Assembly (NCBI RefSeq): GCF_000380335.1
Contig: NC_021149.1
Coordinates: 1,426,001 to 1,490,000, forward strand
Length of the DNA: 64,000 bases
Reading direction: 5' to 3'
Source of the DNA: Azotobacter vinelandii CA
GTDB taxonomy: Bacteria; Pseudomonadota; Gammaproteobacteria; Pseudomonadales; Pseudomonadaceae
The notes under the pieces were generated by a model. It was not told the DNA's origin. It did not search any database and worked only from the letters and a program-made list of their open reading frames with translations. Below, piece after piece: positions 1 through 64,000 of the stretch. A program made the position numbers and the translations under genes. Numbering within the stretch: position 1 is the stretch's first letter; each line of letters opens with the position of its first letter.

Positions 1-828
<828 letters not shown>

Positions 829-843
829 TCCCGCTCGGCCAGT

Positions 844-875
844 GCGACCGGGGTTCATGCCCCGGTCGCGTTTTT
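844..875 (+). terminator. Intrinsic terminator after fadA
   Basis: A perfect 10-bp GC-rich stem (844-853 with 860-869) has a 6-base loop and is followed by five T at 871-875. It sits 15 bp after the fadA stop and ends the fad operon. Confidence 0.9.
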
Positions 876-912
876 CGCGCCCCCTGGGCGTATTCCTTTC
901 CCGGAGAGCGCC

Positions 913-1149
913 ATGACTGTACAACCCGGTCTCTACCGACATTACAAGGGAGCCGAATACCGCGTGCTCGGCGTGGTCCGGCATTCCGAGAGCGAGGAGG
1001 AACTGGTGCTCTACCAGGCCCTGTACGGCGATTTCGGGCTCTGGGTCCGGCCGCTGGCGATGTTCGCCGAAAGCGTCGAAGTTGACGGTCGCCGGATGCC
1101 GCGCTTTGCTTTGATTCGGGTGGAAACCCCGGCTTTTCCGGCTATCTAG
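913..1149 (+). CDS. DUF1653 family small protein
   Basis: Encodes 78 residues that match the DUF1653 pattern: G-x-Y-x-H-Y-K-G near the N-terminus (GLYRHYKG), then a middle stretch with LVLYQALYGD and VRPLAMF. The domain fills the whole protein, which has no signal peptide or membrane segment. The ATG is preceded by GGAGAG at a good distance. The gene stands alone between the fadA terminator and the topA promoter. The molecular function of this family is not known to me; small stand-alone DUF1653 proteins are common in bacteria. The family call is by motif memory. Confidence 0.85.
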   Translation: MTVQPGLYRHYKGAEYRVLGVVRHSESEEELVLYQALYGDFGLWVRPLAMFAESVEVDGRRMPRFALIRVETPAFPAI

Positions 1150-1173
1150 GCCATAAGTACGGCCGGGCCACCC

Positions 1174-1201
1174 TTGACCGCGCGTCGGCGGCCACTATAT
1201 A
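1174..1201 (+). promoter_or_regulatory. Probable sigma70 promoter of topA
   Basis: TTGACC (1174-1179), a 16-bp spacer, then TATATA (1196-1201), which is part of an 8-bp TATATATA run at 1196-1203, so an 18-bp spacing is also possible. The implied leader to the topA start is about 205 nt. A run of alternating TA at the -10 would melt easily and could respond to supercoiling; that last point is inference. Confidence 0.6.
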
Positions 1202-1413
1202 TAGCGCCGAACAGGAGCCTTGCGGTCGGTTGATTGAATCACTTTCGGCGTCCGAGGCCCCGAACTGCGTTGCCGCTCCTCGTCATAGCCCGGCTATGAC
1301 CCCGTCACAGCGCCTTGTCTCGGAATTTCCCTCGGCCGAATCTGCGTTCAAGTACCGGCCTGGCAGGCAGACGCTCCCCGCTTTCACCTTTCGAATTAGG
1401 AATGCTCCGATCC

Positions 1414-4020
1414 ATGGGTAAATCGCTGGTCATCGTGGAATCCCCGGCCAAGGCCAAGACCATCAACAAGTATCTGGGCAGCCAGTACGTGGTGAAGTCG
1501 AGCATCGGCCATATCCGTGACCTGCCCACCAGCGGCTCGGCCAGTACCGCCAAGGAGCCGGCCAAGCGCGGCAAGGGCGTGGCCGAAGGGCCGGCGTTGT
1601 CGCCCAGGGACAAGGCCAAGCGTCAGTTGTTCGCGCGCATGGGGGTCGATCCCGAGCACGGCTGGCAGGCCCATTACGAAATCCTGCCGGGCAAGGAAAA
1701 GGTGGTCGACGAGTTGCGCCGCCTGGCCCGGGAAGCCGACACCATCTATCTCGCCACCGACCTGGACCGCGAAGGGGAGGCCATCGCCTGGCACCTGCGC
1801 GAATCCATCGGCGGCGACGAGGAGCGCTACAAGCGCGTGGTGTTCAACGAAATCACCAAGAAGGCGATCCAGGAGGCTTTCTCCCAGCCGGGCGACCTGG
1901 ATATCAACCGGGTCAACGCGCAGCAGGCGCGGCGCTTCCTCGACCGGGTGGTCGGCTACATGGTTTCGCCGCTGCTCTGGCAGAAGATCGCTCGCGGCCT
2001 GTCCGCCGGCCGCGTGCAGTCGGTGGCGGTGAAGCTGATCGTCGAGCGCGAGCGGGAGATCCGCGCCTTCATCCCGGAGGAGTTCTGGGAGGTGCATGCC
2101 GACCTGGGCACCGCCCGCGGCGACAAGGTGCGCTTCGAGGTGGCCAGGGAGCAGGGCGAGGTCTTCCGCCCGCTCAACGAGGCCCAGGCCATGGCCGCGC
2201 TGGAGAAGCTCAAGGCCTCCAGCTACCAGGTGCTCAAGCGCGAGGACAAGCCGACCCGCAGCAAGCCCTCGGCGCCCTTCATCACCTCGACCTTGCAGCA
2301 GGCGGCGAGCAACCGCCTCGGCTTCTCGGTGAAGAAGACCATGATGATGGCTCAGCGCCTGTACGAGGCCGGTTACATCACCTACATGCGGACCGACTCG
2401 ACCAACCTCTCCGCCGATGCCCTGGAGATGGCGCGCGGCTTCATCGACAGCGAGTTCGGCGGGAAGTACCTGCCGGCCAAGCCCAATGTCTACACCAGCA
2501 AGGAAGGCGCCCAGGAGGCTCACGAGGCGATCCGTCCCTCCGACGTCAACCTGCGGCCGAACCAGTTGGCCGGCATGGAGCGCGACGCCGAGCGCCTCTA
2601 CGAGCTGATCTGGCGCCAGTTCGTCGCCTGCCAGATGCCGCCGGCCGAATACCTGTCGACCAACGTCAGCGTCCAGGCCGGCGACTTCGAGCTGCGCGCC
2701 AAGGGCCGCATCCTCAAGTTCGACGGCTATACCCGCGTGTTGCCGCAATTGGCCAAGCCCGGCGAGGACGACGTGCTGCCGGAGATGAGCGAGGGCGAAC
2801 TGCTCGATCTGCTCAAGCTCGATCCCAGCCAGCATTTCACCAAGCCGCCAGCGCGCTACAGCGAGGCCAGCCTGGTCAAGGAGATGGAAAAGCGCGGGAT
2901 CGGCCGGCCGTCCACCTACGCGGCGATCATCTCGACCATCCAGGAGCGCGGCTACGTGACCCTGCAGAATCGCCGCTTCCATTCGGAGAAGATGGGCGAG
3001 ATCGTCACCGAGCGGCTCGGCGAGAGCTTCGCCAACCTGATGGACTACGGCTTCACCGCTAGCATGGAGGAGCATCTGGACGACGTCGCCCAGGGCGAGC
3101 GCGACTGGAAGAACCTGCTCGACGAGTTCTACGGCGATTTCCGCAGGAAGCTGGAGGCGGCCGAATCCAGCGAGGCCGGCATGCGCGCCAACCAGCCGAC
3201 CCTGACCGACATTCCCTGCCGCGAATGCGGCCGGCCGATGATGATCCGCACCGCCTCGACCGGCGTGTTCCTCGGCTGCTCGGGTTACAACCTGCCGCCC
3301 AAGGAACGCTGCAAAGCGACCGTCAACCTGATCCCGGGCGACGAGATCGCCGCGGACGACGAGGGCGAATCCGAATCCCTGCTGCTGCGCCACAAGCGTC
3401 GCTGCCCGAAGTGCGGCACGGCGATGGACGCCTATCTGCTCGACGAGCGGCACAAGCTGCACATCTGCGGCAACAATCCGGACTGCCCCGGCTACGAGAT
3501 CGAGGAGGGCCAGTACCGCATCAAGGGCTACGAGGGGCCGACCCTGGAGTGCGACAAGTGCGGTAGCGAGATGCAGCTCAAGACCGGCCGCTTCGGCAAG
3601 TTCTTCGGCTGTACCAACGCCGCCTGCAAGAACACCCGCAAGCTGCTGAAGAACGGCGAGCCGGCGCCGCCGAAGATGGATGCGGTGAAAATGCCGGAGC
3701 TGCGCTGCGAGAAGGTCGACGATGTCTACGTGCTGCGCGACGGCGCTTCCGGCCTGTTCCTCGCCGCCAGCCAGTTCCCGAAGAACCGCGAGACCCGTGC
3801 GCCGCTGGTCCTGGAACTGTTGCCGCATCGGGACGAAATCGACCCGAAGTACCACTTCCTGCTGGAAGCCCCTAGCCACGACCCGGAAGGGCGCCCAGCG
3901 GTGATCCGCTTCAGCCGCAAGACCAAGGAGCAATACGTGCAGAGCGAGGTCGAGGGCAAGCCCAGCGGCTGGCGCGCCTTCCATCGGGACGGCCGCTGGG
4001 TGGTCGAGGACAAGCACTGA
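1414..4020 (+). CDS. topA: DNA topoisomerase I
   Basis: Type IA topoisomerase that relaxes negative supercoils. It has 868 residues, the length I remember for the Pseudomonas enzyme. The Toprim domain starts at the N-terminus ([15 protein letters not shown]), with its acidic DxD at D116/D118. The active-site Tyr is Y324 in ITYMRTDST. Several CxxC zinc-ribbon modules follow from about C602 onward (CRECG, CPKCG, CDKCG), and then a C-terminal basic region. The ATG at 1414 matches family N-termini (MGKSL). An in-frame ATG at 1402 would directly abut the AGGA at 1398-1401, whereas 1414 lies 12 nt beyond it. Not obviously part of an operon with the next gene, which has its own ribosome-binding site and a possible promoter. 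Confidence 0.97.
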
Positions 4021-4168
4021 TCCTCCGGTGTGTCGCGCTCCCAGCGGAAAAGGGCGCCTGTCGTGGACGGCCCGTCGGAGATGGCCGGTGCCGTCCATGC
4101 CGCGGGTCCATACTTGATCGCACTTTGGCCTGGTATACAGTGGCTGTCTCGAACCGGAGGGCGCCTGC

Positions 4169-4693
4169 ATGGCCCACGAGCTTTATACACGCACCAACCA
4201 GAAACTCTATTTCGCCGGCCTGGCGCTGGCATCCCTGCGCCGGGCGGAGGAAAGCCGGGCGCTGAATGCCCAGGCGCAGGCCATGGCGGAGCGCGAGGCG
4301 GTGCTTTTTCACCTGCATGGCGCCCTGCTGGGGCTGTGCCATGAAATCGCCGGCTTCTACCGCCTGCCCGAGGCGGGCGTGCCGCGGGTCGAACGCTTCC
4401 TGGATGCCGGATTGCTGTGTGCGGCGCCCAGTCCGGAACTGGCGGAGCTGGTGGAACTGGCCAGCCAGCCGGAAACCTGGCTGGCCGAACTGCTGGACCA
4501 GCATACCCGGTTGTTCCAGCCGCCACAGGCGCCGAAGAAAGCCAAGGTCGATCCGCGGCTGCCGCTGATCGAAACGGTGGGCCTGGACGAGGAAGAGGCG
4601 TCGCCGCTCCCGAGCACCACGCAACTGGAGCAGTGGAGACAGTCGCTCAAGGATCTGGCCCTGCGCTTTCGCGAGTCCCTGACCGAATGCTGA
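4169..4693 (+). CDS. Conserved hypothetical protein (DUF6586-like)
   Basis: Encodes 174 residues, mostly helical in composition, beginning MAHELYTRTNQKLYFAGLAL. It has no signal peptide or membrane segment; the C-terminal third is acidic and then rich in charged residues (QLEQWRQSLKDLALRFRESL). The position right after topA is the same as in other Pseudomonas genomes, where the homologue is annotated DUF6586 (family name from memory). GGAGG lies 7 nt upstream of the ATG. Possible promoter elements are TTGATC (4114-4119) and TACAGT (4136-4141), 16 bp apart. Function unknown. Confidence 0.8.
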   Translation: MAHELYTRTNQKLYFAGLALASLRRAEESRALNAQAQAMAEREAVLFHLHGALLGLCHEIAGFYRLPEAGVPRVERFLDAGLLCAAPSPELAELVELASQPETWLAELLDQHTRLFQPPQAPKKAKVDPRLPLIETVGLDEEEASPLPSTTQLEQWRQSLKDLALRFRESLTEC

Positions 4694-4779
4694 GCGGGTA
4701 GGGGAGCGACGGTCATCCAGTGATGCCCGGGATCGGCTGTTACATTACAATGTCCAGCCTTTTCCACGAGCAGCCCCCT

Positions 4780-5013
4780 ATGCCTACGTCCTTTCTCGAA
4801 ATCGTCGAACTGCCCGATGGGCGCATCGCCTTGCGTCGCGCCGACGACGAAGAAGAGCTGGTCATCCTCGACTTTTCCGAAAGCGCGAAGAGCTTTCTGC
4901 AGGGGCATCACATCGAGGTAGCCAAGGCCATGCTGAACGTGGGCGTGCAGATGGCCGGGCGTCTGGCCGAGGGCGACTTCGAGAGCGACGAACTGCCGCG
5001 CGTTTTGCACTGA
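4780..5013 (+). CDS. Small conserved hypothetical protein
   Basis: Encodes 77 residues starting MPTSFLEIVELPDGRIALRR, an acidic soluble protein (DDEEELVILDFSESAK). It resembles small proteins of Pseudomonas found between topA and sulA, but I recognise no domain. The start is uncertain: an in-frame ATG at 4750 would add ten residues (MSSLFHEQPP). Neither start has a clear Shine-Dalgarno. It converges with sulA, the two stops being 62 bp apart. Confidence 0.7.
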   Translation: MPTSFLEIVELPDGRIALRRADDEEELVILDFSESAKSFLQGHHIEVAKAMLNVGVQMAGRLAEGDFESDELPRVLH

Positions 5014-5074
5014 AGTCGGCCGTGCCCGTGGGGAGCGGGTGCCGTATTCGCCTTTCGCCGCCAGGTCGTGGACT

Positions 5075-5545
5075 TCAACCCAGTCGGATGTTCAGGCTCT
5101 GGGCCCGACCGATTCGCGCGGCCTGGAGCAACCGGTGTCTGGTCGGCCGACTCACCTGGTCCAGCCAACTGACCACCGTATGACTGCGCCCCAGGCGCAG
5201 GGCTTCGCACGCCAGCTCGCTCGCTTCCTGTTCGCGGGAGGGGTGCAGCAGGAGAATCCGCTCGCGATTGAGGCCGGCCTCGCGCAGCCAGCCGTGGCTC
5301 AGATTGGCCGGGGGGGCCACCAGGGTCAGCCAGCGTCCGTCGTCGCCCTGGCTCAGTTCGCGCAGCATGGGGGCGAGCAGGAACAGGCATTGACCGGCAT
5401 CGCCACGCAGGCTGAGTTCGCTGAATGGCTCCGTCTGCCTGGCGGCGGGCGATCCGGGCGTTTTCCCGTCGTCGCGGCGGGATGGCCGGGCCAGCGCCGC
5501 TTCGAACGGCAACGACTGTGCGTTCAGGGACTGCGAGAGCTGCAT
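5075..5545 (-). CDS. sulA: SulA-like SOS cell division inhibitor
   Basis: Encodes 156 residues resembling SulA, which blocks FtsZ polymerisation during the SOS response. The RecA/SulA-like fold region spans roughly residues 50-150 (FLLAPMLRELS, WLTLVAPPANLS, ACEALRLGRSHTVVSWL). The ATG at 5545 has a perfect AGGAGG at a good distance, which decides the start against longer in-frame extensions. The gene begins 8 bp after lexA on the same strand, so both are read from the LexA-controlled promoter at about 6.2 kb. This lexA-sulA pairing is the Pseudomonas arrangement, whereas E. coli has sulA elsewhere. Confidence 0.9.
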   Translation of the reverse strand: MQLSQSLNAQSLPFEAALARPSRRDDGKTPGSPAARQTEPFSELSLRGDAGQCLFLLAPMLRELSQGDDGRWLTLVAPPANLSHGWLREAGLNRERILLLHPSREQEASELACEALRLGRSHTVVSWLDQVSRPTRHRLLQAARIGRAQSLNIRLG

Positions 5546-5553
5546 GCTTCCTC

Positions 5554-6162
5554 CTAGCGGCGTATCACGCCGACACTCAATCCTTCGATGGTCAGGTCCT
5601 GCTCGGTCAAGTCTATTTCGAGCGGAGAGAATTCCGGGTTTTCGGCGATCAGCCAGACCTTGTCCCCATCGCGCCTGAAGCGCTTGACGGTGACCTCGTC
5701 GTTGAGGCGCGCCACCACGATCTGGCCGTTGTGCGCCTCGCGGCAGGTGTGCACGGCGAGCAGGTCGCCATCGTAGATGCCGACGTCCTTCATGCTCATG
5801 CCCCGTACCCGCAACAGGTAGTCGGCGCGGGGATGGAAGAAGCCCGGATCGATCTGGCAGGTTTCCTCGATGTGCTGCTGGGCGAGGATCGGTGCGCCGG
5901 CCGCGACCCGGCCGACGATGGGCAGGCTGGTCGGTTCGCTCTCGACTTCGCTGCCGGGAATGCGGATGCCGCGGGAGGCCCCCGGAGTCATTTCGATCGC
6001 TCCCTTGCGCGCCATCGCCTTGAGATGCTCTTCCGCCGCGTTGGGGGACTTGAAGCCGAGTTCCCTGGCGATCTCCGCCCGGGTCGGCGGATAACCGTTC
6101 TCCTCCAGACAGCGCTTGATGAAGGCGAGGATTTCGACTTGGCGAGGCGTCAGTTTGTGCAT
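5554..6162 (-). CDS. lexA: LexA repressor
   Basis: SOS repressor and self-cleaving protease of 202 residues. The N-terminal winged helix (residues 1-65) includes [23 protein letters not shown]-type recognition helices. The cleavage bond is A88-G89 in VAAGAP. The catalytic dyad is S123 (RGMSM) with K160 (TVKR). All key residues are intact. The 16-bp palindromic LexA box overlaps its own -10, giving autoregulation, and sulA follows in the same transcript. Confidence 0.98.
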
Positions 6163-6189
6163 GGAGGCTGCTCTGTCTTTTTATCCAGT

Positions 6190-6224
6190 TACTGTGATTA
6201 TATACAGTATTCTTCGACTGGCAA
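6190..6224 (-). promoter_or_regulatory. lexA-sulA promoter with overlapping LexA (SOS) box
   Basis: Minus-strand TTGCCA (6224-6219), a 16-bp spacer, then perfect TATAAT (6202-6197). The LexA operator CTGT-N8-ACAG lies at 6192-6207, with the outer TA/TA also matching the E. coli 20-mer (6190-6209). The operator covers the -10, so LexA binding would block RNA polymerase. The lexA start is about 28 bp downstream of the box. Confidence 0.95.
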
Positions 6225-6324
6225 CCGCTCGGTCGAGGATGCTTGCAATCCCTGCTCAGTCCGCTGTCCGAATTGCAATACAATGGCGGTTCAAAGGAAT
6301 AAGGTCGTCACTGGCGGAGGAAGC

Positions 6325-7044
6325 ATGCCCCACTCGGAAACTGTCGAGCGCATCCTGGACGCTGCCGAGCAGCTGTTCGCGGAAAGGGGATTCGCCGAGA
6401 CCTCGCTACGACTGATCACCAGCAAGGCCGATGTCAATCTGGCCGCGGTGAACTACCACTTCGGTTCGAAAAGCGCGCTCATCGAGGCGGTCTTCTCCCG
6501 GGTGCTCGGCCCCTTCTGCAGCGGCCTGGGGCGTGAGCTGGACCGCCGCCAGGCCGTGGGCGTGGGCCTCGAGGAGCTTCTGGAAATCACCATCGCACAG
6601 GCGCAGGCGGCGCGTCCGCGCAGCGGCATGGCGATCTTCATGCGTCTGCTCGGTCTGGTTCTGAACCAGGGACAGGAACACCTGCGGCGCTATCTCGAGG
6701 ACACCTACGGCAAGCTCTTCCGTCGCTACCTGCTGCTACTGGAGGAGGCGGTGCCGGGGATTCCGCCGCTGGAGCTGTTCTGGCGCACCCATTTCATGCT
6801 CGGCGCGGCCACCTTCAGCCTGTCCGGAATCGAAACGCTGCGCGCCTTCGCCGCGGAGCGTTTCGAGGTGCAGACTTCCAGCGAACAGGCGTTGCGCCTG
6901 CTGGTGCCCTTTCTCGCCGCCGGCATGCGCGCCGGGAGTGCCATCGAGGACCCGCAACTGGCCAATGCCCGGCCCAGGCCGCGCGGCAAGGCGGTGCAGC
7001 CCGCCAGCGCGGTTCGTCCCGTTTCGCCCGAGGCGGACGAGTAG
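6325..7044 (+). CDS. psrA: TetR-family regulator PsrA
   Basis: Encodes 239 residues. The N-terminal TetR helix-turn-helix spans about residues 5-55 (RILDAAEQLFAERGFAETS, then VNLAAVNYHFGSKSALI), followed by a TetR_C-type ligand domain. It closely resembles Pseudomonas PsrA, a long-chain fatty-acid-sensing repressor of fad genes and activator of rpoS. Location next to lexA is as in P. aeruginosa. GGAGGAAGC precedes the ATG at 6325. I looked for the published CAAAC/GTTTG-type PsrA operator upstream and did not find a clear one. The C-terminal 35 residues are Pro/Arg/Ala-rich and probably disordered. Confidence 0.93.
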   Translation: MPHSETVERILDAAEQLFAERGFAETSLRLITSKADVNLAAVNYHFGSKSALIEAVFSRVLGPFCSGLGRELDRRQAVGVGLEELLEITIAQAQAARPRSGMAIFMRLLGLVLNQGQEHLRRYLEDTYGKLFRRYLLLLEEAVPGIPPLELFWRTHFMLGAATFSLSGIETLRAFAAERFEVQTSSEQALRLLVPFLAAGMRAGSAIEDPQLANARPRPRGKAVQPASAVRPVSPEADE

Positions 7045-7089
7045 CGGAGCGGTGGGCGGCATCGTCCCGATCGGCTAAGCTAGCGGCCC

Positions 7090-7614
7090 ATGCGAATGCT
7101 CGACTTTCTTCACATTTCCCTGGCGGATCAGGCGCTGTACGGTTTCGCCGACGGTCGCCTGCTCCTGCGCCTGGCGGTTTCCACCGCGTTGAACGGTCCC
7201 GGCGAGCGGTCCGGTTCCGGCTGTACGCCGCGCGGCCTGCATCAGGTGCGTGCGAAGATCGGCGCAGGCCTGCCGGCGGGAGCCGTGCTGCGTGGGCGGC
7301 GCTGGACCGGCGAGGTCTGGACGCCGGAGCTGCACGAAGCCTTTCCCGGCCGCGACTGGATCCTCAGTCGGATCCTCTGGCTGAGCGGCTGCGAAATCGG
7401 CCGCAACCGGCTCGGTCCGGTGGACACCTTCCGTCGCTACATCTATCTCCATGGCACGCCGGACAGCGAGCCCATGGGGGTGCCGCGCTCCCACGGCTGC
7501 GTGCGCCTGCGCAACGCCGACCTGCTGGAGCTTTACCCGCGCGTGCCCCTGCACTGCCGCGTGCGGATCGAAGAAGCGCCGTGTCCCGAGTGGGCGGCGA
7601 CCGATTTCAGTTGA
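7090..7614 (+). CDS. L,D-transpeptidase (YkuD) family protein
   Basis: Encodes 174 residues with the YkuD signature: His121 in YLHGTPDSEPMG and Cys137 in SHGCVRLRN, the catalytic pair used to make or cut 3-3 peptidoglycan or lipoprotein links. The domain spans most of the protein. No signal peptide or membrane segment is visible at the N-terminus (MRMLDFLHISLADQALYGFA), so either export is by another route or the protein acts in the cytoplasm. A second in-frame ATG lies two codons in. nagZ follows 10 bp later, suggesting joint peptidoglycan remodelling and recycling. Confidence 0.9.
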   Translation: MRMLDFLHISLADQALYGFADGRLLLRLAVSTALNGPGERSGSGCTPRGLHQVRAKIGAGLPAGAVLRGRRWTGEVWTPELHEAFPGRDWILSRILWLSGCEIGRNRLGPVDTFRRYIYLHGTPDSEPMGVPRSHGCVRLRNADLLELYPRVPLHCRVRIEEAPCPEWAATDFS

Positions 7615-7624
7615 AGGATTTTCC

Positions 7625-8623
7625 ATGCAAGGCTCTTTGATGCTGGACATCGCCGGCACCTGGCTGACCGCCGAGGATCGCCAGTTGCTGCGCCAGCCCG
7701 AGGTAGGCGGCCTGATTCTGTTCGCCCGCAATATCGAGCACCCGGCCCAGGTCCGCGAACTCTGCGCGGCGATCCGTGCCGAGCGCCCCGACCTGCTGCT
7801 CGCCGTGGATCAGGAGGGCGGCCGTGTGCAACGCCTGCGCCAGGGTTTCGTGCGTTTGCCGGCGATGGGGGCGCTGGCCGCACATGGGGAGGACGAACGG
7901 CTGGCCGAGGAGTGCGGCTGGCTGATGGCGACCGAGGTGCTGGCAGCCGGGCTGGATTTCAGTTTCGCGCCGGTGCTGGATCTCGATCATGGGCGTAGCG
8001 CGGTGATCGGCTCGCGCGGCTTCGCCGGCGAACCGGAGGCGGTCGTCCGCCTGGCCGGGGCCTTCGTCCGTGGCATGCATGCCGCCGGCATGGCCGCTAC
8101 TGGCAAGCATTTCCCCGGCCATGGCTGGGCGGAAGCCGATTCCCATGTTGCCATCCCCACCGACGAGCGCAGTCTCGATGCGATCCGCGCTCAGGATCTG
8201 CTGCCCTTCCAGCGCCTCGGCGGCCAACTGGATGCGCTGATGCCGGCGCACGTCATCTATTCGCAGGTCGATGAGCAGCCGGCCGGCTTCTCCCGCCGCT
8301 GGCTGCAGGACATCCTGCGCGGCGAGCTGGGCTTCGGCGGGGTGGTGTTCAGCGACGACCTGTCGATGGCCGGCGCCCATGTGGCCGGCGATGCGGCCGC
8401 ACGGATCGAGGCGGCGCTCGCCGCCGGTTGCGACATAGGACTGGTATGCAACGACCGGGCGGCGGCCGAACTGGCCCTGTCCGCCCTGCAGCGCCTCGAC
8501 GCGAAGCCGTCGCCGCGCCTGGCGGGGATGCGCCGGCGAGCCTTCCCTGGCGTCGATTACAAGCAGAACCCACGCTGGCTGCGCGCGCTCGAGAGTCTGC
8601 GCCAGGCCCGGCTGATCGATTGA
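7625..8623 (+). CDS. nagZ: Beta-N-acetylhexosaminidase NagZ
   Basis: Cytoplasmic glycoside hydrolase family 3 enzyme that removes GlcNAc from GlcNAc-anhydroMurNAc-peptides in peptidoglycan recycling; its product signals AmpC induction in pseudomonads. It has 332 residues, the normal length. Landmarks are AVDQEGGRVQRL, the flexible catalytic loop KHFPGHG with H162 and H166, and the catalytic Asp pair FSDDLSMAG (D244-D245). The ATG at 7625 is preceded by GAAGGA and matches family starts; upstream in-frame extensions lie inside the preceding gene. Confidence 0.97.
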   Translation: MQGSLMLDIAGTWLTAEDRQLLRQPEVGGLILFARNIEHPAQVRELCAAIRAERPDLLLAVDQEGGRVQRLRQGFVRLPAMGALAAHGEDERLAEECGWLMATEVLAAGLDFSFAPVLDLDHGRSAVIGSRGFAGEPEAVVRLAGAFVRGMHAAGMAATGKHFPGHGWAEADSHVAIPTDERSLDAIRAQDLLPFQRLGGQLDALMPAHVIYSQVDEQPAGFSRRWLQDILRGELGFGGVVFSDDLSMAGAHVAGDAAARIEAALAAGCDIGLVCNDRAAAELALSALQRLDAKPSPRLAGMRRRAFPGVDYKQNPRWLRALESLRQARLID

Positions 8624-9370
<747 letters not shown>

Positions 9371-9381
9371 GCCGTTTCCTG

Positions 9382-9414
9382 AAAACGACGAGGATTCCAG
9401 CGGTCCTCGTCGTT
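9382..9414 (-). terminator. Terminator of the mfd-csiV operon (possibly bidirectional)
   Basis: An 11-bp perfect stem (9384-9394 with 9404-9414) lies between convergent genes. Read on the minus strand it is followed by a short T run (9385-9382), so it suits csiV. On the plus strand there is no U-tract, so termination of the phosphorylase transcript there would be weak. Confidence 0.65.
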
Positions 9415-9423
9415 CGGCATGCG

Positions 9424-9948
9424 TCAGAGGGGCGTGACCCGGATCAGCAGGCCCAGGTTGCCGTGGTCGAGGAAGGTGAACTGGCCGGTGGACAGGCGGC
9501 TGGCCTGTTTCAGGCGCTCGCTGCCGGCGAGGAAGCCGACGTTGTCGAAGCGGTTGATCCAGAATTCCGCGGCGACGTCCAGGTAGCGTCCCTGGGTCAG
9601 GCTCAGCGTGCCCTCGATGGGGTGGTGGCCGTGGCTTTCCTTGCCGGCGCTCAATGCCATCCGGCTCGCCGTGCCGCCCAACTGCTGCTGCCAGGCCTGG
9701 TGCAGCAGCACCTTGTAACCCTCTGCCCCGGCCAGCTTGGCCGCCTGCTCCTCGAGCGCCGGTGTCCGGCGGTTCGTGTCGTTCAGGGTCTGCGCGCCGG
9801 CGGCCCAGTTCTCCGCCGGCGGCTGGCCCGCGGGCAGCGGGTCGCCGGGCTGGCGGAACAGGATCAATTCGACCTGGTACAGCCCTTCGGCAAACGCAGC
9901 GGGGGCGAGCAGGGCGAGCAGCAGGGGAAGCAGGCGTAGCGCACGCAT
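9424..9948 (-). CDS. csiV: CsiV family protein, secreted
   Basis: Encodes 174 residues with a clear signal peptide (MRALRLLPLLLALLAPAAFA, cleavage after about residue 20). The mature part begins with YQVELILFRQ and ends in a beta-rich domain (FLDHGNLGLLIRVTPL). This matches the CsiV family, proteins first linked to Vibrio cholerae D-amino-acid-triggered stress and described as periplasmic peptidoglycan-binding. The function in Pseudomonas is not established. It starts 11 bp after the mfd stop on the same strand and shares its transcript. Confidence 0.8.
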   Translation of the reverse strand: MRALRLLPLLLALLAPAAFAEGLYQVELILFRQPGDPLPAGQPPAENWAAGAQTLNDTNRRTPALEEQAAKLAGAEGYKVLLHQAWQQQLGGTASRMALSAGKESHGHHPIEGTLSLTQGRYLDVAAEFWINRFDNVGFLAGSERLKQASRLSTGQFTFLDHGNLGLLIRVTPL

Positions 9949-9959
9949 GGGGTCTGTCC

Positions 9960-12900
9960 TTACGCGGATGGCGGAGTCAGGCGCTCGAGCAGCGCCTCGA
10001 GGGTGTTGAAGCGTTCTTCCGGGCGTTCCATGGGTATCTGGAACCTGAGCAGGGTGGCGCCTTCGAACTTGTAGCGGCTCGGCTGGCTCTGGATCAGCTT
10101 GATCAGCACCAACGGATCGACGCAGGTGTGGGCGGCGAATTCGATGCGTCCGCCCTGGGGGCCGGCATCGATCTTGGCGATGCCGAGCCGTTCCGCCTGC
10201 AGCTTCAGGCGGGTCAGGCGCATCAGGTGCTTGGTCGGCTCGGGCAGGAGACCGAAGCGGTCGATCATCTCCACCTGCAGTTCATTGAGTTCTTCCTCTG
10301 CGCTCGCCGAGGCGATGCGCTTGTAGAGGATCAGGCGGGCGTGCACGTCCGGCAGGTAGTCTTCGGGGATCAGCGCCGGAACCCGCAGGTTGATGTCCGG
10401 GCCGCCGCCCAGCGGCTGCTCGAGGTTCGGCTGCTCGCCCTTGCGGATGGCCTTGACCGCGCGCTCGAGCATTTCCATGTAGAGGGTGAAGCCGACCGCC
10501 TGGATCTGGCCGCTCTGGCCCTCGCCGAGCAGTTCGCCGGCGCCGCGGATCTCCAGGTCGTGGGTGGCCAGGACGAAGCCGGCGCCGAGGTCCTGGGCGC
10601 CGGCGATGGCTTCCAGGCGCTTCTGCGCGTCCTCGGTCATCTGCTTGCGCGGCGGGGTGAGCAGGTAGGCATAGGCCTGGTGGTGGCTGCGACCGACCCG
10701 GCCGCGCAACTGGTGCAACTGGGCCAGGCCGAACTTGTCGGCGCGTTCGATGACGATGGTGTTGGCGCTGGGCACGTCGATGCCGGTCTCGATGATGGTC
10801 GAGGCCACCAGTACGTTGAAGCGCTTGTGGTAGAAGTCGCCCATCACCTGTTCCAGTTCGCGCTCGCGCATCTGCCCGTGACCGATGGCGATGCGTGCCT
10901 CGGGCACCAGTTCGGCCAGTTCGCGGGCGCATTTCTCGATGGTCTTCACCTCGTTGTGCAGGTAGTAAACCTGGCCGCCGCGCAGCAGCTCGCGCAGCAG
11001 CGCCTCGCGGATCAGGGTGTTCTGCTGCTCCATGACGAAGGTGCGTACCGACAGTCGGCGCGCCGGCGGGGTGGCGATGATCGACAGATCGCGCATGCCG
11101 GCGACGGCCATGTTCAGGGTGCGCGGGATCGGCGTGGCGGTCAGGGTGAGGATGTCCACCTCGCTGCGCAAGGCCTTGAGCTGCTCCTTCTGGCGCACGC
11201 CGAAGCGGTGTTCCTCGTCGATGATGGCGAGGCCCAGGTTCTTGAAGCTGACGTCGTCCTGCAGGAGCTTGTGGGTGCCGATGACGATGTCGATCTTGCC
11301 TTCGGCCAGTGCGGCGATGGCGCCTTCGACTTCCTTGGCCGACTTGAAGCGGCTCATCACCTCGACCTTCACCGGCCAGTCGGCGAAGCGGTCGCGAAAG
11401 CTGTTGTAGTGCTGCTGGGCGAGCAGGGTGGTCGGCACCAGCACCGCGACCTGCCTGCCGCTATGCACGGCGATGAAGGCGGCGCGCATGGCCACTTCGG
11501 TCTTGCCGAAGCCGACGTCGCCGCAGATCAGGCGATCCATCGGCCGGGGCGCCAGCATGTCGGTGCGCACCGCGTCGATGGCGGCCTGCTGGTCGGGGGT
11601 TTCCTCGAAGGGGAAGCTGGCGCTGAAGGTTTCGTAGTCGGTGGCCGGGTCCTTGAAGGCGAAGCCCGCGCGGGCGGCGCGCCGGGCATAGATGTCGAGC
11701 AGCTCGGCGGCGACGTCGCGGACCTGCTCGGCGGCCTTGCGCTTGGCCCTCTGCCATTGCTCCGAGCCCAGCCGGTGCAGCGGGGCGAGGGCGTCGTCGC
11801 TGCCGGTGTAGCGGGCGATCAGATGCAGGTTGGCCACCGGTACGTAGAGCTTGGCTTCCTCGGCGTACTCCAGCATGAGGAACTCGGCGGCCTGGCCCTC
11901 GACCTCCAGGGTGACCAGCCCGCGGTAGCGGCCGATGCCGTGGTCGATATGCACCACAGGCGCACCCTCGCGCAGTTCGGTGAGGTGCTTGATGACGTTG
12001 TCGCCGCCGTCGCGCGCCTTTTCCCGGCGCCGGCGCTGCATCACCCGCTGACCGAACAATTGGCTCTCGGCGATCAATGCCAGGGCGGGCTCGTCGAGCA
12101 GCAGGCCCTCGTCCAGCGGGGCGATGGCGATGGCCAGGCGCTCCGTGGCGGCGAGAAAGCCCGGCCAGCCGTCGACGCTCTGCGGGCGCAGGTTCAGGCG
12201 TGCGAGCAGTTCCAGAAGCACTTCGCGGCGTCCGGCCGACTCGGCGGTGAACAGCACGCGGCCCGGGAAGCCGTCGAGGAAACCGGCCAGGGCCGCCAGC
12301 GGCTGGCCAGCCCTGGCGTCGATCGCCAGCGACGGCAGCGCGCGTGCGGGCAGGCGCTCGCGGCCGACACCGGGTTCGATCTCTTCGGCCGAGACGATCG
12401 CCCGGGGCCAGCTCTTCAGGCGTGCGAAACAGTCCTCCACCGGCAGGAACAGCTCGGCGGGCGGCAGCAGCGGCCGTTCCGGATCGAGGCGGCGCTCCTC
12501 GTAGCGGTTGCGCACGTCGCTCCAGAAGTGCTCGGCGGCCTGTTCGATGCCGGGCAGGGAGAACACCTGGGTGGTGGACGGCAGGTAGTCGAAGAGGGTG
12601 GCGGTTTCCTCGAAGAACAACGGCAGGTAGTACTCGATGCCGGCCGGGGTGATACCGCTGGCGAGGTCCTGGTAGATCGGGCAGCGGCGGAAGTCGACGT
12701 CGAAACGCTCGCGGAAGCGGGCGCGAAAGGCGGCGACCGCTTCCTTGCGCAGCGGGAATTCGCGGGCCGGCAGCAGACGTACCGACTCGACCTTGTCGAT
12801 CGAGCGCTGCGTCTCCGGGTCGAAGGTGCGCAGGGTCTCGATCTCGTCGTCGAACAGGTCGATGCGGTAGGGGCGCTCGCTGCCCATGGGAAAGAGATCG

Positions 12901-13409
12901 ATCAGGGCGCCGCGCACGGCGAATTCGCCGTGTTCGTAGACGGTTTCCACACAGCGGTAGCCGGCCGCTTCCAGGCGCTGGCGCATCTGTTCCACATCGA
13001 GCCGCTGGCCGACGTCCAGCACCAGGCTGCTACCCAGCAGGAAAGGCTTCGGCGCCAGACGGTGCAGGGCGGTGGTGATCGGCACCACCAGCACGCCGTG
13101 GTTCAGTTCCGGCAGGCGGTAGAGGCTGGCGATGCGCTGCGAGACGATATCCTGGTGCGGCGAGAAGAGGTCGTAGGGCAGGGTTTCCCAGTCCGGGAAT
13201 TGCAGCACCGGAAGCTCCGGGGCGAAGAAGCGGAGATCCTGTTCCAGGCGTTCGGCGCTCAGGCTGTCGGCGGTCAGGAGCAGGGTGAAGCGCTTGGCCG
13301 CGGCGCTGGCGGCTTCGGCGATCGCCAGGGGAAGCGCCGTGCCCGGCAGGTTGCCCCAGTGTTGTTTGCCGGGGGCCGCCGGCAGGGTCGGAAAACGCAA
13401 TACGGACAC
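9960..13409 (-). CDS. mfd: Transcription-repair coupling factor Mfd
   Basis: ATP-driven translocase that removes stalled RNA polymerase from damaged DNA and recruits UvrA. With a GTG start at 13409 it has 1149 residues, close to the family length. Order of parts: UvrB-homology region (first about 330), RNA-polymerase-interacting domain (about 480-580), superfamily 2 helicase with Walker A GDVGFGKTEVA (K636) and DEEH box (IDEEHRFG), the TRG region, and the C-terminal UvrA-occluding domain. An in-frame ATG at 13508 would add 33 residues but lies upstream of a good promoter (13449-13478), so GTG 13409 is preferred. Confidence 0.95.
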   Translation of the reverse strand: MSVLRFPTLPAAPGKQHWGNLPGTALPLAIAEAASAAAKRFTLLLTADSLSAERLEQDLRFFAPELPVLQFPDWETLPYDLFSPHQDIVSQRIASLYRLPELNHGVLVVPITTALHRLAPKPFLLGSSLVLDVGQRLDVEQMRQRLEAAGYRCVETVYEHGEFAVRGALIDLFPMGSERPYRIDLFDDEIETLRTFDPETQRSIDKVESVRLLPAREFPLRKEAVAAFRARFRERFDVDFRRCPIYQDLASGITPAGIEYYLPLFFEETATLFDYLPSTTQVFSLPGIEQAAEHFWSDVRNRYEERRLDPERPLLPPAELFLPVEDCFARLKSWPRAIVSAEEIEPGVGRERLPARALPSLAIDARAGQPLAALAGFLDGFPGRVLFTAESAGRREVLLELLARLNLRPQSVDGWPGFLAATERLAIAIAPLDEGLLLDEPALALIAESQLFGQRVMQRRRREKARDGGDNVIKHLTELREGAPVVHIDHGIGRYRGLVTLEVEGQAAEFLMLEYAEEAKLYVPVANLHLIARYTGSDDALAPLHRLGSEQWQRAKRKAAEQVRDVAAELLDIYARRAARAGFAFKDPATDYETFSASFPFEETPDQQAAIDAVRTDMLAPRPMDRLICGDVGFGKTEVAMRAAFIAVHSGRQVAVLVPTTLLAQQHYNSFRDRFADWPVKVEVMSRFKSAKEVEGAIAALAEGKIDIVIGTHKLLQDDVSFKNLGLAIIDEEHRFGVRQKEQLKALRSEVDILTLTATPIPRTLNMAVAGMRDLSIIATPPARRLSVRTFVMEQQNTLIREALLRELLRGGQVYYLHNEVKTIEKCARELAELVPEARIAIGHGQMRERELEQVMGDFYHKRFNVLVASTIIETGIDVPSANTIVIERADKFGLAQLHQLRGRVGRSHHQAYAYLLTPPRKQMTEDAQKRLEAIAGAQDLGAGFVLATHDLEIRGAGELLGEGQSGQIQAVGFTLYMEMLERAVKAIRKGEQPNLEQPLGGGPDINLRVPALIPEDYLPDVHARLILYKRIASASAEEELNELQVEMIDRFGLLPEPTKHLMRLTRLKLQAERLGIAKIDAGPQGGRIEFAAHTCVDPLVLIKLIQSQPSRYKFEGATLLRFQIPMERPEERFNTLEALLERLTPPSA

Positions 13410-13448
13410 GGGGAGGCGTGGCTCCGGTAAAAAAATGATATCCGGTCG

Positions 13449-13478
13449 ATTGTAACTATCCGCGCGCTTTGCTGTCAG
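13449..13478 (-). promoter_or_regulatory. Sigma70 promoter of mfd
   Basis: Minus-strand CTGACA (13478-13473), an 18-bp spacer, then TACAAT (13454-13449); five of six matches in each box. The predicted transcript starts near 13442, 33 nt before the GTG start. Confidence 0.65.
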
Positions 13479-13496
13479 TGTTTCATCCGCCGTACA

Positions 13497-13525
13497 TTGC
13501 CGGTCCATGCCGGCATGGCCATAAT
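13497..13525 (+). promoter_or_regulatory. Sigma70 promoter of gap with palindromic spacer
   Basis: TTGCCG (13497-13502), a 17-bp spacer, then CATAAT (13520-13525), giving a leader of about 37 nt. The spacer contains a perfect 14-bp palindrome, CCATGCCGGCATGG (13505-13518), placed where a dimeric repressor would block the promoter. Confidence 0.6.
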
Positions 13526-13568
13526 GTAGTCATTTTTAGTTGCCCCTACACGTAAGAAGGTATTGCCC

Positions 13569-15017
13569 GTGAATCAGAAGCCCGACCAGTGTCTTGGTGA
13601 ATGGATTGACCGTGAAGCGCTCGCTGAGGCGATGATCCCGCTGATCGGTCAGCTCTATCGCAACAACAACGTGGTGACCTCGATTTTCGGACGTCCCCTG
13701 ATCAACCAGTCCGTGATCGCGGTCCTCAAGGCCCATCGCTTCGCCCGCCACCGCCAGACCGACGAGGCCGAGCTTTCGGTGCACGAGACCTTCCCGATCC
13801 TCAAGGCCATGAGCGAGCTGAAGCTCGGCGCCGCTTCCGTCGATCTGGGCAAGATGGTCGGCAAGTACCGGGAGGCCGGTGCCGGTCGCTCCGTCGAGCA
13901 GTTCGTGCGCGACGAGCTGTCCGAGGTCGTCGGCAGGCAGAACAGCATCCAGCACAAGGGCAGCGACGTGGTGCTCTATGGCTTCGGCCGCATCGGCCGC
14001 CTGCTGGCGCGCATCCTGATCCAGAAGACCGGCGGCGGCGACGGACTGCGCCTGCGCGCCATCGTCGTGCGCAAGGGCGCCGACAACGATCTGGCCAAGC
14101 GCGCCAGCCTGTTGCGCCGTGACTCGGTGCACGGCCCGTTCGAAGGCACCATCACCGTGGACGAGGAAAGCAATACCATCCTCGCCAACGGCAACCTGAT
14201 CCAGGTGATCTACTCCAACGACCCGACCTCCGTCGATTACACCCAGTACGGCATCCAGAGCGCCATCGTGGTCGACAACACCGGCAAGTGGCGCGACGCC
14301 GAAGGCCTCGGCCAGCATCTGAAGTGCCCGGGCGTCGCCCGCGTGGTACTGACCGCTCCGGGCAAGGGGGCGCTGAAGAACATCGTGCATGGCATCAACC
14401 ATCGCGACATCACCGACGAGGACAAGATCGTCTCCGCGGCTTCCTGCACCACCAATGCCATCGTGCCGGTGCTGAAGGCGGTGAACGACAAGTTCGGCAT
14501 CGTCAATGGTCACGTGGAGACCGTGCACTCCTACACCAACGACCAGAACCTGATCGACAACTTCCACAAGGGCAGCCGCCGCGGTCGAAGCGCTCCGCTG
14601 AACATGGTGATCACCGAGACCGGGGCGGCCACCGCCGCGGCCAAGGCCCTGCCCGAGTTGAAGGGCAAGCTGACCGGCAACGCGATTCGCGTGCCGACGC
14701 CGAACGTTTCCATGGCGATCCTCAACCTGAACCTGGAAAAGTCCACCAGCCGCGACGAGATCAACGAATACCTGCGTCAGGTGGCGATGTTCTCCGAACT
14801 GCACAAGCAGATCGACTTCGTCAACTCGTCCGAGGTGGTATCCACCGACTTCGTCGGTTCCCGCCATGCCGGGGTGGTGGATGCCGAAGCCACCATCTGC
14901 ACCGACAATCGAGTCGTGCTCTATGTCTGGTACGACAACGAGTTCGGCTACAGTTGCCAGGTGGTACGCGTGCTCGAGGAAATAGCCGGAGTCAATCCGC
15001 CGGTTTTCCCCAACTGA
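13569..15017 (+). CDS. gap: Glyceraldehyde-3-phosphate dehydrogenase, long form
   Basis: Encodes 482 residues, about 150 longer than classic GAPDH. The extra N-terminal segment (residues 1-130: KPDQCLGEWIDREAL onward) is helical and typical of the long GAPDH found in Pseudomonas beside mfd. The Rossmann domain then starts with YGFGRIGRLLARIL. The active-site Cys is C293 in ASCTTN. The enzyme oxidises glyceraldehyde-3-phosphate with NAD(P); in pseudomonads such enzymes are often gluconeogenic. The GTG at 13569 is chosen because AAGAAGG lies 8 nt upstream; TTG 13563 is too close to it. Confidence 0.93.
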   Translation: MNQKPDQCLGEWIDREALAEAMIPLIGQLYRNNNVVTSIFGRPLINQSVIAVLKAHRFARHRQTDEAELSVHETFPILKAMSELKLGAASVDLGKMVGKYREAGAGRSVEQFVRDELSEVVGRQNSIQHKGSDVVLYGFGRIGRLLARILIQKTGGGDGLRLRAIVVRKGADNDLAKRASLLRRDSVHGPFEGTITVDEESNTILANGNLIQVIYSNDPTSVDYTQYGIQSAIVVDNTGKWRDAEGLGQHLKCPGVARVVLTAPGKGALKNIVHGINHRDITDEDKIVSAASCTTNAIVPVLKAVNDKFGIVNGHVETVHSYTNDQNLIDNFHKGSRRGRSAPLNMVITETGAATAAAKALPELKGKLTGNAIRVPTPNVSMAILNLNLEKSTSRDEINEYLRQVAMFSELHKQIDFVNSSEVVSTDFVGSRHAGVVDAEATICTDNRVVLYVWYDNEFGYSCQVVRVLEEIAGVNPPVFPN

Positions 15018-15029
15018 TCGTTACAAGAC

Positions 15030-15063
15030 ACGAAAACGGGAGCCCATGGGCTCCCGTTTTCGT
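15030..15063 (+). terminator. Intrinsic terminator after gap
   Basis: A perfect 15-bp inverted repeat (15030-15044 with 15049-15063) has a CATG loop. The downstream arm carries TTTT, and A/T runs on both arms make it potentially bidirectional. Confidence 0.9.
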
Positions 15064-16647
<1,584 letters not shown>

Positions 16648-16650
16648 TCG

Positions 16651-17862
16651 ATGGTAATCCGAGCGTTTCTCGATAAGATCGAGCACAATTTCGAAAAGGG
16701 CGGCAGATTCGAGAAGTGGTACGCCCTTTACGAGGCCGTCGATACCTTCCTCTACCGCCCGGCCAGCGTGACCAAGACCACTGCCCATGTGCGCGATGGC
16801 ATCGATCTCAAGCGGATGATGATCCTGGTCTGGCTCTGTACCTTCCCGGCGATGTTCTTCGGCATGTGGAACACCGGCTACCAGGCCAACCTGATCTTCG
16901 CCGGAAACCCCGAACTGCTGGCGGCCCAGGGTGGCTGGCGTTTCGCCCTGACCGGCGCCCTGGCCGGATTCGATCCGAACAGCCTGTGGGACTGTTTCGT
17001 GCAGGGGGCTGCCTACTTCCTGCCGATCTATGCGGTGACCTTCATCGTCGGCGGCTTCTGGGAAGTGCTGTTCGCTTCGGTGCGCAAGCATGAGATCAAC
17101 GAGGGCTTCTTCGTCACCTCCGTGCTGTTCTCCCTGACCCTGCCGCCGAGCATTCCCCTCTGGCAGGTGGCCATGGGCATCAGTTTCGGCGTGGTGATCG
17201 GCAAGGAAGTGTTCGGCGGTACGGGCAAGAACTTCCTCAACCCGGCGCTGGTCGGCCGGGCTTTCCTGTTCTTCGCCTACCCGGCGCAACTGTCCGGCGA
17301 TGGCGTGTGGACCGCCGTCGATGGCTATGCCGGCGCCACCGCCCTCAGCCTGGCCGCTGCCGGGGGTGTCGAAGGCGTGGTGTCCGCCGGTGTCAGTTGG
17401 ATGGATGCCTTCCTGGGCATCGAGCAGGGCTCCATCGGCGAGACCAGCACCCTGGCCATCCTCATCGGCGGTGCCGTGCTGTTGCTGACCAAGATCGCAG
17501 CCTGGCGCATCGTCGCCGGCGTGATGGTCGGCATGGTCGTCCTGAGCAGCCTGTTCAACCTGATCGGCTCCGATACCAACCCCATGTTCGCCATGCCCTG
17601 GTACTGGCATCTGGTCGCCGGTGGCTTCGCCTTCGGCACGCTGTTCATGGCCACCGATCCGGTTTCGGCATCCATGACCAATACCGGCAAGTGGGCGTTC
17701 GGCATCCTCATCGGGGTGATGGTCGTATTGATTCGTGTGGTCAACCCGGCCTTCCCCGAGGGCATGATGCTGGCGATCCTGTTCGGCAACCTGTGCGCAC
17801 CGCTGATCGACCACTTCGTCGTTCAGGCCAACATCAAGCGGAGGCTGGCACGCAATGTCTAA
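16651..17862 (+). CDS. nqrB: Na+-NQR subunit B
   Basis: Integral membrane subunit of 403 residues with about nine to ten hydrophobic segments (for example 55-71, 123-142, 355 onward). It holds covalent FMN on a Thr: the motif here is DGYAGAT with T230, the attachment residue (T236 in Vibrio from memory). It also binds riboflavin and forms part of the Na+ path. The cytoplasmic N-terminus begins [17 protein letters not shown]. Its end overlaps nqrC by 8 bp, so translation is coupled. FMN is attached by ApbE, encoded in the same operon. Confidence 0.97.
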
Positions 17863-18643
17863 TCAGAAAGAATCCACCGTCCGCACGCTGACGGTGGCCC
17901 TGGTGGTCTGCCTGGTGTGTTCGGTGTTCGTCGCCGGTGCAGCCGTGGCACTGAAGTCGACCCAGGTCGAGAACAAGGAGCTGGACAAGCAGCGCAGCAT
18001 CCTGGCGATCGCCGGGCTCGGCGATGCCGACCTGTCCGGCAAGCAGGTCAAGGAACTGTACAAGGAGCGCATCGTCGCCAAGGTGGTGGACTTGGAAAGT
18101 GGCAGGTTCAGCGATGCGCAGGACGCGAGCACCTTCGATCCGCTCAAGGCGGCCAAGGATTCCAAGCTGTCCGATGCCTTGCCGGGCGAGCAGGACATCG
18201 CCTCGATCAAGCGCCGCGAGCGCTTCAGCACCGTTTATCTGGTGGAGAAGGATGGCCGGCTCGATACCCTGATCCTGCCGGTACGCGGCTACGGCCTGTG
18301 GTCGACCCTGTACGGCTTCATGGCGCTCAAGGGCGACCTGAATACCGTGGCCGGCATGGGCTTCTACCAGCATGCCGAGACTCCCGGTCTGGGCGGCGAG
18401 GTGGACAATCCGAAATGGAAGGCCCTGTGGCCGGGCAAGACCCTGTTCGACGAGGATGGCCGCCTGGCTGTGGACATCGTCAAGGGCAACGTCGATTCGC
18501 AAAACCCGAAGGCAATCCATCAGGTCGACGGCCTGGCCGGCGCGACCTTGACCAGCAACGGTGTCGAGAATCTGCTGCGCTTCTGGCTCGGTCAGAAGGG
18601 TTTTGGTCCGTTTATCGCTAACCTGCGCAATGGGGGGGCCTGA
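17855..18643 (+). CDS. nqrC: Na+-NQR subunit C
   Basis: Encodes 262 residues: one N-terminal membrane helix (about 11-33) and a periplasmic FMN-binding domain. The flavinylation motif is [10 protein letters not shown] with T231 as the FMN-bearing Thr. Electrons pass from NqrB/NqrD-E iron to this FMN in the cycle. Family length and domain order are normal. It overlaps nqrB by 8 bp, and nqrD starts 3 bp after its stop. Confidence 0.97.
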
Positions 18644-18645
18644 GC

Positions 18646-19314
18646 ATGGCGCAACCGACCATCAAGGAAGTCCTGTTAAATCCGATCTTCAGCAACAACC
18701 CCATCGGCCTGCAGATCCTCGGTATCTGTTCGGCGCTGGCGGTCACCTCGAACCTGAAGACCGCGCTGGTGATGGCCATCGGGCTGACCCTGGTGACGGC
18801 CTGCTCGAGCATGTTCATCTCGATGATCCGCAGCCAGATCCCCAGTTCGATCCGCATGATCGTGCAGATGGTGATCATCGCCTCGCTGGTGATCGTGGTC
18901 GACCAGTTGCTCAAGGCCTTCGCCTACGGGCTGTCCAAGCAGCTCTCGGTGTTCGTCGGCCTGATCATCACCAACTGCATCGTGATGGGGCGTGCCGAGG
19001 CCTTCGCCATGCAGAACCCGCCGGCCCTGTCGTTCTACGATGGTATCGGCAACGGCCTGGGCTATAGCGTCATGCTGATCGTGCTGGGCTTTTTCCGCGA
19101 GTTGTTCGGCGCCGGCAAACTGTTCGGCTTCACCATCATTCCGGTCGTCAACGACGGTGGCTGGTATCAGCCCAACGGGCTGCTGCTGTTGCCGCCCTCG
19201 GCCTTCTTCCTCATCGGTCTGATCGTCTGGGGCCTGCGCACCTGGAGGCGGGATCAGGTCGAGAAGCCGGCCTACCGCCTGGCCCCGCAGGTCTCGAACA
19301 AGGAGGCTTACTAA
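18646..19314 (+). CDS. nqrD: Na+-NQR subunit D
   Basis: Encodes 222 residues with six hydrophobic segments. It is the NqrD/RnfE family, starting [28 protein letters not shown]. With NqrE it forms the membrane core that holds an intramembrane iron centre between conserved cysteines; one candidate is the Cys in [16 protein letters not shown]. The last base of its TAA stop is the first base of the nqrE ATG, so the two subunits are translationally coupled. Confidence 0.96.
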
Positions 19315-19922
19315 TGGAGCACTACATCAGCCTGTTCGTGAAGTCCGTGTTCATCGAGAACATGGCCTTGGCGTTCTTCCTCGGCATGTGCACCTTCATC
19401 GCCATCTCCAAGAAGGTGGAGACCGCCATCGGCCTCGGCATCGCGGTCGTGGTGGTCCAGGCCATCACCGTGCCGGCCAACAACCTGCTCTATGCCTATC
19501 TGCTCAAGGAAGGGGCGCTGGCCTGGGCCGGCCTGCCCGACATCGACCTCAGCTTCCTCGGCTTTCTGAGCTACATCGGGGTGATCGCCGCCATCGTGCA
19601 GATCCTCGAGATGCTCCTGGACAAGTACGTACCCTCGCTCTACAACGCGCTGGGCATCTACCTGCCGCTGATCACGGTGAACTGCGCCATCATGGCCGGC
19701 TCGCTGTTCATGGTCGAGCGCGACTACAACTTCCCGGAAAGCGTGGTCTACGGCATCGGCTCGGGTTTCTCCTGGGCGCTGGCCATCGCCTTGCTCGCCG
19801 GTATCCGCGAGAAGCTGAAATACAGCGACGTGCCCGAAGGGCTGCAGGGGCTGGGGATCGCCTTCATCACCATTGGCCTGATGTCCCTCGGCTTCATGTC
19901 TTTCTCCGGCATTCAGCTGTAA
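19314..19922 (+). CDS. nqrE: Na+-NQR subunit E
   Basis: Encodes 202 residues with six membrane segments, of the NqrE/RnfA family. Landmarks are [30 protein letters not shown] at the N-terminus, with an intramembrane Cys, and [13 protein letters not shown] in the fourth segment with the partner Cys. The two NqrD/NqrE half-repeats face each other in inverted topology. It overlaps nqrD by one base; nqrF starts 15 bp after its stop. Confidence 0.96.
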
Positions 19923-19937
19923 GGATGGGATGAGCAG

Positions 19938-21161
19938 ATGAGTAACGAAATATTCCTCGCCATCGGCATGTTCACCGCCATCGTGCTGGCGCTGGTGGTG
20001 ATCATCCTCGCCGCCCGCGCCAGGCTGGTGTCCAGCGGCGACGTGAGCATCGAGATCAACGGCGAGCGCAGCATTACCGTGCCGGCCGGCGGCAAACTGC
20101 TGCAGACCCTGGCGGCCAACAATATCTTCCTGTCCTCCGCCTGCGGTGGCGGTGGCACCTGCGCGCAGTGCAAGTGCGTCGTCGAGTCCGGCGGCGGCGA
20201 GATGCTGCCCACCGAGGAGTCGCACTTCACCCGCCGCCAGGCCAAGGAGGGCTGGCGCCTGTCCTGCCAGACCCCGGTCAAGCAGGACATGAGGATCGAA
20301 GTGCCGGAAGAAGTCTTCGGTGTGAAGAAGTGGGAGTGCACGGTGGAGTCCAACCCCAACGTGGCCACCTTCATCAAGGAACTGACCCTGCGCCTGCCGG
20401 AAGGCGAGAGCGTGGACTTCCGCGCCGGCGGCTATGTCCAGCTGGAGTGCCCGCCGCACGTGGTCCACTACAAGGATTTCGACATCCAGGAGGAATACCG
20501 CGGCGACTGGGACAAGTTCAACATGTGGCGCTTCGTCTCCAAGGTGGACGAGACGACGATCCGCGCCTACTCCATGGCGAACTATCCGGAAGAGAAAGGC
20601 ATCGTCAAGTTCAACATCCGCATCGCCTCGCCGCCGCCGAACCGCGACGACATTCCGCCGGGCAAGATGTCTTCCTTCGTGTTCAACCTGAAGCCGGGCG
20701 ACAAGGTCACGGTATACGGTCCCTTCGGTGAGTTCTTCGCCAGGGACACCGATGCCGAGATGGTGTTCATCGGCGGCGGCGCCGGCATGGCGCCGATGCG
20801 TTCGCACATCTTCGACCAGCTCAAGCGCCTGAAATCCAAGCGCAAGATGAGCTTCTGGTACGGTGCACGCTCCCTGCGCGAGGCCTTCTACGTCGAGGAG
20901 TACGATCAGTTGCAGGCGGAGAACCCGAACTTCCGCTGGCACCTGGCGTTGTCCGACCCGCAGCCCGAGGACAACTGGACGGGGCTGACCGGCTTCATCC
21001 ACAACGTGCTCTACGAGAACTGCCTGAAGGACCATCCGGCTCCGGAGGACTGCGAGTTCTACATGTGCGGCCCGCCGATGATGAACGCGGCGGTGATCAA
21101 GATGCTGCTCGATCTGGGCGTCGAACGGGAGAATATCCTGCTCGATGATTTCGGCGGCTAG
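19938..21161 (+). CDS. nqrF: Na+-NQR subunit F (NADH dehydrogenase module)
   Basis: Electron-entry subunit of 407 residues. One N-terminal membrane helix (about 5-27) is followed by a plant-type 2Fe-2S domain with C69, C75, C78 and C110 in the pattern [12 protein letters not shown]...SC, then a ferredoxin-reductase FAD domain ([11 protein letters not shown]) and an NADH domain ([19 protein letters not shown]). All ligands are intact. apbE begins 2 bp after the stop. Confidence 0.97.
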
Positions 21162-21163
21162 AG

Positions 21164-22189
21164 GTGGTCGCTGCACTGCTGAAGCCCGCCATCGTGGCCG
21201 CCTTGGCGGCCACGATGGCGGGCTGTATGTTTTCTGAACAGGTGGAAAGCTTCGTCGGCCCGACCATGGGCAGTACCTATTCGGTGAAGTACGTCCAGCG
21301 CCGGGGAACTCCTGCCAAGGAGGAGTTGCAGCGCGAGACCGAGGCGATCCTGGCCGATCTCGATCGACAGGTGTCCACCTACCGTTCCGACTCGGATATC
21401 GAACGCTTCAACACGCTTCCCACGGGCAGTTGCGCAGCGGTGCCGGACGAGGTGCGCACCCTGGTGGCCGCCGGCGAACGTCTTTCCGTGGAGAGCGAGG
21501 GCGCGCTGGATCTGACCGTCGGCCCCCTGCTCGATCTCTGGGGCTTCGGTCCGCACGGCCATGGCGAACAGGTGCCGGATGCCGAGGCGATCGCCGCGGC
21601 GCGCCAGCGCGTGGGGCACCAGTATCTGCGCATCGACGGCGAGCGGTTGTGCAAGGATGCCCCGGTGCAGGTGGATTTCAACAGCATCGCCGCCGGCCAT
21701 GCGGTCGACCGGGTCGCCGCCCGGTTCGAGGCGCTGGGCGTGGACAGCTACCTGGTGGAAATCACCGGCGAACTCAAGGCCAGGGGGCACAAGCCCGACG
21801 GCACGCCCTGGCGGATCGCCATCGAGGCACCCCATGACAACGAACGGGTCGCGCAGCGGATCATCGCCCTCGACGGCTATGCGGTTTCCACATCGGGAGA
21901 CTACCGCAATTTCTTCGAGCAGAATGGCAAGCGCTATTCCCATACGGTGGACCCCAGGCTCGGCGCACCGGTCGCCCACCGGCTGGCCGCGGTGACGGTC
22001 GTGGACCCTTCGGCTCTCCGGGCGGACGGTCTGTCCACTGTCCTGATGGTGCTCGGCGAGGAACGCGGCCTGGCTTTCGCGGAGCAGCGGGGTATCGCCG
22101 CCTTTCTGGTGATTCGTGACGGGCAGGCGTTCGTCACCAAAAGTACGGCAACCTTCGACCGACTGTTCGGCAAGGGAGACAAGCAATGA
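21164..22189 (+). CDS. apbE: FMN:protein transferase ApbE (lipoprotein)
   Basis: Attaches FMN through a phosphoester bond to Thr in NqrB and NqrC (DGYAGAT and DGLAGAT, encoded upstream). It has 341 residues from a GTG start at 21164. The N-terminus is a lipoprotein signal with lipobox MAGC and acylated Cys at residue 21, so it acts in the periplasm. ApbE landmarks are GPTMGSTYSVKY, DLTVGPLLDLWGFG, VDFNSIAAGHAVDRVA and the metal-binding YSHTVDPRLGAP region. The start has only a weak ribosome-binding site, and coupling to nqrF two bases upstream may matter. It overlaps nqrM by 4 bp. Confidence 0.95.
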   Translation: MVAALLKPAIVAALAATMAGCMFSEQVESFVGPTMGSTYSVKYVQRRGTPAKEELQRETEAILADLDRQVSTYRSDSDIERFNTLPTGSCAAVPDEVRTLVAAGERLSVESEGALDLTVGPLLDLWGFGPHGHGEQVPDAEAIAAARQRVGHQYLRIDGERLCKDAPVQVDFNSIAAGHAVDRVAARFEALGVDSYLVEITGELKARGHKPDGTPWRIAIEAPHDNERVAQRIIALDGYAVSTSGDYRNFFEQNGKRYSHTVDPRLGAPVAHRLAAVTVVDPSALRADGLSTVLMVLGEERGLAFAEQRGIAAFLVIRDGQAFVTKSTATFDRLFGKGDKQ

Positions 22190-22419
22190 CCTGGGTACTG
22201 GTTTTTCTCGTCATGCTGCTGGTGGTACTGGGCATGTCCATCGGTGTGATCATGGGCCGCAAGCCGATCGCCGGCTCCTGTGGCGGTATCGCCAACCTGG
22301 GGATCGAGAAGGACGACTGTCCCATCTGCGGTGGCGATCAGGACAAGTGCGAAGAGGCGAATGCCGGGAGCGATAAGGCGGCCAAGCCCCGCCTCGCCTA
22401 TGACGCCAACAGGGATTGA
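22186..22419 (+). CDS. nqrM: NqrM, Na+-NQR assembly factor
   Basis: Encodes 77 residues: one membrane helix (2-22), then a Cys-rich stretch with C32 (GSCGG), C45 and C48 (CPIC) and C55. This is the former DUF539 family, shown in Vibrio to be needed for maturation of Na+-NQR, probably by delivering iron to the NqrD/NqrE centre. The ATG overlaps the apbE stop (ATGA). It is the last gene of the operon. Confidence 0.93.
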
Positions 22420-22511
22420 CCGCTCTAGGGCGGGCTGGAGATACCCAAAAGGCCTATAGCGACGGGACCGGCGTTGGAGTATTCAGTCGGGTTCCGAGCG
22501 AATTCGTCAAC

Positions 22512-22539
22512 CGCGCCGGGGGGCGCCCCGGCGCGTTTT
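22512..22539 (+). terminator. Terminator hairpin between nqrM and sthA
   Basis: A 10-bp all-GC stem (22512-22521 with 22526-22535) with a GGCG loop is followed directly by TTTT (22536-22539). It ends only 11 bp before the sthA ATG, and the sthA Shine-Dalgarno AGGAG begins 2 bp after the T run. Confidence 0.75.
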
Positions 22540-22550
22540 CAGGAGTAAGT

Positions 22551-23945
22551 ATGGCTGTATATAACTACGATGTGGTGGTAATCGGCACAGGCCCTGCTGG
22601 CGAAGGGGCAGCGATGAATGCCGTGAAGGCCGGGCGCAAGGTAGCGGTCGTGGATGATCGCCCCCAGGTCGGCGGCAACTGCACCCACCTCGGAACCATT
22701 CCCTCCAAGGCGCTGCGCCACTCGGTGCGGCAGATCATGCAGTACAACAACAATCCGCTGTTCCGCCAGATCGGCGAGCCGCGCTGGTTTTCCTTCGCCG
22801 ATGTCCTGAAGAGCGCCGAGCAGGTCATCGCCAAGCAGGTTTCCTCGCGGACCGGCTACTATGCGCGCAACCGTATCGATACCTTCTTCGGGACCGCGAG
22901 CTTCTGCGACGAGCACACCATCGAGGTCGTCCACCTCAACGGTATGGTGGAAACGCTGGTGGCCAAGCAGTTCGTCATCGCCACCGGGTCGCGTCCCTAC
23001 CGCCCGGCCGATGTCGATTTCACCCATCCGCGCATCTACGACAGCGACACCATCCTCAGCCTCGGCCACACGCCGCGCCGGTTGATCATCTACGGAGCGG
23101 GGGTGATCGGCTGCGAATATGCCTCCATCTTCAGTGGGCTGGGCGTGCTGGTCGACCTCATCGACAACCGCGACCAACTGCTCAGTTTCCTCGACGACGA
23201 AATCTCCGACTCGCTCAGCTACCACCTGCGCAACAACAACGTGCTGATCCGCCACAACGAGGAATACGAGCGTGTCGAAGGCCTGGACAACGGGGTGATC
23301 CTGCACCTCAAGTCCGGCAAGAAGATCAAGGCCGACGCCTTCCTGTGGAGCAACGGCCGTACCGGCAATACCGACAAGCTGGGCCTGGAGAACATCGGTC
23401 TCAAGGCCAATGGTCGCGGACAGATCCAGGTCGACGAGCACTACCGTACCGAAGTCAGCAACATCTATGCCGCTGGTGACGTGATCGGCTGGCCGAGCCT
23501 GGCCAGCGCCGCCTATGACCAGGGTCGTTCGGCCGCGGGCAGTATCACCGAGAACGATAGCTGGCGTTTCGTCGACGACGTGCCGACCGGCATCTACACC
23601 ATTCCGGAGATCAGTTCGGTCGGCAAGACCGAGCGCGAACTGACCCAGGCGAAGGTTCCCTACGAGGTCGGCAAGGCCTTCTTCAAGGGCATGGCCCGGG
23701 CACAGATCGCCGTCGAGAAGGCCGGCATGCTGAAGATCCTCTTTCACCGCGAGACGCTGGAAATCCTCGGCGTGCACTGCTTCGGCTATCAGGCTTCGGA
23801 AATCGTCCATATCGGCCAGGCGATCATGAACCAGAAGGGCGAGGCGAATACCCTCAAGTATTTCATCAACACCACCTTCAACTACCCGACCATGGCCGAG
23901 GCCTACCGGGTGGCGGCCTACGACGGTCTCAATCGGCTTTTTTGA
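22551..23945 (+). CDS. sthA: Soluble pyridine nucleotide transhydrogenase
   Basis: FAD enzyme that moves reducing equivalents between NADPH and NAD+. It has 464 residues, the usual length. The N-terminal FAD site is [13 protein letters not shown]. The position of the redox disulfide in related reductases reads [12 protein letters not shown]44 is present and the second Cys is replaced by T49, as expected for SthA and unlike lipoamide dehydrogenase. The NAD(P) site is [14 protein letters not shown]. The ATG at 22551 follows AGGAGTAAGT; longer in-frame readings upstream pass through a terminator hairpin and are rejected. Confidence 0.96.
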
Positions 23946-23949
23946 GAGG

Positions 23950-23978
23950 CTCCGACCGGTGGCCTGAGCCGGTCGGAG
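23950..23978. terminator. Stem-loop between convergent sthA and glycerophosphodiesterase genes
   Basis: A perfect 10-bp stem (23950-23959 with 23969-23978) has a 9-base loop and lies in the 42-bp gap between two stop codons. There is no T run on either side, so it may end transcripts weakly or protect 3' ends. Confidence 0.5.
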
Positions 23979-23987
23979 GGGACGACT

Positions 23988-24710
23988 TCAGCCTTTCCCA
24001 AGGGTGGCAATGGCCAAACCGGGAAAGTCTGTGATCAGGCTGTCCACCCCGAAATCGGCGAGCCGGCGCATCAGCGCCGGTTCGTTCACCGTCCATACCG
24101 ATACCCGCAATCCCATCTGGCGCGCCCTTTTCAAACGCTCCGGGGTACACAGCGTCCAGTTCAGGGCGAGCAGTTCGCAGCCATGGTTGCGAGCCGCCTT
24201 CAGCGGATCGAGCCAGGCGTATTCGGCGACCAGGCCGCGCGACAGATCGGGTGCCAGCCGGCGCAGGGCGCGCAGGACTTCCCGCGAACTCGAGGTCACC
24301 GTGATCCGCTCGCGCAGTCCGTGGCGCTCGACGAGTTCCTGGATGGCCAGTACGGTGCGCGTCGCGCGTACCCGCGAAGCGCTCTTCACTTCCAGTTGCC
24401 AGTGTTCGAAGTCGCATTTCTCGAAGAGTTCGGCAAGGCGCGGGATGGGGCAGGGCTGTACCCAGCCGGGGCCGCCCTGGCGGGCGTCGATGTTCGCCAG
24501 TTCGGCGGCATCCTGTTCGCTGACCTTGCCGCGGCGACCGGTGGTGCGCTTCAGGGTCGGATCGTGGATGACCATCAGTTCGCCGTCGCGAGACAGGTGC
24601 AGATCGAGTTCGCAGCGTCGTACGCCATGTTCGAGACAGCGCTGGAAGCCGACTAGAGTGTTTTCCGGGGCTTCGCCCTTGGCGCCGCGGTGGCCGTAGA
24701 TGAGAGTCAC
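23988..24710 (-). CDS. Glycerophosphodiester phosphodiesterase (cytosolic, UgpQ type)
   Basis: Hydrolyses glycerophosphodiesters to glycerol-3-phosphate and an alcohol. It has 240 residues from a GTG start. The GDPD signature is present: YGHRGAKGEAPENT (H7, R8, E13, N15), VIHDPTLKRTTG and LEVKSA, supplying the catalytic His pair and metal-binding acids. No signal peptide, so a cytosolic type. GTG 24710 is chosen because AAAGGA lies 7 nt upstream and homologues begin at VTLIYGHRG; the upstream in-frame ATG at 24842 would add an unlike Arg/Pro-rich tail. It converges with sthA and diverges from lolC. Confidence 0.9.
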   Translation of the reverse strand: MTLIYGHRGAKGEAPENTLVGFQRCLEHGVRRCELDLHLSRDGELMVIHDPTLKRTTGRRGKVSEQDAAELANIDARQGGPGWVQPCPIPRLAELFEKCDFEHWQLEVKSASRVRATRTVLAIQELVERHGLRERITVTSSSREVLRALRRLAPDLSRGLVAEYAWLDPLKAARNHGCELLALNWTLCTPERLKRARQMGLRVSVWTVNEPALMRRLADFGVDSLITDFPGLAIATLGKG

Positions 24711-24957
24711 TATGGGTCCTTTCGGAGCGGTTTCGCTCTGCGTGGTTGAGGGGGCGAAAGCGGGGCGGGAGCCTGCGCGCAGGGCGGGCAATTTCCGATG
24801 CCATCCGTCGCGGCGATACGGTAGTATGCGCGGCGATTCCATGTCGACATGGCATCTCCCAGGCCAACTGCCGGCCCCGAGTTTAACAGTTGGGCTCGGC
24901 CTTCAGGTTCCGCCGGGTGGCGCTTTTCCTTTCGCCGACGATAACGATTTCCTCGCT

Positions 24958-26208
24958 ATGTTCAGACCGCTGTCCGTCTTCATCGGCTTGCGCTACACGG
25001 GTGCCAAGCGGCGCAACCATTTCGTCTCCTTCATTTCCCTGACCTCGATGATCGGCTTGGCCTTGGGCGTGCTGGTGATGATCGTGGTGCTGTCGGTGAT
25101 GAACGGTTTCGACCACGAGATGCGCACTCGGGTGCTCGGCATGGTCCCGCACGCGACCATCGAAAGTCCGGTGCCGATCGACGACTGGCGCAGCCTGGCG
25201 GCGCAGGCACGGACGCATCCGCAGGTCGTCGCGGTGGCGCCCTTCACCCAGGTGCAGGGGCTCCTGACCCATGACGGCCAGGTACAGAAGGTGCTGATCA
25301 ACGCCGTCGATCCCGCTCTCGAACCCCACGTATCGATCATCGGCGACTTCTTTCGCCAGGGCGGCTTGGCGGCGTTGCAGCCGGGCGGGTTCGGCATCCT
25401 CATCGGCGACAAGGCCGCTGCCAAGCTGGGTGTCGGCATCGGCGACCGGGTCACCTTCATCGCTCCCGAGGTGGCGGTGACCCCGGCCGGCATGTTTCCT
25501 CGAATGAAGCGCTTCACCGTGCAGGGGATCTTCCATGTCGGCGCCGGCGAGCTGGACGGCTACGTGGCCATGGCCCATCTCGACGACATCGGGCGGCTGC
25601 AGCGCTGGAAAAGCGGCCAGGTCCAGGGCCTGCGGCTCAGGTTCGCCGACCTGTTCCAGGCGCCGCGGACCGCCTGGGCGATAGCGGAGCGGCTGAAGGG
25701 CGGAGATTTCTACGCCCGCGACTGGACGCGCAGCCACGGCAATCTGTACCAGGCGATCCGCATGGAAAAGAACATGATCGGCCTGCTGCTGCTGCTGATC
25801 GTCGCGGTGGCGGCGTTCAATATCATTTCCACGCTGGTGATGGTGGTCACCGACAAGAAGGGCGATATCGCCATCCTGCGCACCCTGGGCGCCACGCCGG
25901 CGCAGATCATGGCCACCTTCATGGTGCAGGGCACGGTGATCGGCGTGATCGGCACCCTGATAGGTGGCGCCCTGGGCATTCTCGCCGCGCTCAACATCGG
26001 CAGTTGGATCGCCGCCCTCGAGGGGCTGCTGGGCCACAAGTTCCTCAGTGCGGACGTCTATTTCATCGATTACCTGCCTTCGCAACTGATGGGCGAGGAC
26101 GTGCTGCTGGTCTGTGGGGCGGCCCTGTCGCTGAGTTTCCTCGCCACCCTGTATCCGGCCTGGCGCGCCGCGCGTACCCGGCCCGCGGAGGCCCTGCGTT
26201 ATGAGTGA
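24958..26208 (+). CDS. lolC: Lipoprotein-releasing system permease LolC
   Basis: Inner-membrane subunit of the LolCDE ABC system that detaches lipoproteins for transfer to LolA. It has 416 residues. FtsX-type layout: one N-terminal helix (about 25-50, [26 protein letters not shown]-like), a large periplasmic domain, then three C-terminal helices (about 275-400). The ATG at 24958 matches family N-termini ([21 protein letters not shown]). A 247-bp space separates it from the divergent phosphodiesterase gene; it should contain the lol promoter, but I see no clear consensus. lolD overlaps its end by 8 bp. Confidence 0.94.
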
Positions 26209-26899
26209 CATTGCCATGAAAGATCGGGCCGTTCTCAGTTGTCGTAACCTGGGCAAGCGCTACGAGGAGGGCCCGCAGTCGGTGGTGGTGCTTTCCGGCC
26301 TGGAGCTGGACCTGCAGCCGGGCGAGCGGGTGGCCATCGTCGGCAGTTCGGGTTCCGGCAAGAGCACCCTGCTCAATCTGCTCGGTGGCCTGGACACGCC
26401 CAGCGAGGGCAGCGTGTGGCTGGCCGGCGAGGAGCTCTCGGCGCTCAGCGAGAAGGCGCGGGGCCTGCTGCGCAACCGCGCGTTGGGCTTCGTCTATCAG
26501 TTCCATCACCTGTTGCCGGAGTTCACCGCTCTGGAAAACGTCTGCATGCCCCTGTTGATCGCCAGGGTGGCGATTCCCGAGGCGCGCCAGCGGGCCGCCG
26601 CGCTGCTCGAGCGGGTCGGCCTGGGCCATCGTCTCAGGCACAAGCCGGCGGAGCTCTCCGGCGGCGAGCGCCAGCGCGTGGCGATCGCCCGGGCCCTGGC
26701 CAACCGGCCGGGCCTGGTGTTGCTCGACGAGCCGACCGGCAATCTCGACCAGCACACCGCCCAGGGTATCCAGGAGTTGATGCTGGAGCTCAGCATCTCC
26801 CTGCAAACGGCTTTCCTGGTGGTGACGCACGATCTCCAACTGGCCCGCCAGATGGACCGGATACTGCGTCTCGAAGACGGTCGGCTGGTCGCGGAGTGA
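26201..26899 (+). CDS. lolD: Lipoprotein-releasing system ATPase LolD
   Basis: ABC ATPase of 232 residues. Walker A is GSSGSGKST (about 45-53), the signature is LSGGERQR, and Walker B is [12 protein letters not shown], with the H-loop VVTHD near the end. The start at 26201 overlaps lolC and has GGAGG at 9 nt. A second ATG at 26216 ([14 protein letters not shown]) lines up better with the P. aeruginosa N-terminus as I remember it, so the first five residues are uncertain. lolE follows after 2 bp. Confidence 0.95.
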
Positions 26900-26901
26900 G
26901 C

Positions 26902-28146
26902 ATGTTTCGTCCCCTCGCGGTTTATATCGGTGCCCGCTATACCCGGGCCAAACGGCGCAACCACTACATTTCCTTCATCTCGCTGACCTCGATGCTCGGT
27001 CTCGCCCTCGGCGTGCTGGCGATGATCGTGGTGCTGTCGGTCATGAACGGTTTCCAGAAGGAGATGAGTTCACGGATTCTCGGCATGGTGCCGCATGCCG
27101 CCATCGTCGGCGCACAGCCGCTCGACGACTGGCGTTCCCTGGCCGGAACGGCGCTGGCCAATCCGCAGGTACGGGCCGTGGCGCCGCTCACCGAGCTGGA
27201 CGGGATGCTGTCCTACAAGGGGACGATGCAGCCGATTCAGGTCCAGGGGATCGATCCCTTCGAGGAGCCGAAGGTGTCCATAATCGCCGACCACCTGCAG
27301 CAGGGCCGTCTGACCGACTTGGCGCCCGGCGAGTTCGGCACGATCATCGGCGAGATCACCGCGCGACGCTTCGCTCTGCAGGTCGGCGACAAGCTGACCT
27401 TGATCGTTCCCGAGCTGAACGGCGCTTCGGGCAGCGTCACCCCGCGCATGCAGCGGCTCAGCGTGGTCGGGATCTTCAAGATAGGCGCCGAACTGGACGG
27501 CTCGCTGGCGCTGATTCATGTCGCCGATGCGGCGCACCTGATGCGCTGGCAGCCCGGGCAGGTACAGGGTGTGCGTCTGGCGCTGAAGGATCTGTACCAG
27601 GCGCCGAAGGTGGCGGGCGGAATCGCCGGCGAGCTCGGCGCGGCCTATCGCGCCGTCGACTGGACGCAGACCCAGGGTAGCCTGTTCAGTGCCATGCAGA
27701 TGGAAAAGACCATGATCGGGCTGCTGCTGTTGCTGATCGTCGCAGTGGCAGCATTCAACATCGTCGCCACCCTGATCATGGTGGTCGCCGACAAGGGCGC
27801 AGACATCGCCATCCTGCGCACCCTGGGCGCCACGCCGGGGCAGATCATGGCGATCTTCATGGTGCAGGGCTCGGTGATCGGGGCGTTCGGCATCCTGATC
27901 GGCGCCGTGTTGGGCATGATAGTAGCGTTGAACGTCAGCGATCTGATCGGCTGGCTGGAGTCGGTCAGCGGCCGACAGATCCTCAGCTCGGACATCTATT
28001 TCGTCAGCTACCTACCGTCCGACCTGCAGATGCTGGATGTGGCGCTGGTCTGCACGGCCGCTCTCGTCCTGAGTTTTCTCGCCACCCTCTATCCGTCCTG
28101 GCGTGCCGCCCGCACCCAGCCGGCCGAGGCCCTGCGCTACGAGTGA
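26902..28146 (+). CDS. lolE: Lipoprotein-releasing system permease LolE
   Basis: Encodes 414 residues with the same FtsX/MacB-type layout as LolC: N-terminal helix, periplasmic domain, three C-terminal helices ending EALRYE, exactly as in LolC. Very similar to LolC in the membrane parts ([37 protein letters not shown]) and more divergent in the periplasmic part. LolC/LolE names are given by order; both form the heterodimer with LolD. It completes the lolCDE operon. Confidence 0.93.
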   Translation: MFRPLAVYIGARYTRAKRRNHYISFISLTSMLGLALGVLAMIVVLSVMNGFQKEMSSRILGMVPHAAIVGAQPLDDWRSLAGTALANPQVRAVAPLTELDGMLSYKGTMQPIQVQGIDPFEEPKVSIIADHLQQGRLTDLAPGEFGTIIGEITARRFALQVGDKLTLIVPELNGASGSVTPRMQRLSVVGIFKIGAELDGSLALIHVADAAHLMRWQPGQVQGVRLALKDLYQAPKVAGGIAGELGAAYRAVDWTQTQGSLFSAMQMEKTMIGLLLLLIVAVAAFNIVATLIMVVADKGADIAILRTLGATPGQIMAIFMVQGSVIGAFGILIGAVLGMIVALNVSDLIGWLESVSGRQILSSDIYFVSYLPSDLQMLDVALVCTAALVLSFLATLYPSWRAARTQPAEALRYE

Positions 28147-28170
28147 TGGGCCGAGCGGCGCTGCCTTGCC

Positions 28171-28698
28171 TCAGGGCTGGGGATTGCGCCGTCTTTCCTG
28201 ACGCTTGCGCCAGTTGTGGCGGACCCACCAGCGCCAGAACAGCATGGTCGCGAAGTAACCGACGACGCCGAGCACGACGCCGGTGATGAACGAGCCAACC
28301 AGGATCGGCTCCCACAGGGTGGCTATCCGTTCGCTGATCCAGGCCATGCTCAGTTCGCTGGGCAGGGTTATCGGCGGGGTGTCCAGAACCCAACTGCCGA
28401 CCTTGTAGGTACAGTAGAACACCGGCGGCATGGTGATGGGGTTGGTCAGCCAGACCAGGCCGATGGCGATCGGCAGGTTGGCCCGCACTGGAATGGCCAG
28501 GCCGGCGGCGAGAAGCATCTGCATCGGGATCGGTATGAAGGCGCTGAAAAGACCGACGAGCATGGCGCGCGATACCGAGTGGCGGTTCAGGTGCCAGAGG
28601 TTGGGGTCGTGGATCAGGGTGCCCAAAAAGCGCAGGGATTTGTGTTCCCTGATGCTATCCGGATGCGGCATGTAGCGCTTAAAGATGCGACGGGGCAT
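28171..28698 (-). CDS. DUF2062 membrane protein
   Basis: Encodes 175 residues with the DUF2062 pattern: a basic N-terminus (MPRRIFKRYMPHPDSIREHKSLRFLG), then SRAMLVGLFSAFIPIPMQML, TNPITMPPVFYCTYKVG and a long C-terminal helix (about 135-160) before a basic tail. Three or so membrane segments. Function unknown. The same place beside comEC holds a homologue in other pseudomonads. Divergent from comEC; a TAATACT -10-like element lies upstream on the minus strand. Confidence 0.85.
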   Translation of the reverse strand: MPRRIFKRYMPHPDSIREHKSLRFLGTLIHDPNLWHLNRHSVSRAMLVGLFSAFIPIPMQMLLAAGLAIPVRANLPIAIGLVWLTNPITMPPVFYCTYKVGSWVLDTPPITLPSELSMAWISERIATLWEPILVGSFITGVVLGVVGYFATMLFWRWWVRHNWRKRQERRRNPQP

Positions 28699-28818
28699 GG
28701 CGACACTCGGCAGTTCGAAGCGCCAGTATTATGCATGCATTGATGACGGCCCGCTGTAGGTATTGTGTCTGCCGATTCCGCTGGCCGTTCCGACGAATCG
28801 ATTGCGGAGTCGTCTCGA

Positions 28819-31044
28819 ATGTTGCGCACAGGGATGTTGGCGCTCACCGCAGGTCTGCTCGTCCTGCGTTTCCTTCCGGCCCTACCGCCCTGGTGGCTGT
28901 GGTCGCCGATGGCGCTGGGCGCTGCGATCCTTCTGGCGGCGCGTCGCTATTCGCCGGCGCTCTTTCTCTTCGGTCTCGGCTGGGCCTGCCTGTCGGCGCA
29001 CTGGGCGCTGGAGGAACGGTTGCCTGTCGAACTCGATGGTCGCACCCTGTGGCTGGAGGGGCTGGTGGTCGGTCTGCCGGCGCGCATCGACGGCACGCTG
29101 CATTTCCAACTGGAGGAGGCCTCTTCCCGGCGCGCCGAACTGCCCGGGCGACTGCGCCTAGCGTGGCACGCCGGGCCGGAGGTCCGCGCCGGGGAGCGCT
29201 GGCGCCTGGCGGTCAGCCTCAAGCGTCCGCGCGGCCTGGTCAACCCGCAGGGTTTCGATTACGAGGCCTGGCTGCTGGCCCAGCGGATCGGCGCCACCGG
29301 GACGGTGAAAGCGGGAGAGCGACTCGGAACGCCGGAAAACGCCGACGGTTGGCGCGATTCCCTGCGCCAGCGCCTGCTGCAGGTCGATGCCCATGGCCGT
29401 GAGGGCGCGCTCGCCGCGCTGGTGATGGGCGACGCGTCCGGGCTGAGCGTGGCGGACTGGAAGCTCCTGCAGGATACCGGCACCGTGCATCTGATGGTGA
29501 TCTCCGGCCAGCATGTCGGCCTGCTTGCCGGCCTGGTCTACGGGCTGGTGGTCCTGCTGGCGAGATTTGGCCTGTGGCCGGGTTTTCTGCCCTGGTTGCC
29601 CTGTGCCTGCGGCCTGGCCTTCGCCACCGCGCTCGGTTATGGCTGGCTGGCCGGCTTCGGGGTACCAGTACAGCGGGCCTGCGCCATGCTCGCCGTGGTG
29701 CTGTTCTGGCGCCTGCGTTTCCGCCACCTGGGTCTCTGGCTACCCATCCTGCTGGCGCTGGACGGCGTACTGCTGCTCGAGCCCCTGGCCAGCCTGCAGC
29801 CGGGGTTCTGGCTGTCGTTCGGTGCGGTGGTGATCCTCGTCCTGGCCTTCGGCGGCCGGCTGGGTGCCTGGTCGTGGCGGCAGACCCTGTGGCGAGCGCA
29901 GTGGACCAGTGCGCTGGGACTGCTACCGTTGTTGCTGGCCTTGGGCCTGCCGATCAGTCTCAGCGGTCCGTTGGCCAATCTGGTCGCGGTACCCTGGGTC
30001 GGTTTCGCGGTGGTCCCGCTGGCTCTGCTCGGAACCCTGCTGCTGCCCTTGCCGGCAATGGGCGAGGGCCTTCTCTGGCTGGCCGGCGCCTTGCTGGAGA
30101 CGCTGTTTCGGCTGCTCGGCGAGATCGCCGGCGCCGTACCGGCCTGGCTGCCCCACGCGGTGCCGGTCTGGGGCTGGCTGCTGGCGCTGCTCGGGACCCT
30201 GCTGATCCTGCTGCCGGCGGGAGTGCCGCTGCGTGTCCCGGGACTGGCGCTGCTGCTGCCCCTGGCATTTCCGCCGCAGGAGCGAATCCCGCAGGCACGG
30301 GCCGATGTCTGGCTGCTGGATGTCGGGCAGGGCCTTGCCGTGCTTGTGCGTACCCGCGGGCACGACCTGCTCTATGATGCTGGGCCGCGTTTCGGCGATT
30401 TCGATCTGGGCGAGCGCGTGGTCCTGCCTTCGCTGCGCAATCTCGGCGTGGGCCGCCTGGATCGCCTGCTGCTCAGCCATGCCGATGGCGACCACGCCGG
30501 TGGCGCCCTGGCCGTGCGGCGCGCTCTGCCGGTGGGCGAGGTCGTCGCCGGCGAGGCGCAGGCGCAATCGGCGGCGCTCGCCGCGCAGCCTTGCGCCCGT
30601 CGCGCCTGGCAGTGGGATGGTGTGCGTTTCGCCACCTGGCACTGGACGGCCGTGCAAGAGGGCAATCGGGCTTCCTGCGTGCTGCTGGTCGAGGCCGCCG
30701 GCGAGCGCCTGCTGCTGACCGGCGATATCGATGCCGCAGCCGAGCGGGCACTGCTCGACAGCCACCCGGAGTGGCGCGCCGACTGGCTGCTGGCGCCTCA
30801 CCACGGCAGCCGCAGTTCGTCTTCGCCGGCTCTGCTCAAGGCCCTGGCGCCGCGCGCGGTGCTGATCTCGCGCGGCTGGAACAACGGCTTCGGCCATCCC
30901 CATGCGCAGGTCGTGGAGCGTTACCGGAAGCTGCCGGCCGTGATTCACGATACTGCGCGCCAGGGGGCCCTGCGGTTTCGCCTGGGCGACTGGGGCCGGG
31001 CGCGCGGGCTGCGCGAAGAGCCCCGCTTCTGGCGGGAAAAATGA
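28819..31044 (+). CDS. comEC: ComEC/Rec2 family DNA-uptake channel
   Basis: Inner-membrane channel for transport of one DNA strand in natural transformation. It has 741 residues. The N-terminal DUF4131/OB-like part (about 1-180) is followed by the Competence membrane domain (about 200-470; MVISGQHVGLLAGL and many hydrophobic helices). The C-terminal metallo-beta-lactamase-like domain (about 490-720) has LDVGQGLAVLVRT, SHADGDHAGG and LAPHHGSRSS. The ATG at 28819 has GGAG 9 nt upstream and gives the family-like start MLRTGMLALTAGLL; the GTG at 28765 would add 18 unlike residues. Confidence 0.92.
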   Translation: MLRTGMLALTAGLLVLRFLPALPPWWLWSPMALGAAILLAARRYSPALFLFGLGWACLSAHWALEERLPVELDGRTLWLEGLVVGLPARIDGTLHFQLEEASSRRAELPGRLRLAWHAGPEVRAGERWRLAVSLKRPRGLVNPQGFDYEAWLLAQRIGATGTVKAGERLGTPENADGWRDSLRQRLLQVDAHGREGALAALVMGDASGLSVADWKLLQDTGTVHLMVISGQHVGLLAGLVYGLVVLLARFGLWPGFLPWLPCACGLAFATALGYGWLAGFGVPVQRACAMLAVVLFWRLRFRHLGLWLPILLALDGVLLLEPLASLQPGFWLSFGAVVILVLAFGGRLGAWSWRQTLWRAQWTSALGLLPLLLALGLPISLSGPLANLVAVPWVGFAVVPLALLGTLLLPLPAMGEGLLWLAGALLETLFRLLGEIAGAVPAWLPHAVPVWGWLLALLGTLLILLPAGVPLRVPGLALLLPLAFPPQERIPQARADVWLLDVGQGLAVLVRTRGHDLLYDAGPRFGDFDLGERVVLPSLRNLGVGRLDRLLLSHADGDHAGGALAVRRALPVGEVVAGEAQAQSAALAAQPCARRAWQWDGVRFATWHWTAVQEGNRASCVLLVEAAGERLLLTGDIDAAAERALLDSHPEWRADWLLAPHHGSRSSSSPALLKALAPRAVLISRGWNNGFGHPHAQVVERYRKLPAVIHDTARQGALRFRLGDWGRARGLREEPRFWREK

Positions 31045-31115
31045 GACGACTGCCGTCGGCGAGCAGGTACGCCTGTGCTAGAGTTGCGCCACTTTTTCCA
31101 AGGGGATTTGCCACC

Positions 31116-31748
31116 GTGTGGGAGCTTGTCAAAGCGGGCGGCTGGATGATGCTGCCGATCGTTCTCTGTTCCATCGTCGCCCTCGCCATCATCATCGAGC
31201 GTCTCTGGAGCCTCCGGCCTGGCCGGGTGACTCCGCCGAATCTGCTCGGACAGGTCTGGCGCTGGATACAGGACAAGCAACTGAATGGCGACAAGCTCAA
31301 GGAACTGCGGGCGGGTTCCCCGCTGGGACAGATCCTCGCGGCGGGGCTGGCCAATTCCAAGCATGGCCGGGAGGTCATGAAGGAGTGCATCGAGGAAGCG
31401 GCGGCGCGCGTCATCCATGATCTGGAGCGCTACCTCAATGCGCTCGGTACCATCGCCGGCATCGCCCCCTTGCTCGGTTTGCTCGGCACCGTGCTGGGCA
31501 TGATCGAGATTTTCAGCAGTTTCATGGGGTCCGGGATGGCCAATGCCTCGCAGCTCGCCGGCGGTATCTCCACGGCGCTGATCACCACCGCCGCCGGTCT
31601 GTTCGTGGCGATTCCCGCGCTGTTCTTCCATCGTTATCTGCAACGGCGCGTCGATGAACTGGTGGTCGGCATGGAACAGGAGGCGATCAAGCTGGTGGAG
31701 GTGCTGCAGGGCGATCGCGAGGTCGATCTCAACGGGGGAAGGGCGTGA
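31116..31748 (+). CDS. MotA/TolQ/ExbB family proton-channel protein
   Basis: Encodes 210 residues from a GTG start ([20 protein letters not shown]). Three membrane segments: about 8-27, 112-138 ([17 protein letters not shown]) and 155-175 ([18 protein letters not shown]), which are the ExbB/TolQ signatures. With the ExbD-like protein encoded next it should form a proton-driven motor. In P. aeruginosa the pair at this place is called TolQ/ExbD-like; the partner TonB or TolA is not in the window, so the task is unknown. The exbD-like GTG overlaps its stop. Confidence 0.9.
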
Positions 31749-32173
31749 AATTCCGGCGCAAACCGCGGGAGAACGTCGAGATCAATCTGGCTTCCCTGAT
31801 CGATGTCGTGTTCATCCTGCTGCTGTTCTTCGTGGTCACCACGACCTTCACCCGCGAAACCCAGCTCAAGGTCGAGCTGCCCGAGGCGGTCAGCGGCACG
31901 CCGCCCGAGAGCGCCGAACCGAAGCGGCTGGAAGTGCTGATCGATGCCGGCGGCAGCTATTCGCTCAATGGCCAGGCTCTGCTCAGCAGCGATCTGGACA
32001 GCCTGATGCGCGCCTTGCAGAAGGAGTCGGCAGGCGACAACGACCTGCCGCTGGTCATCAGTGCCGACGGCAAGACTCCCCATCGGGCGGTCGTCACCGC
32101 CATGGATGCCGCCGGCAAGCTCGGCTTCGCCCATCTGCGCATCACCACGGTCGAGGCCCGGGCGGCGCCCTGA
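31745..32173 (+). CDS. ExbD/TolR family protein
   Basis: Encodes 142 residues: short basic cytoplasmic start ([19 protein letters not shown]), one membrane helix (about 18-40) that carries the conserved proton-binding Asp in [15 protein letters not shown], and a periplasmic domain. The GTG start overlaps the stop of the ExbB-like gene by 4 bp, and its own stop overlaps lpxK by one base. Pairs with the upstream channel protein. Confidence 0.9.
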
Positions 32174-33174
32174 TGGCCCTTGCCGACCGCCTGCTCGAGG
32201 CCTGGTACCGTGGCCATCCCGCCCTGGTCCTGCTGCGCCCGCTGGAAGCGTTGTTCCGCTGTGTGGCACAACGTCGCCGGGAGCGCTTCCTGCGCGGCGA
32301 GGGCGGCATCTACCGGGCGCCGGTGCCGGTCGTGGTGGTCGGCAACGTCACCGTCGGCGGTACCGGCAAGACCCCGCTGATTCTCTGGCTGATCGAGGCC
32401 TGCCGGCGCCGCGGCCTGCGGGTCGGCGTGGTCAGCCGCGGCTACGGCGCCAGGCCGCCGCGCCTGCCCTGGCGGGTCACGGCCGACCAGAGCGCCGGGC
32501 AGGCTGGCGACGAGCCGTTGTTGATCGTCCAGCGCACGGGCGTGCCGCTGGCGATCGATCCGGATCGCCCACGGGCCGTGCGGGCCCTGCTCAAGGAGCA
32601 GCCTCTCGATCTCATCCTCAGTGACGACGGCCTGCAGCACTACCGGCTGGCCCGCGATCTGGAGCTGGTCCTGCTCGATGCCGTGCGCGGCCTCGGCAAC
32701 GGCCATTGCCTGCCGGCCGGCCCCCTGCGCGAGCCGGCCGAACGGCTGGCCAGCGTGGATGCGGTGTTGCACAACGGGGCCGCCTGGGACCCGCCGGGCG
32801 GCTACGCCTTCTCCCTCCTGCCCAGCGCCCTGGTTCATATGGCCACGGGCGAACGCCGGCCCCTGGATCATTTCCCGCCGGGAACCGCCCTGCATGCCCT
32901 GGCCGGCATCGGCAATCCCCGGCGTTTCTTCGCCACGCTCGAGGCGCTACACTGGCGCCCGATTCCGCATGCCTTCGCCGACCATGCCCGCTATCGCGCC
33001 GAGCAACTGCGTTTCTCGCCGGCGCTGCCGCTGGTGATGACGGAAAAGGATGCGGTGAAATGCCGGGCCTTCGCTCCTGCCGATTGCTGGTATCTGGCCG
33101 TCGATGCCGTCCCTTCTCCGGCCTTCGCCGACTGGTTCGACGCAGCTCTCGCCCGTCTGCTGGCATCGAGCTGA
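32173..33174 (+). CDS. lpxK: Tetraacyldisaccharide 4'-kinase LpxK
   Basis: Phosphorylates the lipid A disaccharide precursor at the 4' position. It has 333 residues with a short N-terminal hydrophobic/amphipathic region and a P-loop, [13 protein letters not shown] (about residues 55-67). Typical later motifs are [12 protein letters not shown] and [17 protein letters not shown]. The ATG at 32173 overlaps the exbD-like stop. It opens a run of envelope genes (lpxK, Trm112-like, kdsB, phosphatase, murB). Confidence 0.96.
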
Positions 33175-33234
33175 GCGTTCGTCCCTCTGCCGGGCGCTAT
33201 CGCCGGCTTTCCATTGCCTTCCCAGGATTTCACC

Positions 33235-33420
33235 ATGGACCCGAAACTACTCGACATTCTCGCCTGCCCGATCTGCAAGGGGCCGCTGAAGCTGACCGAC
33301 GACAAGTCCGAGCTGATCTGCAAGGCCGATGCCCTGGCCTTCCCGGTGCGCGACGGCATCCCGGTGATGCTGGAGAGCGAGGCCCGCACGCTCAATGTCG
33401 ACGAGCGCCTGGACAAATGA
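33235..33420 (+). CDS. Trm112/YcaR-like small zinc-ribbon protein
   Basis: Encodes 61 residues, beginning [17 protein letters not shown], with a CPIC pair and a third Cys in [21 protein letters not shown]: the UPF0434/Trm112 family. It is the standard gene between lpxK and kdsB. The biochemical role is not established; relatives are small methyltransferase activators. The ATG at 33235 has AGGA upstream. It overlaps kdsB by 4 bp (ATGA). Confidence 0.92.
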
Positions 33421-34181
33421 GCAAAGCCTTCTGCGTGGTGATTCCCGCCCGCTACGCCTCGAGTCGCCTGCCGGGCAAGCCGCTGCAGGACATCGCCGGC
33501 AAGCCGATGATCCAACATGTCTGGGAGCAGGCCCGGCGCAGTGGGGCGCAGCGGGTGGTGGTGGCCACTGACGATGCGCGCATCGAGGCGGCCTGCCAGT
33601 CCTTCGGGGCCGAGGCGTTGCTGACCCGTGTCGAGCACAACTCCGGGACCGATCGGCTGGCCGAAGTGGCTGGACGGCTCAGCCTGGCCGACGACGCCGT
33701 AGTGGTCAACGTGCAGGGCGACGAGCCGTTGATCCCTCCCGCGCTCATCGACCAGGTGGCGGAAAACCTGGCGGCCCATCCGGAGGCGGCCATCGCTACC
33801 CTGGCCGAGCCGATCGACAGCGCCGAGGCCCTGTTCAATCCGAATGTGGTGAAGGTCGCGAGCGATATCCACGGCCTGGCCCTGACCTTCAGCCGCGCTC
33901 CCTTGCCCTGGGCGAGGGATGCCTTCGCCGGCAGCCGCGAATGCTTGCCGGCGGGTGTGCCTTATCGCCGGCACATCGGCATCTACGCCTATCGGGCGGG
34001 CTTTCTCCGCGATTTCGTCGCCTGGGGGCCGTGCTGGCTGGAAAGCGTCGAAAGCCTGGAGCAGTTGCGTGCGCTCTGGCATGGTGCGCGCATCCATGTG
34101 GCTGATGCCCTGGAGGCGCCGCAGGCCGGTGTGGATACCCAGGAAGACCTCGAGCGCGTACGGCGCCTGTTGGGGGCCTGA
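33417..34181 (+). CDS. kdsB: CMP-KDO synthetase
   Basis: 3-deoxy-manno-octulosonate cytidylyltransferase, which activates KDO for the lipopolysaccharide core. It has 254 residues. The N-terminal nucleotide site is [23 protein letters not shown]; then [17 protein letters not shown] and HIGIYAYR. All expected motifs are present. Start and stop overlap the flanking genes, so it is translated with the Trm112-like gene and the phosphatase. Confidence 0.97.
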
Positions 34182-34645
34182 TGCGAGTTCTATTCGTCTG
34201 TCTCGGCAATATCTGCCGTTCGCCCACTGCCGAGGGCGTGTTCCGCCAGCGGGCGTATGCGGCCGGACTGGGAGAGCGCATTCGCATCGACTCGGCCGGT
34301 ACTGGCGACTGGCATGTGGGCAAGGCGCCGGATATCCGTGCGCGGCAGGCTGCCCGCCGGCGCGGCTACGATCTGGATGCCTTGCGCGCCCGTCAGGTCT
34401 GTCGGGAGGACTTCTCCCGCTTCGACCTGATCCTGGCCATGGACCATGGCAACCTGCGGGACCTGCAGGCCATTCGCCCGGCGGGAGCGGCTGGCGAGCT
34501 GGATCTCTATCTGCGCCGCTATGCGCTGGGGGAGGATGAAGTTCCAGATCCTTATTACGCAGGCGAAGAAGGGTTCGAGCGGGTTCTCGATCTTCTCGAA
34601 CGGGCCGGCGACGAACTGCTCGCCGAGATCCGGAGGCGTCTGTGA
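34181..34645 (+). CDS. Low-molecular-weight protein-tyrosine phosphatase
   Basis: Encodes 154 residues. The phosphate loop CLGNICRS (C7 nucleophile, R13) is at the N-terminus and the catalytic Asp is in DPYYAGEEGF (about residue 124). This is the Wzb/Etp type, which in Gram-negatives usually dephosphorylates a polysaccharide kinase; here it lies in a lipopolysaccharide/peptidoglycan operon and no Wzc-like kinase is in the window. Overlaps kdsB by one base and murB by 4. Confidence 0.94.
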   Translation: MRVLFVCLGNICRSPTAEGVFRQRAYAAGLGERIRIDSAGTGDWHVGKAPDIRARQAARRRGYDLDALRARQVCREDFSRFDLILAMDHGNLRDLQAIRPAGAAGELDLYLRRYALGEDEVPDPYYAGEEGFERVLDLLERAGDELLAEIRRRL

Positions 34646-35661
34646 GCCTGCAGCTACGGGAAAACGTTTCCCTCAAGCCCTACAACACCTTTGCCCTGGA
34701 GGCGCGCGCCCGGTTGTTCGCCGAGGCCCATGACGACGACGAGGTGCGCGAGGCGCTGGTCCTGGCTGCCGAGCGCGGCTTGCCGCTACTGGTGCTGGGC
34801 GGTGGCAGCAACCTGTTGCTGACCCGGGATGTCGAGGCACTGGTGCTGCGTATGGCCAGTCGCGGCGTGCGGTTGCTGGCCGATGACGGCGAGCGGGTGC
34901 TGATCGAGGCGGAGGCGGGCGAGCCTTGGCACCCTTTCGTGCAACATGCGCTGGAGCAGGGGCTGGCGGGGCTGGAGAACCTCAGCCTGATCCCGGGCAC
35001 GGTGGGGGCCGCGCCGATGCAGAACATCGGTGCCTATGGCGTGGAAATCAAGGATGTGCTCGCCAGCCTGGTCGCGATCGACCGGCAGAGCGGCGAACTG
35101 CGCGAGTTCGCCCGCGAGGAGTGTGCCTTCGGCTATCGCGACAGCCTGTTCAAGCGCCAGGCCGGGCGCTGGCTGATCCTGCGTGTGCGTTTCGCGCTGC
35201 AGCGCACGCCGCGACTCCATCTGGACTACGGTCCGGTGCGCCAGTGGCTGGCGGAACGGGGGGTGGAATCGCCGACACCCCGGGATGTCAGCCGGGCGAT
35301 CTGTGCCATCCGCCAGGAGAAACTCCCCGATCCCGCCGTGCTGGGCAATGCCGGCAGTTTCTTCAAGAACCCGCTGGTTTCCGCCGAGCAAGCCGAGCGG
35401 CTGCGCAGCCAGTATCCCGATCTGGTCGCCTACCCGCAGGCCGACGATGCGGTGAAGCTGGCGGCGGGCTGGCTTCTGGAGCGGGCTGGCTGGAAGGGAT
35501 ATCGCGAGGGCGATGTCGGCGTGCATCGCTTGCAGGCGCTGGTGCTGGTCAATCATGGGCAGGCCAGCGGCGGGCAAGTGCTGGCATTGGCCCAACGCGT
35601 CCGGGATGACATCGAGAGGCGCTTCGGAGTGTGCCTGGAAATCGAGCCCCGCGTGATCTGA
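34642..35661 (+). CDS. murB: UDP-N-acetylenolpyruvoylglucosamine reductase MurB
   Basis: FAD enzyme that reduces enolpyruvyl-UDP-GlcNAc to UDP-MurNAc in peptidoglycan synthesis. It has 339 residues, type I length. Motifs are NTFALEARARLF, VLGGGSNLLL, LIPGTVGAAPMQNIGAYG, the YRDSLFK loop with the proton-donor Ser, and LGNAGSFFKNP. The GTG start overlaps the phosphatase stop (GTGA). A bidirectional terminator separates it from the convergent rne. Confidence 0.97.
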   Translation: MSLQLRENVSLKPYNTFALEARARLFAEAHDDDEVREALVLAAERGLPLLVLGGGSNLLLTRDVEALVLRMASRGVRLLADDGERVLIEAEAGEPWHPFVQHALEQGLAGLENLSLIPGTVGAAPMQNIGAYGVEIKDVLASLVAIDRQSGELREFAREECAFGYRDSLFKRQAGRWLILRVRFALQRTPRLHLDYGPVRQWLAERGVESPTPRDVSRAICAIRQEKLPDPAVLGNAGSFFKNPLVSAEQAERLRSQYPDLVAYPQADDAVKLAAGWLLERAGWKGYREGDVGVHRLQALVLVNHGQASGGQVLALAQRVRDDIERRFGVCLEIEPRVI

Positions 35662-35688
35662 GTTCGCCGGGACGGCATCGGCGAAACG

Positions 35689-35717
35689 CAAAAGGGGATG
35701 CCTGGCATCCCCTTTTG
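35689..35717. terminator. Bidirectional terminator between murB and rne
   Basis: A 12-bp stem (35689-35700 with 35706-35717) with a CCTGG loop; the arms carry AAAA and TTTT runs, so it can act on both convergent transcripts. Confidence 0.85.
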
Positions 35718-35759
35718 GTCATCGAGGACCGGCATCGAGGCCGGCCCTGACTTTCTGCT

Positions 35760-38700
35760 TCAGCCAGCCGTCCGATCCTGTTCGTCGGTCAGCTTCGCCT
35801 CGGCGGTCGCATTCCCGCTTTCGGCTTCCTTGCGCCGAGGCTCGGCAACCTCCTCGTTTTCCACTCCGGGAGCGATCTGCGCTTCGTCGACGAGCTCTTC
35901 CGGTTGCCCGGCGACGGGCAGGAGGTCGAGCGTCTGCTGCTCTTTCCGATCTTCGGAGCGCTCTTCCTCCACGGGAGCCGATTGCTCGGACGTCGTTTCG
36001 ATCGGTTCTTCCGCTGCGACGGCAGCCGGTACCTCCGGCTGTATCAGCTCGAACGGAGCCTCGACCGGTTCGGCAACCGTGGAGAAGGCTTCCGGCTCGG
36101 GACTGACCTGCTCGCTCGGCAATTCGACCGATTCCATGGATGCCGGAGATGGCTCGCTGGCGGTCCGAGGCTGTTCGAGCGGGATCTCGATCCTTTCCTC
36201 CGGTGCTTCCGGCGTGCTGGCGACCGGAACGGGGCCGGCCTCCGCCCGCGTCTCGGTTACCGCCGCGGCGGCAGCGATGGCGCTGGCCTCCGCAATCTTT
36301 GCGGCTTCCGCTGCCTTCGTGGCTTCGGCGGCCCGCTTGGCTTCCGCCTCGGCAGCTTCGCGCTTGCGGCGCCGGACTTCGCGTGGGTCGTTGGCCGCGC
36401 GGGCGGTGCTGCGCGGAACCTCAACCTCGGCCGAGGGCTCGGTGGTTGCCGGCGGCTCCTGGACCGGCTGCGCAGGTACTTGCAGTGCCTCGCTCGGCTC
36501 GGCTACCGGCTCCTCGGCTCCGGCAGGTTGTACCTGTTCGGGCTGGAGGATGGGCTGCGGAATTTCCACAGGGGCGGTCTCGGCGACGGGAGCAGCGATC
36601 GCGACGGTTTCGATTGCGGGTTGAGTTTCCTCGACTGCCGGCTGACCGCTGGGCGGGCTGGCAGTGGTGGAGGCTTCCGCCGTGGCTTCGTCGGCCTGGG
36701 CCGGTACGGCGCTTACCGTTGCGGCCGTGGACTCCGCCGCGACGGCAGCGGCCTCGTCTTCTTCGACGCCCTCGATTTCGCTGCCCTGGCCGTCGCGCTG
36801 GCGCTCGCGGCGATTGCTGCGGCGGCGCTGGCCGCGGGATCGACGGCGGGGACGCTCCTCGCCACTGGCCTCGGCCTCTTCTTCCTGAATTTCCTCGTGG
36901 GGCAGCACTTGCTCCTCGGGAATCTTCGGCTCGTTCACCACCGGACGTTCTTCATGGGGCTGACGCTCTTCCCGCTGGGGAAGCTCCTCGCGCGGCGGGC
37001 GGACAGTGCGCTCTTCCCGCGGGCTTTCCTGGATTTCCTGGATATCGAGCGGTTCGCGCAGTTCGCGGCGGCGTTCTTCGCGGGGCGGGCGCTCGCGGCG
37101 GGTTTCCCGTGGCTCGCGCGGTTCGCGCGGCTCCATGGTTTCCACGGCCTGGCGCTCTTCGCGTGGCGCACGCTCCTCGCGGGGCGGGCGCTCGCGGCGG
37201 CTTTCCCGTGGCTCCCGGGGTTCCACGAACTCGCTGGGGTGACGCTCTTCGCGTGCCGGGCGTTCCTCGCGTGCCGGGCGCGGCACCCGTTCTTCGCGCA
37301 CTTCGCGAAGTTGACGCTCCTCGCGTGGCCTGCTGCGCTCCTCGTCGCGGCCATGACGGCTCTCGCGGCGACGATTCTGCTGGCGGCTGCTGCGGCGTTC
37401 CTCGCTGCTGCGCGTCAGGCGCTCCTCGACCAGGCGCTCGGCGACAACGGGCTTGGCGATTTCCTTGCCGGCGAACAGGCTGACCAGCGACTTCACCAGT
37501 CCCTTGAACAGATTGAGCTCCAAGGCCGGGTGGGGGGCTGCCGCCGGCGCCGCCGGTATTTCGGCCGGAACCGGCACCAGGGCGTTGCGCGGCGGAGCGG
37601 TCTTGACCGCAGCCTCCTGGCGCACCAGGGTGCGGGTGGAGCTGACCAGTTGGACTTCCTCCACTTCCGCCGGGGTCATTTCGTAGCTCGACTGGGCGCT
37701 CTGCACTTCCGGGCTGTCATCGCGCAGGCGCTGTACTTCGAAGTGGGGCGTCTCCATGTGATCGCTCGGCAGGATGACGATGCGCACGCGGGTGCGCAGC
37801 TCGATCTTGGTGATGGAGTTGCGCTTTTCGTTGAGCAGGAAGGCGGCGACCGGAATCGGCACCTGGGCGCGCACTTCGGCGGTGCGGTCCTTCAGGGCCT
37901 CTTCCTCGATCAGGCGCAGGATCGCCAGGGACAGGGATTCGACGTCGCGGATGATGCCCTGGCCGCTGCAACGCGGGCAGACGATGCCGCTGGTCTCGCC
38001 GAGGGAGGGGCGCAGGCGCTGACGGGACATTTCCAGCAGACCGAAGCGCGAGATACGGCCGATCTGCACGCGCGCACGGTCGGCCTCCAAGGCCTCGCGC
38101 ATCTTGTCCTCGACGGCGCGCTGGTTCTTCGCCGGCGTCATGTCGATGAAGTCGATGACGATCAGGCCGCCGATGTCGCGCAGGCGCAACTGGCGGGCGA
38201 TCTCCTCGGCCGCCTCCAGGTTGGTCTGCAGCGCGGTTTCCTCGATGTCGCCGCCCTTGGTGGCGCGCGCCGAGTTGATGTCGATGGATACCAGGGCTTC
38301 GGTCGGATCGATGACGATGGAGCCGCCGGACGGCAGCTTCACTTCACGCTGGAAGGCGGTTTCGATCTGGCTCTCGATCTGGAAGCGGTTGAACAGCGGC
38401 ACGCTGTCTTCGTACAGCTTGATCTTGCTGGCGTACTGCGGCATCACCTGGCGGATGAAACTCAGGGCTTCTTCCTGGGCTTCCACGCTGTCGATCAGCA
38501 CTTCGCCGATGTCCTGGCGCAGATAGTCGCGGATCGCCCGGATGATGACGTTGGATTCCTGGTAGATCAGGAAGGGGGGCGAGCGGTCCAGCGAGGCTTC
38601 CTTGATCGCGGTCCACAACTGGACCAGGTAGTCGAGGTCCCACTGGAGTTCTTCGCTGGAGCGGCCGAGGCCGGCGGTGCGCACGATCAGGCCCATGTCG

Positions 38701-39179
38701 GCGGGCACGTCGAGGCCGTTCAGGGCCTCGCGCAGTTCGTTGCGCTCTTCGCCCTCGATGCGCCGGGAGATGCCGCCGGCTCGCGGATTGTTCGGCATCA
38801 GCACCAGATAGCGGCCGGCGAGGCTGATGAAGGTGGTCAGGGCCGCGCCCTTGTTGCCGCGCTCTTCCTTCTCGACCTGGACAATGACTTCCTGGCCTTC
38901 GGAGAGCACGTCCTTGATGTTGATGCGGCCTTCGGGAGACTTCTTGAAGTACTCGCGGGAGATTTCCTTGAGCGGGAGGAAGCCGTGGCGCTCGGCGCCG
39001 AAGTCGACGAACGCCGCTTCGAGGCTCGGCTCGACCCGGGTGATACGGCCTTTGTAGATATTGGCCTTCTTCTGTTCGCGGGCGCCCGATTCGATATCCA
39101 GGTCATAGAGGCGTTGGCCATCGACCAGGGCAACACGCAACTCCTCGGGCTGAGTTGCGTTAATCAGCATTCTCTTCAT
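35760..39179 (-). CDS. rne: Ribonuclease E
   Basis: Essential endoribonuclease of the RNA degradosome, 1139 residues. The N-terminal half is catalytic: S1 domain (about 35-120), 5' sensor, DNase-I-like domain, and Zn-link CPRCSGQG with C401 and C404. The C-terminal half (about 525-1139) is disordered, first Arg/Glu-rich (runs of EERPxRE-type repeats, the RNA-binding arginine region) and then Pro/Ala/Glu-rich. It is longer than the P. aeruginosa protein as I remember it (about 1057), the difference lying in the tail. The ATG at 39179 ([21 protein letters not shown]) is the family start; the extension to 39224 is rejected. Confidence 0.96.
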
Positions 39180-39691
39180 GTAGTACCGTTCGGTTTCCGG
39201 GCTGCCGGAAACGGCGTTCGGCACACACGACTCTCGCGGTCGGTGACAGGGGCCGTTCAGGAAAGGTTGTCGTCCGTTCCCGTGTCAAGCAACATTTGGC
39301 TGGTGGCCAGAGTCGCGACTACGTCTCCTGCTTACTGTTGTGGCAGAAAGCAATCAATCAGGAGGAGGAATCAAGCATCGGCAGCGGACGCCTTGTGCGT
39401 CTGGATGAAAGCTTGCAGCTACGCAATCCGATGGTTGTGCATCTCCACCCTGCACGTATCCTTTGAAAATCGGGTGCCGTCCGCAGAATCTGCAGCGAAT
39501 TGGCAACTATTGCGACCTCCTGTGGATGGGAGGTACGCCATCATGTAGCTAAGGCATTTGTTTCCGAGGCTTCGCGATGTTCGAGGAAGCCCCGTCGGAC
39601 GGCCTTACGTCCTTCATGGGCAGCATGCGGATAGGATGGCTGTTCGGTTTTGCGCCTATCCGCTGGCCTGGCCGTAAAAACGGCACTTGTA
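39180..39691 (-). promoter_or_regulatory. Long 5' leader of rne
   Basis: About 506 nt between the predicted start site (near 39685) and the rne ATG. No gene can be supported in it on either strand. RNase E limits its own synthesis in E. coli through its leader of about 360 nt; a long leader here suggests the same. The first transcribed bases can fold as GCCGT/ACGGC. I cannot identify the E. coli-type hp2 element by eye. Confidence 0.55.
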
Positions 39692-39720
39692 ATTATAGCA
39701 CCTATTAATAAGTGCTTCAA
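39692..39720 (-). promoter_or_regulatory. Sigma70 promoter of rne
   Basis: Minus-strand TTGAAG (39720-39715), a 17-bp spacer, then perfect TATAAT (39697-39692). The spacer is nearly a palindrome (GCACTTATTAATAGGTGC) that could bind a regulator. The promoter lies back to back with rluC. Confidence 0.75.
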
Positions 39721-39747
39721 TTCTCTAAAAATTGATATGATATCGCA

Positions 39748-40701
39748 ATGATAAATCCCCCCCATGCGAATTCTGGCGTCCAGTTGCTTGAGATCGGGCC
39801 GGATACGGCCGGTCAGCGAATCGACAATTTCCTCCGCACTCGACTCAAGGGGGCTCCAAAGACCTTGATCTATCGCATCCTGCGCAAGGGCGAGGTGCGG
39901 GTGAACAAGGGACGGATCAAGCCCGAGTACAAGCTGCAGGCGGGCGATCTGGTGCGCGTGCCACCGCTGCGTCTGGCCGAGCGTGACGAGCCGGTTCCGC
40001 TGGCGCAGGGACTGCTCGAGCGGCTCGAGGCAGCCATCGTCCATGAAGACAAGTCGCTGATAGTGCTGAACAAGCCGGCCGGGATCGCCGTGCATGGCGG
40101 CAGTGGTCTCAGCCACGGTGTCATCGAGGCGTTGCGCCAGTTGCGTCCGGAGGCCAGGGATCTGGAACTGGTGCACCGACTCGACCGGGATACCTCGGGG
40201 CTGTTGATGATCGCCAAGAAGCGCAGCATGTTGCGCCATCTGCACGAGGCGTTGCGCGGCGACGGCGTGGACAAGCGCTATCTGGCGCTGGTGCGTGGAG
40301 CCTGGCCCAGTGCCCGGAAGCAGGTCAGCGCCCCGTTGCAAAAGAATACCCTGCGTTCCGGCGAGCGGATGGTGGAAGTCGACGAGGAGGGGCGGGAGGC
40401 GCTGACCCTTTTCCGCGTGCTGCGGCGTTTCGGTGACTTCGCCACGCTGGTGGAGGCCAAGCCGGTCACCGGGCGGACGCATCAGATCCGGGTGCATGCC
40501 CGTCATGCCGGGCATCCTATCGCTGGCGACGCCAAGTATGGGGACGAGACGTTCACCCGCGAGATCCGTGCGCTCGGTGGCAAGCGTCTGTTCCTGCATG
40601 CCTATTCGCTGGCGGTGCCGCTGCCGGAGGGGGGCGAGTTGCGCCTGGAGGCGCCGGTGGATGAGATGTGGGCACAGGCTCTGGAGCGTTTGAGTGTCTG
40701 A
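39748..40701 (+). CDS. rluC: 23S rRNA pseudouridine synthase RluC
   Basis: Makes pseudouridine at 23S rRNA positions 955, 2504 and 2580 (E. coli numbering). It has 317 residues: an S4 RNA-binding domain (about 20-80, [22 protein letters not shown]) and the RluA-type catalytic domain with HRLDRDTSG, catalytic D146. Divergent from rne, as in E. coli. No Shine-Dalgarno precedes the ATG; a TATGAT box at 39736-39741 would place the transcript start at or beside the ATG, so the mRNA may be leaderless. The next gene overlaps by 8 bp. Confidence 0.95.
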
Positions 40702-41374
40702 CTATCGGTTATTGATCTTCGATTGGGATGGCACGCTGGTCGATTCCATCGGGCGTATCGTCGAATCCATGCGTGTCGCGGCGGGGGCCTGCGACCTCGC
40801 GCCGCTCGGCGACGAGACGATCAAGGGCATCATCGGGCTGGGGTTGCCCGAGGCGATCCGTACGCTCTATCCGGATCTGCATGATGTTCGATTGCTGGAT
40901 CGGTTCCGCCGACTCTATAGCGAACATTACCTGACCTTGGAGCGCGAACCGTCGCCGCTGTATGCCGGGGTGGCCGAGGCGCTGGAGGGATTCCGGGCGG
41001 CGGGGTATCGTCTGGCGGTAGCCACTGGCAAGACGCGCCAGGGGCTCGACCGGGTGCTGGCGGGGCATGGTTGGCAGGAATATTTCGACGTCAGTCGCTG
41101 CGCCGATGAAACTGCCAGCAAGCCGGATCCTCGAATGCTGCACGAGATCCTCGCGCACTGCCGGGTATCGCCCCGTCAGGCCCTGATGGTGGGGGATTCC
41201 TCGTTCGATCTGCAGATGGCCCGACATGCCGGGATGGGGTCGGTGGCGGTCAGCTACGGAGCGCAGTCTCCGGAGGCGCTGCGCCTGCACGAGCCGCGTT
41301 TGATTATCGATGACTTGGGCGAGTTGTGTGCCTGGCTGGGCGTCCGGCCGGCGCAAGTCGTCGCTGGGGGATAG
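40694..41374 (+). CDS. HAD-superfamily phosphatase (Gph-like)
   Basis: Encodes 226 residues from a GTG start that overlaps rluC. HAD motifs: [11 protein letters not shown] (about 9-18); [29 protein letters not shown] and [16 protein letters not shown]. The inserted cap is of the phosphoglycolate-phosphatase type. Substrate unknown; sugar phosphate or phosphoglycolate hydrolysis are both possible. sppA starts 2 bp after its stop, so rluC, this gene and sppA form one transcript. Confidence 0.9.
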
Positions 41375-41376
41375 GC

Positions 41377-42354
41377 ATGACGAACGACGAGTGGAAGTCG
41401 CCGCCGGAGGGGGGCGACGAGAAGAGCTGGAAACTGCTGGAAAAGACCTTGCTCGCCACCGTGGAGGAGCGGCGGCGGGCGCGTCGTTGGGGGATCTTCT
41501 TCAAGTTGCTGGGGTTCGCCTATCTGGTGGCGCTCCTGGCGATGTTCTCCCCGGCGCTGAGCCTCAGGGAGGCGGCGCGTAGCGGCGAGCACACGGCGCT
41601 GGTCGAGGTGCGCGGGATGATCGCCGACGACGAGGCCGCCAGTGCCGACAACGTCGTCGGCAGTCTGCGGGCCGCGTTCAAGGACAAGCACACCAAGGGT
41701 GTGGTGCTGCGTATCAACAGTCCCGGCGGCAGTCCCGTGCAGTCCGGCTACATCTACGACGAGATCCGCCGGCTGCGTGCCGAGCATCCGGATACCAAGC
41801 TCTATGCGGTCATTACCGATCTCGGTGCTTCCGGCGCCTACTATGTCGCCAGCGCCGCCGACGCCATCTATGCGGACAAGGCCAGCCTGGTCGGCTCGAT
41901 CGGGGTAACGGCGGCAAGCTTCGGTTTTGTCGGGGCGATGGAGCGGCTGGGCGTCGAGCGTCGGGTCTATACGGCCGGCGAGCACAAGGCGTTCCTCGAT
42001 CCGTTCCAGTCGCAGAAGGAGGGAGAGGTGCGCTTCTGGCAAGAGGTGCTGGAGGTCACCCACCGGCAGTTCATCGACAGTGTCAAGCAGGGGCGCGGCG
42101 AACGGCTGAAGGACAAGGAGCATCCCGAACTGTTCTCCGGTCTGGTCTGGTCCGGCGAGCAGGCCTTGCAACTGGGCCTGGTCGATGCCCTGGGCAGCGC
42201 CAGTCATGTGGCTCGCGAAGTGGTGGGGGCAGAGGATCTGGTCGATTTCACGGTGCGGGAAACCCCCTTCGATCGTTTCGCCAAGAAGCTGGGAAGCGGG
42301 GTGGTCGAGCGTCTTGGCGTGTGGATGGGCCTGCAGGCGCCGGTCCTGCGCTGA
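41377..42354 (+). CDS. sppA: Signal peptide peptidase SppA (short, S49 family)
   Basis: Membrane-anchored protease that degrades cleaved signal peptides in the membrane. It has 325 residues, the single-domain form. One membrane helix lies at about 46-65 after a charged cytoplasmic start. The nucleophile is S152 in DLGASGAYYVA and the general base is K204 in AGEHKAFLDPF, the Ser-Lys pair of this family. Also INSPGGSPVQSG. The ATG at 41377 is chosen over an upstream in-frame ATG inside the HAD gene. Confidence 0.93.
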   Translation: MTNDEWKSPPEGGDEKSWKLLEKTLLATVEERRRARRWGIFFKLLGFAYLVALLAMFSPALSLREAARSGEHTALVEVRGMIADDEAASADNVVGSLRAAFKDKHTKGVVLRINSPGGSPVQSGYIYDEIRRLRAEHPDTKLYAVITDLGASGAYYVASAADAIYADKASLVGSIGVTAASFGFVGAMERLGVERRVYTAGEHKAFLDPFQSQKEGEVRFWQEVLEVTHRQFIDSVKQGRGERLKDKEHPELFSGLVWSGEQALQLGLVDALGSASHVAREVVGAEDLVDFTVRETPFDRFAKKLGSGVVERLGVWMGLQAPVLR

Positions 42355-42385
42355 GGCGGTGGTCTGATATCGGCCCTTGGGCAGG

Positions 42386-42964
42386 TCAGGGGATCTGTAC
42401 GCCCTCGGCCAGCAGCATGTCGACCAGGCGAATCAGCGGCAAGCCGATCAGGCTGGTGGCGTCCTCACCCTCGGTGGCGCGGAAAAGACTTACGCCGAGT
42501 CCTTCCGACTTGAAGCTTCCGGCACAGTCGAAAGGCTGCTCGGCGGCGAGATAGCGTTCGATTCGCGCTGCGTCCAAATGGCGGAAATGCACCGTGAAGG
42601 GGATGCAGTCGATCTGCGCCGTTCCGCTGGCGGTGTTGAGCAGGGCCAGCCCGGTCAGGAAGGTCACGCTATTGCCGCTGGCGCTCTGCAGCTGGGCGCG
42701 GGCGCGTGGCAGGTCGTGCGGTTTGCCGAGGATTCGTCCGTTCAGTACGGCGACCTGGTCCGAGCCGACGAGCAGGTGATGCGGATATTCCTGGGCGAGG
42801 GCGCCGGCCTTTTCCGCGGCCAGGCGTCTGACCAGGGCATCGGCGCTTTCCCTGGGGAAAGGGGTTTCGTCGATGGACGGTGCGCTCCAGGTGAAGGGCA
42901 GTCGCAGGCGACTCAGCAGTTCGCGGCGATAGGGGGAGCTGGAGGCGAGTACGAGGGACGGCAT
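42386..42964 (-). CDS. maf: Maf family nucleotide pyrophosphatase (YceF type)
   Basis: Encodes 192 residues with Maf motifs: LASSSPYRRELLSRL at the N-terminus, DETPFPRE, VGSDQVAVLNGRILGKP and SFKSEGLGVSLF. The YceF-type members hydrolyse 7-methyl-GTP and sanitise the nucleotide pool (family knowledge). Location opposite to and just before yceD-rpmF-plsX is the usual one. It converges with sppA, with 31 bp between stops. Confidence 0.92.
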   Translation of the reverse strand: MPSLVLASSSPYRRELLSRLRLPFTWSAPSIDETPFPRESADALVRRLAAEKAGALAQEYPHHLLVGSDQVAVLNGRILGKPHDLPRARAQLQSASGNSVTFLTGLALLNTASGTAQIDCIPFTVHFRHLDAARIERYLAAEQPFDCAGSFKSEGLGVSLFRATEGEDATSLIGLPLIRLVDMLLAEGVQIP

Positions 42965-43037
42965 GGCATTCTCCCGGTGCCGGAGGATGGCGCGATTCTA
43001 GCGGTGCTGTCGACCGGCGGACAGGGTGGAATTCCCT

Positions 43038-43066
43038 TTGACAGCGCTCCGGCCCATCCCTAGAAT
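43038..43066 (+). promoter_or_regulatory. Strong sigma70 promoter of yceD-rpmF-plsX
   Basis: Perfect TTGACA (43038-43043), a 17-bp spacer, then TAGAAT (43061-43066). The start site should lie near 43073, only 3 nt before the yceD ATG. Confidence 0.8.
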
Positions 43067-43075
43067 GCCGCCCCT

Positions 43076-43603
43076 ATGTTGAATGGGCCGATTCCACCTC
43101 ACGTTGACCCACGCAAGCTGGCCGATCGCAGTGCGACCCTCGAGGGTGAGCTGTCGCTGGCTGGTTTGTCTCGTCTTCGCGATCCACTTGCCGAAGATGT
43201 GGGGCTTGTACGTGCGAAATTCCGTTTTGAGCGCGACGAGCACAAGACTGTGGTCATCCACAGTGAGCTCGATGTCGAGGTCAGGATGGTTTGCCAGCGT
43301 TGTCTGGAGCTGGTCGCCCTGCCGATCCACAGCGAATGCCATTACGCGGTGGTGAAGGTGGGGGCGAACGCTCAGTCGTTGCCCAAGGACTATGACGTGC
43401 TGGAGGTTGGGGAAGAACCCTTGGATCTGTTGGCGTTGATCGAGGATGAGCTGCTGCTCGCCTTGCCCATCGTTCCGCTCCATGACCCTGATGTTTGCCA
43501 GCCGCCGGCCGGGCCCGAAGTGCCCGAACCGAGCGAGGACGAGGTATCGCGGTCCAACCCGTTCAGCGTATTGGCGCAGTTAAAGCGCGACCCAAACGTT
43601 TAG
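43076..43603 (+). CDS. yceD: YceD family (DUF177) protein, 23S rRNA accumulation factor
   Basis: Encodes 175 residues beginning MLNGPIPPHVDPRKLADR, with the DUF177 core VCQRCLELV (CxxC) and LPLVD-like LPIVPLHD. In bacteria and chloroplasts the family supports 23S rRNA accumulation and ribosome assembly. It nearly always precedes rpmF, as here (13 bp apart). The ATG has no Shine-Dalgarno, and the promoter boxes leave room for a leader of only about 3 nt. Confidence 0.9.
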   Translation: MLNGPIPPHVDPRKLADRSATLEGELSLAGLSRLRDPLAEDVGLVRAKFRFERDEHKTVVIHSELDVEVRMVCQRCLELVALPIHSECHYAVVKVGANAQSLPKDYDVLEVGEEPLDLLALIEDELLLALPIVPLHDPDVCQPPAGPEVPEPSEDEVSRSNPFSVLAQLKRDPNV

Positions 43604-43616
43604 GAGTTAATCAGTT

Positions 43617-43799
43617 ATGGCTGTTCAGCAGAACAAAAAGTCCCGTTCCGCACGTGACATGCGTCGTTCCCACGACGCGCTGGAGGCAAATGCCCTGTCC
43701 GTCGAGAAGAGCACCGGTGAAGTGCACCTGCGTCACCACGTGTCCCCGGATGGCTTCTACCGTGGCCGCAAGGTGATCGACAAGGGCTCCGACGAGTAA
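43617..43799 (+). CDS. rpmF: Ribosomal protein bL32
   Basis: Encodes 60 residues of the large-subunit protein L32, beginning [21 protein letters not shown], with the [14 protein letters not shown] core. The zinc-binding cysteines seen in some L32 forms are absent. GGAG overlaps the yceD stop. plsX follows 3 bp after the stop; the rpmF-plsX-fab linkage ties ribosome and membrane synthesis and is conserved in many bacteria. Confidence 0.97.
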
Positions 43800-43802
43800 C
43801 TC

Positions 43803-44819
43803 TTGTCCGCTTCGCTCATCGCTGTCGATGCAATGAGCGGGGACTCCGGTCCCCGCTGTGTTGTTCCGGCCTGTCTCGCCTGCCTGGGCGAGATTCCCTC
43901 GCTGCAACTGGTCCTCGTCGGCCAGGCTCCCCTTCTCGAAGAGCTGATTGCCCGCCATCCCCGGGTCGATCGCGCGCGCCTGAGCGTCGTGCATGCCGGG
44001 GAAGTGATCGCCATGGACGAGCGTCCCGCCCATGCCTTGCGCAGCAAGGCCGACTCGTCCATGCGTGTGGCCTTGGAGTTGCTGCGTGAGCGGCAGGTGC
44101 AGGCCTGTGTCAGCGCTGGCAATACGGGAGCGCTGATGGCGTTGTCCCGGCGTGTCCTGAAGACCCTGCCGGGCGTCGACCGGCCGGCGATGTTCGCGGC
44201 TCTCCCCACCGAGCAGGGGGTCTGTCACCTTCTCGACCTGGGTGCCAACATGGATTGCACCGCCGAGCACCTGTATCAGTTCGCGGTGATGGGCTCGGTC
44301 GCCGCGGAAGCGCTCGGCATGGAGCGTCCGCGGGTGGCATTGCTGAACGTCGGTACCGAGGAGGTCAAAGGCAATCAGCAGGTCAAGCAGGCCGCCGTTC
44401 TGCTGCAACGGGCCAGGGGAATCAACTACGTCGGTTTCATCGAGGGCGATGGCCTCTACCGCGGGGAGGCCGATGTGGTGGTCTGCGACGGCTTCGTCGG
44501 TAATATCCTGCTGAAGGCCAGCGAAGGTCTGGCCGCCATGATTGCCGGAGAGGTCAGGGCGCAATTCGGAGGCAGCCTCGCCTCGCGGCTGGTCGGTGTC
44601 CTGGCCTTGCCCTTCTTGCGTCGATTGCAGGCCCGCCTGGCGCCGGCCCGACACAATGGGGCCAGTTTTCTCGGCTTGCAGGGAATAGTGGTGAAAAGTC
44701 ATGGCGCGGCAGGTGCCGAAGGGTTTCGTAGCGCGATACTTCATGCGCAGGCGGAGATTCGCGAGAACCTTCCGCAACATCTGCACGACCGCCTGCAGAC
44801 GCTGTTGGTCGGGCACTGA
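43803..44819 (+). CDS. plsX: Phosphate acyltransferase PlsX
   Basis: Makes acyl-phosphate from acyl-ACP for phospholipid synthesis. It has 338 residues from a TTG start just after rpmF, which gives the family N-terminus ([10 protein letters not shown]). The body is normal: [36 protein letters not shown] and [14 protein letters not shown]. The N-terminal hallmark that is usually DAMGGDxGP reads DAMSGDSGP. No clear Shine-Dalgarno is seen, so it may depend on coupling to rpmF. Confidence 0.93.
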
Positions 44820-44914
44820 TGTGACCGTGGCCGTGGGCCCGTCATCCAACTGATTAACATGCGTCCGGCATGCTCCGGGCGCTCCCGAAGAAAGATCATC
44901 AGGGATCTGTTCAT

Positions 44915-45853
44915 ATGTCTGTTTCCCCCGCATTCGTCTTTCCTGGCCAGGGGTCGCAGTCCCTCGGCATGCTGGCCGATCAGGCTGCCCGGTATCCGCT
45001 GATCGGTACCACCTTTGCCGAAGCCTCCGAATCCCTCGGCTACGATCTCTGGGCACTGGTCCAGCAGGGACCGGAAGGCTTGCTCAACCAGACCGACAAG
45101 ACCCAGCCGGCGATCTTGGCTGCCTCGGTCGCCTTGTGGCGACTCTGGCAGGCCGAGGGCGGGGGGCTTCCAGCCTTCGTCGCAGGACACAGCCTCGGCG
45201 AGTATTCCGCGCTGGTCGCCGCCGACAGCCTGCCTTTCGCCGATGCGCTGAGACTGGTCGAGTGCCGGGGGCAATTGATGCAGCAGGCCGTGCCCGCCGG
45301 CCAGGGAGGCATGGCGGCGATTCTCGGCCTGGATGATGCCGATGTTCTGGCCGCCTGCGCCGAGTCCGAGCAGGGCGAGGTGGTCAGCGCCGTGAACTTC
45401 AACGCACCGGGACAGGTGGTGATCGCCGGTTCCGCCGCGGCGGTCGGCCGTGCCATCGAGGCCTGCAAGGCGCGCGGCGCCAAACGCGCAATGGCCTTGC
45501 CGGTCAGCGTGCCGTCGCATTGCGCCCTGATGCGTCCCGCGGCGGAGCGTTTCGCCGAGGCGGTGGAGGCGATCGCCTGGCAGGCGCCGCGCATTCCGCT
45601 GGTGCAGAATGTCAGCGCCGCCGTGGTCAGCGATCTGGATGTCCTCAAGCGCGATCTGCTGGCGCAGCTCTACAGCCCGGTGCGCTGGGTCGAGTCCATG
45701 ATCTGCCTGGCTGGCCGGGGAGTCACCGATCTGCTCGAGTGCGGCCCGGGCAAGGTGCTTTCCGGATTGAACAAGCGTTGTGTCAAGGGCATCAATACCC
45801 ACAACCTGGATACCCCCGAGGCCTTCGCTGCGGCTCGTGCCGCGCTGGCCTGA
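44915..45853 (+). CDS. fabD: Malonyl-CoA:ACP transacylase
   Basis: Transfers malonyl from CoA to ACP, the first committed step of type II fatty acid synthesis. It has 312 residues. Active-site Ser S93 in GHSLGEYS, the QGSQ oxyanion loop at the N-terminus (FPGQGSQSLGML), the substrate Arg in VECRGQLMQ, and the catalytic His in VPSHCALM. The ATG at 44915 matches the family start; AGGGA lies upstream. fabG starts 14 bp later. Confidence 0.97.
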   Translation: MSVSPAFVFPGQGSQSLGMLADQAARYPLIGTTFAEASESLGYDLWALVQQGPEGLLNQTDKTQPAILAASVALWRLWQAEGGGLPAFVAGHSLGEYSALVAADSLPFADALRLVECRGQLMQQAVPAGQGGMAAILGLDDADVLAACAESEQGEVVSAVNFNAPGQVVIAGSAAAVGRAIEACKARGAKRAMALPVSVPSHCALMRPAAERFAEAVEAIAWQAPRIPLVQNVSAAVVSDLDVLKRDLLAQLYSPVRWVESMICLAGRGVTDLLECGPGKVLSGLNKRCVKGINTHNLDTPEAFAAARAALA

Positions 45854-45867
45854 ACAAGGAGATGAGA

Positions 45868-46611
45868 ATGAGTCTGCAAGGCAAAGTGGCGTTGGTCACC
45901 GGCGCCAGCCGTGGCATCGGCCAGGCGATCGCGCTGGAGCTGGGCCGGCAGGGCGCCGTGGTGATCGGCACGGCCACTTCCTCGAGCGGCGCCGAAAGCA
46001 TCGCCGAGACCCTGAAGAGCAATGGCATCGAGGGTGCCGGTCTGGTGCTGGATGTATCCAGCGACGAGTCCGTCGCCACGACCCTGGAGCATATCCAGCA
46101 GCATCTCGGCCAACCCGCCATCCTCGTCAACAATGCCGGCATCACCCGCGATAACCTGATGTTGCGGATGAAAGACGAGGAGTGGCACGACGTCATCAAT
46201 ACCAACCTCAACAGCCTCTATCGCCTGTCCAAGGCGGTCCTGCGCGGCATGACCAAGGCCCGCTGGGGACGCATCGTCAACATCGGCTCGGTGGTGGGCG
46301 CGATGGGCAATGCCGGTCAGGTCAACTATGCAGCCGCCAAGGCCGGGCTGGAGGGGTTCAGCCGTGCCCTGGCCCGTGAGGTCGGCTCGCGCGGGATCAC
46401 CGTCAATGCGGTGGCGCCCGGTTTCATCGATACCGACATGACCCGCGAACTGCCCGAGGCGCAGCGCAATGCGCTGCTGGGCCAGATTCCGCTGGGCCGC
46501 CTGGGGCAGGCGGGAGAGATAGCTCAGGTTGTCGCCTTCCTGGCCTCCGATGGTGCATCCTATGTCACCGGAGCTACCATTCCGGTCAACGGTGGAATGT
46601 ACATGAGTTGA
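45868..46611 (+). CDS. fabG: 3-oxoacyl-ACP reductase
   Basis: NADPH-dependent short-chain reductase of 247 residues. The Rossmann motif is TGASRGIGQAIA and the structural NNAG is present. The catalytic tetrad includes Y154 and K158 (VNYAAAKAG) with Ser in NIGSVVG. The C-terminus ends VTGATIPVNGGMYMS, typical for FabG. AAGGAGATGAG precedes the ATG at 45868. It ends the plsX-fabD-fabG run; acpP has its own promoter. Confidence 0.97.
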   Translation: MSLQGKVALVTGASRGIGQAIALELGRQGAVVIGTATSSSGAESIAETLKSNGIEGAGLVLDVSSDESVATTLEHIQQHLGQPAILVNNAGITRDNLMLRMKDEEWHDVINTNLNSLYRLSKAVLRGMTKARWGRIVNIGSVVGAMGNAGQVNYAAAKAGLEGFSRALAREVGSRGITVNAVAPGFIDTDMTRELPEAQRNALLGQIPLGRLGQAGEIAQVVAFLASDGASYVTGATIPVNGGMYMS

Positions 46612-46720
46612 TGTGACGCGCGCCCCAAGACAACAGTCAAAGAGCAATCCGAAATCTCACCGAACTGCCGAGCCGGAAAAGGCAGGTCGTCGGGGCTGTC
46701 CGGAGGGGGAGGGCTTCGGC

Positions 46721-46748
46721 TTGAAATGCTGAAATCCCTTTCTATAAA
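46721..46748 (+). promoter_or_regulatory. Sigma70 promoter of acpP
   Basis: TTGAAA (46721-46726), a 16-bp spacer, then TATAAA (46743-46748), giving a leader of about 45 nt with AGGAG and AAGG before the ATG. It lies in the 187-bp gap after fabG and would allow the high ACP level cells need. Confidence 0.7.
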
Positions 46749-46798
46749 CTTACTCGCATTCCATCTGCCTGGTTTGTCCATAGGAGTGAAAATAAGGT

Positions 46799-47035
46799 AT
46801 GAGCACCATCGAAGAACGCGTCAAGAAGATCGTTGCTGAGCAACTTGGCGTCAAAGAAGAGGAAGTCACCAACAGCGCTTCCTTTGTCGAAGACCTGGGC
46901 GCCGACTCTCTTGACACCGTCGAGCTGGTGATGGCTCTCGAAGAGGAGTTCGAGACCGAGATTCCGGACGAACAGGCCGAGAAGATCACCACTGTGCAGG
47001 AAGCCATCGATTACATCAATGCTCACGCGCAATAA
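46799..47035 (+). CDS. acpP: Acyl carrier protein
   Basis: Encodes 78 residues, strongly acidic, with the phosphopantetheine Ser S37 in [10 protein letters not shown]. The sequence ([22 protein letters not shown]) is a standard AcpP. It carries acyl chains for the neighbouring Fab enzymes, LpxA-type acyltransferases and PlsX. It has its own promoter and terminator, so it can be expressed as a short, abundant mRNA. Confidence 0.98.
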
Positions 47036-47058
47036 GTAATCGTCGCTCCCGACTCGGA

Positions 47059-47094
47059 AAAGCCGCACAGCCCAAAAGGCGTGCGGTTTTTCTT
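47059..47094 (+). terminator. Intrinsic terminator after acpP
   Basis: Stem CCGCAC-A-GCC (47063-47072) pairs with GGCGTGCGG (47078-47086) around a CAAAA loop and is followed by TTTTTCTTT. It separates acpP from fabF. Confidence 0.85.
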
Positions 47095-47250
47095 TAACGG
47101 AAATAATTAGAATTTTATCCGATACTTGTCGGTTCTGTTCACTTTGCCAAGGTGGTAACAGGAGGCGGTGTCCCCAGAGGGGCGCTTATCGCCTGCAGGC
47201 AGGCTATCGAGCCGGCCTCGCGCAGTAACGAAGAACATGAGGAGATTGCT

Positions 47251-48495
47251 TTGTCACGTAGACGCGTCGTGGTCACTGGACTGGGGATGTTGTCGCCGCT
47301 GGGTACCGATGTGCCGAGCAGCTGGCAGGGGGTCCTGGCTGGTCGCAGTGGCATCGCTCCGCTCGAGCACATGGATCTGTCCGCCTATTCCACCCGCTTC
47401 GGCGGTTCGGTGAAGGGGTTCGACGTCGAGCAATACCTGTCGCTCAAGGAGGCCCGCAAGCTCGATCTGTTCATCCAGTATGGCCTGGCTGCCAGTTTCC
47501 AGGCCGTGCGCGATTCCGGCCTGGAAATCACCGACGCCAATCGGGAGCGCATCGGTGTGGCCATGGGGTCCGGCATCGGCGGTCTCACCAATATCGAGAA
47601 CAACTGCCGGTCCCTCATCGAGCAGGGGCCTCGGCGTATTTCTCCGTTCTTCGTACCGGGCTCGATCATCAACATGATTTCCGGCTTCCTGTCGATCCAC
47701 CTGGGCCTGCAGGGACCGAACTACGCTCTGGCCACCGCCTGCACCACCGGTACCCACTGCATCGGCATGGCGGCGCGCAACATCGCCTATGGCGAAGCCG
47801 ATGCCATGGTCGCCGGCGGGGCCGAAATGGCGGCCTGCGGGCTGGGCATCGGCGGGTTCGGCGCGGCCCGGGCGCTGTCCACCCGCAACGAGGAGCCGGC
47901 ACGTGCCAGCCGTCCCTGGGACAAGGGACGCGACGGCTTCGTGCTTTCCGACGGCGCCGGCGCGCTGCTGCTGGAAGAGCTGGAGCATGCCAAGGCGCGG
48001 GGCGCCACCATCTATGCCGAACTGGTCGGCTTCGGCATGAGCGGCGATGCCTTCCACATGACCTCGCCGCCGGAAGACGGCGCCGGTGCGGCCCGTTGCA
48101 TGCGCAACGCCCTGCGCGATGCCGGCCTGAACGTCGACCAGGTCCAGTACATCAATGCCCACGGCACCTCGACGCCGGCTGGCGATCTGGCCGAGGTGGC
48201 CGCGCTCAAGTCGGTTTTCGGCGAGAGCGTCTACCGGCTGTCGGTCAGCTCGACCAAATCCATGACCGGTCATCTGCTCGGTGCCGCCGGTGCGGTCGAG
48301 GCCATCTTCAGCATACTGGCGATCCGCGATCAGGTCGCCCCGCCGACCATCAACCTGGACGAGCCCGACGAAGGCTGCGATCTCGATTTCGTGGCCCATG
48401 AGGCCAAGAGGCTGCCGATCGAGGTGGTGCTCTCCAACTCCTTCGGCTTCGGTGGGACCAACGGTTCGCTGGTGTTCCGCCGATTCGCCGACTGA
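47251..48495 (+). CDS. fabF: 3-oxoacyl-ACP synthase II
   Basis: Condensing enzyme that elongates acyl-ACP, including palmitoleate to cis-vaccenate. It has 414 residues. Catalytic triad: C164 in TACTTGTHC, His in [11 protein letters not shown], and His in [14 protein letters not shown]. The TTG at 47251 is chosen because GAGGAG lies 6 nt upstream and it gives the family start [15 protein letters not shown]; the ATG further upstream at 47152 reads into unlike sequence. No clear promoter was found in the 156 bp after the acpP terminator. pabC overlaps by one base. Confidence 0.96.
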
Positions 48496-49310
48496 TGGCC
48501 TGCTGGATCGACGGCCGGCCCGATGAGCCGCTACCTCCGACCGACCGTGGTCTGGCCTATGGCGATGGCCTGTTCGAGACCATCGCCGTGCGTCGAGGGC
48601 AGCCGCTGCTGCTGGAGCGGCACCTGGCGCGTCTGGGCGAGGGCTGTGCCAGGCTGGCGCTTCCCGGCGACCCGGCCTCGATCCGCGCCGAACTGCTGGC
48701 CTTTTCGGCCGCGTTGGGCGAGGGCGTGGCCAAGCTGCTGCTGACCCGCGGCGACGGTCTACGCGGTTATGCGGCCCCCCAGCCGCCGCAGTCGCGGCGC
48801 ATCCTCCTGGGCAGTCCGCCGCCGCGGTATCCGCCGGGCAATGCCGCGCAGGGCGTGCGGCTCTATCCCTGCCGTACCCGCCTGGCCGAGCAGCCCCTGC
48901 TGGCCGGACTCAAGCATCTCAATCGCCTGGAGCAGGTGCTCGCCCGCGCCGAGTGGCGGGATGCCGAGCACGCCGAAGGACTGATGCGCGATCTGTCGGG
49001 ACGGGTGATCGAGGGGGTTTTCAGCAACCTGTTCCTGGTCAGGGACGGTGTCCTGCTGACCGCCGACCTGTGCCGTTGCGGGGTGGCCGGGGTCATGCGC
49101 GCGGAAATCCTCGAACAGGCGGAACGGGCGGGCATCGCGCTGCAGGTACGTGACATCGACTTCGCCGAGCTGCTGGCGGCGGACGAGGTTTTTCTCTGCA
49201 ACAGTCTCTATGGCATTTGGCCGGTCCGCCGGTTCGAAGAACACGACTGGCCGGTCGGCACGCTCACCCGTAAACTGCAGGGCTCGATCCGCAAGCTACT
49301 GGACTCCTGA
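48495..49310 (+). CDS. pabC: 4-amino-4-deoxychorismate lyase
   Basis: PLP class IV enzyme that releases pyruvate to give p-aminobenzoate for folate. It has 271 residues. The PLP Lys is in LKHLNRLEQVLARAEW (about residue 139) and the fold-type IV glycine loop is GVAGVMR. The fabF-pabC-mltG-tmk-holB order is conserved widely in gammaproteobacteria. Its ATG overlaps the fabF stop. mltG follows 6 bp after its stop. Confidence 0.94.
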   Translation: MACWIDGRPDEPLPPTDRGLAYGDGLFETIAVRRGQPLLLERHLARLGEGCARLALPGDPASIRAELLAFSAALGEGVAKLLLTRGDGLRGYAAPQPPQSRRILLGSPPPRYPPGNAAQGVRLYPCRTRLAEQPLLAGLKHLNRLEQVLARAEWRDAEHAEGLMRDLSGRVIEGVFSNLFLVRDGVLLTADLCRCGVAGVMRAEILEQAERAGIALQVRDIDFAELLAADEVFLCNSLYGIWPVRRFEEHDWPVGTLTRKLQGSIRKLLDS

Positions 49311-49316
49311 TACGTG

Positions 49317-52004
<2,688 letters not shown>

Positions 52005-52038
52005 AATCGCTGCCCGAATCAGCCATCCGGAGACCTGC

Positions 52039-52395
52039 ATGAGCCTGCCATCCGGTCCGGGATCGTGTAACGGCATCCTGCCCTTGTCGATCAAGGACAA
52101 GTCGGTCCTTTACAGCTCCTACATGCCCTTTCTCAAGAATGGCGGCCTGTTCATCCCTACCGGCAAGAGCTACAGGCTCGGCGACGAAATCTTCCTGCTG
52201 CTCAGCCTGATGGACGAACCGGAGAAGATCCCGGTCGCCGGCAAGGTCGTCTGGGTCACCCCGCCCGGTGCTCAGGACAACCGTGCCGCCGGGATCGGCG
52301 TGCAGTTCGGCGACGGCGACAAGCTGGCCCGCGACAGGATTGAAACCTACCTGGCCGGCGCCCTGAAGTCGGACCACCCAACCCATACGATGTGA
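52039..52395 (+). CDS. pilZ: Type IV pilus protein PilZ
   Basis: Encodes 118 residues, the same length and C-terminus (SDHPTHTM) as P. aeruginosa PilZ from memory. Needed for type IV pilus biogenesis through FimX and PilB. It is the founding member of the PilZ family but, like its orthologue, lacks the RxxxR motif for cyclic-di-GMP at the start of the domain. A TAGAAT box at 52002-52007 may give it a promoter of its own in addition to read-through from holB; GGAG precedes the ATG. Confidence 0.95.
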   Translation: MSLPSGPGSCNGILPLSIKDKSVLYSSYMPFLKNGGLFIPTGKSYRLGDEIFLLLSLMDEPEKIPVAGKVVWVTPPGAQDNRAAGIGVQFGDGDKLARDRIETYLAGALKSDHPTHTM

Positions 52396-52400
52396 CTCCC

Positions 52401-53186
52401 ATGCTGGTCGATTCCCACTGCCATCTCGATCGTCTCGATCTCGCTGCCCATGGCGGTTCCCTGGAGGTCGCGCTGGAGGCGGCGCGTGCCCGGGGGGTCG
52501 GACATTTTCTGTGTATCGGCGTGAGCGCGGATAACGCGGCCGCGGTCAAGGCGCTGGCCGAGCGTTATGCCGACGTGGATTGCGCGGTCGGGGTGCATCC
52601 GCTGGATGTCGAGCCCGATGCCGTGCCCGCCCTCGACTGGCTGCTCGGCGAACTCGCCCATCCGCGGGTGGTCGCCATCGGCGAGACCGGGCTGGACTAT
52701 CACTACCGGCCGGAGGCCGCCGCCCTGCAGCAACAGGCCTTTCGCCTGCACCTGGAGGCCGCGCGCCTGACCGGCAAGCCGCTCGTCGTGCACACCCGCG
52801 CGGCGCGCGCCGATACCCTGCGGCTGCTGCGCGAAGCGGCGCTGTCGCAGGGCGGTGTGCTGCACTGCTTCACCGAGGACTGGGAGATGGCCCGCGCGGC
52901 GCTGGATCTCGGCTTCTACATCTCGCTGTCCGGCATCGTCACCTTCCGCAATGCCGAGGCCCTGCGCGAAGTGGCCCGGCAGGTGCCGGCGGACCGTCTG
53001 CTGGTGGAGACCGACGCGCCTTACCTGGCGCCGGTTCCCCATCGGGGCAAGCCCAACCTGCCGCAATACGTGCGCGAGGTCGCGGAGTTTCTCGCCGAGC
53101 TGCGGGGTGTTCCCTTCGAAACGCTGGCCGAGCAGACCACCGCTAACTTCCACCGCCTGTTTCCGTTGGCACGGGTCGCCCGCTGA
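52401..53186 (+). CDS. tatD: TatD family metal-dependent DNase
   Basis: Encodes 261 residues of a TIM-barrel hydrolase with metal ligands in DSHCHLDRL, GETGLDYH, VHTRAA, HCFTEDW and VETDAPYLAP. TatD proteins are 3'-5' exonucleases acting in DNA repair or degradation of damaged DNA. Start uncertain: ATG 52401 gives the common MLVDSHCH start, while GTG 52392 overlaps the pilZ stop (GTGA) and would add three residues. Last gene of the block. Confidence 0.93.
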   Translation: MLVDSHCHLDRLDLAAHGGSLEVALEAARARGVGHFLCIGVSADNAAAVKALAERYADVDCAVGVHPLDVEPDAVPALDWLLGELAHPRVVAIGETGLDYHYRPEAAALQQQAFRLHLEAARLTGKPLVVHTRAARADTLRLLREAALSQGGVLHCFTEDWEMARAALDLGFYISLSGIVTFRNAEALREVARQVPADRLLVETDAPYLAPVPHRGKPNLPQYVREVAEFLAELRGVPFETLAEQTTANFHRLFPLARVAR

Positions 53187-53201
53187 TACTTTCCGCCATG
53201 C

Positions 53202-53318
53202 AAAAAAAACCCGGAGTCTGGGGGAGGAAACCGGGTTAAAAGCGTTAGGAGTAAGCGAAGGCATGCGTTCCTCGAATGCCTTCGGCTGGCCTGGCATCGG
53301 GGGAAATGCCACGTCAGT
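53202..53318 (-). ncRNA. rgsA: Small RNA, probably RgsA (P16)
   Basis: Lies in the 363-bp gap after tatD, where P. aeruginosa has the RpoS-dependent sRNA RgsA/PA2958.1 (position from memory). On the minus strand a terminator is clear: AACCCGG (53214-53208) pairs with CCGGGTT (53237-53231) and is followed by six or more T (53207-53202). A -10-like GATACT lies at 53330-53325, placing the start near 53318 and giving about 117 nt, close to the 120 nt reported. The RNA carries exposed pyrimidine runs (UUUCCUCCCCC, CUCCUAAC) that could pair with Shine-Dalgarno sequences through Hfq. Confidence 0.72.
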
Positions 53319-53330
53319 AGAGGAAGTATC

Positions 53331-53536
53331 GTCGTGGATCGGCTCCAGTCCAGTATGCGCTGTTCATTTTTTAAACGGTTTTGGAATACTTCCGCCGTTG
53401 CTGAGTACCGAGGATCTGTTTCGGCGCGCTGTGTCGTCGCTCGTCGTTCGTTCGAACGACCAGACGTCGCTCCCCGCGCCTGGCTCCATGCGAAAACAGG
53501 CGCGTCGCGGTTGCGGGAAGCAGTGTCGGCAGGCTA
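53331..53536. other. Remainder of the tatD-IS gap
   Basis: About 206 bp between the candidate sRNA promoter and the insertion sequence. It should include the upstream control region of the sRNA. An AT-rich patch (TTCATTTTTTAAACGGTTTTGG, about 53363-53384) is the only notable composition change. A plus-strand reading frame crosses the area but has no support as a gene. Confidence 0.4.
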
Positions 53537-54363
53537 GGGCCTGTTAACACTACCGTAGGGCCTCAGCGATAAGAGCCACAGTGACGAAGGCGGCGTACAT
53601 GAGGTCAAGCTTGTCGTAGCGCGTGAACACGCGGCGCCAGGCCTTGAGTCGTCGAAACAGCCGCTCGATACCGTTGCGTCGGCGATAGAGCGGTTTGTCA
53701 TACTCCCACGGCTGGCGCCGCCGGGGGTTGGGTGGCACCACCGGCACGAAACCCAGGCCGCAAGCCAGCTCGCGCGTGGCATTGTCTTGGTATGCACTGT
53801 CCATCAACAGAGCCACGAGCCCGTGGTGAGGTCCCAACGCCTGAATCAAGCGCCTGCCTTCGGGGGCATCGCCAGCCTGCCCCGCCGTCAGGCTCCAGGT
53901 CACGACATTGCGATCATCCGCGGCAACCAGATGCAGTTTGGTGCTCCAGCCGCCGCGGCTGCGACCGAGGGCTTGAGGACCGTTTTTTTTCGCGCGCCCG
54001 TACCATCCGGATGCACCTTCACGATACTGGAGTCGAGGCTGATGGCCTCGATGCGTATCTGCATAAGTCGCTGGCGCTGCAACTGTTCGAAAACACGATC
54101 GAGCACGCCGGCTTTGCTCCAGCGCATCATGCGGGTGTAGACGGTGTGCCAGTTGCCATAGCGTTCGGGCAGCGCGCGCCATTTGCAGCCGTTGGCTGCC
54201 ACATACAGGATGGCGTTGAGTACTTGCAGGTTGCCCAGGCGTACATTGCCGCGTTGGCGCGGCAACAAGCCTCCGATTTGTTTGAATTGCTCGGCGGTCA
54301 GTTGCATGGCACTCGGTCTCAACACTGTTTTGCTGCATTCTAGTAAATAGAGTTAACAGACCC
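53537..54363 (-). mobile_element. IS5-family (IS427-group-like) insertion sequence, 827 bp
   Basis: Terminal inverted repeats start GGGCCTGTTAAC at the left (53537) and GGGTCTGTTAAC at the right (reading inward from 54363), with about 13 of the first 16 positions alike. A 2-bp TA duplication flanks it (53535-53536 and 54364-54365). It encodes one transposase split in two frames. Length, TA target and frameshift design fit the IS427 group of the IS5 family; group naming is from memory. Both ends are intact, so it may be active. Confidence 0.9.
53550..54307 (-). CDS. IS5-family DDE transposase (needs -1 frameshift)
   Basis: The first frame runs from ATG 54307 to 53900 (QLTAEQFKQIGGLLP, then ISLDSSIVKVH with the first catalytic Asp). 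The second frame continues to the stop at 53550-53552 and carries the second Asp (LLMDSAYQDN) and the Glu with the YREK-like region (RRRNGIERLFRRLKAW). The frames meet at a run of eight A on the coding strand (53990-53983); moving back one base there joins them into a protein of about 252 residues. The first frame alone lacks two of three catalytic residues. A GTG at 54325 is an alternative start. Confidence 0.88.
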
Positions 54364-55496
54364 TAATCGGATGCCAGCTGGCGCAGGACCGCGAGGGTTT
54401 CGTCGAGCACCACGGTCGGCGTGTAGAAATGCGGCGACAGACGGATTCCGCCGCCACGCTGGGCGCAGACGATCTGCTCGTGCTTGAGGCGCTCGAACAA
54501 CTGCTGGTTGTCCCAGCCGTCGAGTGCGAAGGTCAGGATGCCGGCGCGCCGCTCGGGATCGCGCGGGCTGCGCAGGTGCAGGCCGGGAATCCGCAGGAGG
54601 CCTTCTTCGAGCCAGGCCACCCGTTCGCGCAGTCCCTGGGCGACCGTGGCCATGCCGACCTGCTCCAGCAGCGACAGGCTGCTTTCCAGTGCCACGGCAC
54701 CGAGCATGTTCGGGCTGCCGCATTCGAAGCGCCGGGCGGTGCGCGCCGGTTCCCAGTCGAGGCGGTCGTAGTCGCCGGCGTTCTCCAGCATGTGCCAGCC
54801 GTATTCGTGCAGCTTGAGCCGTTCGCGCAGGTCGCTGCGGCAGTAGAACACGCCGAGCCCCTCCGGGCCGAGCATCCACTTGTGTCCGTCGGCCATGGCG
54901 AAGGCGCAGTCGCAGGCGCGCACGTCGAAGGGCAGGGCGCCGAGCTGCTGGATGGCGTCGACGCAGAGCAGCACGCCGAGCTGCCGGCAACCCTGGCCGA
55001 GCCGCTCCAGATCCAGGCGCAGGCCGCTGGCGTATTGCACGGCGCTGATCGACAGGAGGCGCGTGCGCGGGCCGCAGGCCGCCAACAGATCGGCTTCCGG
55101 ATCGGCCCCCTTGAGGCCGACCGTGACGATCTCGACGCCCTGGGGCTTGAGCGCCTCCCAGACGATGCGGTTGGAGGGGAACTCCTCGTCGCTGATGACG
55201 ATCCGCTCGCCGGCCTGCCAGTCCAGGCCGAAGGCGACGAAGGACAGGGCTTCCGAGGTGTTCTTGACCAAGGCTATGTCCGCCGTGGTCGGTGCGTTGA
55301 GCAGGCGCGTCAGGCGTTCGCGCAGGCGCCGTTCGATGCCCAGCCAGCGAGGGTAATCGCGCGCACCGATGTGCACGTTCTGCTCGGCGAAGGCGCTCAC
55401 CGCCTTGCCGGCCCGCATCGGCCAGGGGGCGACGGCGGCGTGGTTGAGGTAGCGCAGCCCGGCCAGCTGCGGAAATTCGTCGTGGATGGCATGCAT
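54363..55496 (-). CDS. Class V aminotransferase family PLP enzyme
   Basis: Encodes 377 residues of the NifS/SufS-like PLP fold: [11 protein letters not shown] at the N-terminus, [44 protein letters not shown] with the cofactor-ring Asp, and PLP Lys in [14 protein letters not shown]. No cysteine-desulfurase active loop is evident, so the reaction is unknown; lyase or aminotransferase are both possible. The final stop TAG uses TA from the IS target site and G from the IS end; joining the flanks without the IS also gives TAG, so the protein is unchanged by the insertion. Divergent from the DUF1285 gene. Confidence 0.87.
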
Positions 55497-55582
55497 GGGC
55501 TTGCTCCTTGCGGTCTTGCAATCATGGTGTCAGGCATCATATTCCACTTGAAGTCACTGTCCCGCCAGGCGAAGGAGAAGCC

Positions 55583-56149
55583 ATGAGCGATCCAGGCAAG
55601 GCCGACGAACTGTTGGCGCAGATTCCCGAGGGCGGCCGCAAGGGGCTGCCTCCCGTGCACCTGTGGAATCCGCCGTTCTGCGGCGACATCGACATGCGCA
55701 TCGCCCGCGACGGCAGTTGGTTCTACATGGGCACCCCGATCGGGCGCAAGGCTCTGGTCCGGCTGTTTTCCGGCATCCTGCGCCGTGACGGCGACCAATA
55801 TTTCCTGGTGACCCCGGTGGAGAAGGTCGGTATCCGGGTCGACGACGCGCCCTTCGTCGCCGTCTCCCTGCAGGTCGAGGGCCGTGGCGAGGATCAGTTG
55901 CTGCGCTTCACCACCCAGGTCGGCGACGAGGTCGAGGCGGGCGCCGAGCACCCGCTGCGGGTCGCGCTCGACGCCGAGACCCAGGAGCCCGCGCCCTACC
56001 TGCTGGTGCGCGCCAACCTGGAGGCGCTGATCCACCGCAACGTCTTCTACCAACTGGTCGAACTGGCCGAGCCGCGGCTGATCGACGGGCGCACCTGGCT
56101 GGGCGTGTGGAGCCGCGGCGCCTTCTTCCCCCTCGGTCCGCAGGACTGA
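55583..56149 (+). CDS. DUF1285 family protein
   Basis: Encodes 188 residues with the DUF1285 pattern: [61 protein letters not shown] and a C-terminal [20 protein letters not shown]. Cytosolic beta-rich protein of unknown role; a homologue sits near tatD in P. aeruginosa (from memory). AAGGAGAAG precedes the ATG. It is the last core-type gene before the aromatic cluster. Confidence 0.85.
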
Positions 56150-56299
56150 AGCGCAGCGGGGCAGGACAAAGCCCCGCTCCTCGCCACTTCCGCGCGCTTT
56201 CTCGACGTTCTCCAATCCCGCATGACCCCGTGTCCCCATCCCCATCGCCCGCCCGGATATCCGTGGGGGGCATCCCTGTGGATTCTGAAAAAACCTTTT

Positions 56300-56325
56300 A
56301 AAACAAGTAAGTGCACATAGTGCAC
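56300..56325. promoter_or_regulatory. MhpR-type operator upstream of mhpB
   Basis: The palindrome GTGCACATAGTGCAC (56311-56325) is preceded by AAAACAA (56300-56306) with 4 bp between. It closely resembles the E. coli MhpR site (GGTGCACCTGGTGCACA, from memory) and the second copy at 61199-61213. Its centre lies at about -61 from the predicted start site, a class I activator position. It is in a 372-bp gap (56150-56521) that otherwise holds the promoter and a leader of about 143 nt. Confidence 0.88.
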
Positions 56326-56342
56326 GGAAGGGTAGATAGCCT

Positions 56343-56372
56343 TTGAGGCTGTCGATCGCCCACTCCTAGAAT
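56343..56372 (+). promoter_or_regulatory. Sigma70 promoter of the mhpB operon
   Basis: TTGAGG (56343-56348), an 18-bp spacer, then TAGAAT (56367-56372). The 17 bp between operator and -35 equal the spacing in the mhpD promoter. A long spacer and weak -35 suit an activator-dependent promoter. Confidence 0.7.
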
Positions 56373-56521
56373 GGCCAGGCCCGAAACGAACAAAAAACAG
56401 CCAGGAAGCGGATTCGCCCACTGGCGCAACGGACCACCGCCGGCGCTGTGCATCCGCTGCGCATTCCCGACCCCTCCCGGGCGGCGGGAAGGCATTCGCA
56501 TCCGGGGCTCCAGGAGGCTCG

Positions 56522-57460
56522 ATGACCATCAAACTGAAATGCCTGTCGCATACCCCCTTGCGTGGCCTGAACGATCCGGGGGCCGATGTCGTCGCGGAAG
56601 TCGACGCGGTGCTCGCCCGGTCGCGTGCCGAGGTCGAGGCCTTCGACCCCGAACTGATCGTGATCTTCGCACCCGATCATTACAACGGCCTGTTCTACGA
56701 CCTGATGCCGCCCTTCGTGATCGCCACCGCCGCCGAGTCGGTCGCCGACTACGGAACCCTGCCGGGCCCGCTGTCGATTCCCAGGGATCTGGCGCTCGAC
56801 CTGACGCGGCACATCCTCGACAGCGGCCTCGACATCGCCCTGTCGCACCGCCTGCAGGTCGACCACGGCTGCACCCAGACCCTCGAGGAACTGACCGGCA
56901 GCCTGACCCGCTATCCGGTGATCCCGATCATCATCAACTCGGTGGCACCGCCTTTCGCTCCCTACCGGCGCATCCGCAAGCTCGGCGAGGCGGTCGGCCG
57001 CTTCGTCGCTTCGCTCGGCAAGCGCGTGCTGATCCTCGGTACCGGCGGCCTGTCCCACGAACCGCCCGTGCCGCTGCTGTCGGGTGCCGCCGAGGAAATC
57101 GCCGAGTTCCTGATCGCCGGGCGCAACCCGACCCCGGAGGCGCGCGCCGCTCGCCAGGCGCGGACCATCGCCGCCGGGAAAATCTACGGCACCGCGGAAA
57201 GTCCGCTGACCCCGCTCAACACCGACTGGGACCTGGCCTTCATCGACCTGCTGGTGCAGGGCCGCCTCGCGGAAATCGACGACTTCGTGGTCGAGGAGAT
57301 TTCCACGACCGCCGGCCGCTCGACCCACGAGATCCGGACCTGGGTCGCCGCCTTCGCCGCACTGGCGGCCGGCGGCGCCTATCGCGCCCGGCAGGACTAC
57401 TACCGGCCGATCAACGAATGGATCGCCGGCTATGGCGTGGTGAGCGCCGAACGACGCTGA
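56522..57460 (+). CDS. mhpB: 2,3-dihydroxyphenylpropionate 1,2-dioxygenase MhpB
   Basis: Class III (LigB-type) extradiol dioxygenase that opens the ring of 2,3-dihydroxyphenylpropionate or -cinnamate with Fe(II). It has 312 residues and is alike along its whole length to E. coli MhpB as I remember it (LIVIFAPDHYNGLFYDLMPPF, GKSTHEI-like GRSTHEIRTWVAAFAA, RPINEWIAGYG). The catalytic His pair is conserved: H115 (QVDHG) and H179 (LSHEPPVP). AGGAGG precedes the ATG. First gene of the operon; the ring-hydroxylating pair follows. Confidence 0.95.
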   Translation: MTIKLKCLSHTPLRGLNDPGADVVAEVDAVLARSRAEVEAFDPELIVIFAPDHYNGLFYDLMPPFVIATAAESVADYGTLPGPLSIPRDLALDLTRHILDSGLDIALSHRLQVDHGCTQTLEELTGSLTRYPVIPIIINSVAPPFAPYRRIRKLGEAVGRFVASLGKRVLILGTGGLSHEPPVPLLSGAAEEIAEFLIAGRNPTPEARAARQARTIAAGKIYGTAESPLTPLNTDWDLAFIDLLVQGRLAEIDDFVVEEISTTAGRSTHEIRTWVAAFAALAAGGAYRARQDYYRPINEWIAGYGVVSAERR

Positions 57461-57500
57461 GCCCATCGCCGGGCTGTGCATCCCCAACGAAATCGCGGAG

Positions 57501-57508
57501 AACAACAA
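57501..57508 (+). promoter_or_regulatory. Crc/Hfq-type catabolite motif at the oxygenase start
   Basis: AACAACAA (57501-57508) matches the AAnAAnAA motif bound by Hfq-Crc in pseudomonads. It fills the space between CGGAG and the ATG, overlapping its first base, so binding would block ribosome entry during growth on preferred carbon sources. Confidence 0.7.
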
Positions 57509-58701
57509 TGAACTCGATCGCTACCCCCATTCCCACCGAAACCGAACTGGTCGCCCGTGCCGAAGCCATGATCCCCTGGCTGCGCGAAAAGGCCGATGCC
57601 GTCGAGAAGGCGCGCATGGTCCCGCGCGACACCATCCAGGCGTTCCAGGAGGCCGGTTTCTTCAGGATCCTGCAGCCCCGTCGCTGGGGCGGCTATGAAA
57701 TGAACCCCAACGTGCTGAACCGGGTACTGATGGAGCTGGCCCGCGGCTGTCCGTCCAGCGCCTGGAACGTGATGGTGCTGGGCGTGCACCCCTTCGAGGT
57801 CGGCCTGCTCGACTCACGCTGCGGCGACGAACTCTGGGGCGAGGACGACAGCCGGCTGGTGTCGTCCTCCTACGCGCCCTTCGGCACGGTCACCGCGGTC
57901 GATGGCGGCTACCTGCTCGACGGCGAATGGCTGACCTCCAGCGGCTGCGACCATGCCGCCGGCGGCGCCTTCCTCGGCGGGCGCGTCGCCGAGAACGGCG
58001 AAACGGTGTTCCGCTCCTTCTGGGTCCAGGCCGGCGACTTCGAGATCGTCGACGACTGGCAGGTGGTCGGCCTGGCCGGCACCGGCAGCAAGAAGCTGGT
58101 GATCCGCGAAGTCTTCGTGCCGGCCTACCGCAGCCACGCGATCGGCGCCTACGGCCAGGACTCTCACGGCCAGGTGAACAACCTGTACAAGGTGCCGTTC
58201 TTCTACGTGTTCTACGCCGCCGTGTCCTCGGTGATCATCGGCATGGCGCGCGGTATGGTCGATCTCTACATCGAGCACATGAAGCCGCGGCAGAACATCA
58301 ACCAGGCCATCGGCGCCGCCGTTCAGGACCCCTTCATCAAGAACCGCCTCGGCGAGGCCACGGCGAAGATCCTCGCCTGCTCCAGCCGGGTGCTGCACAA
58401 CACCGAGGAAGCCTGGAGCTACGCCGCGCGCGGCGAACTGGTGCCGCTGGACGTGCGCGTCCGCCACTTCGCCACCAACCAGTTCACCGGCGGCGAGTGC
58501 TTCGAGGCGGCGCACATGATCTTCAAGAAGACCTCGACCCGCGGCATCTGGCTGAACAGTCCGCTGCAGCGGCAGATGCGCGACATCCTGGTCGGCGCCA
58601 ACCACATCACCCAGAACCAGGACAACATCGGCGACCTGCTGGGCGGCCAGTTGCTCGGCAGCCCGCTGCCGGCCGTCAACCCCTTCGGCGTCAAGGCCTG
58701 A
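57508..58701 (+). CDS. Flavin-dependent monooxygenase, oxygenase component (HsaA/HpaH-like)
   Basis: Encodes 397 residues with an acyl-CoA-dehydrogenase fold: N-terminal helical domain (RDTIQAFQEAGFFRILQPRRWGG), beta domain (SYAPFGTVTAVDGGYLLDGEWLTSSG, GTGSKKLVIREVFVP) and C-terminal helical domain (TGGECFEAAHMIFKKTSTRG). This is the group D two-component phenol hydroxylase family (HsaA for a steroid phenol, HpaH for 4-hydroxyphenylacetate), using reduced flavin from a separate reductase, encoded next. By context it should ortho-hydroxylate 3-hydroxyphenylpropionate or -cinnamate, replacing the single-component MhpA. The substrate is inference. Longer in-frame readings through mhpB are shadows. 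Confidence 0.88.
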   Translation: MNSIATPIPTETELVARAEAMIPWLREKADAVEKARMVPRDTIQAFQEAGFFRILQPRRWGGYEMNPNVLNRVLMELARGCPSSAWNVMVLGVHPFEVGLLDSRCGDELWGEDDSRLVSSSYAPFGTVTAVDGGYLLDGEWLTSSGCDHAAGGAFLGGRVAENGETVFRSFWVQAGDFEIVDDWQVVGLAGTGSKKLVIREVFVPAYRSHAIGAYGQDSHGQVNNLYKVPFFYVFYAAVSSVIIGMARGMVDLYIEHMKPRQNINQAIGAAVQDPFIKNRLGEATAKILACSSRVLHNTEEAWSYAARGELVPLDVRVRHFATNQFTGGECFEAAHMIFKKTSTRGIWLNSPLQRQMRDILVGANHITQNQDNIGDLLGGQLLGSPLPAVNPFGVKA

Positions 58702-58773
58702 GCCGAGCCGTCGGCGAGGTCCGGCGCTTCGTCGGGCCTCTTCCCATCAGCCCGCTGTGCGAGAGCGAATGTC

Positions 58774-59325
58774 ATGAGCAAAGAGATCAATCAACTGCTG
58801 GACTGGGTTCCGAACGCCGAACTGGCCGGATTGCCACTGGTCAGCGCCGACGAGCACCGTTACGGCATGCGCAACCTGGCCGCCGCCGTCACCCTCGTCA
58901 CCACCCGCGACGGCGACGTCCGCCTCGGCCTCACCGCCACCGCGGTCTGCTCGGTGACCGCCGATCCGCCGCGCCTGGTGGTGTTCGTCAACAAGAAGGT
59001 CGCCGCCTGCGAGGCGATCCGCAACAGCGGCGCCCTCTGCATCAACGTACTGTCCGGCGGGCAGGAGCACGAGGCGAAGGTGTTCGCCGGCATGCTCGAG
59101 GGTGTGCATGGCGAGGCACGCTTCGAGCATGGCCAGTGGCGCGAACTGATCACCGGCGCGCCGGTACTGGAGGATTCGCTGGCCAACTTCGACTGCCGGG
59201 TGGTCAAGGTCTTCGACGAGAGCACCCATCACGCCTTTCTCTGCGAGGTGCTGGCCAGCCGTGGCCGGCAGGGCGGCGAACCGCTCCTGTACCTGAACGG
59301 CGCCTTCCGCCGCCTCGCCCCCTGA
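58774..59325 (+). CDS. Flavin reductase component (HsaB/HpaC-like)
   Basis: Encodes 183 residues of the flavin reductase-like family: FRxAMR-like [62 protein letters not shown], and [16 protein letters not shown] with the C-terminal FLCEVL. It supplies reduced FMN or FAD from NAD(P)H to the oxygenase encoded just upstream. Gap to the oxygenase is 72 bp, to mhpC 19 bp. Confidence 0.9.
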
Positions 59326-59344
59326 TCCGACCGGAGAACACAGG

Positions 59345-60211
59345 ATGACTACCGCACAGACCCTTAGCGAAGCCGCCACCAGCCGCTTCGTCTGCATCGA
59401 AGAGGGCGATCTCGCCCTGCAACTGCACTACAACGACTGCGGCGCGGGCGCTGAAACCCTGGTCATGCTGCATGGCTCCGGACCGGGCGCCAGCGGCTGG
59501 GCCAACTTCAACCGCAACGTCGAACCCATGGTCGCCGCCGGCTACCGGGTGATCCTGATGGACTGTCCGGGCTGGAGCAAGAGCGATCCCATCGTCTGCA
59601 CCGGCTCGCGCTCGGACCTCAACGCCCGCGCGCTGAAGGGCCTGCTCGATGCCATCGGCATCGACCGCGCGCACCTCATCGGCAACTCCATGGGCGGCCA
59701 CAGCGCCGTGGCCTTCGCCCTGGCCAACCCCGAACGGGTCGGCAAGCTGGTGCTGATGGGCGGCGGCACCGGCGGCGCCAGTCCCTTCGCGCCGATGCCG
59801 ACCGAAGGCATCAAGCTGCTGCAGGGGCTCTACCGCGAGCCGACCATCGACAACCTGAAGAAGATGATGAACGTCTTCGTCTACGACACCGGCGATCTGA
59901 CCGAGGAACTGTTCCAGACCCGCCTCGACAACATGCTGAGCCGCCGCGACCACCTGGAGAACTTCGTCGAGAGCCTGGCGGCCAACCCGAAGCAGTTCCC
60001 CGACTTCGGCCTGCGGCTGGCCGAGATCAAGGCACAGACCCTGATCGTCTGGGGCAGCAACGACCGCTTCGTACCCATGGACACCGGCCTGCGCCTGCTC
60101 GCCGGCCTGCCCAATGCGGAACTGCATGTGTTCAACCGCTGCGGCCACTGGGCGCAGTGGGAGCATGCGGATCGGTTCAACCGCTTGGTGCTGGACTTCC
60201 TCCGCCATTGA
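59345..60211 (+). CDS. mhpC: 2-hydroxy-6-oxonona-2,4-dienedioate hydrolase MhpC
   Basis: Alpha/beta hydrolase that cleaves the meta-ring-fission product to 2-hydroxypenta-2,4-dienoate and succinate or fumarate. It has 288 residues, the E. coli length. [13 protein letters not shown] oxyanion region, nucleophile Ser in GNSMGGHSA (about residue 116), Asp in WGSNDRFVP and His in [10 protein letters not shown]. Last gene of the first operon; a palindromic repeat follows before the convergent mhpR. Confidence 0.95.
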
Positions 60212-60239
60212 TCCCCAGCCCGCCAGCGGGGCGCCGCCC

Positions 60240-60318
60240 GTAGGGTGGAAAACCGCACAGCGTTTTCCACCAGTTGCCGCCGCTGGTCACGGTGGATGGC
60301 TGCGGCCATCCACCCTAC
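60240..60318. repeat. REP/BIME-like palindromic repeat between mhpC and mhpR
   Basis: An outer perfect 9-bp inverted repeat, GTAGGGTGG (60240-60248) and CCACCCTAC (60310-60318), encloses two hairpins: TGGAAAAC/GTTTTCCA (about 60246-60269) and GGTGGATGG/CCATCCACC (60291-60299 with 60306-60314). This resembles dispersed REP-type elements of pseudomonads. It lies between convergent genes and could also end or stabilise both transcripts. Confidence 0.7.
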
Positions 60319-60347
60319 ACGGCTGGCTTACCGGGCCCGGCGTGCAT

Positions 60348-61169
60348 TCAGTTGCCCGTCAGCGCCGGTCCGGCCTGTTCGCGCTCGTGGATGCCCTGTT
60401 CGACGGTGGCCGCGAAGCGTTGCAGGGCCGGCAGGTAGCGTTTCGCGGCCTGCTCGATGGTCATCGCCTTGGCCACGTAGATCAGACTGATACAGCCGTA
60501 GACCCGCTGCTCGCCACGGATCGGCACGGCGATGGCGGCGATCCTTTCCTCGCTGTTCCAACTGCCGTAGTTCTCGCCGTAACCGCGGTGGCGCGTGCGT
60601 CGCAGCAGGTTGTCCAGGCCCGCACGGTCGCGCGCCAGGCGGCCTTCCTCGTCGTCGCGGCTGGCCAGGAGTTCGACGATGCGCTCGCGTTCGGCGTCCG
60701 GGCAGAAGGCGAGATAGGCGAGGCCGGTGGCGGTGAGCGGTATCGGCATGCGCCGGCCGACCATCGAACGATGGAACGACAGCCGGCTGAAGCGGTGGGT
60801 GGTCTCGCGCACCACCATGGCGTCCACGTCCAGGGTGCACAGGTCGGTCGGCCAGACCACCTCCTGCAGCAACTCGGCCAGCAGCGGCGCGGCCAGCGCG
60901 GAAATCCACTGCTCGTCGCGAAAGCCCTCGCTCAGCTCGCGCACCTTCATGCTCAGGCGGAAGCTGTCGTCCGACTCGCTGCGTCGCACATAGCCTTCGT
61001 CCTGCAACGTCTCCAGCAGGCGGCGCACCGTGGTGCGGTGCAGTCCGGTCAGCTCGGCCAGCTTCGTCGGGCTGGCGCCGCCATCCACCCGGTTGAGGGC
61101 GTTGAGGATCTGCAGGCCGCGGCTCAGGCCACGCACGGTCTTGTATTCGGTATCGTGTTCGCTGCTCAT
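60348..61169 (-). CDS. mhpR: IclR-family activator MhpR
   Basis: Transcriptional activator of the mhp genes that responds to the hydroxyphenylpropionate. It has 273 residues: winged helix-turn-helix (about 10-75, VRGLSRGLQILNALN, SGLHRTTVRRLLETLQDEGYVRRS with T for S) and IclR ligand domain. Very like E. coli MhpR from memory (LDVDAMVVRETTHRFSRLSFHR, MTIEQAAKRYLPALQR). It starts 30 bp from the operator at 61199-61213, so it may regulate itself. It sits between the two mhp operons, convergent to mhpC and divergent from mhpD. Confidence 0.95.
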   Translation of the reverse strand: MSSEHDTEYKTVRGLSRGLQILNALNRVDGGASPTKLAELTGLHRTTVRRLLETLQDEGYVRRSESDDSFRLSMKVRELSEGFRDEQWISALAAPLLAELLQEVVWPTDLCTLDVDAMVVRETTHRFSRLSFHRSMVGRRMPIPLTATGLAYLAFCPDAERERIVELLASRDDEEGRLARDRAGLDNLLRRTRHRGYGENYGSWNSEERIAAIAVPIRGEQRVYGCISLIYVAKAMTIEQAAKRYLPALQRFAATVEQGIHEREQAGPALTGN

Positions 61170-61187
61170 GTCTGCAAAAGCCTTTTT

Positions 61188-61213
61188 AAAACAATGTTGT
61201 GCACTTAGTGCAC
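61188..61213. promoter_or_regulatory. MhpR-type operator between mhpR and mhpD
   Basis: GTGCACTTAGTGCAC (61199-61213), preceded by AAAACAA (61188-61194) with 4 bp between; this arrangement is the same as at 56300-56325. Centre at about -61 from the predicted mhpD start site and 37 bp upstream of the mhpR start codon. Confidence 0.88.
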
Positions 61214-61230
61214 ATGGGTCCGGTTTTTCA

Positions 61231-61260
61231 TTGTAGGGGTTTCAGGGGCATTCCTATACT
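61231..61260 (+). promoter_or_regulatory. Sigma70 promoter of the mhpD operon
   Basis: TTGTAG (61231-61236), an 18-bp spacer, then TATACT (61255-61260). Operator-to--35 distance is 17 bp, exactly as for mhpB. Confidence 0.7.
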
Positions 61261-61290
61261 CGCCTCCGAAGGCGGAAAACAGAAACAACA

Positions 61291-61377
61291 ATGAGCCAAA
61301 GCGTGCATCCCGCCAGCCTCTGGAACGGCATCGCCGGCTTCGGCTCATCGGCCCGCAACCTGCGAGGTAGTCCATGA
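61291..61377 (+). CDS. Possible 28-residue leader peptide coupled to mhpD
   Basis: ATG 61291 opens a 28-codon frame ([18 protein letters not shown]...) whose TGA stop (61375-61377) overlaps the mhpD ATG as ATGA. The start is immediately preceded and overlapped by AACAACAA (61284-61291), a Crc/Hfq-type motif, and has only a weak Shine-Dalgarno. No similarity is recognised. mhpD also has a GAGGT of its own, so translation of the leader is not proven. Confidence 0.4.
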
Positions 61378-62168
61378 GCGTGACTCAACAGACCCTGGAA
61401 CAACTGGCCGCCGCCCTGCGCGGGGCCGAGGCGAACGGGACGGCCATCGAACCGCTGCGCGGAGCGATCGGCGAGGATAACGGTACGGCCGCCTACGCCA
61501 TCCAGCGCCTCAACGTTGCCCATGCCGTGGCCGCCGGGCGTCGCGTGGTCGGTCGCAAGATCGGCCTGACCAACCCCAAGGTGCAGCGGCAGCTCGGCGT
61601 CGACCAGCCGGACTTCGGCACCCTGTTCGCCGACATGAGCCATGGCGACAACGAGGTGCTGTCTATCAAACGCGTGTTACAGCCGAAGATCGAGGCGGAG
61701 ATCGCCCTGATCCTCGAACGCGACCTGCCGCGCGCCGACACCACCTTCGCCGAGCTGGCCGAGGCCACCGGCTGGGTGCTGCCGGCGCTGGAGATCGTCG
61801 GTTCGCGGGTTCGGGACTGGAACATCCGCTTCGTCGACACCGTGGCCGACAACGCCTCCAGCGGCTGCTTCGTGCTCGGTGGGCCGGTACGCCGGCTGGC
61901 CGGCGTCGACCTGCGCCGGGCGGCGATGCGCATGACCCGCAACGGCGAGGAAGTTTCCAGCGGCAGCGGCGCCGAGTGTCTCGGCCATCCGCTGAATGCC
62001 GCGGTGTGGCTGGCGCGCACCATGGCCGGCCTGGGCGAGCCGCTCAAGGCCGGCGACCTGATCCTCACCGGCGCCCTCGGGCCGATGGTGGGCGTGGCCG
62101 CCGGCGACCGTTTCGAGGCCGAGATCGAAGGCATCGGTCAGGTCGGCGTCGAATTCGGCGCCGCATGA
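61374..62168 (+). CDS. mhpD: 2-hydroxypenta-2,4-dienoate hydratase MhpD
   Basis: Adds water to 2-hydroxypentadienoate to give 4-hydroxy-2-oxovalerate. It has 264 residues. Motifs are [30 protein letters not shown], the metal-binding acids in [10 protein letters not shown] (E-x-E) and PALEIVGSR, and [19 protein letters not shown] precedes the ATG at 61374. First full gene of the second operon, followed by mhpF after 36 bp. Confidence 0.95.
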
Positions 62169-62204
62169 ATCCGTCCCCAACCGGGGACAGCGGAGAGAAC
62201 AATC

Positions 62205-63140
62205 ATGAAAAAACTCAAAGTCGCCATCGTCGGCTCCGGCAACATCGGCACCGACCTGATGATCAAGATCCTGCGCCACGGCCAGCACCTGGAAATGGGC
62301 GCCCTGGTCGGCATCGACCCGGATTCCGACGGCCTGGCCCGCGCCGCGCGCCTCGGCGTGGCCACCACCGCCGAGGGCGTCGAGGGCCTGGCCCGCCTGC
62401 CGGGGTTCGGCGAGATCGATTTCGTCTTCGACGCCACCTCGGCCGCCGCCCACGTGAAGAACGACCCGTTCCTGCGCGGCCTCAGGCCCGGCCTGCGGCT
62501 GATCGACCTGACCCCGGCGGCCGTCGGCCCCTACTGCGTGCCGGTGGTGAATCTCGAGCAGAACCTGCGCGAACCCAACGTCAACATGGTCACCTGCGGC
62601 GGCCAGGCGACCATCCCCATGGTCGCCGCGGTGTCGCGGGTGGCCAGGGTCCACTACGCCGAGATCGTCGCCTCGATCGCCAGCCGGTCGGCCGGCCCCG
62701 GCACCCGCGCCAACATCGACGAATTCACCGAGACCACCTCGAAAGCCATCGAGGCGATCGGCGGGGCGCGCAAGGGCAAGGCGATCATCGTCCTCAACCC
62801 GGCCGAGCCGCCGCTGATCATGCGCGACACCGTCTACGTGCTCTCCGCGCCGGCCGACCAGGCCCGGGTCGAGGCCTCCCTCGCGGAAATGGCCCAGGCG
62901 GTACAGGGCTACGTGCCGGGCTATCGCCTCAAGCAGCGGGTGCAGTTCGACGAGATCCCCGACGCCGCGCCGCTGAACATCCCCGGCCTCGGCCGCCTGT
63001 CCGGCCTGAAGACCTCGGTGTTCCTCGAGGTCGAGGGCGCCGCCCATTACCTGCCGGCCTACGCCGGCAACCTGGACATCATGACCTCCGCCGCGCTGGC
63101 TACCGCCGAGCGCATGGCGCAATCCATGCTGAACGCCTGA
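62205..63140 (+). CDS. mhpF: Acetaldehyde dehydrogenase (acylating) MhpF
   Basis: Converts acetaldehyde, channelled from MhpE, to acetyl-CoA with NAD+ and CoA. It has 311 residues. The NAD site is [16 protein letters not shown] at the N-terminus; the catalytic Cys is in [16 protein letters not shown] (about residue 132). DmpF/MhpF type throughout. GGAGAG precedes the ATG. mhpE starts 10 bp after its stop, in keeping with the enzymes forming a channelling complex. Confidence 0.96.
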
Positions 63141-63150
63141 GGACGCCGCC

Positions 63151-64000
63151 ATGACCTTCAACCCCGGCAAGAAGCTGTACATCTCCGACGTGACCCTGCG
63201 CGACGGCAGCCACGCGATCCGCCACCAGTACTCGATCGCCAACGTGCAGGCCATCGCCCGCGCGCTGGACCAGGCGAAAGTCGACTCCATCGAGGTCGCC
63301 CACGGCGACGGCCTGCAGGGTTCGAGCTTCAACTACGGCTTCGGCGCCCACACCGACCTGGAATGGATCGAGGCGGTGGCCGAGGTGGTGACTCATGCCA
63401 GGATCGCCACCCTGCTGCTGCCCGGCATCGGCACCGTCCACCACCTCAAGGAGGCTTACGAGGCCGGCGCGCGCATCGTCCGGGTGGCCACCCACTGCAC
63501 CGAGGCGGACGTGTCCAGACAGCACATCGCCTACGCGCGCGAGTTGGGCATGGACACCGTGGGCTTCCTGATGATGAGCCACATGACCACGCCGCAGAAC
63601 CTCGCCGTCGAGGCGAAGAAGATGGAAAGCTACGGCGCCACCTGCATCTACGTGGTCGACTCCGGCGGGGCCTTGAGCATGCAGGACGTGCGCGAGCGCT
63701 TCCGCGCGGTCAAGGACCTGCTGGAGCCTTCGACCCAGACCGGCATCCACGCCCACCACAACCTCAGCCTCGGGGTGGCCAACTCCATCGTCGCGGTGGA
63801 GGAGGGCTGCGACCGCATCGACGCCAGCCTGGCCGGCATGGGCGCGGGGGCGGGCAATGCGCCGCTGGAGGTGTTCGTCGCCGCGGCCGAGCGGCTGGGC
63901 TGGAACCACGGCACCGACCTCTACACCCTGATGGACGCCGCCGACGAGATCGTCCGGCCGTTGCAGGACCGCCCGGTACGGGTCGACCGCGAGACGCTGG
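63151..64000 (+). CDS. mhpE: 4-hydroxy-2-oxovalerate aldolase MhpE (3' end outside window)
   Basis: Splits 4-hydroxy-2-oxovalerate into pyruvate and acetaldehyde. The frame is open from ATG 63151 to the window end, about 283 of some 340 residues. Class II HMGL-like aldolase: [20 protein letters not shown] with the metal Asp and catalytic Arg and His, [11 protein letters not shown], and the metal His pair in [14 protein letters not shown]. It follows mhpF closely and partners it. The C-terminal dimerisation part is missing only because the window ends. Confidence 0.95.

Follow-up and report, generated by a model that had tools for sequence, protein, structure and literature searches.

Known MhpR and IclR-family systems

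MhpR operators are centred near position −58 of a sigma-70 promoter, and in E. coli the mhp genes are also under cAMP–CRP control; the E. coli MhpR–mhp system was reportedly described by Torres et al. in 2003. The published MhpR consensus, as listed in Table 1 of PMC8222616, is GGTGCACCTGGTGCACA, while the operators of PcaU and PobR, also of the IclR family, are given in the same source as a palindrome with an external box on one side (PMC8222616). PMC11237407 describes the mhpR promoter of E. coli as constitutive, whether phenylpropionate or 3HPP is present or not. For Azotobacter vinelandii DJ, the order of the phenylpropionate cluster is given as mhpB, ORF1,2, mhpCRDFET (PMC4465626). Here, we analyze a stretch of 64,000 nucleotides of the genome of A. 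vinelandii CA, a soil bacterium able to degrade compounds of the phenylpropionate type (below, the stretch is called the window), for which a regulon with two MhpR operators had been proposed.

Operator–promoter modules and genes of the cluster

The mhpB module begins with the upstream word AAAACAA (56300–56306, plus strand; general form WAAWCAR), a proposed third operator box, 4 bp before putative MhpR operator 1, GTGCACATAGTGCAC (56311–56325, plus strand), which has the E. coli half-sites; the predicted mhpB promoter (56343–56372, plus strand) consists of TTGAGG (56343–56348), 18 bp, and TAGAAT (56367–56372). In the mhpD module, AAAACAA (61188–61194, plus strand) again lies 4 bp before putative MhpR operator 2, GTGCACTTAGTGCAC (61199–61213, plus strand), situated between the divergent mhpR and mhpD, and the predicted promoter (61231–61260, plus strand) is TTGTAG (61231–61236), 18 bp, TATACT (61255–61260). 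The word, four nucleotides and the palindrome were found at both places claimed in the original prediction (AAAACAAGTAAGTGCACATAGTGCAC at 56300–56325 and AAAACAATGTTGTGCACTTAGTGCAC at 61188–61213), and its geometry was reproduced: 17 bp from palindrome to −35 and an 18-bp −35/−10 spacer in both modules, with the operator centre at about −61 if the start is taken some 7 bp past the predicted −10. The modules had also been called identical; they share the register, but not the sequence, 68 of 130 positions being equal without gaps. Operators 1 and 2 are one spacer base apart, and the −35 and −10 hexamers are also unlike. The sequence supports the proposed presence of two operator-bearing promoters; a promoter consensus scan placed above threshold the mhpB promoter only (1 found vs. 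0.5 expected in shuffles).

Positions and gene profiles agree with the claim that the sites precede mhpB and mhpD, with an MhpR homologue between. On the plus strand, mhpB (3-carboxyethylcatechol 2,3-dioxygenase; 56522–57460; NF009908, 559.2 bits, cut-off 467), whose product is about 50% identical to MhpB from mhpA-type clusters (tblastn panel), is followed by the HsaA/HPAH-C2-like oxygenase component of a two-component, flavin-dependent hydroxylase (57508–58701; NF045629, 313.7 bits, under the cut-off of 450; PDB 2rfq, 3afe, 2jbr), a flavin reductase, its presumed partner (58774–59325; PF01613, E 6.1e-36), and an mhpC-like C–C hydrolase (59345–60211; PF00561), for which tblastn gives 72% identity with E. 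coli mhpC and whose top NCBIfam model is BphD, scoring under the cut-off of that model. No match to mhpA was found in the 20-kb stretch L017, where the two-component hydroxylase stands instead. The convergent mhpC/mhpR gap holds a dispersed palindromic repeat (60236–60320), seen as a repeated hairpin and by RNA fold; its first hairpin occurs at 15 places of the genome with at most two mismatches, the fold of 60209–60350 has a z-score of −3.03, and the repeat is a possible separator or terminator. Beyond mhpR, the plus strand carries mhpD (2-keto-4-pentenoate hydratase; 61374–62168; NF008461, 489.7 bits, cut-off 350), mhpF (acylating acetaldehyde dehydrogenase; 62205–63140; TIGR03215, 466.5 bits, cut-off 282.25), and mhpE (4-hydroxy-2-oxovalerate aldolase; 63151–64000 and extending beyond the window; TIGR03217, 479.4 bits for the in-window part), followed in L017 by an MhpT-like transporter gene and a porin-like gene.

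The regulator gene mhpR (60348–61169, minus strand) matches NF007341 (PRK09834.1-3; 369.3 bits, cut-off 269), PRK09834 being a model that we take to be MhpR, while its product falls under the cut-offs of the sister models NF007339 and NF007342. The product has the IclR helix–turn–helix and C-terminal effector domains (PF09339, PF01614); it shows 68% identity with MhpR of E. coli, the two having the N-terminal stretch LHRTTVRRLLETLQ in common. The mhpR–mhpA interval of E. coli MG1655 contains GTGCACCTGGTGCAC, with half-sites equal to those of Azotobacter. The E. coli site referred to in the original prediction agrees with GGTGCACCTGGTGCACA (Table 1, PMC8222616), and the accompanying statement that E. 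coli has a single such site holds across its 10-kb mhp stretch.

Rarity of the palindrome

Exact GTGCACN3GTGCAC occurs at two places in the 5.37-Mb genome, operators 1 and 2, and the reversed control at none, so the pair is not a chance find; with up to three mismatches the window gives four strand-hits, which is unremarkable, being matched by 15 of 100 shuffles. The genome-wide search for further targets that had been suggested was run: there is no exact third place, and the pattern including the word adds one module outside the window, an orphan adjoining a 5′-truncated efflux-type gene. Among 398 family genomes, WAAWCARN4GTGCAYN3GTGCAC, in which Y at half-site letter 6 was chosen so as to admit this third Azotobacter site, has 31 places in 21 genomes (reversed control 0), 30 of them within 1.5 kb of mhp genes. 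In whole genomes, the exact palindrome is found at two places in Marinobacterium, three in Oceanospirillum and two in Zobellella, with the spacings of the mhp loci. A plasmid search with the mhpB module as query gave no match.

It is hardly credible that the palindrome works as an RNA hairpin or terminator and not as a binding site for a protein. A terminator scan does flag both palindromes, on the minus strand, as a terminator-like stem followed by a T-rich run; however, the stem has 6–7 bp, a gap precedes the T-rich run, and there are five such hits against 3.0 expected in shuffles. This reading was dropped on these three counts; in addition, the primary sequence is kept from E. coli to Xanthobacter, in a panel selected for at most one operator mismatch. 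Because of the two-place palindrome, the 68% identity of the regulators, and the presence of GTGCACCTGGTGCAC in the E. coli interval, it is very likely that both sites are correctly read as MhpR sites.

Conservation of the two-site layout

The compared loci were the best 80 of 108 MhpR matches plus L017, L128, L129, and L130; an operator was counted if it had at most one mismatch and was no more than 700 bp away from one of the genes used as queries. L116, with neither hydroxylase type and no operator in the locus, falls outside both classes. An operator precedes mhpB in all 16 clusters with the two-component HsaA-like hydroxylase, and mhpD in 14 of these 16 (the exceptions are L123 and L129) vs. 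0 of 67 mhpA-type clusters, figures that do not sample independent events, since the rows share ancestry. At least four of the 67 mhpA-type loci have two sites (L065, L124, L066, L073), in none of them before mhpD; the second sites of Zobellella (L066, L073) lie ahead of a transporter gene outside the query set and hence are absent from the 700-bp count. The regulatory layout, with an operator before mhpD, is tied to a change of pathway enzyme, the two-component hydroxylase replacing MhpA. The original prediction mentioned neither this replacement, nor the conservation of the layout, nor the orphan module outside the window. Among relatives the spacer varies in length: judged by the best −10, it is 18 bp in 13 of 14 mhpD modules, 17 bp in nine and 18 bp in seven mhpB modules, and 15 to 18 bp in mhpA modules. 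The sites, their uniqueness, register and conservation are direct observations.

Operator 2 could instead serve mhpR autoregulation, with mhpD-F-E transcribed by read-through from mhpB and an incidental mhpD promoter. The operator indeed precedes the mhpR start by 29 bp (33 bp in E. coli), and the minus strand offers a possible −10 for mhpR, CTACAAT. Yet in five of the 14 loci with an mhpD operator (L050–L054) mhpR is located elsewhere, while the operator and a TTGTCG-18-TATACT promoter are kept ahead of mhpD, so mhpD operators are not simply the site of mhpR itself; in the window, the convergent mhpR and the structured repeat separate mhpC from mhpD. In E. coli, where the operator is similarly placed, the promoter of mhpR is constitutive (PMC11237407), which also leaves the originally suggested self-control of mhpR without support. 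We consider this alternative improbable and retain activation at both promoters.

The upstream word

In 81 of 96 modules, that of E. coli among them, precisely 4 bp separate WAAWCAR from the palindrome that follows (mhpB modules 10/16, mhpD 9/14, mhpA 62/66; the set omits the farther of two L114 mhpB operators); elsewhere in the 45-bp flank the word turns up in 1 of 3552 places. In a thinned set it occupies the fixed place in 27 of 41 modules, vs. a mean of 0.06 (largest 2) for shuffled flanks. Eight loci lack it in every module: Azomonas, three Marinobacterium, Oceanospirillum, Xanthobacter, Lampropedia, and L124. The idea of a symmetrically extended operator was rejected, the mirrored word being present downstream in 0 of 96 modules. 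A role within the promoter of mhpR was rejected as well: in hydroxylase-type loci, 9 of 14 modules without adjacent mhpR carry the word (four Azotobacter mhpB, five L050–L054 mhpD), and the other five belong to loci where it is missing next to mhpR as well. In mhpA-type modules without adjacent mhpR it is found in two of three (L065, L112; missing in L078).

A possible coevolution of the word with Arg71 of MhpR (both in 73 cases, neither in 6, mixed 2 and 1) led no further: the link has two independent pairs on well-supported branches, for a column picked after scanning all columns. That MhpR contacts WAAWCAR as a third half-site, in the manner of the three-box operators of the PcaU type, has in our estimate about an even chance. 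A somewhat lower chance is given to a UP-element-like or other-factor site (alpha-CTD, IHF, Crp/Vfr), with both MhpR operators standing: the word is A/T-rich, the flank beyond it is partly kept too in mhpB and mhpD modules, and E. coli mhp is also under cAMP–CRP control. However, the word is locked to the palindrome to the base, although the operator–mhpA distance varies from 80 to 419 bp, and the Azomonas mhpB promoter has a GTACAC half-site in its place. The word attached to the MhpR switch is possibly an unrecognised DNA element: it is not part of the 17-bp palindrome that PMC8222616 lists for MhpR, yet is position-locked to it in most loci examined. Since the E. coli module has it, its role can be tested directly in a laboratory strain; should the third box prove important, promoter parts that contain just the palindrome would be incomplete.

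Proposed regulon

An MhpR regulon with two operators, including activation at both mhpB and mhpD, is in our judgement highly probable; MhpR binding, activation, the inducer and the operon extents are what we infer from sequence. MhpR, as an IclR-family activator, would bind GTGCACN3GTGCAC centred near −61 ahead of mhpB and of mhpD, and together with a 3-hydroxyphenylpropionate-type inducer would recruit RNA polymerase to both promoters. The mhpB operator would turn on the upper segment, made up of mhpB, the two-component hydroxylase and mhpC, and the mhpD operator the lower one (mhpD-F-E, probably with mhpT and the porin gene), so that the two would be co-induced despite the interruption by the convergent mhpR. 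WAAWCAR, about one helical turn upstream, might act as the third MhpR half-site. An initial guess has in this way become a testable regulon.

A broader scenario is doubtful and offered tentatively: MhpR operators would be three-box elements, WAAWCAR-N4-GTGCACN3GTGCAC, in E. coli too; an mhpB–oxygenase–reductase cassette would have entered mhp clusters more than once, bringing its own three-box operator; the split two-operator regulon would accompany the hydroxylase change; and the orphan module by the truncated efflux-type gene would be the scar of another entry.

Comparison with known systems

Gene content and order equal those given for the A. vinelandii DJ cluster in PMC4465626, where the accessible account lists genes, with operators and promoters absent from the list. 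In the literature searched, most subscription papers being outside its coverage, no description of the two-operator layout was found.

As in PcaU/PobR operators, an external element stands at a fixed distance on one side of the palindrome (WAAWCAR, 81/96 modules); unlike there, it is no copy of the half-site, GTGCAC. Compared with the published box TGRAACA, TAAAACA agrees in six of seven letters and the TAAATCA form in five, and the gap to the neighbouring box is 3 bp here vs. 1–2 bp in PcaU/PobR, as far as given in PMC8222616.

With E. coli mhp the locus shares an MhpR-type regulator, GTGCACN3GTGCAC 17 bp ahead of the −35, AAAACAA 4 bp upstream of the palindrome, and mhpR divergent from an operator-bearing promoter. 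It differs in the −35/−10 spacer (18 bp vs. 16) and in having an HsaA-like hydroxylase and flavin reductase, without mhpA in L017; in place of the E. coli-type layout, mhpABCDFE behind one operator, there are two operators, with mhpR between mhpC and mhpD. The layout is a modest, conserved variation on the well-known E. coli system.

Structure of the mhp Cluster and Its Regulator

Judged by sequence comparison, the mhp cluster of Azotobacter vinelandii CA is a real, conserved two-operator version of the known MhpR regulon, accompanied by a plausible third operator box. GTGCACN3GTGCAC palindromes stand at 56311–56325 before mhpB (56522–57460) and at 61199–61213 before mhpD; both palindromes and the promoter geometry agree with the original prediction, which had placed identical operator–promoter modules here. 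Downstream of mhpB are genes for an HsaA/HPAH-C2-like oxygenase (57508–58701), a flavin reductase (58774–59325), and an mhpC-like hydrolase (59345–60211); then come mhpR (60348–61169, minus strand) and mhpD, mhpF, and mhpE, with an MhpT-like transporter gene and a porin-like gene after mhpE, beyond the window. The best NCBIfam match of the oxygenase scores below the cut-off; its closest solved structures are 2rfq and 3afe. PMC4465626 gives the same mhp gene order for A. vinelandii DJ and reports that the species uses phenylpropionate. A DDE_Tnp_1-type transposase gene (Pfam PF01609; 53550–54338, minus strand) lies upstream of the cluster. The space between convergent mhpC and mhpR holds a palindromic repeat, GTAGGGTGGAAAACCGC... 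(60236–60320; fold z −3.03), whose first hairpin occurs at 15 places in the genome.

MhpR of the window shares 68% identity with its E. coli counterpart and passes model NF007341 (369 bits vs. a cut-off of 269), while scoring below the cut-offs of two sister models in the profile search. We take PRK09834, the source of NF007341 and its sister models, to stand for MhpR. The protein is 94–95% identical across three other genomes of the genus, two of which match A. chroococcum and A. beijerinckii records.

Genomic Distribution of the Operator

The loose operator pattern (three mismatches) has little meaning within the window. In the whole genome, searched as a single 5.37-Mb contig, exact GTGCACN3GTGCAC occurs at two places, both in the window, and its reversed control at none; allowing two mismatches gives 18 strand-hits vs. 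five for the control, hence weak matches are largely noise. In the 398 genomes of the family draw we searched for an extended pattern, the upstream word WAAWCAR (AAAACAA at 56300–56306 and 61188–61194) plus the palindrome with its first half-site as GTGCAY. It occurs at 31 places in 21 genomes (control, zero), and 30 of the places adjoin mhp genes. Genome-wide, Oceanospirillum, Zobellella, and Marinobacterium contain three, two, and two exact palindromes, respectively, at the spacings of their mhp loci.

The hexamer 17 bp past the palindrome starts with TTG or TTT in 94 of 96 modules, and the spacer to the best −10 is 15 to 18 bp, being 18 bp in 13/14 mhpD modules; the E. coli mhp promoter has 16 bp by our count. 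GTGCACCTGGTGCAC is present in the mhpR–mhpA interval of E. coli MG1655, and PMC8222616 gives GGTGCACCTGGTGCACA as the MhpR site.

Operator Layout and Hydroxylase Type

We surveyed 84 loci with MhpR (the best 80 of 108 MhpR matches plus the studied cluster and loci L128, L129, and L130), counting operators at one mismatch at most. Sixteen loci carry the two-component hydroxylase and 67 carry mhpA; one, L116, was left unclassed. Hydroxylase-type loci have the operator before mhpB (16/16) and before mhpD (14/16), and in the two exceptions (L123 and L129) mhpB to mhpD form one unbroken run; mhpA-type loci have it before mhpA (66/67) and never before mhpD (0/67). In five of the 14 loci with the mhpD operator (L050–L054), mhpR adjoins mhpB, and the operator is retained nevertheless, which argues that it serves mhpD. 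As far as sequence can tell, the split layout has been kept among these loci and accompanies the two-component hydroxylase.

The family draw, which shares some organisms with this survey, agrees with it. The oxygenase is found at 82% identity or more in 13/398 genomes. Nine of these have two or three extended sites, two (G003 and G012) combine one full match with a second site that carries a mismatch, the genome of L129 has a single site, and an Azomonas genome, in which the word is absent, has none; the nine remaining site-bearing genomes each have a single site, next to mhpA. In the phylum draw, the oxygenase is matched in 3/398 genomes (E ≤ 1e-120).

All trees were quick and have several long branches. 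MhpBs of the 16 hydroxylase-type loci fall on one side of a branch, and a single clade of their MhpRs is rejected (p-AU 0.0107). The best MhpR tree has five changes (two forced by well-supported branches); MhpC and MhpD, assessed by change counts alone, have seven (three forced) and four (two forced). Hence, the upper cassette and the rest of the cluster probably recombined more than once.

Operator copies also precede further units in relatives. Zobellella has a second palindrome (L066, 3120–3134; L073, 3212–3226, one mismatch) downstream of mhpE; a transporter gene, which Pfam assigns to MFS in L066, follows approximately 85–160 bp later. In Oceanospirillum, mhpB and a DctP-type solute-binding gene diverge, and the interval between them holds two palindromes (L114, 15100–15114 and 15187–15201), perhaps one per gene; locus L124 has a further site before an alpha/beta hydrolase gene. 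Gain of an operator copy thus seems a route by which the regulon acquires a unit.

Regulation of mhpR

The second operator stands 29 bp from the mhpR start. CATTGTAG (61230–61236) holds the mhpD −35 and, reversed, gives CTACAAT, a possible −10 of mhpR. Among modules that lie within 60 bp of mhpR, ATTGTA occupies this place in 36/63 of the mhpA type and in just 4/9 of the mhpD type, hence this possible −10 is not general. Where mhpR has moved away (L050–L054), CGACAAT (four loci) or CGACAAC (one) may reflect its decay. Self-control of mhpR may occur, yet the proposal that it is probable is unsupported, since in the similar E. coli layout the mhpR promoter reporter is constitutive with and without phenylpropionate or 3-hydroxyphenylpropionate, according to PMC11237407.

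Orphan Module

The genome search with the word included yields one site with fewer than three mismatches besides the two in the window, at 2896989–2897014 on the minus strand (AAAACAATGAGGTGCATGTAGTGCAC; L158, 9989–10014); the control gives one match at up to three mismatches. Past the site come GGATAGTT...TAGAATGGCC, as in mhpB promoters, and then a 5′-truncated ORF of the HlyD membrane fusion type; the opposite flank carries part of a DDE-type transposase gene. We read this putative module as a relic. In gapped alignment the mhpB module of P. oryzagri (L054) matches it at 95 letters and the window's own at 80, the latter hardly above some mhpA modules (79), which hints at a separate origin, no more. 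Three other Azotobacter genomes, searched at one mismatch, have no third site.

Upstream Word and Three-Box Operators

WAAWCAR stands 4 bp before the palindrome in 62/66 mhpA, 10/16 mhpB, and 9/14 mhpD modules; at other offsets of the 45-bp flank it occupies 1/2442, 0/592, and 0/518 places, respectively. After thinning, 27/41 modules retain it (shuffled flanks: mean 0.06, maximum 2). The word is roughly a helical turn away from the first half-site and is a plausible third operator box of MhpR; we met no description of one in the parts of the literature covered by our search. Eight loci without the word altogether, by a looser criterion, count against this reading; six also differ at MhpR Arg71, the independent pairs being too few for evidence. 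In the Azomonas mhpB site, GTGCATTGAGTACACAATGTGCATTAGGTGCAC, a GTACAC half-site occupies the word's place. The Azomonas mhpB promoter (L083, 20115–20147) has four GTGCAC-like boxes with a 9-bp period.

Three-box IclR operators, in which one pair fits TGRAACA-N1-2-TGTTYCA, are described in PMC8222616, as is the need of PcaU for its third box. Compared with the consensus TGRAACA, TAAAACA fits six of seven letters, but with a gap of 3 bp, while the TAAATCA form, frequent in mhpA modules, fits five of seven.
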